A stretch of 64,000 nt of DNA from Ceratothoa steindachneri (lineage: Eukaryota > Arthropoda > Malacostraca > Isopoda > Cymothoidae): assembly GCA_963969495.1 (NCBI GenBank), contig OZ018338.1, positions 43,779,206-43,843,205 on the forward strand. The letters run 5' to 3'. The notes beneath the pieces are model-generated. The model did not search any database and was not told the origin of the DNA. It worked only from the letters and a program-made list of their open reading frames with translations. Positions 1-64,000 of this stretch are shown piece by piece (positions within the stretch are counted from its first letter, which is position 1; each line of letters starts with the position of its first letter). The translations under genes were made by a program, and so were the position numbers.

Positions 1-1015
1 AAGACAAATGGTTTGAACGCTTTAATAATAAAACTATATCATATCATCCCTTAAAACTAAAAAGAAACTAATAATAAAAGCGATAAGCCTGATCACCAGG
101 AGGCTTGCATCTCTGCAAATCTCTCACAATACCTTATATTTTCAGCCCCTTTCTTTCTCTCTATCTGTCCGCACACGCTTTTGTCCCATACATACACATA
201 CCCACTTACATTAATTTGTAATTCGTAAAGAATGTTTAGATCGGCGAAATACAAGCGAATACAAAAATTAATTGATCGGGAAAAGGAGCCAAGATAAACT
301 AAGGTGGGCTATGATGTAATGCAGTTGGTATTAAGACCTCGTGTGGTGGGTAAACTGGCTTCTTGCTGGAGCTGGACATTTATTTGGGGTCTTCATTTCC
401 CTATTGTGACAGCTTCTCTCCCGGAGAATGATGGTTGTATTTCTATTCAACATTTCTCGAGTGACGGTCGTCCAATGCTTCTTAACCCGAGAAATCTTAA
501 ATGGAAATAACCCATAGGAAAGAAGATACACAAACAATATCATCTGCGTTTAAAACCCAACATAGATCAAACCTAGATTAAGAAATAAGGAAGAGAGAGA
601 GAGAACAAACCGAATAAAATTATATAAAATCTTTTATCCGTAAAAGGAATGGAGAAATAAGTACGGATCGAATCTTTACTCTCGAGCGCTCTTCAGGCTA
701 CAGCACAAACCATTCGTCTACCATTCACATCCGTGTGATTAGCGACGGGGTCTAAAAAAGGAAGAGCGATCGAATGCAAAGGTTCGAACCGCACCAATTT
801 TTCACTTTCTTTAAAGGCTAAAAAAATTTTATATTATTTTATTCGTTTGTTATTTCTTTTGCTTATTTCATAATCTATGTTTGAACTTTGTTTGGTATTA
901 GAAACAAATGACATTGCTTATGTATCATCATTAGTTAGTAATAATTAACCATTTAACGTACGTATTATTGTGATTTCGTTTTTCAGATATGAGAAACTTA
1001 CAAAATAGCGCGTGA

Positions 1016-1018
<3 letters not shown>
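1..1018. other. No gene recognised; AT-rich leader segment
   Basis: Only short open frames without recognisable motifs occur here, and they have no supporting neighbours. The segment ends directly at a (TA)n array. Confidence 0.5.

Positions 1019-1081
<63 letters not shown>
1019..1081. repeat. (TA)n microsatellite
   Basis: Uninterrupted TA dinucleotides. The array abuts the left arm of a 39-nt hairpin. Confidence 0.97.
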
Positions 1082-1084
<3 letters not shown>

Positions 1085-1170
1085 GAAATAAACCACATTC
1101 TCCGAAGACAATTTAATTAAGAACTGTTCTGAATTAAATTGTCTTCGGAGAATGTGGTTTATTTCCTCAT
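1080..1170. repeat. Long palindrome, 39-nt arms
   Basis: Positions 1080-1118 and 1132-1170 are essentially perfect reverse complements around a 13-nt loop. The loop itself contains a GAAC/GTTC palindrome. The left arm starts directly at a (TA)n array, and a second array lies 37 bp beyond the right arm. No coding content. It could be a foldback remnant of a PLE terminal repeat, but I see no shared sequence that proves this. Confidence 0.9.
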
Positions 1171-1202
1171 CTTTTCTTGCGATATTGCATTAATTTTCAT
1201 CA

Positions 1203-1207
<5 letters not shown>

Positions 1208-1277
<70 letters not shown>
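1208..1277. repeat. (TA)n microsatellite
   Basis: Pure TA array. It lies between the hairpin and the 3' side of a minus-strand Penelope-like element. Confidence 0.97.
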
Positions 1278-1280
<3 letters not shown>

Positions 1281-1559
1281 GCTGCACTGCGTTGGGAAAA
1301 AGAAAGATTGATTGGAGCTAGTACTTCGTTATCTTGATAACATTTTCAAAAATACAATGGTTTATGAAATAGAGAGACACTATTTATACAAAGCAATGTT
1401 TCCCCTATAAAGTCAGATGGTCAGATTTTTTATGACCTCCAAAAAGTTTGATTTGAGGAAGAAAGATTTGACTGCATCTAAAGAAAACAAACCGGGGCTA
1501 ATATTTACAATTCTCTCCTTTGTGCTGGAGATTAGGAACGATTCAAAGATATTTCTGCT

Positions 1560-2850
1560 AATAAAATCATTTATATGTATTATGGTATCTTGTTTTGACT
1601 AGTTTAATCTGGTGACCTATCTTAAGCTTGTGGACGGCCAAAGCATCATTTGTATATCCCGTAGATACTGAATTTTGATGTTGCTTAATTCTACAGAGAT
1701 ATTTTTAGAAGTTTGACCTACATAGAAAAATTACAATCCAAACAAGGTATTTATTTATTACACATTTTTATCGTTCCTTGGGCTGTTTTTTATTAACCTA
1801 TATTTTTTTAAATGTATAATTGAATTTAAAAATTAAATTTATATCAAGTTGTTTTAATATTGGTACTACATAAAAGAAATTATCATGGTAACTTGCGCTT
1901 ATAGAATTTTTTTTTAGCTTTATACATGCAGTTTTCCAAAATAAATTTCGGGTAACCAAGATTGAAGGCAATCTCTTCAATTTTTGTAAATTCTTGGTCT
2001 ATATAGTCAGTATTACATATTCTGAGTGCCCTAAGATACATGGAAGAAAATACTTATGGACGTATGTAGGATAAATTATGTGTCGCTTTCCTGAAAATAG
2101 AAAACTTAAACCTGTCTGGTTGTTTAATTATTAGAACATCTAGGAAAGGAAGGTTATTATTTTCTTCTTTTATAAAGTAAATTTAATTGACAGAACCAAT
2201 GAATTAATAAATAAAACAAAACCATCTAGGTCAAAATCTTCCTTTAGAATTCCCAGGACATCGTCCACCTAGCGGTACCAAACAATTTGAGTGGACGAAA
2301 CCGGTGGAATCAGCCTCGTTTCAAAATATTCCATATATATATTTGACAATAAGGGAGATGAGGGATCACCCATAACCATGCCAAACACTTGTTCGTAGTA
2401 CTATTGAACCTAAATTTACAATTTTTAATGCATAAAAAAATAAGTTGAATGATCGAGTTGGGCGGTAAAGGCAAAACATGAGTTTAGAATACCAGCTAGA
2501 AAATCCAATAAAGCATCAACGGCCACTTTAGTGAATAATGAGGTAACATCAAAACTGACTAATCTCAGGTCTGATGTTACATTCATATCGTCTAAGTTAT
2601 TGCAAAGATCAACTGAATATTTTATATGTAAAGGTGATATGGATCCTAAGATCGAAGAAAGTAAATTTACTAAATATTTTGATAGTATATATTGGATTGA
2701 CCCAGTTGCACTGATGATTGATATTATTGGATTGCCTTGCTTATAGGTATTTATTATGTCATACAAATTTGGTAATGATGAACCACTAAAAGAGACCAAG
2801 TCAATAATTGATTTGTGATTTAAAAAAAAAAAATTAGGTCTCTATTAAAA
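1560..2850 (-). pseudogene. Penelope-like element, degenerate RT plus GIY-YIG
   Basis: Reading the minus strand from about 2850 downward gives PLE reverse-transcriptase motifs in order. The SVDLCNNLDDM and LVSFDVTSLFTKV blocks (2425-2799) come first, then MGDPSSPLLSNIYMEYFE near 2300-2370. Next is the catalytic YVDD box as WYR-stop-VDDVL near 2270, where the Tyr codon is now TAG. The C-terminal ILKQLDINLIFKFN block lies near 1810-1870. Downstream, near 1600-1720, is a decayed GIY-YIG endonuclease region with IKQHQ and GHQIKLV. Several frameshifts and stops show a dead copy. PLEs normally encode RT plus this endonuclease, so the 3' half is represented. The 5' end is not defined. Confidence 0.85.
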
Positions 2851-3212
2851 TTCTTAATTACATCATCTACGGTACGTATATATTAGTATCGATAATATAT
2901 ATATGGATAATTTTAAATTTTGCTTCCTAAAATACAATTTTACATATTATTTCTTGCTGAAGTCGGGAAGCAATAATTTATAACATTATGGTAGTCTTTC
3001 TTACTTAGAAATATTATAAAAACATCTGTTTAGTAAAGATGTACATTGTGTCTTAGTATGATATTTTGGCTTAAATTTCGCGATGGAAAAACAAATAGAT
3101 CGAGGCAATTTGAAAGAAACCTTGGCTGGCTCCATCTTCGGAAATTACCTTTCAGAAAAAGGATTTCAAGCCGGAAAAACAAAGATGCAAACTGACGGCC
3201 TCCAAAGAGACT

Positions 3213-3275
<63 letters not shown>

Positions 3276-4997
3276 AGGTGAAGAAGGAGACTTCCGTTAT
3301 TTATTTTTCGACATTTCTGCTACTAACCCATCTTGTATTGTAGCAAAATAAAATATGCAAATTACCAAGGATCATGGCAGCCAAATCTCAAACAATTAGA
3401 AGGTATTGAAATTCTGGGTAAGTTATAAAACGTGACAATGAAATCCATAACAGCATCACTATTGCAAAATCAAAGGTCTTGAAGCACAGGTGCACGAAAA
3501 TAACTTTACAGGTAAAAGTCATATTAAAGATGACTTGCTCAATAGAAATAGAACATTTAAAATAGAATCTATTTAATATGGAAAACATTGAGAACAGGAG
3601 AAGAACTTAAAGACAGAGAAAATTAAAATAAAATAATAGTAGAAGTAATTGGTGAGAAGAGCAGTCAGAGTTGAAAAGGTGGAAAGACTTTGAATAAACA
3701 TGGCTTCATAGATGCGTAAGGAGTCTAGGTCATTGAAAGTTTTAAAGAATTTTAAAATTATTAATTAAAATATCGGTTTCACATTTTATAGAGTGTGAAT
3801 GAACAGTACGAAAATATTTCTTCGAAGGCAATCCCTCCTATTCTAAAGCGAATAGAATCTCGTCCTGAGTGAGAACAACCTATTCCCAGCATAAATCCCT
3901 AGATTACCTCCAGGTCGATTAAATCATAAACCCCCGGAAATTTCCCTTCAGGAGGGATTCTGAACTTACAATTAAAATAAATACATAATCAGTTCTTAAT
4001 AAAAATTATTTACAATTTTTTTATTACAATCTCTTAACACACATTTAGAAGCAATTGCTCTCTAAAAATCACTGGATTATGACACATATTTATTACAATT
4101 GTAATCTGGACCATACGCACCTTTTTGATTCTGAGCTTTCTTGCGACACACTTTTTGAGTTTCAGTAAACCTCTTCACTCCAACATTCAATAAAGTGTTG
4201 AAAAGAATTAACGATTCTATTTAGTTTCTAGGTCATTGATATGTCCCATTTTTCTAAATGTTCTGAAACTAAAGTTTTTTCGTAAACTTACCTTTACGGA
4301 TTTTATTTCGATTTTCTTAGCTTTTGTGACTTCTAATATAAATTGTGTTAAATCGAAACAATTAATTTTTCTGCCTACTACATTTCCTCTACATACGCCA
4401 ATTTACAAATTTCCATAAGGAAATCTGCTTTCCTTGTAGACTTTTTTATTTAAATAATGATGGTTTCCCTGTGGCCCTTGTTGAAAAAAAGTATAAGGAA
4501 ATTTAAGAATGGCGTTCCAAATTATTCTATAAAGTTTTACTTTGACATTGATTTTAATATAATTTTTATTAACAGACACCATTTGGGTAATTATTTTAAT
4601 TGTCAGGACATAATCCATCTTGAAGCGACAACTTAATTATCCTGAATGTAATCTAGAAATGTCTTTCTCTCTCTCTACTAAGAACAAAATATTTTCTTAA
4701 TCAACCTTCTTTCGTTTTCCCTCTCTCTCTCATGAATCTAGGAAGACTTCTGTCCTGTTCTTGGCCGAGTTGGTATGTAACTGGGTCTGGAGACAGCGTC
4801 CTTGATTTTTATTTTGATATATATATTATCTTTGTATTTTTCCATTTTTACTTCGTTTTTTACCTTGCTATTTTTTAGGTTCTTCCATTCTCAGGCAGCT
4901 TTCAAAAGTCATGTGCTACATGACCCCTGTTCCCCAATTTAAGATACATGTTGTTTTAAATGTTCTATTTCTGTTTAGCAAGTGACGTTTGATGGAC

Positions 4998-4999
<2 letters not shown>
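2851..4999. other. No gene recognised; AT-rich, one TA array
   Basis: Short open frames only. The frame at 3083-3343 is mostly a translated TA repeat (Ile-Tyr). No domain motif seen on either strand. Confidence 0.5.
3215..3272. repeat. (TA)n microsatellite
   Basis: Pure TA array inside otherwise featureless AT-rich DNA. Confidence 0.97.

Positions 5000-5047
<48 letters not shown>
5000..5047. repeat. (TA)n microsatellite abutting mariner end
   Basis: The TA array runs directly into the terminal sequence of a mariner remnant at 5048. This fits mariner insertion at TA. Confidence 0.97.
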
Positions 5048-5048
<1 letters not shown>

Positions 5049-5560
5049 GAGAGATGTTCAAAAAGTCTTGATGCAAAATTAATTTTTTATTTAAATATTA
5101 AAATAACACAAATATCACTAATATTTCTCAACATACTTTCCATTTGGGTCAATGCACTTCTGAATGCCAAGTTTTTTCCTTCTGACAAGTCCCTCTCTGA
5201 AAAAAATCCTGGCTTTTCGAATTGAACCATTTCTTGACTTCACGTTTTGCTTCTTCGATCGATTGGAATCTTATTCTTTTTAAATCTTCCTTAAGCTTAG
5301 TAAACGAGAAATATTTCGAGGGGGCAAGATCAACGCTATAGAATTGATGGGGCATGATTTGCCATCGAAATTCCGTTAAAGTTCCTCTTGTTAGTCGTGA
5401 CAATGCTGGAGCATGACTCTTTTGTGCAAAATAATCATCCCGCGACGCTTTTGGCACCCACTGGGCAGAATGTGGATGGTCTACATTCTCTCTCGTCGTG
5501 ATAAAAGGTCATCTCTTTATTCTTTAAAACGTTTCATTGACCTTAATACAGTGTTTCTAT
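5048..5560 (-). mobile_element. Mariner remnant, C-terminal third of transposase and 3' end
   Basis: The minus-strand frame at 5149-5457 carries the mariner signature around the last catalytic Asp: MPHQFYSVDLAPSKYFSFTK (known family pattern: PYSPDLAPSDY-F). It continues in the typical C-terminal pattern FQSIEEAKREVKKWFNSK. The strand ends at a TIR-like sequence (GAGATGTTCAAAAAGTC, plus strand from 5049) next to (TA)n. The N-terminal part and the second TIR are missing; upstream the minus strand enters decayed hAT-associated DNA. Inactive by truncation. Confidence 0.8.
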
Positions 5561-5713
5561 GTGGTGTAGACTCACCATAAACATGCTGCAAAGAATCGAC
5601 AATAGCAAGGAATTTGCAATCGTTTTGCTAAAAAATTCATAACATCTCTGATCTCAATAGTTTGATTTCCATGGATGAAAAAAGCTAATTTCCTGCAAGC
5701 TGTTACTTTCTAC

Positions 5714-6960
5714 CTGAAATGCGTCAGAGAAATTAACGATAGTTTTGTAGGTATCATCCAGATCAGAGACTAATTGGATCAATGCTCTTTGAAAATTGGC
5801 AGCATTGTCTGTGGTTGTTCTGAAACAAATAAAACCATAAAAATTGTTTTTAAAATGTATTATTATTTACTAATATTTATGTATAGATGTTAATTTTATT
5901 CTATTGGCTATCGCTACTTCATTAAACTTACAATATTCAAGAATTCTGAAACAAAAATTGTAATAACTTACATGGTGACCTTGTCCTCGATCCCAAATTG
6001 GCTGTGGATATTCTCCATGACCTTGGCGAGTACACCATGGGTGTGGCTGCCCATGATCCTCTCGCAGGCCAGGAGGGCCATCTTCTTGTCCATGGTGTTT
6101 GGGTCCAGCCAGTCCAAGGTCATACCCAGGTAGCCCTTCTTGTTAGCTGACCAGAAGTCAGCTGTAGTGCCCACCCACTTGACTTGCTCCAGTTTGCTAA
6201 AATATAAGCATACCAATAATTAGCTTCATTAATCATTATGTATTGGAGTTATTTTTCAATACAATATATAATGCAATCTTTATTATTGACTATATATAGC
6301 GTTATTTTCTAATACAACAGTAAGAATATTTGAATACTGTTTCTTAGTTTCTTACCTGGTGGGGCTCTCCTTCATCTCCTCATAGGTTTTGAGGATGCTC
6401 CTCCACAATGTCCTCCTGAAGGGTACCTTTTTCTTAAGGATGAGGGTGTGGACCATGTCCTTGAAGCTCTGACTGTCCACAATCTGCAGCAGAAGCATGT
6501 TGTCCACCACAAACCTGACCATTGTCTTGTCGACGTTGGACTGCAGGACGGCGCTGCCCTGGGCCATGATGCCAAAGGTCTCGGCGATGGACATCTGCCG
6601 CTGCTTCTTGCTGGTTGACCCGCCGTGGTCTGACTGACCATATCGGTTCCTTCTGCGGCCGCCAGTTCCAACGTTGGCCTTACAAGCTTCATCAACTTGT
6701 TTTGCCTTATCAAGATGAATCCTGTTGAAGTGGCTCTTCAGGTTACCCTTGGTGCCTTTGTTCACCTTCACCTCAGGGATCTTGAGGAGGCAGGACAAGC
6801 ACTGGAAGATGTAACTGTTGCAAACCATTTTCTTGCACTTCACCTACTTGCCAAGCAATAGACAGGGTGACTGAGGCTCAGCCTCAGTGAGCTCAAAGTC
6901 ATAGCCTCCGCTGAGTCTCTTTGGCTTGATGTGGGCACAGTCTCTTGTGACGCCATCACT
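5714..6960 (-). pseudogene. hAT-family transposase, N-terminal exons with BED zinc finger
   Basis: Three exons can be read on the minus strand. Exon A (6356 up to about 6960) encodes a BED-type finger with CLSC and HFNRIH spaced as C-x2-C...H-x4-H. Exon B (5972-6196) gives VKWVGTTADFWSANKKGYLG, matching the start of the hAT RNase H domain with its first Asp. Exon C (5714-5819) gives TTDNAANFQRAL, matching the hAT TDNAANF block. Introns are 6197-6355 and 5820-5971, with GTAAGA/TTTTAG and GTAAGT/TTTCAG borders, and the frame is kept across both. A possible further acceptor lies near 6962. One in-frame TAG sits near 6847 before the finger. The C-terminal dimerisation half is not present. Confidence 0.8.
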
Positions 6961-7404
6961 AATTAAATATTGTAAAATAGCAAAACACTACACTACTAAA
7001 TTACAATAAAAATAGGATCAGTTTAGAATAGGGGCGTAACTTCGTAAGTGTTCAAAACGTTAATAAACGGATATTAAAGAATAGCACAGAATAGTACATG
7101 CATTCATATGCACGTGCACACAACATTAGAATGGAAGAAGCATGGGAACATAGGGAAAAAAATAATCAAAGAACGCGTAAAACCGGTAGCGCGCAGGAGC
7201 AACACCTCGTGACCTCTCGTCCGACAGGTGGTGAGAGAATAAAGCTGAGCGAACGTTTTGAGAAGACGTTGAGACCGGCCACCCCGCACTCCGTTTAGTA
7301 TACGTTCGGTTCCAAGCTTAGACCTACCTATTTCTGCTTCCAAGGCACGCGCGGCTCGCCCATGTGCTAAACTGAAAGCAAAAACTGAAATTATCGATTA
7401 TCGC

Positions 7405-7533
7405 TAGTTTGGGACAAAGAGTATCGGCGATACCGATGAATCGATAACGCGGAAAAAATCGGATAAGCGATAACCCGATATCGTTATCACGATAAATTAT
7501 CGCGATAATTTATCGCGATAACGCCCACCTATG
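7405..7533. repeat. hAT subterminal CGATA/TATCG repeat cluster
   Basis: About a dozen copies of CGATA or its complement occur in 130 bp. They include two overlapping TTATCGCGATAA palindromes ending at the presumed TIR. Subterminal short repeats bind transposase in studied hAT elements; that role here is inferred. Confidence 0.65.
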
Positions 7534-7559
7534 GTTAAGTTTGGGGCCCATCTCTTTAA

Positions 7560-9235
7560 TGAAAAGAGCCTCCAGAATATTTAGGCGGTGAAGATCAGTG
7601 TTTCTTCTGAGTATAGTAGTCTTTTTTACCAGAGTTGCTTTTGTAATTTGTGCGATATGCCTTTATTTGTAATGTGTATTTATTCCTCCTTCTTGCAAAT
7701 GCATCGTTAGGCACCGGCTGATGGTAGTCGTGGTCATACCTATATATTGATTATTTGGATGAGGTTTACAATCTCCATGGGGGCATTGGAATTTGTATAC
7801 CACATTTGTAGCCTTTAAGATGGATTGCTTTTCGCAGAGGTTGTTTTTCATTAATAAGTTGCTTACTTTTGTGTTTATAATAAATTCGTAAGGATAACTT
7901 GTTATTTTCTAAAATAGTGTAACTTTTTATGATATCTTGTAGTATTCTTTTGTCTGTTTGTAATCATCCGTCATTTGGTTCTTGTAGTAGAGTTGTATTA
8001 GTTTTTCCTTTTTCTCTTCCCTCCTTTACCTTAAGCCTGGAGTTTGAAATTTTCTTTTGTAATTTGTCGAATTCTCTGCTCGAGTAGCTATTATTAATCA
8101 GGATCTGTTTTGATCTTCGAAATTCTTCCTTAAGTGCGGTTCACTTTGAGCAGTTCTTGATGGCTCTTTGAATGTAGGAGTTCATTACCGATTTTTATAG
8201 TGTTCGGTGCACTCACTTTTGGCCTTAATGCATCGACCGAAGTCTGCCCCTTTACTATAGAAGGTGGTGGTATATTTTCCGTTGCTGTTTTGTTTTACGT
8301 CTACGTCCAGGAAGGAAATACGGCCAATTACGCTTAATTCATATGTAAATTTGAGAAACCGAATGGGATTCTAAGGTCCTTTTGAGTGGTAGTAATCGGT
8401 GTTCATCATTAATTATGAGGCATATGTCATCAACGAATCTGGTGTAAATTTTGGGTGGGTTCGTCATTCTAGTTATGAGCCTTTCTTCTAGATTTCCTAT
8501 ATAGAAGTTCGCGAGCGTAGGGCTAAGTGGTGATCCCATCGCTACTCCGTCAATTTGACGGTAAAGTTTGCCATCTCAGCTTCGAAATGGAAATTCGGTT
8601 GTACATATTCTTAAAAGGTGTTTTAATATTTGGGGTTCCATTCGTGGTGGAGGCAGGCCGGGGTTTTTATAAGCGCACTTTATAATTATTCTGATTGTTT
8701 CATTTATTGGCACATTGGTGAAAAGGCTCTTGACATCAAGTGAGGCTGGGGTGCCTCCTGGTGGGGAACTATGGAGAATATCAACAAATTTGTTGGATGA
8801 CTTTATGGAGAATTTTGAAAGGATGAATCGCGTAATAATTGAATTCAAGCGTTTGGAGAGTTTGTATGTCGGTATTGGGACTTGAGAAATAATTGGTCGA
8901 AGGTAGTTATTTTGCTCATGTGATTTGACATTTCCGTAGATGTATCCGGGTCTATATTCACCTTTAGTAGGAAAGAGTTCAGTTTGATTGGGGATGCTGT
9001 TGTTTTCGAATATTAGTTTGTTGGCTTTTTTCTTCAGTTGTTCGGTTGTGTCTTTTGTTAATTCTTTGAAATTTTTAGGTATCACAAAGTATGTTGTTTA
9101 GTTTTTGCAAGTAGAACGAAAATGTTTTACCTGTCTGCTTTTCTAAAGATGATGTTATTATTATCACGGAATGTTTTGAGGGATTATTTCATTTCTTCTC
9201 TTAATAAGGAGCTTTGTTCTTTGTACGTTGTTTAG
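7560..9235 (-). pseudogene. Penelope-like element of a second lineage (RT plus GIY-YIG with Cys/His linker)
   Basis: The minus-strand frame 8576-9085 gives the RT fingers region: LRPIISQVPIPTYKLSKRLN and ASLDVKSLFTNVPINETI. The frame 8339-8539 gives the palm: MGSPLSPTLANFYIGNLEE and FVDDICLI. The frame 7663-7851 gives a GIY-YIG type domain: TNVVYKFQCPHGDCKPHPNN, then QYIGMTTTTISRCLTMHL. The CPHGDC group is a putative zinc-binding insert before the nuclease, seen in some PLE groups. Motifs differ clearly from the PLE at 1560-2850, so two lineages coexist. The frame breaks near 8560 and again before the nuclease. The upstream end meets a plus-strand non-LTR copy at about 9236. Confidence 0.85.
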
Positions 9236-11330
9236 TTCTTTCTGCGACCCAGAATGAATTCAAAAGAATGCTGTCCCTAAACAGAACAGGAGAGAAGACT
9301 AAAAGCAGAAAAAGAAAAGACCTACAAAAGAAAGAAGTACAACAACAAAGGAGACAACAATAGATACAAATATGGAAAATTTAAACAAAGACCTGAAAAT
9401 ACTATACATGAACGTTAACGGATGGTCTAGGCAAAGCACGGTATTTTGTAATATTATTCGGAAAGCTGACCCAGATATAATTTAATACGAGCAACAATAG
9501 TATCAAAATATTTCAATACGAGGTGCACACAACCAGCCATATATACGAAGCATTTGACGATGCCGCATTGGCGATTCGCAAAAGAACCGCATACAAATCC
9601 TTTCTCCACTTGACGAATCTTATGTGGCAGTAGGAATACAAACATTCATAGGACCCATGACAATAGCTACAGGGTACAAGCCACCAAGAAGAGGTTACTT
9701 GCCAATACACAACTTTCTGAGACTATTCGCGCACAATAAATCGGTAATATTTGCTGGAGACTTGCACGCTAAGTGTGCTGCCTCAGAGTACACGAGCACC
9801 AACGCAGCCAGAAGAAACCTGGAACTGCTTCTGGAAAGAAATGTTGCAGTATGCATAGGACCGGAATTCCCGACCTACTACTCTGCAAGAAGCGCCGCAA
9901 AACCAGATATAGTACTGGCAAGCACTCAATTCCCTTTAACTAGCACATTCAACAAGGGCCACTGACCTCCAGTGACCATGAGGCAGTAGCCATTACTGTA
10001 TTAACCAGCTCCATCCTGATCTCCAATAAAGAAAGGAAAGCTTATGCGCGCGCCGACTGGGAAACATACCGTAGCGCATGCCAAGACTATGTACCACGAC
10101 AATTGGAAGAAGCGACACCACAAGAAATAGACAATGAACTAAACCGCATAACAACAAAGATGTTATAAGCGGACAGGATAGCTGTGCCAAGAACTAAGCA
10201 CAAAATCTTACTAGTTTGGACCCAAGAGATGATAGAGATGCAAGAAAGATATAGAAGAACAGTAGAGAAAATCAGTAGATGGGGGCCCAGTAGGGAGCTC
10301 CACCTGATTCTTCGGGAATCACGTGATAACCTACAACTGCTCATTAGACAACAGCTATTGGAAATATGGGATCTACTTGTACTTATAGAAAAGTTAGATG
10401 GGGAGATTCACCCCAGAAGCTTCAGGCAAACAGTGAAAAAGTTTCAGGGAAAACCCCTACCAGGAAAGATGAAAATAAAAGACCAAAGAGGGGAACTTAT
10501 CACCGAGCGCGACCAACTGAAAGCAGAATTCAGACGCTACTGGGCGAACATCTTCAAGATTAGATAAGAAGAAGAGGATAACTTTGACACGAAATTTTGC
10601 ATTAACATCATGAACCAATTAAATGCAGAAATAGATCGAACCTATCCTTTTAACAACGCCACGGAAGAGAGACCCATGGATGGATACGGAAGAAAGCTCC
10701 CCCAGTAGGAACTAAACCAAACTCTGAAGTACTTTAAAAAAAGAGAGCCAGGCTTCACCGGATTAACAAAGGCAAACTTAGCAAATGCTCCGCCTAACAT
10801 CACCCACGAACTACTTAATGTTATGAATGCGACCCTCAACACTGAGGACTACCCCGATGAGTGGAAAATATAAAAAATTATATTTATTCCAAAATTAGGG
10901 AAAACCCTATCTCCCCAGCAGATTATAGACCAATCTCTGCTCGAATTTGGAGGGAAAATTATGGAGAAGATCATTGCCAACAGGGTGCAAACCTACCCCT
11001 ATATCAACGGACTTCACAACCGACAGCAACAACATTGGTTGTTGACCTATAAAAGTACCAAAGAACGAAAAGCAATTTCATTCTTCGCTGCTCACGACCA
11101 AGCAATGAGCTATCTCACCGGTAGAGAAGGCAGAACCAAGGGAAACACAAAATAAACGCAGCCTCAACAAAAACGAAGAATTCCGGCTGAAGATGCCTTA
11201 AGAAAGGTGAAAGCTCGCGGCTAAAACTCAAATTAGTTGCAAAAAAAAAATCAATCTTCCTCAACTGATGTTTAATTTCCAACTAGATACAAAACACTGC
11301 ATTCGCCAGTTGGAACGTTCCAAAATATAA
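9236..11330 (+). mobile_element. Non-LTR retrotransposon copy 1 (APE type), 5'-truncated with RT deletion
   Basis: Contains the tail of ORF1, most of ORF2 and a 3' UTR. ORF2 starts near 9374 with an APE-endonuclease opening (LKILYMNVNGW, then DPDII). EN continues at 9624-9965 (TGYKPPRRGYLPIHNF, GDLHAKCAA), followed by the linker at 10184-10567. RT begins near 10690 (GFTGLTKANLANAP, YPDEW, KIMEKIIANRVQ). It then jumps at about 11005 to the ORF2 C-terminus (FFAAHDQAM), so the palm with the FADD box is missing. The 3' UTR to about 11,330 matches the end of copy 5 near 36,870-37,000. An ORF1 with zinc knuckles plus an APE nuclease is typical of the Jockey/I-related groups; the exact clade is not decided. 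Confidence 0.85.
11187..11223 (+). ncRNA. Hammerhead-like core in non-LTR 3' UTR (candidate)
   Basis: CTGAAGA (11187-11193) is followed by one extra T and a 5-bp helix (11195-11199 with 11204-11208). Then come GAAA (11209-11212) and a possible 3-bp helix III closing on U-A at 11222-11223. No helix I forms with the flanks, so the fold is incomplete. The same CTGAAGA...GAAA arrangement occurs in copy 5. Confidence 0.25.
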
Positions 11331-11371
11331 TTGATAAAATCAAAATACAACCTGATCTTTAACAAAACATG

Positions 11372-11516
<145 letters not shown>

Positions 11517-11659
11517 AGGAAACGAAGGCCCAATAAAGGAAAGAAAAAATGGTTCCGAGCGTTTTCTTATTTATTATCAAATAGGTCTTCTGGAATTTTA
11601 AAATAAGGCATTTGAAGTTTTTTTTTATATGTAAAAGGGGGGATTTACCTATCTTACTT

Positions 11660-13760
11660 CAAACCAGTTGGGGGGAGCAAGCTACCTTCAATAAGATTTT
11701 TACCTGGGCACTTAATTTTGATGTAGTTTTAATAACTATGTCTCGATCCATGTTATTGTTTGCTTCATTTTCTTACTCTGCCCTTTTATCTCTTTGTTGG
11801 TGATTTTACGTCCCCTTAGCATTTTTCCTAAGTTGGTCGTTGGTTCAGGGCATTATTGATTTCGTTATCGTCGTGTTCTGAGTCATAATCTCATCCGAAT
11901 TTTCCTCCAAAAATGCTTTCGATTATACTTGTCTTTGGTTGCTCTCAGAAGTGGTGAGGATTTGGCTCCGTAGATATCGCTGTTTGATCCTTTTGTATTG
12001 TTTTTCTTATTTTGTGTGTTATATTTGTCTAATTGTTCGCACGATTTGTTAATTTTGTCCCTGACTTTGCTTTCTTAGTATGTGGCCATTGTGTCGCTTT
12101 CCGCTTGTTCTTCCTCTGTTTGTCTGTTTTTTCTTCTTGTGTGGCTCCTTGGTTTCATGTTTGTTAATTTTTTTTTCTGTTCGGCAGTCATTAAGATTTT
12201 GTAGAATTCGCTAAATGGTAGGTTCTCTGAGAGCTTAATTCGTTTTAGGTCGTTCTTTGTAAGCATGTTATTGAGTTTTTTCTGCGTACGATCCAGGATT
12301 TGCGATATTTAGGAAGTGAGAATTTAAAATGCACAATGAGTTTTAGGCTCATATTACCTTTAATATACCTTTTGTTCAGATTTGGTCTTATTTGCTGCAG
12401 CATATGCAGTTGTCTTTCCTTATTATTTTTATTATATTATCGTTTCTTGTTGTTTTTTTTGCTTTGGTGATTTTACATCGAAAGAGTGCGGTGCGGGTTT
12501 CAGCAGTTGAGGCATTTTTTAGTTATGCTCGTGCATTCATCCCCCCTGTGTTTGTGGCTTGCGCACTTGAAGCACTTCTTTCCTTGGAAGGTCCACTCCT
12601 GTGATGTGTGCTCTCCATTAAGTCACGCTTAAAGCAGACTTGCACAGAGATGAAAGTCCTCTCTTATCGATATGGATCGAATTTCGTGTAGGAGGCGAGT
12701 ATTCAGTTTTCTGATGCTTTAGTGGCCATTTCCGTTTCTTTGAAGATTAGTGTTAACACATGTGTGTGTTCTTCTCCTAACTGTGACTTAAATTTGATGA
12801 CCTTGTCAACTTTTGCCCAAATTTGATTCTTTAGATTTCGTTTTGTGCTTGCAGATTACAGATGTTTTGGCAGTGAAGGTGGGGGGCGTTCGGGTGGCGA
12901 GTCCATTTTTTTAGTTTTTTTGCGGCACTTTCGCTAAAGAGGATATTGAGGTCTTTTTCCGTGTTTCATAACGCCATATATTCTTCTATTGATCTTTCAG
13001 TCTCAAAACTACGACGCCGACTTTTGTATATATAGTGCGCAGCGTTGTCTCTCGTGAAGACTTACTCTGAGGACACTTAGGGGGATCATCTTACTCCTTC
13101 ATTATCGTTTATTGGACGTAGAGGAGATCAGTCCCACTGGTACTTGTGTTTCTCTCCCTTGATGTATTGATTAGTGAATCTCTGAACACCTGTTTTACTT
13201 AGCCTGTCATGTAGTGTAGACATGTTTGAAAATGTAGGAGAGCGACATGCGTGTTTTAACGCATAGGTTTGTATTCTTTGTGCTCTCTTCTGTCACGTGT
13301 GACTTGCGGTTACGAGTACAATTGGTGAGTATGTAAAGAAGTGTTTTAAAAGCGTATATACTTGTATTTTGCCTCTGGCAGGGAAAAATCTACCTACCAA
13401 CTTGTGTATATGTTTTGCTTTTATCTGTGTAGTTTTGGGTCTAGGGAAAATTGTAGCTATTTATTGACTTTGGTTCTGAGTAGTTTCGTGAGGGGTTTGT
13501 ATGCTAGTCTTGCGGGAGATGTGTAGTTTAGGTATGGTGTGTGTCTAATTGAATATTCTGCATGTAGTGATCTCACGCGCCGTAGAATGTCGTCTGTGTT
13601 TTCAGAGGATTGGGATCGGAAGAAAAGAAGAAGTGAAAGTGTGGGAGAGAGATAGAAAAGGTAGAAAATATTGTGTAAGTGAGGGATGAGTGGTCTTAAT
13701 AAGGTGGATGAGAAGCGGTGATTGTGATGAATGATTATAATGAGAGCAATGGTGATGTTG
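11660..13760 (-). mobile_element. Non-LTR copy 3: 5' UTR and ORF1 only
   Basis: On the minus strand the segment at about 12,480-13,080 encodes a decayed ORF1. It has retroviral-type zinc knuckles (KCFKCASHKHRGDEC and a following CLNC group). The basic C-terminal region at 12,075-12,266 begins MLTKNDLKRIKL and is rich in Arg/Lys. ORF2 is absent: the copy ends near 11,660. Its 5' UTR (about 13,090-13,760) sits directly behind the 3' end of copy 2 in the same direction, a head-to-tail arrangement. Confidence 0.7.
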
Positions 13761-13999
13761 ATGTGTGTCAGGTTGACTGGCTAACGCTTTCGTTTTACAT
13801 GGTTTTGATTTTCGTTATTTTATTTTTATTTACATCATAGGGGCCTCTGTTTGCGAGCTATGATTTTTCCTCTTGAGGTTATTTTTCTCTTGTTTTTATT
13901 TGGTTTATTTTGGTTTAGCATTCGAGCATTTATTTTCATGATGTTCTCTTGCGAGCTTTGTAATTCTTTTTTATCTTTCTTTATGGTTTTGGTTGGTGG

Positions 14000-16622
14000 A
14001 GCACTCATGTGCTGTCATGCCTTTTTTTAAAGCTGTATAGGGGTTCTGTATCATTTAGAACCTTTACTCTACTACTTTGGAATTTTTGCTTGAAGTTTAG
14101 TGTTCTGTATTCTGTTTTGGGCGCGTTCGTCCATAAAGACGTTAATTGGTTTTAAATTTGATCTTTGATGCAGAACTCTTGATGGCGTTCCTTCCGTTCT
14201 TCTGGATCGCATGATGAATCGAGTCGCTTTGTTTTGGACTCTTTTTGTCAAAAATTGGGCGTACTAGTTCTAAGTATAGTTTTCTTTTGTTATTCGCCGA
14301 CAGGATATGGAACCTGCAAAGGGATGACAGCACAGTCTTCGCGTAGTTAATTTTCTGGTTTAAGTGCGAGTTGTATCCTTTTATTGTGTTTTTCAGGCCA
14401 AGGACATTTCCACCGGCATTGAAGGATATATGGTGTTGGTCGTGGTGATTTGGTGGACTTTGTATCTATTCAGTGGAATCGTGCTGAATTTGTCCGTGTT
14501 TGTTTTAATTTTATTGTTCTTTTCGAAATCATTGATGTTTTGGATTTCGCGATATCTCTCGGGTTTTGTCGTTCGCTGGTAATGATTTGAGAGATATCGT
14601 CCGCCAATTGGACATACATAGCGCAGTCATCAGTTGGTTAGGGAGGTCTCTCGTATACAAGGTATAGAGCGTGAGGCTGAGGCACCTCCTCTAAGGGACC
14701 CCTGCATTTATTGTGAAGGCTTCTCCGATGAAACAATTAATAGAAATTCTTACTTTTCTCTCTGTGAGATAATTACAGAAGATTCGCGTGAGGTTTGAGT
14801 TTTTGTACAAGGTCATCTATTTTTAGCTTCAGTCCTGGCACCCATACTTTGTCAAATGCTTTGGTAACATCGTGGAGCGTTAAATCCACTCTGTTTCCTC
14901 TTGCGATTTCAATTGCAAGTTTTTTGCTGATGAGTACTAGTGCTCTCTCGGTACCTCGGTGTTTACGGAATCCATGATGGATGTTATTCCGCAGATGATT
15001 ATCTTCCAAGAAATTTTTAAGCCTATCATTGAGGAATTTCTCAAGCAGTTTGCCAATAAATTCTAACAGCGAAATGGGTTGGTAGCATACGATGTGCCCT
15101 TTTGCTTTGACTGATTTTGGTAGGAATATCATTCTCGCTGTCTTTAACACTGCTAGAAAGTGCCCTGTGTTTAGGCATGCGTTGGAGATTTTGAGTAATA
15201 ATGATAAGATGTTCTCTGAGGCGTTTTTTAAGTGGTGTTTGGTAATACCACTTATTCTTGGGTTTTTCTGCTTGAATAAAGAAAGGGCAGTTTTAAGTTC
15301 TTCAAGAGTAAAGGGCGTTCCCTCATTTCTGTGTTCCCGTGTTTCGTCTACCCGTGAATGAAGACGGAGTTAGGGATCCCTTTTCTCCAGTTGTTGTTCT
15401 ACCCTTCGTTTGAAAGCTATCTCGTAATTCTGATTCTCCTTCCGGTTAATGGAGATTTTTGATCAATAGTTCTTGAATTTGTTTCGATCTCTTTGTCGTC
15501 ATCTATTGTAGCTTCTCCTTCTTTCAAGTGCACCTTTTCTTTAAGTTCGGAACCTTTTAATTTTCTATACTGATTCTAGAACCTTTCTGGGTCTCTATCT
15601 AGGTCCATCCTTTCTATGAGGTCATTCCAAGTGTTTTGCATGCTGTTTTTTATAAGTTCATTCACCCTGTACGTAGGTTTCTTAGTTGTACGTACCTTTC
15701 TCTGTTGTTTCCGTGTAGACGGATTTCCTCGAACATGGTGTTAATTTGTTGCATTTTTTGTTTTATTTCTTATATCCATACTGGTGCGGGAATTATTTTG
15801 TATCTTGTTTTAGGGATATCAGGTGAATTGACTTCTGTTATTAGTTCAGTGATGTTTTTTAATTGCGTGTCTGTTTCATCCAGGGAGGCTTTCATCAAGG
15901 GAGGCGATGTTGTATCCGGTAAGGTGGGCTTTATATTACTCTCCAGTTTTTCCTGGTTACTGCTTTTCTTTTTGTTATTTGGATTTTAATAGAGGAAGTT
16001 AGAATTCTTGTAATAAACGCCCTGTGGCCTGATGGTATTCCAGGGCTAGGGACTGTGTGAAGCTTTTTGCGAAGTTCAGGTTTGTTAGAATTATATCCGG
16101 AGTGCTTAAAGACCTTCCCGTTAGAAACGTTAAAAAGTCGGGGCCTTCCTTCTGCACTGTCATCTCCTTAATAGGAGTTCCAGGGTTTTGCCGGTGCCGT
16201 TAGTGCGGGTCGTATAGCCTGTTGACCGGCTCATTGCGTTCAAGTCTCCTAGAAGTATCACTGATTATGGGCGGCGGAAAATTCGAATGAAGTTGGGGAT
16301 CGCAAGATACGAGCGCCGGGGGTGTCGATATGCCCCGGCTATATATGACTCTTCTACTTCTGTTATTTCGGAAAAATCTTGTCCTCTTATGATCCCCATG
16401 GCTATTCCATCGTAACGCGTTTGCGTTGGGTTCACTGTAATTACATTATAATTTGGAATAAATATTCGTTCTTCCATTAGGTCTACTCCGTGTTCTGTGA
16501 TTATAACTATTTCTAGGTCTACTTTTCTTATTATGTTGCAGAATTCGATTTTCTTTGTTTTCCATCCGTCTACGTTCAGGGTGCTGGTATTGAGGTTGTT
16601 TAGGTGAAGTACGACTTAGTCC
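14000..16622 (-). pseudogene. Non-LTR ORF2 (APE endonuclease plus RT), copy 2
   Basis: Starts near 16,622 with TLNVDGWKTKKIEFCNIIRK and IITEHGVD, the APE N-terminal motif with its catalytic Asn and Glu. EN continues at 16,265-16,477 (RYDGIAMGIIRG, AGAYRHPRRSYLAIPNF). RT is clear at 14,773-15,150: ISLLEFIGKLLEKFLNDRL, HHGFRKHRGTERALVLISK, DVTKAFDKVW. The frame at 14,142-14,333 is the C-terminal tail. The FADD region between about 14,400 and 14,770 is decayed and not resolved. Long hydrophobic plus-strand frames here are antisense shadows. Confidence 0.8.
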
Positions 16623-16699
16623 ATTATTTTTTAGAGGTTTTTACTCTCTTAGTCTTGTCCGATTATGCCGGTGACCTTATATGTCCTCAGCTTTTTTTC

Positions 16700-18064
16700 T
16701 GGAACTGTTTGGTTGAGAGGTTGACACAAGAATTGGCTGAGATTTTTATGAGGCCTTGTTTAAGTGCATTGTCTATCTTAGTTTCCTGATATTAAGTCAT
16801 ACTCCCATTTGAATCCTCCTTTTGCCAGTCCTTCTACTATTTTCTTCTATCTTGTTATCGATGGTTGAGTATTTGTGTGTGATCCGTAAATTTTGATTTT
16901 GCATTCTTCTGTGTTGTTTCGGGTCGTTTCCTTTTCCTTTGCTCCTTCCAATTTTTGTTTGATTAGTTAAATATGTTCGGATACATCCATTTCATCTTCT
17001 TTGGGTTCATTTTCCGGTGTTATTAGCCCTTAATCTTGTTCCGGGGTCATTGAGATCCGATAAAAGTCGTTAGATGGAAGATTCTGCGAGAACCACATGG
17101 ATTTCATTCCGTTTTTTTGTCAGCATTTTGTTTAGTTTCTCTGCATACGAGCCAGGTTTCGCCATGTTAACAAAATGTGCATGCAGGATGCATAAGATGA
17201 GATCAGGTCTCATGTTTCCGTCAATGTTTACCACGGTATTTTGTTCTTGAGTTGTTTCGGTTTGATTGGCAGACGCAGTTGCATAGGTGGTGTTTTTCCT
17301 GCTTTCCTTTTCCTTAATCATGGCTGTTTTATTGTTTTTTATCATTTCCTTCATTTTTGGACACGTCATTGCAAGTGTGTGGTGTGGGCCTCAAGAGTTT
17401 GCATATTTTTTATCGTGGCTTTTGTATTCCTCCCATCTGTGTTCGTACTTGAGCACTCAGAGCACTTCTTGCCTTGATAAGTGCATTCTCTTGTTGAATG
17501 ATTGTTCAGAGCATAGGACTTGAAACATACCTGGAAAAAGATAAAAGTTTCCCTCTCTATCTGGTCTGGTACTATTTTGGTGTAGAAGGTCAGTAGTCCA
17601 TTTTCCGATGCTTTTTTCGCCATCTCGTTCTCTTTGAAGAGAGCTTTGAATACATGGGAGTGTTATTCTTCTGTTTGGTTTTCAATTTTACTATTTCTTC
17701 GATTTTGGCCCATGATTGTTTTTTTATATTTCTATTTTAATTGCTTCTGCGGAGTGTTCCCCAATCCAAGGGTCGAGGCGCCAGCAGATGACTGATGTCT
17801 TTGTGCTTACGGCTGGCGTGTCCGGGCAGATAGTCCTATTTTATTTGGCTTCCTAGCTCCATTTTCACTAAGGAGAGTGTCCAAGTCATTTTCGATGTCG
17901 CAAAGGGCTATATAGCCATTGTACTGATCTTTCAACCTTAATAAGATGACTTCTAGTTCCGCATAAATCATATAGGGGGTCTTTTCGTGGGTGTGTTTGA
18001 TGTGGCCTTCGAAGACTCTGAGAATGGCATAGTTTGAACTAAGCATGATTGGCAGCTTTCCCAA
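16700..18064 (-). pseudogene. Non-LTR ORF1 (nucleic-acid-binding protein), copy 2
   Basis: The N-terminal part lies at 17,807-18,064. The middle at 17,366-17,623 contains MAKKASENGLLTFYTKIVPD, then CFKSYALNNHSTREC and KCSECS, remnants of CCHC zinc knuckles. The C-terminal part at 17,070-17,369 includes ILCILHAHFVNMAKPGSYAE. Order and motifs match ORF1 of copy 6. ORF1 proteins of this kind bind element RNA as chaperones; here stops between blocks make it non-functional. Confidence 0.75.
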
Positions 18065-19494
18065 TCTAACGTTGTGCCCTTGGGGAAGGAAAAGGATGAT
18101 GAATTTAGCCAGACATATTAAGAGATGTAGGCACGATGAAAGGTATTATTCTTTTTTTGCCCACGTAGGGGATGGGATGAGGATGGATGAGATGTGAAAT
18201 GATGATACTGAGGGTGAAAGGGTGTTGGGGAAATGAAACGAATATAGTGGCTCTCTGAAGACTAGGTTGGTATCAAGATTGATTATTCTTCTTCCAGCGG
18301 GATTTTCCTTCCTAGGTTCCTCGTAAAGATAAAGTTCTTCCTTCGGTGCAAATCGAATGCGTGATTTCGGTGTCCTGAGCTTTTTTTAGTACGTGCAGAT
18401 AACCGGGAGCAAGCAGTCTGTGTTTTTAGATGATTCGTGCGCCCGACCTCACATATCTGGTGCGATCGGTGAAGTAGCACTCGCCTTGGATAAAGAGGAA
18501 AGCCCGAGGCAGGGTGTGCAAAAATGAGAAAAAAATGTACAGAATTGAGGTCATAAACTCCCAAATACTAATAAGTAACTAAAATTTCGTAAAAGAATAT
18601 AGGTAAATAACACATATGTTAAAAATAAAACAGAAGTAACGAAATATACAATAAACTAAATACAGCCAACTCCTATTTCAGACTGTTGTTGTATGCATTG
18701 TTTACATTTATATGTCTATTGGTGTAGTCTCCATCCGAGGAACTGCTCAGACCATTGAATGAACAACGCTAACTCAGAAGAAAGTTGACACCCGATAAAA
18801 GAGGTAAAAGAAAAGGAAAGCGACCTCAAAAACGTGAAAACTTTTCCCCTTTTCCTACGGGGAATTAAAAGAGAGAAAAATATATTTGGAACTGTGAATA
18901 GGCAACACATGTCTGCCTACACAACCCTACTACCTCCTCTAAAGGGCAGCCAAGCGGGCCTTAACTGGATTTTAATTCATTTAGTCTCTACCCAACTATG
19001 TCGTTCTCTGTGAAAGACATGAAAGCAGCTTTGAGGAGTAGCCAACTGTGGAACTCGGCTTCTGAGGCACCCGAACAAAGGAGAGGACTGCAACTTCTGG
19101 GGGGAGAAGTGGGGGCCCACTTTCACTTTTACACCCTAGGAGCCCAGCTAGGATCATAGATGGAATCAGCACCCGTCTCTATGTATGCCGGCTGCAGCAC
19201 TGAACCCAAACCCTCAAGGGGTGGCACCCCCGGTTAACGATGGTTGATTCCGTGCTAACCAACAAAAGGTCTGCCATACAATCACACCTCGTGAGGGGCC
19301 CTCGGCTTCACCCATCATCATCATCATCATCTTCCCATACGGCAATCTATGTTCACTAACGCTGCGCTGATATTAGGAGGGGGGTTAGTCACTGACTTAA
19401 CCCATTTAACGAGAAATCACAGCCCCAAAAAGAAGACTCAAGATATTCAACCATTGTCTAACCACCTGCAGAAGAGAGAAGAATTCCCCTGTGG

Positions 19495-20750
19495 ATGATC
19501 AACAGGCAGAACAAGCCAAACAGGGATAAGGTATTTAAGCTAATGTTAGGAAAACTCAACATCGCTCTTGCTAGCCTTCTAGACGTCTCCTTTTGGTACA
19601 TCGCAACCTGCGAACGGAAAAAGGACGTAGAGAATATTACGAAAGAAGAAGCTCCGGAAATCCTAAGCACCGTTGTACTACAGCCTGCTCTCCCTCTACA
19701 AATACAAGCTCATCGCAGTGTCGTTTGCATGAGACTCGATCCTTGGATCGAAGTTTCTTCGCAGAAAAATCCATGGCCTCAAAGGCAAAAGAACAAGGCT
19801 TGCTTATGTTCAACGCCAAGGTGAGTGTATACCATATAGAGCAAGGAGAATTCTTTCAAGTCCAGTTTTGCTTTCGCTGCGACAAAATAAAGCAGCACGC
19901 GGACAAAGACTGTAAAGAGCTTGAGGAAAGGTTCTCTAAGTGCAGCAAGAAGGGACACCACTGGAAGGACTGCCACAACAACTACGAGAGATGCACCAAC
20001 TGCGGGAAAGGCCCCAGATCAATGCCTATGGCATGCCCTGTAAAAGAGAAAATAATAGACAAAAATAAAAACGACAAGAAACAGGAAGAGCTACGCAGCT
20101 CAAACACTACTTACACACAGGTAGCTAAGGTCGCGTACGTCGAAACCGAAACGAAGAAAACATTTGAATATAGAAAACGAAGGGACTATAAAAATCCCAA
20201 CGTGCATCCTCTATGCTCACGTTAGGAATCTAACCCAACCTGGTTGCGTCGCCAAAAAAAACAAACGCTGGCCAAAAAACAGAATGAGCAAAATGTGGTT
20301 CCCGGTCGATCATCCATCAGGAGACGTCCTCCAGCTGCAAATGGTTCATAATAGTGCAAACGAGATGGAAACTAACAAGGAAGAATTAGAGAACAAAACC
20401 CAGAACATGAGGCGGCTAATGATGCAAAACCCACACAGGCTCACCTAAATAAAAAGTTCACGAATAGAAGCAAAACGGTGTAACCAGCACCAACTGAATC
20501 CACTGACTCATCGGACTCTTCCGACTCAGAAGCCCCTAAAAACAAGAAAAACAAAAAAACGCTCGACGCGGATATGATTAATCTCCCCATTTATGCCTGG
20601 GAGATTCCCCTTCCTTAAAAATATGGATAAAGCAAAAATTCTAAACGGTGTAAATAAGAAAATATACAAATGGGAGTACGACGCATCGATCGAAGCTGAA
20701 GAGGTTGAGGAGGCCCTACTACGCCATAACGTTACTCTGTACGAGCACTC
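19495..20750 (+). pseudogene. Non-LTR ORF1 with CCHC zinc knuckles, copy 6
   Basis: Starts at ATG 19,495 (MINRQNKPNRDKVFKLMLGK) and shifts frame near 19,770 into MASKAKEQGLLMFNAKV. Three knuckle-like groups follow: CFRCDKIKQHADKDC, CSKKGHHWKDC and CTNCGKGPRSMPMAC. A Lys-rich tail extends to about 20,750. The N-terminal block matches the ORF1 of copy 7 on the minus strand at 50,953-51,276, confirming a shared family. Expected role: RNA binding and RNP formation of the element. Confidence 0.8.
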
Positions 20751-20840
20751 TTATGAGTAGGTCTCCTACACAGAATTTAAAAAGAAGAGGAACTGAAGAA
20801 AAAGAAACGCACCCAGAAACACCAGTAGAAAAAGACCAGC

Positions 20841-21276
20841 ATGGAGAATGTGAACAATAGACTGAGGATTCTAACACTCAACGTTAATTGATGGGAGGGG
20901 AAAGCAACGGCACATGCAAAGATATTTCAGGTGCTTGACCCCGACATAATTCTGATAACGGAGCATGGTATTGACAACACAAGGGGTCAGCTCAAAATAC
21001 TGGGATACAGATTGATCATGAAGGATTACTCACAGAAAAGGTTCGATGGCGCTGCAATTGCTGTTAGAGGGAACCTCACGTTTAAACGTCTCCCAAAATT
21101 GGACCAATCCTTTGTAGGCGATACAACTTACCACATTGGTGGGGAAGCTCACGATAGCTGCAGCCTATCATCCTCCTCCCGAGCCTATCTTTCCCTCGCA
21201 AAGATGCTAGATCTGTTTCTCGTGGCTCTGAGATTTATCCTCAATATTAAATGCTGGCTTCACGGCCGAGCTTCAT

Positions 21277-21280
<4 letters not shown>
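20841..21280 (+). pseudogene. Non-LTR ORF2 fragment, APE endonuclease N-terminus, copy 6
   Basis: Begins MENVNNRLRILTLNVN, then DPDIILITEHGIDN, giving the APE Asn and Glu motifs, and RFDGAAIAVRG. One in-frame stop lies just after the LNVN motif. The reading frame is lost near 21,140 and the copy ends at the (TA)n array. No RT. Confidence 0.8.

Positions 21281-21342
<62 letters not shown>
21281..21342. repeat. (TA)n(GA)n compound microsatellite
   Basis: TA to 21,325, then GA, ending at the left TIR of a Tc1-like element. Confidence 0.95.
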
Positions 21343-22499
21343 GTTGGACAAAATAATTGGATGTTAAATTCAATCAATATTTATTATAACACGAAGTTGG
21401 TCCTCATTTTGCTTTATGGACAGCGTCGATGCATCTTGGAATTGATTCATACAGATTCCTGACCTTATTGAGAGGAATCCTGAGCACTTCTTTTTGCAAT
21501 ACCTGCTACAGTTGTTTCAGAAACGATGACGAAGGGTAACGATTTAGAACTTGTCGCTCCAAGACTCACCACAAATGCTCAATAATATTAAGACCTGGAG
21601 ATTGTAGAAAGCAAATGAGTGGTGTGTATTGGGGCATTGTCATGTTGAAAAAAACACTCACCATCAGGCAATAATGTCTGGACTTAATGGACTTAATCTT
21701 CCAAAATATTCAGATATTCGTTGCTGTTGATCCTACCATGCAGGGCAACGATTGGACCAAAATAATTCCAAGATTTCCCTGCTTAAACCATCACTGACCC
21801 TCCTCTGTGCTTCACTGTAGGAAAAAGGCAGTCAGGATTAGAAGCTTTCCCGGGCTGCCTCCACACATAAACGAGCCCTGAAGTAAAGAAAATAGAAAAA
21901 CTGGACTCGTCGGAGAATATTACTTGCTTCCATTGGTCTGTAGACCAGCCCTTGTGATCTCTACACCAGTTAAGCCTTTTCTGAATGTTTTGATGAGAAA
22001 GCAGGGGTTTCTTGATGGCAGCTCTTCCATTAGCTCACGGCAAACAGTTTTGGTCGAAACTGGTCACTAAGTGAGATGTTGATTCAACTCTGCAGTCACA
22101 TTAGGGATATTTGTCCCGGGATTTTTCATCACAATGCGTTTCGACACTCGTCGGTCGCTTTCAGCGAGCTTCTAAGTCCTGTGCGAATTACTCCTACTGC
22201 TGGAGGTTTTGCTCTGCTTCTTGAATTCTGATATGGTCCTTTATATGGAAGCTCTCGAAAACCAAGGAGTTTAGCTGTTCAGGTGACGGAAGCTCCTACA
22301 ATTCCAGCTCCAACTATTTGTGCCTTTTCGTACTCAGTGAGGTCACGCATCTTAGCATCTATACCACAATCTAAAAAAAGAAATACACATAATCATTAAA
22401 TTGATATATAAAAAATTTGGTTGAATATTTGTAATATAATGGCTCATTGAAATATTGGTGTTAAATTTCTACTGTTTCAATTATTTTGTCCAACCCCTG
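21335..22499 (-). mobile_element. Tc1-like transposon with both TIRs, degenerate transposase
   Basis: The left end GGTTGGACAAAATAATTG (from 21,342) is the reverse complement of the right end at 22,481-22,496. The element is about 1.16 kb, a normal Tc1 length. The minus strand encodes a full-length but broken transposase. It begins MRDLTEYEKAQIVGAG (helix-turn-helix region), followed by remnants of the Tc1 catalytic part (CVEAARESF, an SDES-like block near 21,900, PNTHH near 21,620). TSD: TATA on the right; the left side is obscured by the microsatellite. Multiple stops make it inactive. Confidence 0.85.
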
Positions 22500-24560
22500 T
22501 ATATCAAATTCATTATCAATCAATGATGAGAAATAACATAAAACTAATATATAAGCAAGATGAGCAAGAAAATGAGGGGAGAAAACGCCCCAAGCCAGAA
22601 AGTTAACCAATAATTAGATGATTTACGTTTTTATCACCATTCCTTATTTCTCTCTTTTTAAGCTTTCTATTTCTCAGTAGAAGGCCTACAGTTTAACATA
22701 GGATCCCATCCACGTGCATCTACAACGTATCCCTGCGATAAAAATTCGAGCCACATCACGAATCCACTCAGCAATTTACCGCACCCAATTGCGGAAAAGA
22801 TTACTGCCCATATGGATACCAGCGAATGAAATGAGAAAAAAAGGATTGCTTGATGTGACCCAAGGCATGCGTGTCATCTGATGTTCGAGTGCCGTTTTAA
22901 ATATCTTTTTCCCACGTCTACCACTCTGCAGACCATAACGAGGAAAAATTTGAAGTGGAGCAAAATGGTACTTCTGTAGTGCAGAGATTGATGAAGATAG
23001 GAGGATTTGGTCACCGATTTCCCCTAGGAATTGTGCCTGTTGCTTCATTAAGAAAGGTTTTCTGTGATACGATACAACAAATGCAGATGTGTTTTACTAT
23101 CTTCGTTAAAAATTCACTTGATATGAATTGAGAAAAAGCCCAAGATATTAAAACCTTCAAGAAAGTATGATATATGTATTTAATCTGCATCTAATTTTCA
23201 CATATCGACATATTGGCTATATATTTAAAGGAGAGAATTCGCAAGATTTGCCTCAGATCTTGAGTTACATCCATCGAACTTTGATTTAAAAATAGCCTCT
23301 GAAATATCGTTCAGGAACTAAAGTCATTTATGTGAAGTTCGTATTGCAATTTGCGTTTTAATGTTTTGGAACGAACTGCTTTTAATCTTAATCCAACCTA
23401 CAAAATATAATAGCAAATGGATCTAATAAATGGTAAGTGAAAAAAGAAAAGTTTGAAACCCAGTAAGTAAAGGAAGAAAGCCACCATACAACCGAACATT
23501 AGCACCGTATTTTGTCGTTAAAATAAATTTCAACCATAGACGTATTTCTGATATCGTCTATTGTAAATCAAGTGATTCCACTGCTTAGAAAAGCAGGAAG
23601 TTTTAATCTTTTTGTCAAAATGATAGACAATTTTCATATTGTTGTTAAAACTCTTCTTAAATCCATTCTTATCTCGCTTATGAAAATCAATGACAAGCAG
23701 ATGCTACAGCATGTAGAGTGAAAATGTTTAGCCTTGATATGCGATTTTAAACAGCTTAAAAGAAAATTAACCGCGGATTTTAAGTACTTTGGAACTTTGG
23801 ATTTCATTGTATAAAAATACATTGAGAATAAACTGAATTAAAATTCGAAAGTACTGCGAATCCAGCGTTTTTTCTCGTTCTTGTGGGTTGAAATCGCATT
23901 TGTTGGTTTCATCACACTACACCTTTTAAGGGTATCCAATTTATACGAGCATGTCTAAATACTTGCTAACATTGTATAAGGCAAAAGAAACCGTAAAATA
24001 TCATTTAATATCTCCTTAATTAGTAATGGAGGAGGAATATTATCCTTTAATTAAAATTCCTTGGATTTTCCTGTTTTCCCAAATTCCATAGGAAAACGAA
24101 TTAAAATAACATAGAACTGAACACCAGATAATATTAAAAATTTTTTTTAATTAAATACTTTTGTCAAGATGTATATAATGAGCCTTTGAGTTTATTACTC
24201 TCAGACAAATTAAAATGAAAGCTTTTGAAATTCAAGGAAAATAAACGTGCAATAGATTAATTAGATTTGGTAGATCAAGCGAGAAAAATTATCTAGCACA
24301 ACATGATTAATTTATTAACGTGAGTGTTATTTATGTTTACAACTATGTTAAAGATCATTAACGACCGACTCTCTATCACCATTTCATCCCCAAGTAGTTT
24401 GTTAGTTTCAACTTTTGAGTTAGGACTTGTGTACATTCACTCAAACATGCTCGAAGTCTCGTTTCCATGATGGCAAGCTTTTACATCAAATCGACGGAGT
24501 AGCGATGGAGTCGCCATCGGGACATTTTTTTAAATGAAAGAAGGAGAGAAGTGTAAGAAA
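22500..24560. other. No gene recognised; AT-rich, possible PLE-end remnant near 23,840
   Basis: No convincing coding region. Around 23,845-23,870 the motif TTCGAAAGTACTGCGAATCC resembles the PLE terminal sequence found at 41,680 and 51,597, so a small terminal remnant may be present. Confidence 0.4.
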
Positions 24561-26070
24561 TATTGAAGGGAAAATGAAGTATGAGTGTTGCAGTGTACCC
24601 GGTTTTTGGGTTTCGTAATTTTTTGTTAGTTTTGTCCCATGTCGAGATTTTTTTCAAGTTTTGCTTGAGATCTGGTTCTTGTTCCTTTGTTCTTATTGTC
24701 TAGGTTGGAATTTTTTGAGGCTTTCTGAATTTTTGGTTTTGGAAGACATTCCTGACTACTCTCACTGGATTACTTGGACCTTGGCACTTGAGTTTACCTC
24801 TGTGTCAAAGACTGCCAGTGTTTCCCTGGGAAAGTTTCGGCGAGCTTTAATCAGTTATCCTGACTCGCTCTTGGTAGGAAGTTTTTCACGGGTTCTAGCG
24901 TTATTTGTTCAAGTAGGCTTTTAGAGGTCAGGAACTCTTCTCATATTATGTTTGTAATCAACCAGAGTCTTCGATTCTGCAGTCTGGTCATACTGCTTTA
25001 TGATGTTGTGATGAACGTGATTGCATAGTATGAGTTTAGATTTTACTAGCTTGAGGTATAATTTCGTTTTGTTTTTTACGGAGAGGTTTCGAAATCAGCG
25101 GAGCTTTTAGAATTCGGTGAGAACCAGTCCATTTTTTGTTCTAATATACCTTTTCACGCCGAGTTTATCTGGGCTGAAGATCAGAACTGATGCATTTAGC
25201 GAATAGTTAATTTTTAAATTGTCAATGTTGATGGGAGCAGTTTGGTTTCGCACGATCAGCGCTGCCTAAAATGTTGCCTAGTTAGTTTGGATCTTCCAAC
25301 GTTGCTCGTATCTGGAGATCCTTTGGCTTTGGTTTGGGCAATCGTGGCTCTAGACATCATCCTTTCATTGTTTGTTTGTCGAACTACAATCTACGTGACA
25401 TCGTCACGCAAATCGTGGATGTATAATGTTTGGTGATTTTGTGGCTTTGGTAGGTCCCACGTGTAGAGGACAAAGGAAGTGTAGGTGAGATATCCCCCTT
25501 GTGGGACGCCAGTTATGTGTTCGAAGGTCTCCCTTGTATGCTTCTCAGCGATGACAGCTTGCCTGTTAGTTACGTAGCTACAGAAAATTTTCGTAGTGGA
25601 AAGCAAGTCTCAGTTTCTAGAGTTTGTATTCTAGGCAGTCAACCAAAATTTTATCGAAGGCCTTAGTTACATCTCTGCATACCACATCTACCATACGTAT
25701 ACCAATTTGATAGCCTTGTGTTGGCGTGTTGTTATATTAGAGCTATGGTCGTCTCCTTTCCTAGATACTTATGAAATCCATGTTGTTATTTGTTGAGCAG
25801 AGCGTTGACCCTTAAATGGGTGGGAATAAAAATAACTACGGAAGTTATTTTTATTCCCACGCATTGAATAGGTTAAGCAGTCTGGTTAGAAATCTTTCAG
25901 GTGTAGGATGGTAATTTAACAACGGCTTTAACAAAGATGATAAACCATCCAAAATACTAGTCGAAAATACTACAATTCTTAAAAGAAACTCGGATTTTAA
26001 CCGCCTAAAAATCCTATAGGCTCTAGTAATCAAAAAGACGATTCTTAATCTAAATACCCGGGGAAGCACG
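24560..26070 (-). pseudogene. Non-LTR ORF2 fragment (RT), copy 4
   Basis: The minus strand gives RT motifs in order. PTPERFLTRLLNLFNAW lies at about 25,860-25,910, then LNKQQHGFHKYLGKETTIAL and a DVTKAFDK block near 25,650. GVPQGGYLTYTSFVLYTWDL and a decayed catalytic box LRDDVT follow at 25,391-25,606. The C-terminal portion trails to about 24,560 without clear boundaries. A perfect 18-bp palindrome interrupts it at 25,820-25,860. Plus-strand frames in this interval are antisense. Confidence 0.75.
25820..25860. repeat. Perfect 18-bp palindrome within RT remnant
   Basis: Arms 25,820-25,837 and 25,843-25,860 are exact reverse complements around ACGGA. Confidence 0.95.
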
Positions 26071-26099
26071 TCTCAGCGAGTCCTCCAGCCCTTTCACTA

Positions 26100-27882
26100 A
26101 AATGAAAGGGCAACAGAGCTAAGTAATCTGCTCGATGAAGCGGCCTAAAACCAATATGATTCCCAGAGAACCCACCCTCAATCGAAATTTACAACATAAA
26201 TATGGCACCTAATCAAAATCAAGAAAACCCCTGATGATAACAGACCTAAAGGAAACTGAAACCGGGCAGGACCCCGAAGAAGTTTTAACCGACGTAAAAA
26301 CCGAAATTATTAAAGCAAAAAGAGAAATATATAAAAAACTAGAAAAAAAGACAGAAATTGGGCTCCTAACCAAACACAACAAGTTAATATTAAAATATAA
26401 AGAATCACATGTGTCCCCACCACCCAAAGTCAATAAACAAAAAAGTAGTCGACAGACCGGTAAAAGGGAAATACAAATAAGAATACAAAAAAGAAGATTA
26501 AATGGAAATACACAATGCACTGAAACAGGGAATGACCATAATGGCACCTCATCCTGCCACAACTTATTGAACGACCAGTTCAAAAAAAAACAATCAGGAT
26601 GCACTCGAACACCAGCCAGAACAGTAAAGGTAAATACAGAAAAAGAACAAATGTAAGACAAATAATAATAGGAAAAAACTATCACAACATGTACAAATCG
26701 CAGAAATATTGAAAATATTCACTTTTAACCTGAACGGTTGAAAAGACCAAAGTACCAAGGAAAATATCCAACTACAATCTTACAAAAACAATCCATACTT
26801 AGACCAGATACGAAGGAGTAATGACATGCATAAAGCATGGATATCTTAGACCGAAATTAAAGTTTTAGAAGAGTCTTATATTACCATTAAGATAAAGAAG
26901 ATTGCACGGAGATCTCGCCTATTAGTAAATGGGTCATATCAAGCCCCAAGAGGCCCGTATATTTCCATTCCAAACTTTATTAGAATCTTTCACCGCCAAA
27001 CATCCTTGAGACTGTGTGGTGACCTTAACACCAACTACCGAGAAGCTGGATATACAAGCAACACAAACGGTGACGGTAAAACCCTTCATATACTAATGCA
27101 AAGGAACTTAGTCTAATGAGAAGGACCAGACTTCCCAACAGATAGATAATTAATTGACCATCCCTGATATTGGCCTGACGAACCCGCACTTCAACTTTAA
27201 TCCCCACACATAACCAGGCTCCGCAACTCCATCTGACCATTTGAGCCAGAGTAGCTACAGTATCAACATACCCTACCCAAATCAAGATTTCACAAACAGA
27301 CTCGAACACATAAAGAAAACCTTACTATACTCTAATAGAATCCCTGAGCAATCTAAAAAGGAACAAATAGAAGCACAAATGAAACAAAAAAAATGCCAAG
27401 ATAACAGAGGATGATAATCTTAATACACCAAAAATAGAGTATATAACACTACCTGCACCACGATGGCCGAAGAAATTAAGCAAAACTGTTAGAATTTCAA
27501 TTACTAACGCGTGAAATAATGGAATTAGGAAATAATATCGAAAGATATCAAAGGCTAAGTAACACCAAAAAGCAAATAAGAATACTGATCAAAATCAAAT
27601 CAGATCTGGTCTGCAACGACATAATAAACACAATGGCAATAGAAACAAATGCCCCCTCCTAATTCTGAAAGCAATACAGAAGACTTTGAGGATCACAACC
27701 AAAGGAACAAATTAAAAGGAAAATAGGAAAAATAAAAATAAACGAGTATGTGAGGAAACGAACCCTAAGGTCCACCTTGAGCCCCCCTCCCTCTTTTAAG
27801 CAGAGACCACGTGGGCATAAGCTAGAACTCTTAACGCAAGGAGAGGAAACTATTGTCGCGTGGGAAAATCTCAAAGTGGCTA
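26100..27882 (+). mobile_element. Non-LTR copy 5, left part (ORF1 fragment, EN, linker)
   Basis: The frame at 26,234-26,656 is a Lys/Glu-rich ORF1-like segment. ORF2 begins near 26,700 (FTFNLNG). It continues with EN remnants: NGSYQAPRGPYISIPNFIRI, CGDLNTNYREAGYTS and ILMQRN. The linker runs to 27,882, where the LTR element starts. The right part resumes at 35,001. TSD candidates are GGCTA (27,878-27,882) and GGGTA (35,001-35,005). Confidence 0.7.
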
Positions 27883-28869
27883 GTAACACCTGTGTTTGAT
27901 CGGTAGCCTATCCCCCGCTGAGACACATTTATCAGACCCTCCACCATCTGGAGGCCCGGGTCAACCCGAGAAGAAGCTTCCTTTGTCGTCTTATCTCGTC
28001 TAAGCATAAAGAGACTGGCGCCAATAGTTATTCCCAAGAGACTGACATGCCTGGAGGCTTTTTAGCGAGGAAGCCAGCAGGGTATTTAACAAAAGGTCAA
28101 CCGTTACTCGTCAGAGAGTACTTCCTGCCCTTTCGTGAAGATATAGCCCCTCGTTTCGAGTCGAACCTCGAAGTTAGGTCTCGTCGGCTAAAGAGATTGT
28201 CGTGAGTTTGGCCACAGTCAATCAGCAAATTCGTAAAACGACTTTTTCTTTGGAGAATTGCGCGAAGCACTCTTCTTATCCAGTCAAGGAAACCTCGCCT
28301 CTCATCAGAGATTACTCAGCCCAATTCGAGAGTGTCTCACCCAGCCTGGCAATTACCTTACACGTGCCCCAAATAATTTAGACCCGTCCGTCAAGAATAC
28401 AACGCCCCTCGAGCCGCAAGACTAGCTAGCCTCGCAAGAATCGCTCCTCTACTAAAGGTCAAGCCGTCAAGGTAAAACCCTTTTACCCCTTTTCGAGGAA
28501 AATCCCCCTTTTGTCCTCACCACCTGATATCCTCTATCCGACCCTTTAATTAGACTCTCCAGTGTTTACCCACATTTTTCCTGTTTGACCAAGTCCCATA
28601 TTTTGATCCCCCTAAAACTGATTAGTATTTGATGTATTATTTCATTGGGGGCGACATATTTTCACATTCATTTGACTTTGTAGACATTTCCATAATTAGC
28701 ATTATTAGTTCAATTAAACCTGATATAAAAATCTTCCCTTTGGTCAACCATTAATCTCCTCACGCACTCACTTCTTATTAGCCCTGTGCAGCTGGTCTAT
28801 CCATCTGGCTCCTGCAACGTAAGTAGACTGCATTCTCTGCAGCGAAGGTATCCGCTCACGAATAACACG

Positions 28870-28872
<3 letters not shown>
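27883..28872 (+). repeat. 5' LTR
   Basis: Matches 34,006-35,000 along almost its whole length. Shared blocks are GTAAYACCTGTGTT at the start, CGTCAGAGARTACT in the middle and CTGCAGCGAAGGTATYCGCTCACGAATA near the end. It ends in CGACA and is followed at once by a (TA)n array. Confidence 0.9.

Positions 28873-28873
<1 letters not shown>

Positions 28874-28927
<54 letters not shown>
28874..28927. repeat. (TA)n microsatellite at LTR/PLE junction
   Basis: TA array directly after the 5' LTR end. Confidence 0.97.
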
Positions 28928-28931
<4 letters not shown>

Positions 28932-29049
28932 ATATATCTCTCAAAGTAGCACGAGAGAATGATGAAAATGAATCCATTAAACCACATTGAAAGAGAAAAC
29001 GGAATAATTTTTCCTTGCAGCAATATTTTTATTACCTTTTTTCGAAAAT

Positions 29050-29165
29050 ATCCGTGCAGGGAAGCGATTCGAACCAGGCACACTGAGGCAGCAAGCACCG
29101 CTTTGATTACAGTTAAAAGTATGCCGTTAGTACACTACGCTACGCAGAGAACCAAAAAATTCTCT
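29050..29165 (-). other. tRNA-like or SINE-like segment with Pol III A and B boxes
   Basis: On the minus strand TAGCGTAGTGTACTAACGGC (29,123-29,142) resembles an A box. GGTTCGAATC (29,066-29,075) is a near-perfect B box about 50 nt downstream. A full cloverleaf does not form well (T-stem mismatches), so a degraded tRNA-derived SINE or tRNA pseudogene is more likely than a working tRNA. Confidence 0.4.
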
Positions 29166-29256
29166 GAATAGAATAGCTTTTAAGGAACACTTTCGCCAGC
29201 TTGACCGGAGACTATTAAAGAAATAGAAAATTAATTGGGAATTTAAAGAATAAATG

Positions 29257-29360
29257 AGGAATAGGTAAACGCGTGGCAGATATACAAATGTATATATCTC
29301 TCAAAGTAGCACGAGAGAGATATATACATTTGTATATCTGCCACGTGTTTACCTATTCCT
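29257..29360. repeat. Palindrome with 46-nt arms
   Basis: Arms 29,257-29,302 and 29,315-29,360 match except for one position. The centre, CTCTCAAAGTAGCACGAGAG, also occurs at 28,938-28,957 beside the (TA)n array. Confidence 0.9.
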
Positions 29361-29389
29361 ATGCAATCTATTTATGGAAAAAATATGAA

Positions 29390-30570
29390 ATGACCCTCCT
29401 TCCTAGGATCCATTCCCAACCTCTGGTTGCGATATGTAGACGACATCCTGTCGGCCTGGCCCATAGACAACAACTATTTCAATGAATTTTTCAACAACCT
29501 GAATTCGTTACACCTATCGATGAAATTCAAAGTAGAATGGGAACAGAATAATTTTCTACCTTTTTTATATGTAAATATCCACTGTTTAAATAATTGTATT
29601 CAGTGCTCAGTCTATCGAAAGCCTACAAATTCAAATGCTTACATACATTTTTTTCTCACTACATGGTAAATCCGTTAAGATATCTGTTATTTCTTCCCTC
29701 TTTCTCTGAGCCTATAGAACGTGCGACCCAATCTTCCTTCAGGATGAAATTAACCACCTTATCCGCAATTTTATTAAACTAAAATATCTAATTCACCTCA
29801 TAAATAGATCCCATCCCAAAGCACGAAAAAACTTCTATGCCACCTCAACACCACGAAGGGTTGATTTAAAATAAATGTATTAGTTTTCCATATGCTCCAG
29901 CCTTGGCTCCTCTAAAATCATATGATAATGGAAATAACATAAATATTACATTTAAATATACCCATACTATTCGAAAATGCTTGACTAGACTGCGCCCAAT
30001 CAATCTCGATGCTGGAGTTTACAGAAAAACCATACTATAATTGATAATTAACATACATCGGGAGGTCAGGCCACTTTAATAAGAGGAGGAAAGAACATTT
30101 AGCTGATATCAGAAGGAGTACGAATTCGTCAACTCTCTTTACGCACATGTAAACGCACGACCATAGAATTGATATTAACTATGCAAAAATCATTTATCAA
30201 TCAAACAACTATATTGAGAGGAGAATTGTGGAAACCATCATCATCAACAAAATTGCTAATTTTAATTTATCTGAATCGCAATACAAATTTAACAAATATT
30301 TAACGAATAGAGTCGCCAATCCTATCTATAAGCCCCCGTACGCAATGCGTTTTTGGGATTAGCAACTCTCCAGATTGTTTCCGGTTCAATTTCATTTTGT
30401 TTAGCTTGTTATTCACGCCAGATTTATCGATTATATATTTTTTCTAGATTGTTTCCTGCTGTTTCATTTTGTTTAGAATGTGTCTTACCTTATATATACT
30501 GTGCTCCTTGCCTAGTGTCTATATTATTAATTGAAAATGGCATGTTGCCGAAACTATCCGATATTTTTAA
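29390..30570 (+). pseudogene. PLE RT C-terminus plus GIY-YIG endonuclease, degenerate
   Basis: Begins inside the RT palm with the intact catalytic box MRYVDDILSAWP at 29,427. It continues with FNNLNSLHLSMKFKVEWE, LPFLYVNIH and SVYRKPTNSNAYIHFF. Frameshifted remnants follow: LNHLIRNFIKLKYLIHL-like and FKYTHTIRKCL. Near 30,080-30,300 there is an endonuclease part with KRRKEHLADIRR and RRIVETIIINKIANFNLSES. The motif set is close to the PLE at 1560-2850. The N-terminal half is missing. Confidence 0.85.
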
Positions 30571-30615
30571 ATAAAATCTTGATTAAAATATTGTGGTTTA
30601 CCATTATCTTCCACC

Positions 30616-30724
<109 letters not shown>

Positions 30725-30726
30725 TC

Positions 30727-30736
30727 TGGTGTCAGG
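30727..30736 (+). other. Primer-binding site, tRNA-Leu type
   Basis: TGGTGTCAGG is complementary to a tRNA 3' end of the form CCTGACACCA, which suits a tRNA-Leu acceptor. Position and orientation fit minus-strand priming of the LTR element once the nested PLE is removed. Confidence 0.65.
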
Positions 30737-31039
30737 TAAAGTTGTTTTTTGTGTTTCTTTTTTTAAAGAACTTTAAAGAAACTGTGTCTTTTAAAGTCCC
30801 TCCACTCCCCTAGTCATTGTTGACTTTCTGAGTGCCGGGTGGAGATGAGCATCTCCTGAAATCAGATTAATTCAGAGCAGGATTATAATCTTGAATTCCG
30901 TGTGTGCATATAGGGATTAATTAACGGGGTTTTTTGTGCAGTAAAATATAGGATATCGTTAGGTAATTTTATTTTAATTTTGTTTTTGAAAGAGTCCCAC
31001 GACCGTAACCACAGGTTCTTTTCTCATCAAGCACCTAAA

Positions 31040-31916
31040 ACGAGTTTTCCCGCAAAAGAAGATATCTTCCTTTGAACACTTCAAGAGTCATGGAGAAGCT
31101 TTAGGACTGTTCGGCAAGGATTTAATGTCCTATATCCAAAAAGAAGAAAGAAACGAAGAGCAGAAAAAAGAGAGAAAATTCGAAGATTGAAGAGAGAAAT
31201 TGAAGAAAGGAACAGAGAGAGATAAATGGAAGAGAGGGAAAGGATTCGGCACCATGAACGCGAATTTAGTCGCAAATAAATAGAAGCCCTTTCCGTCAGC
31301 TCTAGAACTGAAGCCCCTCAGTCCCCCTCCGTCAAATTGCCAGTATTCACAGATGGTCAGGACTTCTGTGTATACCTCATATATTTCGAGAAGATATTTA
31401 AGGTCAACCACTGGGATATCGGAGCAGATGATGTCTCTAGATTGTTCCCACTCCCCAATACGCAACTCAGAGAGATTTTTATTTCCCTTCCCGCCAGAGC
31501 AAAGATAGACTACTAACCAGTTGATGGCAGCGTTGCCCCCGAAAATCCACGTATTCGTGAAAGATAGGTGATACACTACTTTCAAAGAATGTATCGAAGA
31601 GGCGGATGTGTACGCGGCCAGCCATAATCTGTACCCGAAGGACCCCAAGAAATCCCATCCTCCCTCCTCCAACAGTAAGAATAATAACTCCCGATTACCC
31701 CCGAAGAACGCTCTAAATTTTGTGAAGATTCTCGGTCCTCCCAAACCGAAGAACCATCCCTTTGCTGAATCAAGGGATATCAAGCCCCTTATTTCGACAC
31801 CCTCTTTTTCGACGTACTTCAGAAGGACCGTCGTCTGTTTTTCATGTGGCGTGGAGGGCCACGTGAAATATAACTGCCCTCAAAATTCCCAATTCAGATC
31901 TCCTACCAACCACTAA
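31040..31916 (+). pseudogene. gag remnant of LTR element with CCHC knuckle
   Basis: Plus-strand frames read through several stops. A coiled, Lys/Glu-rich N-terminus (about 31,090-31,270) comes first. A capsid-like block with KLPVFTDGQDFCVYLIYFEK and an Ala-rich end lies near 31,330-31,510. The zinc knuckle CFSCGVEGHVKYNC at 31,836-31,877 (C-x2-C-x4-H-x4-C) closes it. The long minus-strand frame at 31,130-31,783 is antisense to this and is not a gene. Confidence 0.75.
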
Positions 31917-32006
31917 GTCCACCAAATCAACGCTGCTCCGAATCTCCCTCCTTCTAGCCCCAAATCTCCCGCAACTCTCTCAACGAATAGTCCCCCGGGA
32001 GACCAG

Positions 32007-32267
32007 GTGAACTTCCTTTTCTATAAGAGCTCCCCTGGAGGATCAAAGTTTGAATATGGATCTGTAAATGGATGCTGGGTATCCATCCTCGTGAGGAACA
32101 CTGGCCGTACTTCTATAATAGTGTCCGAAGAATTACTTCCCTCAGTAGGCCCTGACCATACTAAGTATGCTGTGGTCCACGACTACCTTGGACGAGTGAA
32201 CCGATTCCCCATCGCCCGGTGCTACCTGGAATGCCAGTATTTTACAGGACAGGATGGGCTGAGGTAG
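32007..32267 (+). pseudogene. Retropepsin-like protease domain with lost active-site Asp
   Basis: The frame at 32,007-32,267 contains the flap and core of an aspartic protease. The expected D-T/S-G motif reads RNTGRTSIIVSEELLP, with Asn (AAC at 32,097-32,099) in place of Asp. It also contains GVKSVITQAQ-like linker sequence in the next frame (32,219-32,830). Confidence 0.65.
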
Positions 32268-32399
32268 TCGCTGCCCCGATCAAATTTTGTGGCGTGTTAG
32301 GAGGCCAGAGCTCCCAAATAACCCCTAATTTAGGGGTCAAGTCAGTGATTACCCAGGCCCAGGCTCTAAAGAATTCCGCGGCTCCCGTTCCCCTCGATG

Positions 32400-33535
32400 T
32401 TCTCTCTGACCCAGAATTCGCAGCCGTTCGTAATGAAGTCTTTATTGAAGCTCAAAAGGAGTGCGTAACTCTCCTGTCCCTTTGGGAAAAACCGAGGAGT
32501 CACGAGCTAGGCTATGTCTGCAGACAAAAAGAGGGCTCCTACCTCATTAAGGAAGGCCTACTTTACGCGCCTGCTCGAATGGGATCAGCCCCGCTATTCA
32601 TACCTTGTATATCACCCAATCTTACGTCCCTCAAGTCCTCAATCTCGCCCATGATAGTCTGTTTGCTGGCCATTTCAGCCATAACAAAACAGCTCAAAGA
32701 ATATTTAGATATTTCTTTTGGCCCGGCGCTGCAAAATAAATTGCCGACTTTTGCAAGTTTTGTGACATCTACCAGAAGACTGCGGCAAAAGGGCGTATAC
32801 TATCTGCCCCCCTCTAGAAGATCTCAATAATTCCGGAGCCCTTTTTCAGAGTGGCCATTGATTTAACCTCCCGATTCACTCCCCGTCCAGCGAAGGACAC
32901 TGTTACGTCTTAACCCTAGTAGATTTGGCGAGGCGAATCCCCGAAGCGGTCCCCCTTAAGAAAATAGATAGCGTTTCTTGTGCAGAGACCCTAATCTCTA
33001 TTTTCTCCTGCGTTGGTATCCCAGATGAGATCTTGTCCGACAGAGGTAGGCAATTCACCTCACAATTAATTGAATACGCCGGCAAGCTCCTCATGATTAA
33101 GCCCCTATTTACAATCCCATTTAACTCCTCAACGAATGGGATTTGTGAAAAATTGAACGGTATGTTAAAAGCCCTATTAAAGAAGGTGTGTCATGCTCAG
33201 CCCCGAGATTGGCATCGGTACCTGCCCGTTGCCCTCTTCACTTGCAGGGAAATCCCAAATCATACCTGAGGGTTTTCCCAATTTGAGCTCCTTTATGGCC
33301 GAAATGTAAGAGTCCCCATGAGCATTATTAACGAGCTATTTGCTAACCCCCGTCTGGATGAAGAAATAAAATCATTCTTCTCTCATTTATTGGACCTCCG
33401 CAATCTTCTAGAAGTGAGCCAACATAGCCTACAATAATGCCGATATAAATTTAAAAAAATATCGCACCTACCTTGAAGTCAATTCACAAGAAAGACGATT
33501 TAGGCCCGGCGATAAAGTCCTCCTTCTTTTGAACA
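32400..33535 (+). pseudogene. Integrase: H2C2 zinc finger and DDE core
   Basis: The pre-integrase region runs through 32,400-32,640. The zinc finger follows as HDSLFAGHFSHN and CKFC (about 32,648-32,765, partly in a second frame). The catalytic core has Asp in LVDLARRIPEAVPL (near 32,918), Asp in ILSDRGRQFTSQL (near 33,042) and Glu in TNGICEKLNGMLK (near 33,148). Next is QPRDWHRYLPVALF and, past one stop, FELLYGRNVRVPM near 33,290. The C-terminal GDKVLLLL block is at about 33,510-33,530. The core residues are preserved, but frameshifts disable it. The sequence style resembles Gmr1-like integrases. Confidence 0.85.
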
Positions 33536-33748
33536 TGTTAATGCGATACCACCAGGAATTTATTGTAGAAACTGATCACCGCTTACTAGCCTATCTAAAT
33601 AACTCTAAAATGCCAAATGGCGTTTGATGAGATAGAACTTGCACCTCCAAAAATATCAATTTTGAATCCTCTATATTAAAGGATGTGTCAATGTCCTAGA
33701 AAATAGTCTCAGTAGATACCCCGTAGAGGACTTCTTCCCCCTCAGCTA
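33536..33748 (+). pseudogene. RNase H C-terminal remnant downstream of integrase
   Basis: Directly after the integrase end, the same frame gives FIVETDHRLLAYLNNSKMPN. A second frame continues with NLHLQKYQF and ILYIKGCVNV...NSLSRYP, the usual end of a Ty3/gypsy RNase H domain. RT and the RNase H front are absent, so an internal deletion joined the two ends near 33,545. A stop lies at 33,748, about 260 bp before the 3' LTR. Confidence 0.8.
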
Positions 33749-34005
33749 ATATTTTGTCGCCGACTCTGCGTACTCGTGTTCTAAGCATCGAATCTGTTGT
33801 TATATTCACTCATTCTATGTATACCATTTGATGCTTATGTGCTTTTCTTTTGGAGGATATGTTGTAATCCTCCGTATTTGTATATAATTTAAAGTTGCGT
33901 CGTTTCCGTTCCACTACCATTTGCATGTTTGTTTGTTTAAGTATTTTTTTTAAAGGTAATGATTTCTTTTATTACTTGTATCGGTTTGGTCGGATAGTTA
34001 TACAG

Positions 34006-35000
34006 GTAATACCTGTGTTAGATCAATCGGCCTATCTCTAGCTGAGACGCATTTTTACGACCTTCCCCTGCCTGGGGGCAATGGTCGACCCGAGAAGGAG
34101 CTTTCTTGGTGGTCTTATCTCGTCTGGGCCTAAAGAGACTGGCACCAATGGTTACTGCCAAGAGACTGACATGTCTGGAGGCTTTATAGCGAGGAGGCCA
34201 GCGGGGTATTTAACCTAAGGTTAACCATTACTCGTCAGAGAATACTACCCGCCCTTTCGCGAAGATACAGCCCCTCGTCTCGAGTCGAACCTCGGAGTTA
34301 GGTCTCGTCGGTTAGACAGATTGTCGTGAGTTTGGCCACAGTCAATCAGCAAATTCGTAAAACGACTTTTTCTTTGGAGAATTGCGCGAACCACTCTTCT
34401 CATTCCGTCAAGGAAACCTTGCCCCTCATCAGAGATTACTCAGCCCAATTCGAGAGTGTCTCACCCAGCCTGGCAATTACCTTACACGTGCCCCAGGTAA
34501 TTTTGACCCCTCCGTCAAGAGTACAACGCCCCTCGAGCCGCAAGACTAGCTAGCCTAGTAAGAATCACTCCTCTAACTAAAGGTCAAGCCGTCAAGGTAA
34601 AACCCTTTTACTTCTTTTCGAAGATAATCCCCCCTTTTGTCCTCACCACCTGATATCCTCTATCCGACCCTTTAATTAGACTCTCCAGTGTTTACCCACA
34701 TTTTTCCTGTCTGACCAAGTCCCATATTTTGATTTCCGTTAAACTGATTAGTATTTGATTTATTATTTCATTGGGAGCGACATCATTCTCCCATTCATTT
34801 GCCTTTGTAGACATTCCCATAATTAGCATTATTAGTTTAATTAAACCTGGTATAAAAATCTTCCCTTTGGCCAATCATTAATCTTCTCATGCACTCACTT
34901 CTTATTAGTCCTGTGCAGCTGGTCTATCCATCTGGCCGCCTTCAACATAAGTAGACTGCATTCTCTGCAGCGAAGGTATTCGCTCACGAATACCTCGACA
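34006..35000 (+). repeat. 3' LTR
   Basis: Direct repeat of 27,883-28,872, ending in CGACA and followed by GGGTA, the presumed target duplication. The homology start at 34,006 is not preceded by a clear polypurine tract. A possible one (TTTTGGAGGATA) lies near 33,847-33,858, so the true LTR could start earlier and the 5' LTR could be shortened. Confidence 0.9.
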
Positions 35001-37010
35001 GGGTACAGCAAGATACAACAACACTACCCAAGATACTCGAAGACAAACAAGAGTTTAGCAGAACATACGAAGACGGAAATACAGGAATAATAGGAAAAAG
35101 TTGAAACCTACTCACGCGTCTACGAGGTATGATGTAATAGACAAAGAGAAGGAATGCCATTCATGAATGAGAAATACTTCAAACCTATTAAATCGTTTAA
35201 ACCAAAAGAGACAGATAAAAGTGAGACCACAAAATCACACCTAGTCACTGCACCAAACAACATTCACCACGCAATAGTGAAGATATTGCTGCACAGATCA
35301 TCTTCCTCCAGAAACTGCAGAAATAGAAACACCAAATATAAAGTTACCATTCATCTTACTGCTAGATTATCTAAGGAAACTCTTCGAGAAGCTCCTTAAC
35401 GAAAAGTTGAAGAAATATTTATAGGATAATATCTTGTACAATAACAAACTGCTCGGATCAAGTAGCAAACGTGGGAGGGAAACGGTGCTGGGTTAATTAA
35501 ATAAGTGATCCTCAAAGCAACAGAGTGGAAGTGATACCCTCGACTTTTCTAAAACATTCAACAAGGTCTGGATACCCGGTCTGAAAATAAAGATCAACAA
35601 CTTAAACATGTAAGAAAACTTAAGCAAAACTGTATGCAATTATTTACATGAAAGGAAGGCCAGATGCATATACATGAACACACGGAAGAAGCATTCGAAC
35701 TAGAAGCGGGCGTCCCTTGAGGTGGATGTCTTAGCAAAACCATCGACACCCTATGCACCAGCCAAAAATCTTGTCTGACACACGAGAGCGCGATGTACAT
35801 ACAACTAGCAGATGATATCACACATATAATTAGTTACAAGTATAAAATACCCCATCATTGCCTAGAGAGAGGCAAGTGAAATAAAAACATAATCACTTTT
35901 GGAAAGTGGAAAAACAAATGAAAATAATGCCTGCAAACCCAAAAGAAGAGAGCTGTAATAAGAATTTACTGATAGGCATTGCCATACAATACGGAGGAGA
36001 GAGTCATAGGTCACAAACTAACATCAAACGGGTACAACTCTCACTTAAAGAAAATAACAGAAGCGATAACAATAATGACATCGTTTTACAGATTCAGAAA
36101 CTTATCAAGCCATGACATACTTTATAATCTCTACGAAGACACTAAGCACGAAACAGATTTACAAAGTCCAAAGGATTAAAACCTGGGGTACCAGATTCAT
36201 CACGAACTGAAAAAAAGAATGACAGATTAACGTCGCTGGAGCTACAAAAGAGAACAAACTTTAAACCAATAAACGACGAAATTAAGGCAGCTGAAAAAGA
36301 ACACTGCCCAATATTAACCAAATATACCTCTAAACCGATAATGATAACCGATAGGACTGCCATATCAGAGAATTCGTAAAACAAATAAATAAAACTACAA
36401 CCACTCACTATTGAGAAGGATGAGATAGCAAAACAGATAATAAATCAAGGCAAGTTGTGCGAGAAAAAGAATCAAATTCACGGAACGAAACATAAACAAA
36501 GTATACAAACGCTTCAATGAACAAAAATGAGCAAAGTCAAGAATGATAAAAAACAAAAACTGTCACATACCAACCAAAGCCCTCCTCCCCCCTTCCGCCT
36601 CGAAACGAAAGCACTTGCCCGCCAACCCTGGCACAAATTCATGATCATCCTCATCTAATTCATTCTCACAATCTTCCTCCTCCCCATCCATATCATCAAC
36701 ATCTTGAATTTCTAACTACACACATTTTTTCACTACTTATCCAACTTATAATCAAACACCTTCATCAATTTTGCCATCGCAATCCCAAAGCTTCATTCTT
36801 CGCTACCATCGTTCGTCGCTCAATCGCTCTACCGTAATGAAGGCAAGTCTTAATGGAAAAAAAACACCATCACAGCCTCAAGAATAAAAAAGACCCAGCT
36901 GAAGATACTCGAAGGAAGGCGAAAGCTGACGGACAAATTAATTAACCCCAAATAACATATATCTTCCTAAACTGATTTTTTTTTTATCTCCAGCAAGATA
37001 TTACACGTGT
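35001..37010 (+). mobile_element. Non-LTR copy 5, right part (RT, C-terminus, 3' UTR)
   Basis: Resumes the element cut at 27,882. RT remnants include a DFSKTFNKVWIPGLKIKINN block near 35,545-35,600, NYLHERKARCIYM, and a decayed QGG box near 35,715. The end of ORF2 is decayed from 35,900 on. The 3' UTR (36,850-37,000) matches that of copy 1. Confidence 0.7.
36899..36934 (+). ncRNA. Hammerhead-like core in 3' UTR, second copy (candidate)
   Basis: CTGAAGA (36,899-36,905) and GAAA (36,921-36,924) stand at the same spacing from the element end as in copy 1. The helix II pairing is more decayed here. Confidence 0.2.
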
Positions 37011-37031
37011 AGGTAAACTAACAGGGTGAAA

Positions 37032-37450
37032 AAGTGAGTGGCCGGAGAGGAAGGAGGGAGGGGGTAAGCTGCTTGCCAGAGGTGATTAGCGGCTAAAGGC
37101 AGCTGTCCTAAATGAACCTGGCCCTTGATTTCCTCTTCTTGCAGTTGGAGGAATTTCATGGGAGTTAAGATTGCATATTTAGAGTTGGTCGGTTTTCTTG
37201 AATATATATTGCTACAAGGAGGAGTAATTGGCGTTTCTTGGGAGCATAGTCTAAAATTTTGGTATTTTCTTCGATCATTTTTCTGTTCAGGCAAGTTAAT
37301 GTATTTCTTGTGTATGGTTTTATGTGCACCATTGTTGAAGTGGTATGATATTCTTTTTGAGAGTATGGTTTTGGTTTAAGCCAGCTGCCTATAGCGGCTA
37401 ATCCCCTCTGGCAAGCAGCTTAACCCCCCTCCCTCTCGTGCCATTCACTT
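37032..37450. mobile_element. Small foldback element (inverted repeats of about 70 bp)
   Basis: 37,032-37,105 and 37,382-37,450 are imperfect reverse complements sharing AAGCTGCTTGCCAGAGG and GGCAGCTG. The 280-bp centre has no recognised gene. It lies just behind the 3' end of non-LTR copy 5. Could be a MITE; no target duplication identified. Confidence 0.7.
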
Positions 37451-37730
37451 ACACTTCCTCGACCAGTCCCTCCCTGCATCTCCTCAGGCTGCTAGTTTTC
37501 CTTCACGTGTCTACGTTCCGTTTGTCAATTTGTTAACACATTTTTATAATATATAAACTCGAATACATGTATTAATTTCCCATTCTAACTCTGGAAAAGA
37601 TATTGTCGTATCGAAACGCGTCAGTATATTAAATGAAGAAAGGGCGAAAATAAGATAAATCGAGAAAATTGAAAAGAAAATTATTAACACGAGACTAGCG
37701 GTCGCTTTCAATAAAACCTGCCATAATTAA

Positions 37731-37772
37731 TATATATATATATATATATATTTCTATATATATATATATATA
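37731..37772. repeat. Interrupted (TA)n at left TIR of the 3.5-kb element
   Basis: TA array with one TTTC interruption, ending at the left TIR. Confidence 0.9.
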
Positions 37773-40700
37773 TTAGGGTGTTTCTTCCCCCAAATCTTTT
37801 GAAGTTTCACTCTAATCACCATTTTTTGTTCCATTAGGTATAAAAACAATGATCGCCAAATATCGTGCAATTCAATTAATATTTAAGGCTGCCCCTCCAA
37901 GGTTTAACATTTACCTTAATATTTATGAGAGAAAAACAAAGCTTTTTGAATAGTTTTTGGTTAAAAACTGGATCTCGCAAAAGCTTAGTGTCATAATTGA
38001 TGTTCTAATTATAAAAATGTTTTGTTGTTGTAAATTTTTTCATTATCTTAAAAGGAAATGAGAAATCGCACAGAAAATGAAAAAAAAGAGAAAATATTCA
38101 ATTAATGCATTAATATGAATTCAAGAATATTTTGTCTTTTTATAAAATAAAGGCATTGCGTATATTTTTCTTAAGTATTTGTGAATGCAAATAGTCGCTG
38201 TGTTAATTAACATGCTATTTGCACGGTTACAATTGATTGTTAAATTGTAAGAGTTCAGCCATAGCAAATTGAATGGCTGCAACATTCAGTTAATTTGCTA
38301 TGTTGCCAGGATACGGGACGTGGACCCACTCTTACTTGTATCCCGACAACCTCTTTCCCCAACCACCACCCATTGAAAGAGGATAATTATTTGAGACCTA
38401 GCGGGCACGCTCACGGCCGCCTGTAACTGAGTAGCTGTTATACTATTACTGCCACTCATTGATGCTTGAGCAAGGTTTTCTTCCGGCTGTCAGGGAACTT
38501 TAAGCAAAAACTGAATCTGATCTTCATTTCGTGTTAAATGGCAATTGCATTCTTGAATCAATGCGATCCCTCATTCTGCATTGTCATTGACAACCTTGAG
38601 GTTAGAAATGACAGACGAGGCTGTCTTAAAATCAATGTTGCTTTCCCACGTTTCTGGGTCAGAGTGTAAGAAGGAATGTGGCAGTCCCAGCTTTGTGAAA
38701 AGGGACATTGAGTTCTTGCTACAGAAATCTTCTAGGTTGGATGATGAAACAAAGTCCTCTTTTAAATTGATCCCCTTTAGGGGTTTCTTTGCACCTTTCT
38801 TATTTATGATGAAAGCAAACATGGCTCTATTTGTATTTTTTGAAACCAGGGGATCAAACAAAGCCATTGCCACCATTTCATCTGACAGATACCAGAGGTG
38901 TTGACTTAACTTTGATGCAGTAGCTTTAGCTATGGTCTTGTTGTGGTAACTAGCCATAGCTTTCAGCATCTCAAGGTCTTGATGGGGAGCAACTGCTGCC
39001 AAAGGAGCCCGTATCCATGCCTTGCCATACAGAAGTACAACGAAGATGCAGATCTCACGAAGTCCCTTCTCTTCACGACGAGTCAACTTGAACTGTGTTC
39101 GCAGCATCCACACTTTTAATGAGTAAATTACTTTACTCATCCATCTGGCATGGAGCATTAGCCCAGGAGTTAACAAACGAAGCCCTCGTGAAGGAGTGCC
39201 TCCAGGAAGATCAGAGACAACTCTAGCAACTCATGGTAGTCATCTCGAAGACTAAGATTCTTATTCTTGGGAACATCTTCAAAGAAAGCTGTTATGTTGT
39301 CTTTACTATTAATCAGAAACTATTCCACCTCGGCACTGTCGGCTCCGGTGCTTATTGAACCTGGACCATGATCAATGGTGTGCCAATGTGTTTTAAATCT
39401 CTTGAACAGGAGTACTTCAGGGCCAGACGTTGGACCCATTGAGGCGGTGAACGCTGCTCCAAGGACGAGCTCAAGAAGATGGTGGCGGCAGGCCAGATGC
39501 ATGAAATCTTTTTTCAACTGCTGTTGCAGGATGACACAGGTTCCGAAAATATTCCCTGTATTTGTGGCTGTGGTGTCCAATCCCATCCCTAGAATCTGAT
39601 CTTCCAGGGCCCAGTCTCTCAGTGCTGATAAAACAGCATTTGCTTACTCGCTACCTGTTCCACTCTTGAGCTTGGCAACACACAAGAGCTGACTGGTACC
39701 AATACCAGTTATCAAAACTGGAAGCCTCTCCACATGCTGATTTCCAGTGAGATCTTTTATCAACTCCCCATCCCAGTGCACGATGAGTGGAACATCTTGA
39801 AGCTCGTATTTAAGCCTGGGTGTAGCATGGGCTTGAGTACGATTTTCTATTCTCTTTCGGTGAATGGAGCTCTGATTTATGTTTAAGCCTTCAACATTAT
39901 AACCTAAGCTGGAAACTGTCTTTGCAAGAATGAATGTTGCAGCTCTTGATGACGTTTTAGTCAGTTCAAGGGCAGCAGCTAATGTCGGCGTCACAATATT
40001 GCCCACGCGCGCTCGCTTAGTTGGAGGCAGAACTGGCACAACAGCTTCCGAAGGCCTGACAACGCCCTGCCCTTGATCAATCTCTGTGTCATTAGACCCA
40101 TTACCTGATGAGGATGAACTGGTGAGAACCGGTTTGCTCATTAACACCTCCTTTTCAACTGTTGCTCGCTGACGACGACGTTCTGCAGCAATGGAACATG
40201 CTTCCACCTTCTTCTCCTTCTGCACCAATATTTTGTCAACTGATCCAAGGACGCCTCGCCAACAGTCTTCCCTTTGTGCAAGGAGAAAATCCTTATCCTC
40301 TTGGATCTACATAATGTTCATAGCATTTTGATGGGCGATGTCAAAGAGAGTGTCGAGACTTTTTAAAAATTCACTTTCCTTTGCCTTATGTGCTGCAGTT
40401 GTCCTTCTTGAATAGTTTTGGAGCGCTTTCCAGTTAGAAAGCACTTTTTTCTATTTCTTTTATTACATGTTGCTTTACCTGTACTGGAATATTCACTTTT
40501 GCCCAAAACTCAAGAGAGACCTCACAGGTGGCTTTTGACGATGTCCGAATTTCCTCTTTTAAGTTGAAATGCCGATGAAAAAAGTATGCAATTACTTGTC
40601 TCGTCTTAGGAAGCTTTAATCCACCAATCATGGGCTCGCTGTGACCTATCAAATAAAACTCAGTTTTGCTTCTAGTAGAGCTCGCCATCTGCAAACAGAT

Positions 40701-41300
40701 ACACAAAAAAATCATAAAGATAGTAACTATTTCAATTTGAACAGGTTTACATACTTTTAAACAGAAGTTTAACAAGTAAATTAGAAATAAACAATGAAAA
40801 AAGGAACATACAAGTAAATAGAATTGGACAACGTGATATTAAACAAGTGCATAGACTTACTGGGGGTATCAGAGAACACACGGTAGCACAACAACACACC
40901 ATCAACGCTGAGAGCAGACTACCCTCGCTAGCCGCAGTGCAGCCGCCTCTACCCAAATCCCTTGTACCACCGCTCCCAAGTGCTAGGGAGGGGTGGGGTA
41001 AGGGAATGGTGCGTTCATAAAGCATCAAATGGCCTCAATGGTGGGTTGAAGAGAATGGTTTTAATAATACGCTCACAACTGTCCTCTTTGGGTGTGTCTT
41101 TGTGTAGACGATCCCCTTAAATAGTTTAAGTCAAATATTAAGGAAAATGGTCCATTGTGCAACCTTGTTGCAGGGGCACCCCTAAATATTATTTTAATTA
41201 CACCAAATTCTACAAGGAGTGTTTCTGTGGGTATTGAAACAATTCTGGGTGGTTAAAGCTTGTATTATTCCAACTTTAATTTTACCTGAGAAACACCGTA

Positions 41301-41301
<1 letters not shown>
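37773..41301 (-). mobile_element. DNA transposon of unassigned superfamily with long imperfect TIRs
   Basis: The left end TATTAGGGTGTTTCT (37,771-37,785) pairs with the right end at 41,288-41,302, whose reverse complement is TATTACGGTGTTTCT (14 of 15). An inner block of about 50 bp matches again. Left 37,875-37,925 and right 41,132-41,192 share TAATATTTA-GG-TGCCCCT-CAAGGTT and CCTTAATATTT. The TIRs therefore reach about 150 bp with a diverged middle. Both ends sit in (TA)n, so the TSD cannot be read (TA or TTA are possible). A single minus-strand gene fills the inside. Confidence 0.8.
38455..40689 (-). pseudogene. Putative RNase H-fold transposase, unassigned family, about 740 codons
   Basis: ATG at 40,689 (MASSTRSKTEFYLIG) follows a good acceptor (TTTGCAG), suggesting an upstream non-coding exon. 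Blocks in order: a helical N-terminus (40,437-40,689); after a frameshift, SLDTLFDIAHQNAMNIM and DKDFLLAQREDCWRGV with one stop; and a basic Ser-rich linker (40,228 down). Next come VPLIVHWDGELIKDLTGNQH (first Asp candidate), GLDTTATNTGNIFGTCVIL (second Asp), and HLACRHHLLELVLGAAFTAS (a C-x2-H group as in several cut-and-paste transposases). LFKRFKTHWHTID, HARWMSKVIYSLKVWMLR and LSDEMVAMALFDPLVS follow. Reading through a stop at 38,570 adds another 35 codons. I recall similar proteins as orphan or transposon-like genes in other invertebrates but cannot name the superfamily. Confidence 0.7.

Positions 41302-41303
<2 letters not shown>

Positions 41304-41350
<47 letters not shown>
41304..41350. 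repeat. (TA)n microsatellite at right TIR
   Basis: TA array starting at the right end of the 3.5-kb element. Confidence 0.97.
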
Positions 41351-41352
<2 letters not shown>

Positions 41353-41422
41353 GGAGAAGTGATACACAGAAACAAGAGAGAAGAGATCCTACTGAAGGTG
41401 ACCCCGAGAAAAATCAAAGAGA

Positions 41423-41423
<1 letters not shown>

Positions 41424-41478
<55 letters not shown>
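41424..41478. repeat. (TA)n microsatellite
   Basis: TA array ending at the left arm of the PLE-end foldback. Confidence 0.97.
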
Positions 41479-41481
<3 letters not shown>

Positions 41482-41511
41482 ACAAAGCCCACAGGGAAAA
41501 TTAATAAGAGG

Positions 41512-41557
41512 ATTCCAAATACTTTCGAACTTTATTTCGAGGTCTTTATCAAGGAAT
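41512..41557 (-). ncRNA. Second hammerhead-like fold, opposite arm
   Basis: The inverted arm carries the same arrangement: helix I, TTGATAAA core, GAAA. There is one mismatch in helix II and a G-U pair in helix III, so it looks more decayed. Confidence 0.4.
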
Positions 41558-41650
41558 AACAAAAGTAGTAAAAATTGCAATATTTATAAGTTAATACACC
41601 AAATTCTACACCAAATCCTTATAAATATTACAATTTTCAATACTTTTGTT

Positions 41651-41696
41651 ATTCCTTGATAAAGAACTCGAAATAAAGTTCGAAAGTACTTGGAAT
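41651..41696 (+). ncRNA. Minimal hammerhead-ribozyme-like fold in PLE end
   Basis: Helix I pairs 41,651-41,655 (ATTCC) with 41,692-41,696 (GGAAT). Helix II pairs 41,664-41,668 (GAACT) with 41,677-41,681 (AGTTC). GAAA is at 41,682-41,685. A 2-bp helix III (A85-G86 with C89-T90) leaves T91 at the cleavage position. The core reads TTGATAA plus one extra A, where CTGANGA is expected. C3 and G8 both change (to U and A), keeping that pair. Minimal type I hammerheads with tiny helix III are known from PLEs. Confidence 0.5.
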
Positions 41697-41726
41697 CCTC
41701 TTATTAATTTTTCCTGTGGGATTTGT

Positions 41727-41729
<3 letters not shown>

Positions 41730-41815
<86 letters not shown>
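41730..41815. repeat. (TA)n microsatellite between PLE end and mariner
   Basis: 86 bp of TA, abutting a PLE terminal repeat on the left and a mariner terminus on the right. Confidence 0.97.
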
Positions 41816-41817
<2 letters not shown>

Positions 41818-42480
41818 TGTCTCGTAAGTCAGGACGCTTGCGAAAAACAATTAAATTACAAAATAGTCCAAATATTTATTACATAATCTGCTCAAAGTAT
41901 CCGCCGTTATGTTGCATACATAATTGAAAAGCAATCTCCAATGTGAGAGCAGTTTCTGAATGACCGTCTCAGAAATTTCTCGACACGCTTCCACAATGTT
42001 GTCTTTAAGGTGGGAAATGCTCTGATTTTTTACCTAGTACACTCTAGCTTTTGGATGGACCTCATAAAAATTCAGAAGAGTAAAGATCGGTGTTCCTTGG
42101 TTGAAAGTCAACTGGTGCTCCTCCTCTGTTGTTGCGTAATGCGGAGGGCACCATCCTGCTGATAGCACTCCGGGTATTCGCATGACTGGTTGAACACGCT
42201 TGTAAATGCTTTCTCCTGCAAAATCATGAGGTATGTGTCATTGGTTACCGTCTCATCCCAAAAAGAAGATATCAACGATTCTGTCTCTGCATATCTTACA
42301 CCCAACTATGAGACGTTTAGCACCTTATTCCATGTAAGAATCAAACCAATGATGATTGGTTGTGACCACTATCGAGTGTTCTGGCAGTCTGGTTGCATGT
42401 TGCTGAATTCTTTGGCTACTTCCGGTGATTAAGGTTCCCGTCTAGCAAATAACTGAAAAATATTACTTAGAAATCCCTAT
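41816..42480 (-). mobile_element. Mariner-like remnant, C-terminal half
   Basis: The minus strand at 42,108-42,305 gives a stretch ending in PECYQQDGALRITQQQRR, matching the mariner QQDGA-H block. Further left, THLKDNIVEACREIS and LLSHWRLLFNYVC resemble the family C-terminus. The end at 41,816 starts GGTGTCTCGTAAGTC next to (TA)n. The N-terminal half is missing, and the other end near 42,480 matches only weakly. Confidence 0.65.
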
Positions 42481-42496
42481 GGATCGAGACTTATGG

Positions 42497-42498
42497 AT

Positions 42499-42567
<69 letters not shown>

Positions 42568-42571
42568 TATA
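42497..42571. repeat. (TA)n microsatellite at mariner TIR
   Basis: TA array with AAA and CA interruptions, ending at the left TIR of the next mariner. Confidence 0.96.
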
Positions 42572-43307
42572 AAGGGTGTTCCATTCAGAAGGATCGAAGT
42601 TAGCAGTAGATAAAACAATGTTATTGGTGAAAAATTATTGATTTCACTATTGGATCATATTACTTGAGTCGTGCCATTATGTGGGAAAAATAATATCGCC
42701 TAAATGTCCGCCAAGGCTTTGGCAGCACACCTCCACTCGATGGTCAAATTTTTTTATCGCATCTCTGCATTGTTACTTCTCGATCTCACCAATATGACTT
42801 ATTCTCTCATCCTTCAGCTTTTGAATTGTTGTTGGCATAGACCTTACTTTTGAGATGACCTCAAAAGAAGAAATCTAAAGGCGTCAAGTCACACGATCGT
42901 GGTGGCCAATTGACCTCGCTTTTTCTAGAGATGATGCGACCTGGGAACTTCTTATTCAATAAAGCCATTGTTTCATTGGTTGTGTGGCATGAGCGCCTCT
43001 TGTTGAAACCACAAATCCTCGACATCTATAGAATTCAATTCAGGCCATGAAAAGTTGGTTATCAAGGCACGGTATCGCTCGCCTGTAACCGTAACAGAAT
43101 TGCCAGCATCATTTTCGAAGAAATACGGCCCAATGAATCCGCTAGCAAAATATGCACACCAAACAGTGACCTTTTGTCGATGCAGTGGCTTTTCAACAAA
43201 CTTCCTGGGAATTTAATCAGCCAAATGCGACAATTCTGCTTATTAACACATCCATCAAGATGAAAATGGGCTTCATGACTAAAGATAATTTTTTGCGAAA
43301 AATCATT

Positions 43308-44623
<1,316 letters not shown>

Positions 44624-45138
44624 AATCATCATCGGTTTTTCCTTGTTCGTTCACCCAATTGACGAATGTACGGCGCTTCAAATAGTCAGCAATCTTCAGT
44701 TCTCGTGTCAATTGAAAGTTGTTGTGGAGAGGTTCACTTCGTGCGCGCGATGACGAATAGAGGTGTCTGGATCTTCGGCCACATTCTCGTGCACTGCAGC
44801 AATGTTTTCAGCTGAACTGCGTAAACGAGCATCTAATTGTATTTTCATATCTGCCACCGACCCCGTTTGTTTGAATTTAAGAACAATTTTCCCAATTGCA
44901 CTCTCGGCTGGTCGATTATGATGACCCCCAAAATCGCGAAGTGCCCGAAATGCGTTTCTGTTTGAACGTCCATTTTCGCAATAGGCTTCAATAACTTTAA
45001 CACGTTGTTCGATTGTTAATCTTTCCATGGTTGAAAATGCCAAAGACTGAAGTTGTTAAATCTGAAAGAAAAATAAAAAAATCTTTAGACACTTATACTT
45101 AACTCACATTTATAATCGATCCAAGTTATTGGAACATC

Positions 45139-45141
<3 letters not shown>

Positions 45142-45200
<59 letters not shown>
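45142..45200. repeat. (TA)n microsatellite at right mariner TIR
   Basis: TA array beginning exactly at the mariner end. Confidence 0.97.
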
Positions 45201-45203
<3 letters not shown>

Positions 45204-46802
45204 GTAGAATGACCCTCTGTTTTTGATCACTATACTCTTTGACACCCTTTTAGTAGCGGTATGCTTTAAGGGGCGTGAGTTACTTCTATGATGAAGTAGG
45301 CTATGTTCTAAGAGTGCTAATTCAGTAATATTTTTTTGTTCTTAAGGAAAAGCTATTTTAAACACATAAGGATAAGAGGAAACACCAGATATATATCAAA
45401 ATAAACATGTATTTTAAAGGAAACACTTAACTATTACAAATCAACAGTTAATACATTTCTATCTTCGGCAGCTAGAATTCTCGCACGGATATGATTACAA
45501 AAATAAACAAATAGGCTTCCCGTAAATATACCAATTGCCGATTAGTATTTCTATCGCGACTCTATTTGATTAGCGTTAAACATTAAATTAAAGTACTCTC
45601 GTCTACAAACACATATGACCTAGGTTCAAGAACAATGGTTTCTACTCCCCTTTAAAACGTGAGACGTACTAAACTTCTACTATCGCAATATGAATATAAA
45701 TGTTCTTTTTAACTTACATGACAGAAGGTATTTGGTATTGCCAGGTGTCGCTGGAGGACTTATCTCTCACTTTGAAGTGTTGTGTCCTGGGATCAAAATT
45801 TTCGTCGAGGAGGGCTAGCTTGCCGCCTGTGACGGGGGCTGATTCTTCAACGTAATTAAAGAACGGGAGCTCGTTGGGGCTGGGTTCTTCTCCTCTCACT
45901 CTTACGGAGCTTGAGATGTGAGAGTCGCTCGAGTGTGAGCGGCTTTGCTTATCTTCAGTCAGACTTCTTGGTAGTCTGTACTGGATTTAGGTTAATACGG
46001 CCCGGAAAGGGGGGGGGGATCGATTTTCTCACTCTGATCCTATCGTTTCTCACGGAAATAGTCTTTTATGGCGGAAGGATCGATCTTCTCAAACTAACCC
46101 TTCTTCTGGCGTATAGACTTCTAATCTTCTTGTCTGGCTGAAAGATCGATCTTCACGAACTAATCTTTCTTCTGGCGTATCGACTTCTAATAATCTTCTT
46201 GTCTGGTCGAAGGATCGATCTTCACGAACTAATCCTACTCTGGCGTATCGACTTCTGATAATAATCTTCTTGTTTGGTTGAAGGATCGATCTTCACGAAC
46301 TAATCCTACTCTGGCGTATCGACTTCTAATAATAATCCGCTCTCTTTCTTTGCGCGGCTTATTTATAGGCAGATTGCCGCCCCATCTAACGGGGGAAGTG
46401 TCCACGCCACAGATCAAGGGGGGGAGGGGCAAATGGTAAGTTAGCATCTGGGGCGAGCGAGAATTCCTGAGGGGGGCACTGGGGTGCCCAAGTCAGCTCG
46501 CAAATTAGAGGCTAGCAACCGCACCACTACTTGGCGTGCCTTCGGACTCACACCGCTTTTTTTTCCATAACCACGGGTTTATGGGTCTCGTAGGTAATTG
46601 GATCGTTAGAGCGTCGTTTAAGGACCTTAGGTGGTCGCCTTAAAACAGATGTTAGCTCCAACTGCCCAAAGCGGCGGGGAGATCACACATGGTAAGCAGT
46701 TATGGTTATTCGCCGGCTACCTTTCCCACGCTTCTCCTCATGAGGACAGGGGGCTTTAATGTACCTATACTCCTCCAGGATGCTTAATGTAGCCATTTCT
46801 CT

Positions 46803-46804
<2 letters not shown>
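45201..46804. other. No gene recognised; GC-richer segment with a minisatellite
   Basis: The 60-codon minus frame at 45,714-45,899 has no recognisable motif. The segment's right half is GC-richer than its surroundings and holds a tandem repeat (separate entry). It may be part of an unclassified repeat or a solo LTR, but no matching partner was found. Confidence 0.4.
46073..46345. repeat. Minisatellite, 66-70-bp unit, four copies
   Basis: Units begin near 46,073, 46,139, 46,209 and 46,279. Each contains GAAGGATCGATCTTC (or GAAAG) followed by TCTGGCGTATCGACTTCTAA. A further degenerate unit may precede at 46,012. The last two units are nearly identical. Confidence 0.9.

Positions 46805-46889
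<85 letters not shown>
46805..46889. repeat. (TA)n microsatellite
   Basis: 85 bp of TA. Confidence 0.97.
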
Positions 46890-46892
<3 letters not shown>

Positions 46893-47049
46893 TGAATGGC
46901 ATTAATGAACTTTTTCTATCTCTTCTTTTTTGTCCCTTTTCCCTCATGATATTTTTTCTTTAAGCCGTTATTTCATTCCACGATTTTTTTTAATTCTTTA
47001 TTTTGGGCGTTCTCTCTTCACTTTCCCTTGCTTATATATTGCAGTTTTT

Positions 47050-47163
47050 TGGTGTTTAATGAACTTGAAATTAAGTCGATAGTACTTGGAATCTTTATTT
47101 ATTTTCCTTGTGCTTCTTGCTTTTATTGCTTACTCCCGTGATACTTTGTGCGTTTTCCACACA

Positions 47164-47249
<86 letters not shown>

Positions 47250-47550
47250 ACGTAGTAGGAGGCCATGTTGTATGCAAGATTTGTTAAAATCGATGCCTGC
47301 TTGTTTAAACTTACGCTGCAGCTTTGTAACCTTTTCAAAGACTTTCTTTTCAGAATGTGAGAGGTGGGAAAAATGCTGGTAAATGGCATATCTTTATTAG
47401 CCGAGAAGTCTTTCAACATTTTCAAAGTTCATTTTCTGGGTAAACAATGAAAATATTACAAAAATGGGTTTTATATATGCATTATTTCCTAACATAAGAA
47501 TATGTTTTAGGAACAACCAGAAGTGACAAAAATTATAAAGCTTGAATAAT
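47050..47550. mobile_element. PLE composite A: terminal repeat, (TA)n, PLE N-terminus
   Basis: A PLE terminal repeat in plus orientation lies at about 47,060-47,166 (core GTCGATAGTACTTGGAATC). (TA)n runs 47,167-47,249. A minus-strand PLE N-terminal coding piece occupies 47,266-47,550 (FEKVTKLQRKFKQAGIDFNK). The stretch 47,266-47,550 is about 80% identical to 51,693-51,985, and the same order occurs there. Confidence 0.7.
47167..47249. repeat. (TA)n microsatellite inside PLE composite A
   Basis: TA array with one TTTATA interruption. The PLE reading frame runs straight into it. Confidence 0.97.
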
Positions 47551-49384
47551 GTTTAGTGGTCGATCATTTTCGTGCCAGTTATAAGCAGTGTGGCTTGATT
47601 CTGTATCCTCTGCATCGTCCTGTAAGAGGTACAACTTGCGTGATGCTTCGGAAACGGTACAGTTTCTTCAGCTTTATTTTGGCTAGGGAGACTATGTTGT
47701 TTATGTGGGCATTATATCCTGTTTTGGAAAGACGTAAGCCCAGAACTTTTCCCTGGTTAGTGTATGGATAAATTTCATCCTTAACGAGGACGTCGTCTAT
47801 TTTCCGGCGGTTCATCGGAATTATCTGGAATTTCAGGCGGTTAGTCTTGATTTTCCATCTTTTTTCTTAATGCATGGTGTTATCAATCTTGACTTAAACT
47901 CTAGCGTACGTGATGGGACTTGGAATGATTTGTGTGATGTCATCTGCGAACTGCAGATACATCGAATCATCCTTCACTGGATCAGGGAGGTCTATTTTGT
48001 ACACGAGGGAACAGCAACGGACTCAGGCAGCTGCTTTGTGAAACTTCCGCCTCGAATTAGATTCCTTTGTAGTCCTCGATTGCGATTTGGGCTCTGCTCT
48101 CCATGACATAGTCACAAAGGACCCTTTCTAAGATTGGATTTAACTGGAGATTAAGGATCTTGAATTGTAGCCCTCTTGCTTAAACCTTATCAAATGCCTT
48201 ATTTACATCCCGCAGCACCACGTTAACGAATTTTCGCTCAGATTTGCTGCATGCGAGTTTTCCTGTTAGGAGGGCGAGAGCGGTCTGCGTTTCTCGTCTC
48301 CTATGGAACCCGTGCTATTGACGATTGTGAGCTTGAAACCTGTCAGTCAGGAGCTTCTCGTAGACATTTGCAACGAATTCCAGCAGGAAGATTGGCCTGT
48401 AATTGATCAGTTGAACAGGGAGTTTTCCTCCTCCCTTAGGTAAGAAAATTATTTTAGTAATTTTAAAACCATCGGGGTAGTAACCCGTGTCCGGGGAAGC
48501 GTTATAAATATTTGTGATTCCATCAATGATCTGCTGTGGGGCATTTATCAAGTTGATTTTGGTGATGCCCGCCTAGCCAGGTGCACTTTGTTCAAAGGAT
48601 ATTACAGTGACCATGACCTCCTCTGGTGTTATGGGAAAGCCATGGCCCGCCATCTCCCTGCCCTGGTCTACTTGATGTTGTGGGTGCGTGCGGTGTATAA
48701 TATGATTCAGGTCTTCAACCAGTCGGCCTTCGAATTCATGGTCGAACTCTTCATTGTCTTCTGGGATGATACTGAAGACATTTTCCCAATAATTTTCAAA
48801 TCTTTCTTCTAGAACCACCGCGTCCTTTATATAAATCCAGTTCTCTATTATCCGAGCATTCGTTTTTCTGGTTAGTACTTTTAGTTTCTTGATTTGACGC
48901 CAGAATTCAGCCGGGTTCAGCTCGCTATCGATTTTGGCTATTATGTTGTTCCAGATTTCCTCTTGTTGGAGATTGATGGGCTCTTTTAGCTTGGTACTTA
49001 GGCGCCGAAGAAGCAAGCTTCCTTCCTAGTTAGGACTTTCCCATCTTATCTCATCATACACTTCCCTGTGAACACGAGCGATCTCCCTCATCTCCTCTAT
49101 CCATCTGGGCTGAGGAGGGGTTTTGTACCCAGTCTTGGATACGCACTCTCGGTCTGCTTCTAGAATGGGCGTAGTTATCCTCTCCAGTTCTTCGTTTATT
49201 TCCTCCAATTTCAGATGGGGCGTATTGACTGAGTTGTCTCTTGTAACGTTCCCAGCTGGCCGAGGCTTAGCTTTTGCGGAGAGAGACTGGAAGATGGATC
49301 GGCGCGAGTGATATTGTGGTGAGATCGCTATGTGATCGCTGGGGACTCTGTTTAAGATTATGCTATTTTTGGTGGCTTATGTGG
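47551..49384 (-). pseudogene. Non-LTR ORF2, copy 7 (EN end, linker, RT, C-terminus)
   Basis: Minus strand: the EN end ILNRVPSDHIAI lies near 49,340. The linker covers 49,026-49,208 (YKTPPQPRWIEEMREIARVH) and 48,573-49,016 (LNPAEFWRQIKKLKVLTRKT). The RT front covers 48,315-48,551 (ITNIYNASPDTGYYPDGFK, INYRPIFLLEFVANVYEKLL). A QxHGFHRRR-type block follows near 48,300 and a decayed KAFDK block near 48,190. The C-terminal part is at 47,579-47,815 (GKVLGLRLSKTGYNAHINN). Very similar to copy 8. It is cut at 47,551 by PLE composite A. Plus-strand frames here are antisense. Confidence 0.8.
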
Positions 49385-50440
49385 AAGATTAACAGGTAGC
49401 TGGTACGCGTTGGGGTTGCAAAATAAAGACAATGACGAGAATATATCTTTACTAACAACAAAATGATATTTATATTTACACAAATATTGGGTTAAAGGGA
49501 ATGGTCGCACAGAGGAAGTTGAATGTCCACACGAGATACAGGTGGGTTAATTAGGAGATTAAGTAGATCAGATTTAGGTTGGTGATTTAAAGGGGGATTT
49601 TAAACTGGGGCGTTCGCACAAATAATAGATCAATATGGTAAGCCAGATTCTAGATTAATCTGCAGGCGGCAACGGTTACAACTTCTTACATGTTCATTGC
49701 AGAAAAGGGGCCAGTTGGGGTACGATGAATGCGACGGAAGAAGGCGGGATACCTCAAGCTTCAGATGAGGGAGCACTCGTAGACGGCCGTCGGAGTTGGG
49801 AATCCTCGTCGGAGAGTTCACAGATGTCCATACTGGCCGATTGAATCTGGCAGAAGTCACAGATGTCGATACTTGCTGATTGACTATGGCAGAGTTCACG
49901 GATCGATTTTGCCTTCGACTCGAATTAAAATCACCGCTGGGGGTGGGAGGGACGAGCGTCCTTCAGCTCGTTCGCCGGACTAGGTAGGAAGTCTAACAGT
50001 GTTGCTTATTAAACTGAGTCGAAAGATTATAGAGACGCCTGGTGAGGTGGCCGTGACGGCCCTCAAGCCGCGCCTGCGATTTTTGGGAAAAGTTGACGAC
50101 TCTTTCGGGAGAAGAGGGAATTGTGATACAGGTGGCTTGGAATGTCCAACAAACTTCGATCATTCGGACAGAATGCAAGAATATTTGCTGAAAGTTGGCC
50201 GTGGGAGTCGATGAACTCGGTCCCTAGGCAAATACAGCTGGGGCGTGTGATAAGGCGTAGGCTGCATCCTTACTCGGGTTCATCCATAATTTCACAGCTC
50301 TGTGCGGTGATCTCAGGACCACGTGGGTACAGAAGGGCACGTGGTCGCCCTTTCACCTCATTCTGCTACATAGATGTTCCCCTTGACAGCTATTGTAGCA
50401 CCATCAAACCTTTCCTTGTGTGTAGTTCTTCATGACCACG
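49385..50440. other. Unclassified insertion between ORF1 and ORF2 of copy 7
   Basis: Separates the ORF1 and ORF2 remnants of one minus-strand non-LTR copy, and most of the EN domain is missing. The left half is AT-rich (polyadenylation-like AATAAA near 49,422); the right half is GC-rich. No coding motif found; boundaries are approximate. Confidence 0.45.
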
Positions 50441-51540
50441 TCAGAATCTTGGTTGAGTTTTCGTTCTGTAGCTTGAGGTAGGTCTTTTTCGTATGAACCT
50501 CTGAAAAGGCCGCATTGCTGCTTGGGCGTAGGTTGTATTGACTCTACGCGTTTCCTCTTGTTTCTTTAACTCATGCTTCTTTTTGATCACTTATCTTTTG
50601 ACAGGGCAGGCTATGTATGTCCATTGATCTGTGTTCCTGCCCGAAGTTGTCGCACTTTTCGAAGTTCTTTTGCACGTTTTCCAATGGTGGCTCTTTTCGC
50701 TACATTAGGCGCATGTTCCCTGTGGCTCATCAAAGTCTGCTGCCGCGTGCTGCTCCATTCTGTAGGACCTGAAGCAGAATTAAACTGAAGTAAATTCCCC
50801 TTTCTTAATTTGGTTTCTCCTTACTTTGAAATTAAACATGAGCAGACCATGTTCTTTTGCCCTTTGGGCCATTGTGGTATCTTCGAAGACTACTATAAAA
50901 ACGTGAGTGTAGTCACTGATATCCCTCTTGTTCTTAAACTTCATCAATTTGACTACCTTAGCTTAGGTTTGTCGAAGCTGGATCTCCTCCTTGATTTCCT
51001 CTTTCGAGTGTATCCGATCCATCGGTCGAGTTGCCGGCATACCACGCTCCTGTGGGCCAGGATCTGAGGTGGTTTGGCGGACTGCAGAACAATTCCACGA
51101 AGGACCTCAACTGCCTTTTCTTTGATGATTGCCTCAATGTCCTTCTCCTTCTCACATATAGTAACATATCCCGAGGCTCTTTCCAGCAGTCTTACCATGG
51201 CAATACTTAATTTGTCATAAACAACCTCAAATACTTTTTCCCTGCTGGGCTTGGGTTGTCCGTCCATTGCCTGCAAAGGGATTCTGGTCGTGTTATCCTG
51301 AGCTATTTCTTCGAGAGAGTGGCAACTCAGGGGCTATATTCTTCTTATGTCCTCTAATTGTTGGTTGTGGTAACTTGATTCAAGAAGAAATAGTTCGTAC
51401 TCCCTTTCTTCTTGCGGTGATACTTTATGTTCGTTTGGGTTGACTCCCTCTTCTTCGTAATTCAGCATCTTTAAGCGTGAACTGCCAAATAGAGAGGATA
51501 AATGATGATGGGTGAACTAGAAGAAGGGGGGGGGGGCACT
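50441..51540 (-). pseudogene. Non-LTR ORF1 with zinc knuckles, copy 7
   Basis: The frame at 50,953-51,276 starts MQAMDGQPKPSREKVFEVVY and contains AKPPQILAHRSVVCRQLDRW, which parallels ORF1 of copy 6. After a frameshift: TMAQRAKEHGLLMFNFKVRR, QFCFRSYRMEQHAAADF, and CSEKSHHWKTC as a zinc-knuckle remnant. The Cys-to-Ser change in CFRSY would break the first knuckle. Confidence 0.8.
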
Positions 51541-51569
51541 CACGAAGTTTGATTGTATGGATGACTTTT

Positions 51570-51641
51570 TGTTGGTTAGAATGAGCTGAACAAGTTCGAA
51601 AGTACTTTGAATCCGCCTTTCATTTCCATGTGTGATTATTT

Positions 51642-51697
<56 letters not shown>

Positions 51698-51985
51698 AAG
51701 ATTTGTTAAAATTGACAGCAATGGCTGCATGGTTAAGCTTGCGCTGCAGCTTTTTAACCTTTTCAAAGAATATTTTTTCAGACAGCGGAAGGTGGGAAAA
51801 ATGCTGGCAAGTGGCATATTTTAATTAGCAGAGAAGTCTTTCAATATTTTCAAAGGTCATCTTCTAGGCAAACAATGAAAAAATTTACAAAAATATGTTT
51901 TATATATGCATTATTATCTAACGTAAAAATATGTTTTACGACCAATTAGAAGTGACACAAAATATAAAGTTAGAATAATGTTTAG
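51570..51985. mobile_element. PLE composite B: terminal repeat, (TA)n, PLE N-terminus
   Basis: Same order as composite A. A PLE terminal repeat with TTCGAAAGTACTTTGAATCC lies at 51,595-51,615. (TA)n runs 51,644-51,693. A minus-strand coding piece occupies 51,694-51,985 (FEKVKKLQRKLNHAAIAVNF). The coding piece stops at the array about ten codons earlier than in A. Confidence 0.7.
51644..51693. repeat. (TA)n microsatellite inside PLE composite B
   Basis: 50 bp of TA. Confidence 0.97.
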
Positions 51986-52015
51986 AATAAAAAAGATAAA
52001 TTATTTGATCTTGAC

Positions 52016-54543
52016 CTAAGAAGCGTTCGATGGTGCTGCCGTTGCCGTCAGAAAGAATCTCTCGTTCAGATACCTTCCAGAACTGAACGAGTCCTTTGTG
52101 GCGGTAGAGTTGCACACACTTGTGGGCAATCTCGTAATCGCGGTGGCATACCAACCGCCTCGACGAACGTACCTGCCTTTCACAAACTTCTCCACCTTGT
52201 TCGGCCACTGCAGAATGGCATTCCTTGGAGGCGACCTCAATTCCAGATGCAGAACGGCTGGCTATGGTAAAACAAATAACAGAGGCCATAACTTGGAAAT
52301 GATTATGCGACGATAAAACATCCAGAGGCTAGGACCGGATTTCCCGACCTATATCACCTCTCGGCAGCAACAAAGCCCGACATAATCATGACAAGTGATG
52401 GCTTCCCATTCAACTATCATACGAGCCAGGACCAGCAATTACAAACGACCATATAGCAATCTTGACCACCATCTCACTCGCTTCGATCCAGATTCTGGAC
52501 CCTCTGCGCAAAAGCTACGCTTCGGCCGACTGGGAAAGCTACGGAGAAATCATAGGTTCATTCGAACCAGCCGACCTAAGCGAAGCAACTCTAGAGGAGA
52601 TTGACGTGGAGCTGGAGAAGATAACAGCCCTCATCACCGAGGCTGACCGCAAGTGTGTACCCATGGCAGGTTACAAGACTCCTCCACAACCCAGATGGAC
52701 CGAGGAGATGAAAGAGATCGCTAGGGAGCACAGGGAGGTGTATGAAGAGATCAGAGGAGCGGGTACGAATCGAGAACGAAACTCGTTGCTACGACAATTG
52801 CGTGATGAGCTAACGCTGGCTATTAACCAACAACAGGCTGAGATCTGGAACAGCCTAATAGCCAGGGTAGACAGCGAGGTGACCCCCGATAAATTCTGGC
52901 GCCTAGTAAGTAAACTAAAAGGCCTACAAAATAGAGAAAAGACCCGCATTAAAGAGAGCAATGACTACTTGGAGGATCCGGCGGTCCTGGAGGAAAGGTT
53001 CCGCACGCTCTGGAAGGAAATCTTCTTAATAACACCTGAGGACAATCCGGAATTTGACCAGGAATTCGAAGACCATCTGGTTAAAGAACTTAATCAGATC
53101 ATACATCGAATACACCCATGAGCCTACGTCGACGAAGGGAGGGAGATGGCGGACCATGGCCGACCAATTATAATGGAAGAGGTCATGAAAATCATAAAAT
53201 CTTTTAAACAAAAGGCGCCAGGCTGGACGGGCATCACTAAAAATAATTTTCTGCATGGCCCCCGCCAGATCATTCAGGGAATCACTAACATCTATAACGC
53301 TTCTCTGAATACGGGCTACTTCCCCGATGGTTAAAAAATGACTAAAATCATTTTTAACCCCAAAGGAAATAAGCCCCCCGATCAACTGGTGGACTACAGG
53401 CCAATATCCCTCCTTGAGTTTGTAGGCAAAGTCTACGAGAAGATTCTAGCCAACTGGTTACAAGATCAGCTGTCCGAGCTGGAAGCTCACAACCTTCAGC
53501 AGCATGGGTTCTGCAAGAGAAGAGGGACTGCTACAGCCCTTGCCCTTCTCACCGAAAAGCTTGCCCACTGTAAAGCTGAGGGGAAGTACATAGACTTGGT
53601 GATGCGAGATGTGCAGAAGGCTTTCGATAAAGTTTGGCTGACAGGTCTACAATCTAAGATCTTGGGCTTCAAACTAAACCATATCCTGGAAAAGTTCTCT
53701 GCGATAACACCATGAAAAGGAAAGCCCGAATTTCGATTGAAGGAAACAGAGGATCCGAATTCGAACTAGAGGCGGGTGTTCCACAAGGTAGCTGTCTGAC
53801 ACCGCTATTGTATCTTGTGTACACGTCTGCAGTTTGCAGACGAGGTCACTCAGATAATCCTCAGTTCCTATAGGAACACTAGAGTTCAATCAAGGGATAC
53901 AGCTACCGAAATAAATAATATCAATCGTTTCGAAAGAAAGTGGAAAATTAAGACTAATCACCAAAAGTTCCAGATCCTTCCAGTGAACCGCCGGAAACGA
54001 GACGACGTCATAGTCGCAGAGGAAATTTCCCCATACTCCAACGAAGGTAAAGTCCTGGGTCTGCGCATCACCTCAACAGGGTATAAAATGTACATCAACA
54101 ACCAAATCTCCCTAGCCAAAGAAGAACTTAAAAAACTGCAAAGGTTCAGAAACCTCAGCGCCAAAAACATCAAGAAGCTGTACACTGTCCTGGTGCACTC
54201 AACACTGGTGTACCCAGCAATGGTAATGCAGGCAGCTAGTTCCACCTCTCTTAGATTTATGCAGAAAGTCCAGAACAATGCTACCCTGCTTATAGCTGGC
54301 GCGAGCAGAATGGGCTATATTCTGCAGATGGAACTGCACGCAAGAGCAGAACTTGAGCCATTGAATATGGTCCTCCAAAGGCTAGGGAGAAAGACCTGGG
54401 GAAAAGTAGAAACTGAAATTCTCCCGCATATAGAGGCAAACATAGATATACCACAACTGATAATTGGACAAGTTACTAGGAGAGCCCTACTCCCAAGTGG
54501 AAGACTGTGCTCTCGGGAAGATCAAGCAGTTATGTTCACGTAA
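52016..54543 (+). pseudogene. Non-LTR ORF2: APE endonuclease (partial), linker, RT, C-terminal domain
   Basis: EN: AFDGAAVAVRKNLSFRYLPE-like start, VAYQPPRRTYLPFTNFSTLF and LGGDLNSRCRTAG (52,098-52,316). Linker: a long frame at 52,462-53,121. RT front: 53,146-53,334 (SFKQKAPGWTGITKNNFLHG). RT core: 53,338-53,715 (YRPISLLEFVGKVYEKIL, QQHGFCKRRGTATALALLTE, DVQKAFDKVW), then EAGVPQGSCLTPLLYLVYTS near 53,770. The catalytic box reads LQFADEVTQI near 53,823-53,850, with FADE for the usual FADD and a small deletion just before it. The C-terminal frame at 53,815-54,543 is open for 242 codons. About five frame interruptions in total. Confidence 0.88.
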
Positions 54544-54611
54544 CAAAGAATAAATTATCCTACTCACGAAAAAGACTCCACGAAAAAGCCTCCAGGAAAA
54601 GAGAAAATCAA

Positions 54612-54790
54612 AAGAGGCGAAGTGCCCAAATGATAAAAATGATAAATACAAGACAAATAAATAAATTAAAAGAGGCGAAGTGCCCAAATGATAAAAATGA
54701 TAAATACAAGACAAATAAATAAATTAAAAGAGGCAAAGTGCCCAAAATAAATAAAATAATTAAATCAAATATTAAACAATAATTATAATT
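54612..54790 (+). repeat. 58-bp tandem repeat in non-LTR 3' UTR, three to four units
   Basis: Units starting near 54,613, 54,671 and 54,729 share GAGGCGAAGTGCCCAAATGA and ACAAGACAAATAAATAAATT; a degenerate fourth begins near 54,793. The first two are identical. Tandem 3' UTR repeats are known in some non-LTR families. Confidence 0.92.
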
Positions 54791-54927
54791 AAAGAAGGCA
54801 AAGTGCCCACAACAGGCAAAATAAACAAAACTAAACCAGAATAAAAGTAAAAATGAAAAGCTAACGAGTTAGCAAAAACATAATTGAAAGGCTTGAATGC
54901 CTAAAGACGGAGGACATAAATTTTTAT

Positions 54928-54930
<3 letters not shown>

Positions 54931-55001
<71 letters not shown>
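54931..55001. repeat. (TA)n microsatellite at 3' end of copy 8
   Basis: TA array directly after the element's 3' UTR. Confidence 0.97.
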
Positions 55002-55006
<5 letters not shown>

Positions 55007-55531
55007 GAGAAAGATAACAATAATTAAATAAAAAAATCGAAAAGCAAGATAAGAAAACAACAACAAAAGTGTCAGCCAAAAGACAGACACCATCGAAAGA
55101 GGAGGAATAAAAAAGAAATAGAAAAATATAAGATGTCTGAGATGCCATCTACACCAGGGCAAAATATAAATATTCTTCACCAATATCCACCTACAACACA
55201 TTTTTCCCACTTGTTACATCAATCAATCAATCAAGAAGCGTTCAGGAAGGCCGAATATTCACTTCATACGCTCTGCTAGCTACCTACGGATAAAGCATTT
55301 TTACTTGCTTAGTAACGGACTTTAAACACCGCCTACATAGAAAAGAGCCTATTGTGGAAGTCTTTTGGTGAATTTCGCTTCACCCTTCAAAAAAGAGATA
55401 ATACCATTTTTCATCGAGGATTCATAATTCAATGAGGGCTTAAGCACCTCACTGCACCCGTCCATCGCCCTGCGTGCAAACCTGCTCGGATAGTTGCCAT
55501 TCATTGATTTCGTCTTAACTTTGCCGGCCAG

Positions 55532-55585
55532 TTGGAATGGCATAATTGATTGGAATGGCATAATTGATTGGACTGGCATAATTGA
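55532..55585. repeat. 18-bp tandem repeat, three units
   Basis: TTGGAATGGCATAATTGA repeated three times (third unit with one change). Confidence 0.95.
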
Positions 55586-57184
55586 AGGCTTATGTGAACA
55601 CTGGTTTGTGGACTAGCCCACAGTGGAAGCCAAGGTAGTAAATTATCTCGAAACTGGGGTATAACCGCGAGTCCCGGACCGAGGAGAGATCCTCAACGCC
55701 CGGGTCCCCGTTCGTCTCTATGTAGTACAATTCATAATTTTCATACAATACGTACATTTCCATAACGTTATAGTATCAGTTGTAAATTATTAGTAAAAAT
55801 ACGAGGAACATTTTAACATGAAATACCCTTTCAGCATAAAATTGTTGCCTTCAAAATTGGTGGCACGAGTACACTAGTCGGGTATCCATAAAGTAATTGA
55901 GTATTTTGATAACGGAAAAGGAAAAAAATATTGATGCCAAATGTAAGAAGTGGCAATTTTTATATAAAGTATAAATGCATAAAGGTAAAAAGTTTATTGG
56001 TTTCCTCAACATGCGTACCATCATCGTTTCTGCAAATTTCAAATCCAACCGGCAATCCAGGGCATGGAATAAACCAGGAAATTAAGCTAACAAGGGTATG
56101 GGACAATTAAGACCTTTGGCATGGGAGAAATCTGGCTCGCAAGGTGATACAGGCCATCGGAATACTCAGGCTTATCACGTGATCAAGGACAAGGGAAAAA
56201 TAGCTAGTTTGTCTCATATCCTTGATCACTTGACAAACCTGGTTATTTGGGGGGTAGTTGTAGGAATAGCTAAATTTAACACCTGAAATTATTTGAAGAT
56301 AAAGGTTTTTAAGGTTTGACGCAGGCTAACTTCCGTCAGCCTGCGAGGTGCCGGGTTAGAAAGAGAGGTCTGCTGCAGCTCGCAAAGTCTCTCGATTGAA
56401 GGTGTGAAAATAGAGAAAGATAATCTTATTAAAAATTGAATAAAAAATTATTGTAAAGAGTCTGCGCGTTGCAGCCTGAAAATAACTTGAATGATTTGAA
56501 GGAACCTACAGGAGAACTAGTTTTCATGCAACGTAAAAAAATATTTGACGATGAATCGAAGATGACAAAACAACAAATGTGAACTCACCTCCCTCCCAGA
56601 ATACCAGCTTAAATTAACTTTCTGCTAAAATACAGAAACGCAAACACAATAGTAAAATATATACTTAAGAGATAGAACTCAATTGGCAGGACCGCTTAAG
56701 ACGTTTAAGGATATTTTGAAGACGAAGTGATCATTTCCGTGTGTTCTTAAGTGGGTGCACACGAAAAAAGAGTCATGGCCAATTGGAATATTTTAACTCT
56801 TTGATTTTGAAATGTCTTACATTTAGAAAAGGACAACCCAAACACCGTCAAAATAGGGTGGAGATACAAGTTCGAGGTGCTCCTTCCTCTGACTCCATGT
56901 TTCAGAATGTGTATACACTCCCTTCCAGCGGCCACGCACACCAGCCAACTAACAGTAGTGGGCAGGGGAGTAAAACGCGTCCCACCATTCAGGCAAAGCC
57001 CCATAACTGTGCAACACATTTCCAAAAGGTGCATTTTAGGGCGGTCGTTAAACAACCTTTCAAATACTCATAAATGCCCGAAATAGATCCAAGATTAAGG
57101 AGAGATTTAGGCACGTGATAAATAGATAGACAAAGGGGGAAGAAGAAAGACGAAAGAAGGGTAAATAGGAAAATCCACAGGCTG

Positions 57185-57208
57185 GATATATATATATATA
57201 TATATATC
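57185..57208. repeat. Short (TA)n
   Basis: 24 bp of TA. Confidence 0.95.
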
Positions 57209-59790
57209 TTAAGAGAGCAGAGGGGTTGCTCGTTGCCAAGCGTATACGTATTTTTAGGATAAATAAGCAGGCTAAATTTAGGAAGTCCACCACTGTATTA
57301 TAACTTCTTGGTAGCAACGGTTCGGGTAGGAACCCATTCTCAAGAAAGTGAGATTATAAATATATACAAACATAAGAATTTTTTGAAGAGTCATTTGAAT
57401 ATTGACCGCCAAGATCTATGAGTTCAAGTTTATCTTTGCAATGTTTTGGTTTTCATGAGATCTCACAGGACTTGCAATTTTGATATACAGAGACATACTA
57501 AGAGTAGTAAGGGTAAAAATTTATAACAGTGTATGCAGCCGATTTTAACGCTATTTTTCGAACTAGCAGAATATGTACATCCTAGGATATCACTAAATCG
57601 AATGATTGAAAAAATACTCTGATTGAAGAAATACTTATAAATTTGTGATTTAAAGAGCAAATAACGAATGAAGCACAATTGTTATGCCTAGGCTATTTTA
57701 TAGCAATCCTCATGTTGTTTGAAAACTATTTGAAAACAAACTTAATTAAATACTTTGAGGTTACAAGTAACATCAAAGTTCGCCCCAAAATACTAGTGAA
57801 ATGCAGAGACATACAAGAAGAAAATAGACACCTATTTAATTAATAAAATACTATTATTGTAAATTAAAAGAATAATATGCATTTCAAACAATGAAAGTAG
57901 ATAGGTAAATACTCTGTGAACTTCATTTTAGGGGCTTTTAAAACTGATACTCTCCTAGGCATAATAGTATTAATAATGTCTAACATTACATATTTGGGTA
58001 TTACCGACCAGGTTAGGCGCATGAGATTCAATAATTCTGAACATGTTCATGGTTCTGTGGCCATTTTCCGTAAACTCTTGTCTAATATTCCCCTCATATG
58101 TATATTGTGTTCATGTCAGGGGATTGACTACCCCAAGGAAGTCGCTTAAGACGCTTTGTCTCTCTCTCTTTTGTCCCTTTTTATAATTTTTTTAGTGGGG
58201 GGGTGGGGCTCCATTCTTCAATGAATAAACAACTCTCTTTTTCAAACTGACCACTTGAAATACTAGAATCACTCCTTATGAGTGGAAATTTATTTTTTCC
58301 AGTTGATATTGCCAGCACATTCCCACAACTTTGACCTCCAATTATCCCACATGTGTCAGTTGGTTTTAATCTGTTTATGTCAAACTCCTGAAAATTGAGC
58401 GAACCTTGAAAAAGATTATACTTGGGGCAATTCTAAAGGCTTTTAGCTCATTTCTTCAGCCCACTCGTTCACGCCCATAATATCAAAGGGAGTGCAGTTA
58501 ATTTACTGTAGTTTGAGTTCTGATTTGGAATCTTTCTCCCATTGTAGGAACTTATAACCGACGAGGGCATTTCTCAATGGATCTTAGAACAGCCCCAAAA
58601 CATCCTTCAGAAAGCCCAAAATGAGAAGGTCTTAACTACGGGGATGTTTGACTCTTTTATTTAAATTGAACTCTAATTCTGTTATTGTTCGAAAGGTGTA
58701 TTCTAAAATTACTAACAATATGTTCTTGGGACATACTATCTGAAGATTTACAAACAATCCGTTCTCTTTAATTCATCTAAAGTTTCCTAAGAAATTTTGC
58801 TTTCTAGACATGTTTAATACTCACTAAATTAAACAATGAAAATTTAAAAGCAAATATTTGCTATATTAATAGGAAAAGTAGAAATAAAAACATTTTATCA
58901 TAAACTGTATGTGTCAAATTACTTCGTGTATGTCCCGGTATGCACCTCTACAAGGTTATTATAGTAGGATAGTTAGTAGGATTTGTCTTTTAAATTAAAC
59001 AGTGAAAACAAATCAGAGCAGAAGAATCGGTGTCCTGAAGAGAGTTATAAACCTATCGTTTTGTTTTTTATGTTTTTCGAAGAGTGGAACATTTTCTGTT
59101 TTCTGTCCCTTATAAAGAAAACAGTATCAGGGGTATTTATTCTGCTAGGTATTCTAGTATTTTGTAATCAATTTAGGATGCTCTCTTGCCATCTGTAAAT
59201 AGTTTAGTTCTAATGGACGTTTTCTCTTGAATAGCAGTCTGCGAGTAGAATTCGGTGGAAGACTTCATCAGCTTTGATTAAGCTTGGAGGATTGTTTCAA
59301 TTCAATTGGATACATCTAACGATTCATCAAAATAGTTTATCACTTCTTGTTTGAAGTTATGTTGAAATAGTATATCGGTAATATTGTTTCAAGAAATGCA
59401 TTTTTAACCATAAAGAAGAATTATGCCCAAGGTGTCATATGGTCAATTTTTAAATCCTACATACCTATTAATTAAAAGTGAAGCTCTATAGCTTACTACA
59501 AAGAACAAGACAACCAGAAGTGTAAGAATGTATGAAAAGTTTTATCCTGGAGTTATTCCTGTGCTCTCAGAAATGAAACATGTAGGGCTAAGTCCAGATT
59601 TCTAACTTATTAGGGGGAATTTTGTAATCTTTTGTATAAAAAATGGTATCAAATTTTATATGCTACAAATTTTGTATTCATTGATTTTTTATAGCTAGGA
59701 GTTGATTCGTATAAACCTGCTAAAAGAATACCAAGAAAGTAATAATAATAGCTAATCCTGATTCTCTAACAACTTTTTTCACTCTACCTT

Positions 59791-61215
59791 ATTAAAACTT
59801 GCTAGTACAAAATGTGGTGGAGTGGGAAAAACTATTCAATTTCTTTTCCCTGGCGGAAGCAATACGGTAAACATTAACTGAATCAACAATACAGAATGGT
59901 TATAGAAAAGATTTGTCTCTCGATATAATTTCAATGGAAATAGAGTAAAAAAATAGGGTATTAGTATCTTTTGCCCAAGTTATGTAAGTAGAAACCAAAC
60001 AAATACTATCCTAAAACTGGACCCTGGGGGATAACAACTACACGCCATGTGAGAAGTCATTATATCCCATCGATGGTGAATATTCCTTTTCCAAATCTGC
60101 TGCCGCAATTATTCATTAAGTTTGGCATCAGTGAGTATGTACATTCAAGGATTAGTAATTTCCTAACATGTTAATGTTATATTAATATTAAGAACTTATG
60201 GTATTAATAAATATTAATATTAACAACTTGAATCCTTAAATGATTTAACTATGCTAAAATATGGCGAAGCAAAGAAGCAAGGAATAAGTGTTTCCTCTTT
60301 TGTCAAGGAATTTAAAATGAAGTTAATAAATGCAGAAGTAATTACTAAGACCAATGACCAAATTAAGTGAATAGGCGGAAATGAAAAGATGTGGACGTTA
60401 GGTTTTGTGAGGTTAAATTTCGAAACCTCACCTTACATACAAGCATTCATGAAAAAAGGGAAGGTGGGACGAGGAGAGGTGTATACAGATGGTAAAATGA
60501 AAGTTCTACCGTCTTAAAATGCCCATCTCATTTAATGCTAAAATAGACAAGTGAATTGTGAAATACCTCAACTTCTTAGCAGCGTTTGAAAAGGCGAGCG
60601 CTATCTTTAAATCAAAATATCCACTTGGCTGAAATATTCGCGCTACATCTCAAATCCACACAGAATTCTTGAATAAATTATGATAAAAATAATTAAGTAA
60701 AACAACTACGTGTATACCGCAAGCGAATAAATTTCAAAATATAATACGAATAATACATATAGTATCTAAAGCAAAATGTGGCCAGGCAAAGGCAAAGTTT
60801 CAACAAAGTGAAAGGACCAAAAAGACAACAGATTGGACTCCACTTGATATAAGGTGACCCAAAGAAAGATGAAAAACAAGATGGAGACATGATCTTCCAA
60901 AAAATAATATAACAAAATCTAGAAGAAAATTACACAAAAATCGACATATTTGTGAAATACAACAAAAGGAAAGTTCTAAGTGGTGTAACGCGCAGGAATA
61001 ATGGCGCGAATCTTTCTATATGTGTGTGTGTGTACATATAATTTTGCCTATTCATTTCTAGTTGAATGATGGAACCATTAATAACATTTTTTATTAATTA
61101 ACCTAAAAATACAAGCTTCCCGAAAAGTTAAATTTTAAGACAAAGAAAATTGAACCCTTACCCCTCTGATCCTCTAAAGCATATCCAATTAATGGTACAA
61201 ATTGAAATCTCTTCT
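59791..61215 (+). repeat. Duplicated AT-rich segment, copy 1
   Basis: Aligns with 62,176-63,825 over its whole length. Shared blocks include GGCGGAAGCAATACG, CTCGATA-AATTTCAATGGAA, GAAACCTCACC-TACAT and GGCGAGCGCTAT-TTTAAATC. No coding capacity recognised. The period is about 2.4 kb. Confidence 0.85.
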
Positions 61216-62048
61216 TTTCATCTTATTCAAACCACTGATTACAACGTCCAATTTAACTATTGATGCACCGTGTCTGCGCAGCACATTTTAGATTCTATTT
61301 TATTTTATTCTCAGAATAATAAAAAAATATTTTTAATCCTACATTAAATAATGGATAAAGGTTTGGCTTGCTAAACACTAGTGGTCTCGAGATGGATAAC
61401 ATATTATAAAACTCACATGATGAAACCAGGGCAAAAGATGGCAAAAGTTAATTTTGTTAATAACGTTTCTACTACCAAAGATTGAAGAGAAATAAAAATC
61501 GATCCAGGTAAATAACGTTTACAATTTTATGTCCCCTAAATTCACTTAGTGTTGGTCAGTTTATCTTATATTTCGCTTGCCAGATTCAAGCTAGAACCAT
61601 ATGCTTTATTTTGTTTACCCTAGTATTTTATCGGATAACTAGTGTCATATATTTCATTCAAAGCCGAGAAAATAGTAAAACAACAAATGTGAATTTGTAT
61701 TTAGTGGAGAGTTTTAGATTATTACGACATGTTACGCTCAGAATAAAAGAAGGAAGTTGGAATTTTATGATTAATTTAAGACCATCAAAGGACTGCTCTG
61801 ATTTTATGATATTTTGAAATGAATTCCTTTTCACACACTTTAGAATCAAATGCACGTTTGAACCTCACATACCAACTATAATAGTGTGGAAATGTTATCT
61901 ATATATCTAGGCATTTCTATTTGAATGAAAAAGTATAAAGAGTTGTTGATGGTAATTGGCCTATGTTGAAATTTTCGAAGAATTTATGAACTTATCTCTG
62001 ATGTAGAACTTATTTCCTCGGATTTGGTTTGTATTCAGGTGTGTCAAG
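61216..62048. other. No gene recognised between the two duplicate copies
   Basis: AT-rich with short unsupported frames on both strands (61,611-61,817 plus; 61,658-61,855 minus). Confidence 0.45.
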
Positions 62049-62180
62049 ATGGAAATAAAAATAATCAAGATCTCTGCTCTCCTGCGCACAGGCCACAAGA
62101 AGTCCGACATCACCAAGCGGCTCAACCATAGCCGAATAACCCTCCACAGAGTTGCAGGGAGGCTCACTCTAAATTATTAA
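62049..62180 (+). pseudogene. Transposase helix-turn-helix fragment, Tc1/mariner type
   Basis: A 43-codon frame starts MEIKIIKISALLRTGHKKSD and continues ITKRLNHSRITLHRVAGRL. This has the layout of the N-terminal DNA-binding domain of Tc1/mariner-type transposases (I-x-ALL-x-G-x4-I-x4-L-x-x-S-x-x-T-x-x-x-V). The GC content is far above the flanks. The frame ends at the start of duplicate copy 2, so the rest of the gene is gone. Confidence 0.55.
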
Positions 62181-63825
62181 ACTTGTTAGTACAAAATATG
62201 ATAGTGGGATCTAGTCAATTTCTTTCCTATGGCGGAAGCAATACGATAATTAATCAACAACCGAAAAGAAACTAATACAGAATGATTATATGAGAGATTT
62301 ATCTCTCGATACCATTTCAATGGAAATAGAGACCAAAATATGGTGAGATATTTTTGGTCCAAGTTATGAACCTACGTAGAAATCAAATAAATAATGTCCC
62401 AAAACTGAATCTTGGGGAACACCAACTGTGCGTCATGTAAGAAGTCAATAAATCTCATTGAGGATGAATATTCCTTTGCCTTATCTGTTGTCACAATTAT
62501 TCTTTAAGTTTTGTATCATTGAGTATATTGTTTATTTCTAGTTTCCTGAAAAGGTAATGTGATATTAATTAACAACAACTAATTTTATTAATAAATATTA
62601 ATATTAACAACTTGCATCTTTAAATGATTTAACTATACTAAAATATGGCGAAGCATGGAATAAATGTTTTTTCCATTCTCAAGGAAGTCAAAATAAAGAT
62701 GATAAATGTGGAAATAATTATTAAAATATAAGGCCTGACGATTATGGCAATAGAAGGCAAATTCCAAATCAGGAAGTTGTGTTCTATGTGGTTACGTATG
62801 GAAACCTCACCCTACATGCACGCATTCATGTAGGGTGCTTCTTTGCTTCGCCATATTTTAGCATAGTTAAATCATTTAAGAATTCAAGTTGTTAATATTA
62901 ATATTTATTAATCCTATAAGTTCTCAATATTAATACAACATTAACATGTCAGGAAACTACTAATCTTTGAATGTACATGCTCACTGATGCCAAACCTAAT
63001 GAATAATTGCGACAGCAGATTTGGAAAAGGAATATTCACCCTCGATGGGATATAATGACTTCTTACATGGCGTGTAGTTGGCGGTGTATAGAGATGGTTC
63101 CATGAGAGTTCCGCAGTCCCACCTAACTCATTTTAGGTCTAAAATAGGGAAGTGAATTGTGCAATATCTCAACTTCTTGGCATCGTTTGGAAAGGCGAGC
63201 GCTATATTTAAATCAAATTATCCACCTGTCTGAAAAATTTGCGTTAGATCTCAAGGCCACACAAAACTCATGCCTGAGTTATGATTATAATAATTAAGCA
63301 AAAACCTACGTGAATATGAGAACTGAATAGATTTCAAAATATAGTACGAATAATACATATAGTATCGAAAGCAAAAGGGAAGCTAGTCAAATGTAGAGCA
63401 TCAACAAAGTGAAGAAACCAAATATATAACAGATTGAACTCTACCTGATATAAGATGACCAAAAGAAAAATCAATAAAAAGATGGAAACATGATCTTTAA
63501 AAATATAATATACGAAAATATGGAAGAAAATTGCACAAGATTAGACATATTGGTGAAATACGACAAAAAGAAAGTTTCATTTAGTTTAAGTGAGCACGAA
63601 TGCTTGCGCGAAGGTTCGTATATGTTTCTGTGTACAAATAATTTTGCTTATTCAGTTCTAGTTAAATGATGGAACCTTTAATAATATATTTTATTAATCA
63701 ACCAAAACAACATACGAGCTTCCCACAAATTTAAATTCATTTAACTTTCAGAAGAAAAATAAAATTTAACACTTTCCCCTCTATGATCTTCTAAAGCAGA
63801 TCTAATTAATGTTTCAAATTGTAAT
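62176..63825 (+). repeat. Duplicated AT-rich segment, copy 2, with inserted inversion
   Basis: Direct match to copy 1 except for 62,836-63,080, which is an extra inverted stretch. It resumes collinearity at GGTGTATA-AGATGG (63,082; 60,478 in copy 1). Confidence 0.85.
62836..63080 (-). repeat. Inverted copy of 60,034-60,279 inside duplicate copy 2
   Basis: Reverse complement of copy 1 (CAACTACACGCCATGT through GGCGAAGCAAAGAAGCA), with only about a dozen differences in 245 bp. It is closer to copy 1 than to the matching part of its own copy (62,425-62,657). It forms a long imperfect hairpin with the latter. Confidence 0.85.
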
Positions 63826-63998
63826 TGTCGAGGTATACCTGTGTAGAGTAGACCCTTTCGGTATAAGGGCGCGTACACTTGTACGGGCAGATAGCCGACA
63901 CGAGGCCATCTGCGATAGGCTTTAGAGCAATTGAAGGAGTGGAAGGCCACCTCCATGATGAATGCGTTTATAATTGGCCAGGATTTATCTACTAGCAT
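63741..63998 (-). other. Unassigned open frame at window end
   Basis: 85 codons starting at 63,998, including VGYLPVQVYAPLYRKGLLYT. The first part lies in a GC-richer unique stretch; the last third falls in duplicate copy 2, where copy 1 has a related but broken frame. It may continue beyond the window. No family recognised. Confidence 0.2.
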
Positions 63999-64000
63999 GC

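What the first reader, a model, noticed from the sequence alone, without database searches (positions are those of the whole stretch)
37773..41301. Possible uncharacterised DNA transposon superfamily: 3.5-kb element with 150-bp TIRs and an orphan transposase-like gene
Seen: 14/15 matching outer ends, a second matching block about 50 bp long near 100-150 bp in, (TA)n on both sides, and one minus-strand gene of about 740 codons between. The protein has HWDGEL and GLDTTATNTG (Asp candidates) and a CRHH group. Known: C-x2-H plus DDE/D is shared by several cut-and-paste superfamilies (hAT, P, Kolobok and others). Inference: this is a mobile element from a family I cannot assign, whose proteins may be filed as orphan genes elsewhere.
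Basis: partly seen in the sequence, partly recalled or inferred. Interest (0 to 1): 0.85.

Follow-up and report, generated by a model that had tools for sequence, protein, structure and literature searches.

The report
Decayed hAT-type transposon, hATm-like ends
This is a dead copy of a cut-and-paste jumping gene that is repeated across a large eukaryotic genome; its enzyme appears to fold like the known hAT transposases although its sequence has drifted far from them, and it most likely belongs to the published hATm group rather than to a new superfamily.

The parts
37774..41300 (-). whole transposon, 3,527 bp, non-functional copy
   Evidence: ends placed by comparison with 39 fetched loci
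37766..37773 (.). left target-site duplication ATATATAT, inside a (TA)n tract
41301..41308 (.). right target-site duplication ATAAATAT (7 of 8 to the left copy), at the edge of a (TA)n tract
37774..37935 (+). left imperfect terminal inverted repeat, begins TAGGGTGTTTC (limit of the inner end approximate)
41130..41300 (-). right imperfect terminal inverted repeat, ends GAAACACCGTA (inner end approximate)
38456..40688 (-). broken transposase gene from ATG at 40688; 4 in-frame stops (one near 40309, 39646-39644, 39322-39320, 38573-38571) and 2 frameshifts; end placed by family comparison
   Evidence: family alignment
39770..39772 (-). codon of first catalytic Asp candidate (HWDGEL; D284 of P0001)
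   Evidence: D in 63 of 64 relatives, 1 gap
39575..39577 (-). codon of second catalytic Asp candidate (GLDTTATNTG; D349 of P0001)
   Evidence: D in 64 of 64 relatives; aligns with Hermes D248
39479..39490 (-). CRHH (C378 and H381 of P0001), equivalent of the hAT C-x2-H
   Evidence: C and H in 64 of 64; aligns with Hermes C265/H268
39141..39143 (-). Trp codon of HARWMSK (W494 of P0001), possible equivalent of Hermes W319 (by motif only)
   Evidence: W in 62 of 64; Hermes W319
38574..38576 (-). codon of catalytic Glu candidate (NDNAE; E683 of P0001), possible equivalent of Hermes E572
   Evidence: E in 64 of 64

Best explanation
A decayed copy of a cut-and-paste DNA transposon that works like a hAT element and most likely belongs to the hATm family. 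Inferred mechanism: the single protein binds the long inverted repeats, an RNase H-like core (D284, D349, E683 in P0001 numbering) with a large helical insertion excises the element, as in Hermes, and inserts it at staggered cuts 8 bp apart, leaving an 8-bp nTnnnnAn duplication, often inside (TA)n tracts. Shown by sequence: ends, TSD length and pattern, TA-tract enrichment, copy number, invariant residues, decay of the copies. Shown by prediction only: the fold. Inferred: catalysis and excision. All 21 copies checked for reading frame are broken, so this family is probably dead in this genome.
Against: PF05699 (hATC), which PMC6004678 reports for hATm-6, is found in none of 50 relatives at E 0.1, and profile comparison of the C-terminal part scores below shuffles (10.7 against 19.3); the insertion part and the part before the core do not exceed shuffles either. 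Against Hermes-like sequences alone (29) the profile score is only 23.2, probability 0.5. Whole-chain TM-scores to Hermes are modest (0.27-0.35 by query, 0.37-0.50 by target; rmsd 11-16 over all columns). D1 aligns with the hAT D1 but not. No BED finger. No hATm protein could be compared. No true empty site was read, because the genome search did not complete.
Confidence: 0.8

Rival explanations
1. A separate hAT-related lineage, neither Ac, Buster, Tip nor hATm, that shares the TAGGGTG ends by descent or convergence and has lost recognisable BED and hATC domains.
For: No PF05699 in 50 of 50 relatives although the paper reports it for hATm-6; N-terminal domain without PDB fold match; sequence similarity to hAT limited to the D1-CxxH stretch.
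Against: Seven-base termini at both ends, TSD length, long TIRs and TA-rich targets all as published for hATm. Two relatives are named Cc8K15.2-like, which I recall as a Cotesia congregata bracovirus-region gene name; the paper reports an autonomous element with these ends in that bracovirus.
Confidence: 0.14
2. A new DNA transposon superfamily, only superficially like hAT.
For: No Pfam or PDB sequence match.
Against: Hermes is the clear best fold match, TSD pattern and termini are hAT-like, and hAT profiles align with D2 and CxxH in register above shuffled controls.
Confidence: 0.04
3. A P-type element (8-bp TSD, long TIRs as in Galileo) or another RNase H-type superfamily such as MuDR or Kolobok.
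For: 8-bp TSDs and long TIRs occur in the P superfamily too (recalled; Galileo papers seen only in the search listing).
Against: No THAP, MULE or other transposase family among the Pfam hits of 50 relatives; a Kolobok-type TTAA duplication (recalled) is excluded by 8-bp TSDs; Hermes leads the fold list.
Confidence: 0.02

Closest known systems
hATm family of hAT transposons (PMC6004678: sections 6 and 14 read, other passages seen)
   Same: termini TAGGGTG...CACCCTA, 8-bp TSD (paper: 8 or 9), long TIRs, wide occurrence in animals; hATm-3 of Hydra has a TATATATA duplication (PMC8721813, part 1 and passages seen)
   Different: PF05699 reported for hATm-6 is not detectable here; TIRs about 160 bp and imperfect against 417 and 575 bp; protein relation not tested because no hATm sequence was available
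Hermes (hAT, Ac family by recall; PDB 6dwz, 4d1q, 8edg)
   Same: predicted fold of core and insertion, D-D-CxxH-W-E order, D2-to-E spacing, 8-bp nTnnnnAn TSD
   Different: about 11% identity in the structural alignment; no BED finger; different N-terminal domain; longer stretch between CxxH and RW (113 against 51 residues); no detectable hATC sequence signature; long TIRs instead of 17 bp
Unannotated protein family of Artemia franciscana QYM36_*, Patella caerulea SNE40_008071, Schizaphis graminum A0A2S2PCY9
   Same: direct homologues over the whole length; nearest, P0001 from a metagenome contig, 79% identical to the window read-through
   Different: many are intact reading frames; the window copy is broken

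Membership tests
hAT superfamily | 8-bp target-site duplication | tested here: met
   with mispaired-flank control; frame continuity across a mariner-like insertion agrees with 8 but also with 2 and 5
hAT superfamily | TSD pattern nTnnnnAn (published for Hermes) | tested here: met
   T at position 2 in 13 of 17, A at position 7 in 15 of 17 left copies; counts include 3 rows that are not independent or not real (L020, L029, L041)
hAT superfamily | termini of the type YARNG (recalled) | tested here: met
   TAGGG in the window and TAGGGTG exactly in 17 of 26 left ends
hAT superfamily | RNase H-like core with D, D, CxxH, E and a large helical insertion | tested here: met
   residues in 63-64 of 64 relatives; predicted fold matches Hermes 135-609; by prediction, not by experiment
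hAT superfamily | sequence similarity of the core to hAT transposases | tested here: inconclusive
   above shuffles with mixed and non-Hermes hAT sets, not with Hermes-like alone; limited to D1-CxxH
hAT superfamily | C-terminal hATC dimerisation domain, PF05699, detectable by sequence | tested here: not met
   0 of 50 relatives at E 0.1, against 4e-25 for Hermes in the same library; C-terminal profile comparison below shuffles; the fold match does extend to Hermes residue 609
hAT superfamily | N-terminal BED zinc finger (common, not universal) | tested here: not met
   no zf-BED in 50 relatives; N-terminal domain predicted as a helical bundle without zinc ligands among its near-invariant residues
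hATm family | conserved termini TAGGGTG / CACCCTA | tested here: met
   exact in 17 of 26 left and 16 of 26 right ends; published feature
hATm family | 8- or 9-bp TSD | tested here: met
   published feature
hATm family | transposase in the hATm clade of the hAT tree | not testable with these tools
hATm family | PF05699 as reported for hATm-6 | tested here: not met
P superfamily | THAP DNA-binding domain (recalled) | tested here: not met
   no THAP family among Pfam hits of 50 relatives at E 0.1
P superfamily | fold of the P-element transposase | tested here: inconclusive
   not among the 50 rows shown, which does not exclude it
Kolobok | TTAA target duplication (recalled) | tested here: not met
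   8-bp non-TTAA duplications

The most novel reading that the evidence does not exclude
The family is a distinct and large hAT-related lineage (878 profile hits among scored candidates) that kept the hAT core, ends and 8-bp chemistry but replaced the BED finger by a helical N-terminal domain of a fold not seen in PDB and lost the hATC sequence signature, and that favours (TA)n microsatellites as targets; it is not the published hATm family.
Probability: 0.14. Interest if true: 0.5.

Novelty: new member of a known kind. Interest (0 to 1): 0.27.

Why it matters
It mostly closes a question: a large family of hypothetical proteins can now be read as hAT-type transposases, probably hATm, with a catalytic triad, a CxxH and a fold named. 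A Pfam model for it would remove many false host genes from crustacean, mollusc and aphid annotations. The N-terminal domain, the usual place of DNA binding in hAT, is of unknown fold and is the one part that could be new.

Tried and rejected
New superfamily: rejected on fold, TSD and termini. Viral carriers: 132 pattern stretches in viral contigs, none confirmed. Prokaryotic carriers: 50 pattern stretches in genome contigs, none confirmed. Sequence match to solved structures: none by read-through or profile. P-element transposase: not among the rows shown, which excludes nothing. A weak hint from the first Pfam scan (pYEATS, E 0.013 on a piece, 0.22 on the whole) was dropped as below its cut-off. 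Likewise the 12 sporadic Pfam hits, each in 1 or 2 of 50 members.

One search placed the left end of L014 at a chance match; one search mended this. One search includes L041, whose two ends were a chance match (negative length) and which one search dropped; 13 of its 40 sequences lacked one or both ends and gave no TSD. L020 and L029 repeat the flanks of L014 (one insertion, duplicated). The frame test over the joined flanks does not tell 8 from 2 or 5. The p-value for TSDs printed used 15 events where 14 is right; it is not used. The TA background comes from this one window only. The phrase 'at least 40 copies' counts scored candidates, some of them fragments.

Papers: no claim is made that the element is absent from print beyond these searches. 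The key paper was found only by the name hATm.

Full report
What is there. Window 37774-41300 is a DNA transposon of 3,527 bp. Its two ends are imperfect inverted repeats of about 160 bp (113 identities in 163 aligned positions), beyond 1000 shuffles (best 33 against 56; 1 of 962 random window pairs reached 56). One gene lies on the minus strand, from an ATG at 40688; it reads through as 737 codons with 4 in-frame stops and 2 frameshifts.

Copies. The window lies in a genome of 3.93 Gb in 529 contigs, unnamed. A DNA search found 73 match pieces from 40 scored of 279 candidates, main matches 87-92% identical to the window copy. I fetched 40 stretches and used 39 of them with the window copy. 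Of the 21 sequences checked for reading frames (window and 20 loci), none has the full frame; the longest open stretch is 425 aa.

Ends and target duplication. Both ends could be placed in 27 of 40 sequences, 26 after dropping one chance match. The ends are TAGGGTGTTTC...GAAACACCCTA; TAGGGTG is exact in 17 of 26 left ends and CACCCTA in 16 of 26 right ends. Among 17 copies whose flanks are not made of A and T only, 7 match in at least 7 of 8 positions, against 9 of 272 mispaired controls; the mean match is 0.735 against 0.453 and no other length from 3 to 11 behaves so. Without the chance row and two duplicates of one insertion this is 7 of 14. The sites follow nTnnnnAn. In 11 of 24 insertions both flanks are TA repeats, against 0.116 of nTnnnnAn 8-mers of this window. 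One insertion lies in a sequence that reads like a mariner transposase (by eye); joining its flanks with 8 bases removed keeps the frame open, but so does removal of 2 or 5.

Protein family. The read-through found 52 proteins, an alignment of 50 of them found 878 among 7990 scored candidates, of which the best 120 were listed. The nearest, P0001, is 79% identical and 729 aa long. Named sources are Artemia franciscana, Patella caerulea and Schizaphis graminum; one record is labelled a cyanobacterial assembly (P0043). In Pfam, 50 of 50 members scanned gave no transposase family at E 0.1; PDB gave none by profile. In 64 relatives the first Asp is kept in 63 (1 gap), the second Asp, the Cys and His of CRHH and the Glu of NDxAERG in 64.

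Sequence link to hAT. Profile comparison with two overlapping hAT alignments gives probability 59 and E 9e-5, with D2 and CxxH in register in both and D1 in one. A local run with 121 family members scores 45.8 (42.0 on match columns only), against maxima of 21.9 in 60 column shuffles and 34.2 in 40 block shuffles; non-Hermes hATs alone give 45.4, but Hermes-like ones alone only 23.2. Cut into parts, only D1-CxxH exceeds shuffles (35.3 against 23.4); the C-terminal, middle and pre-core parts do not. One of the 120 listed relatives carries precomputed PF27041, which is also on 13 of 60 Hermes-search hits; a scan with the local Pfam copy did not show it, and its description was not seen.

Comparison with what is known. 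PMC6004678 (sections 6 and 14 read, other passages seen) proposes hATm as a fourth hAT family: more than 74 entries in Repbase, 8- or 9-bp TSDs in 28 members, termini TAGGGTG and CACCCTA, TIRs of 417 and 575 bp in two elements. PMC8721813 (part 1 and passages) shows TATATATA as the duplication of hATm-3 of Hydra. PMC10368747 (passages) gives nTnnnnAn for Hermes. The window element agrees in all of these. It disagrees in one: the paper reports PF05699 for hATm-6, and here it is not detectable. So the mechanism claim (works like a hAT) stands at high confidence; the membership claim (is a hATm) is likely but has one unmet feature and one, the tree, that could not be tested.

Verdict. A new member of a known kind, decayed in this genome, whose protein family deserves a profile. 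The part that could still be new is the N-terminal domain and, at about one chance in seven, the whole lineage.

Noticed in passing
window 5657-6843 (-): Pieces that look by eye like an ordinary BED-type hAT transposase (TTADFWS..., TTDNAANF...), apparently with gaps or introns; a Pfam scan of the first piece gave no hAT family.
   Followed up: partly
window 41425-41783: Inverted repeat with 166-nt arms, 96% complementary, 27 nt apart, with long TA tracts at its ends, just right of the element.
   Followed up: no
window 8576-9085 (-), 48573-49016 (-), 52462-54543 (+): Open frames that look by eye like reverse-transcriptase or non-LTR element remnants.
   Followed up: no
window 37034-37450: Two stretches near 37034-37100 and 37380-37450 look like an inverted pair (seen by eye).
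   Followed up: no
L014, L020, L029 flanks: Three copies on one contig share the same flanks, which read by eye like a mariner-type transposase; one insertion duplicated with its surroundings.
   Followed up: partly
P0039, P0045 (Artemia): Relatives named Cc8K15.2-like protein; I recall this as a Cotesia congregata bracovirus-region name, which would fit the hATm element reported in that bracovirus; the name occurs in no paper of the library.
   Followed up: partly
P0043: A relative is filed under a cyanobacterial metagenome assembly (contig 1,835 bases); probably eukaryotic contamination.
   Followed up: no
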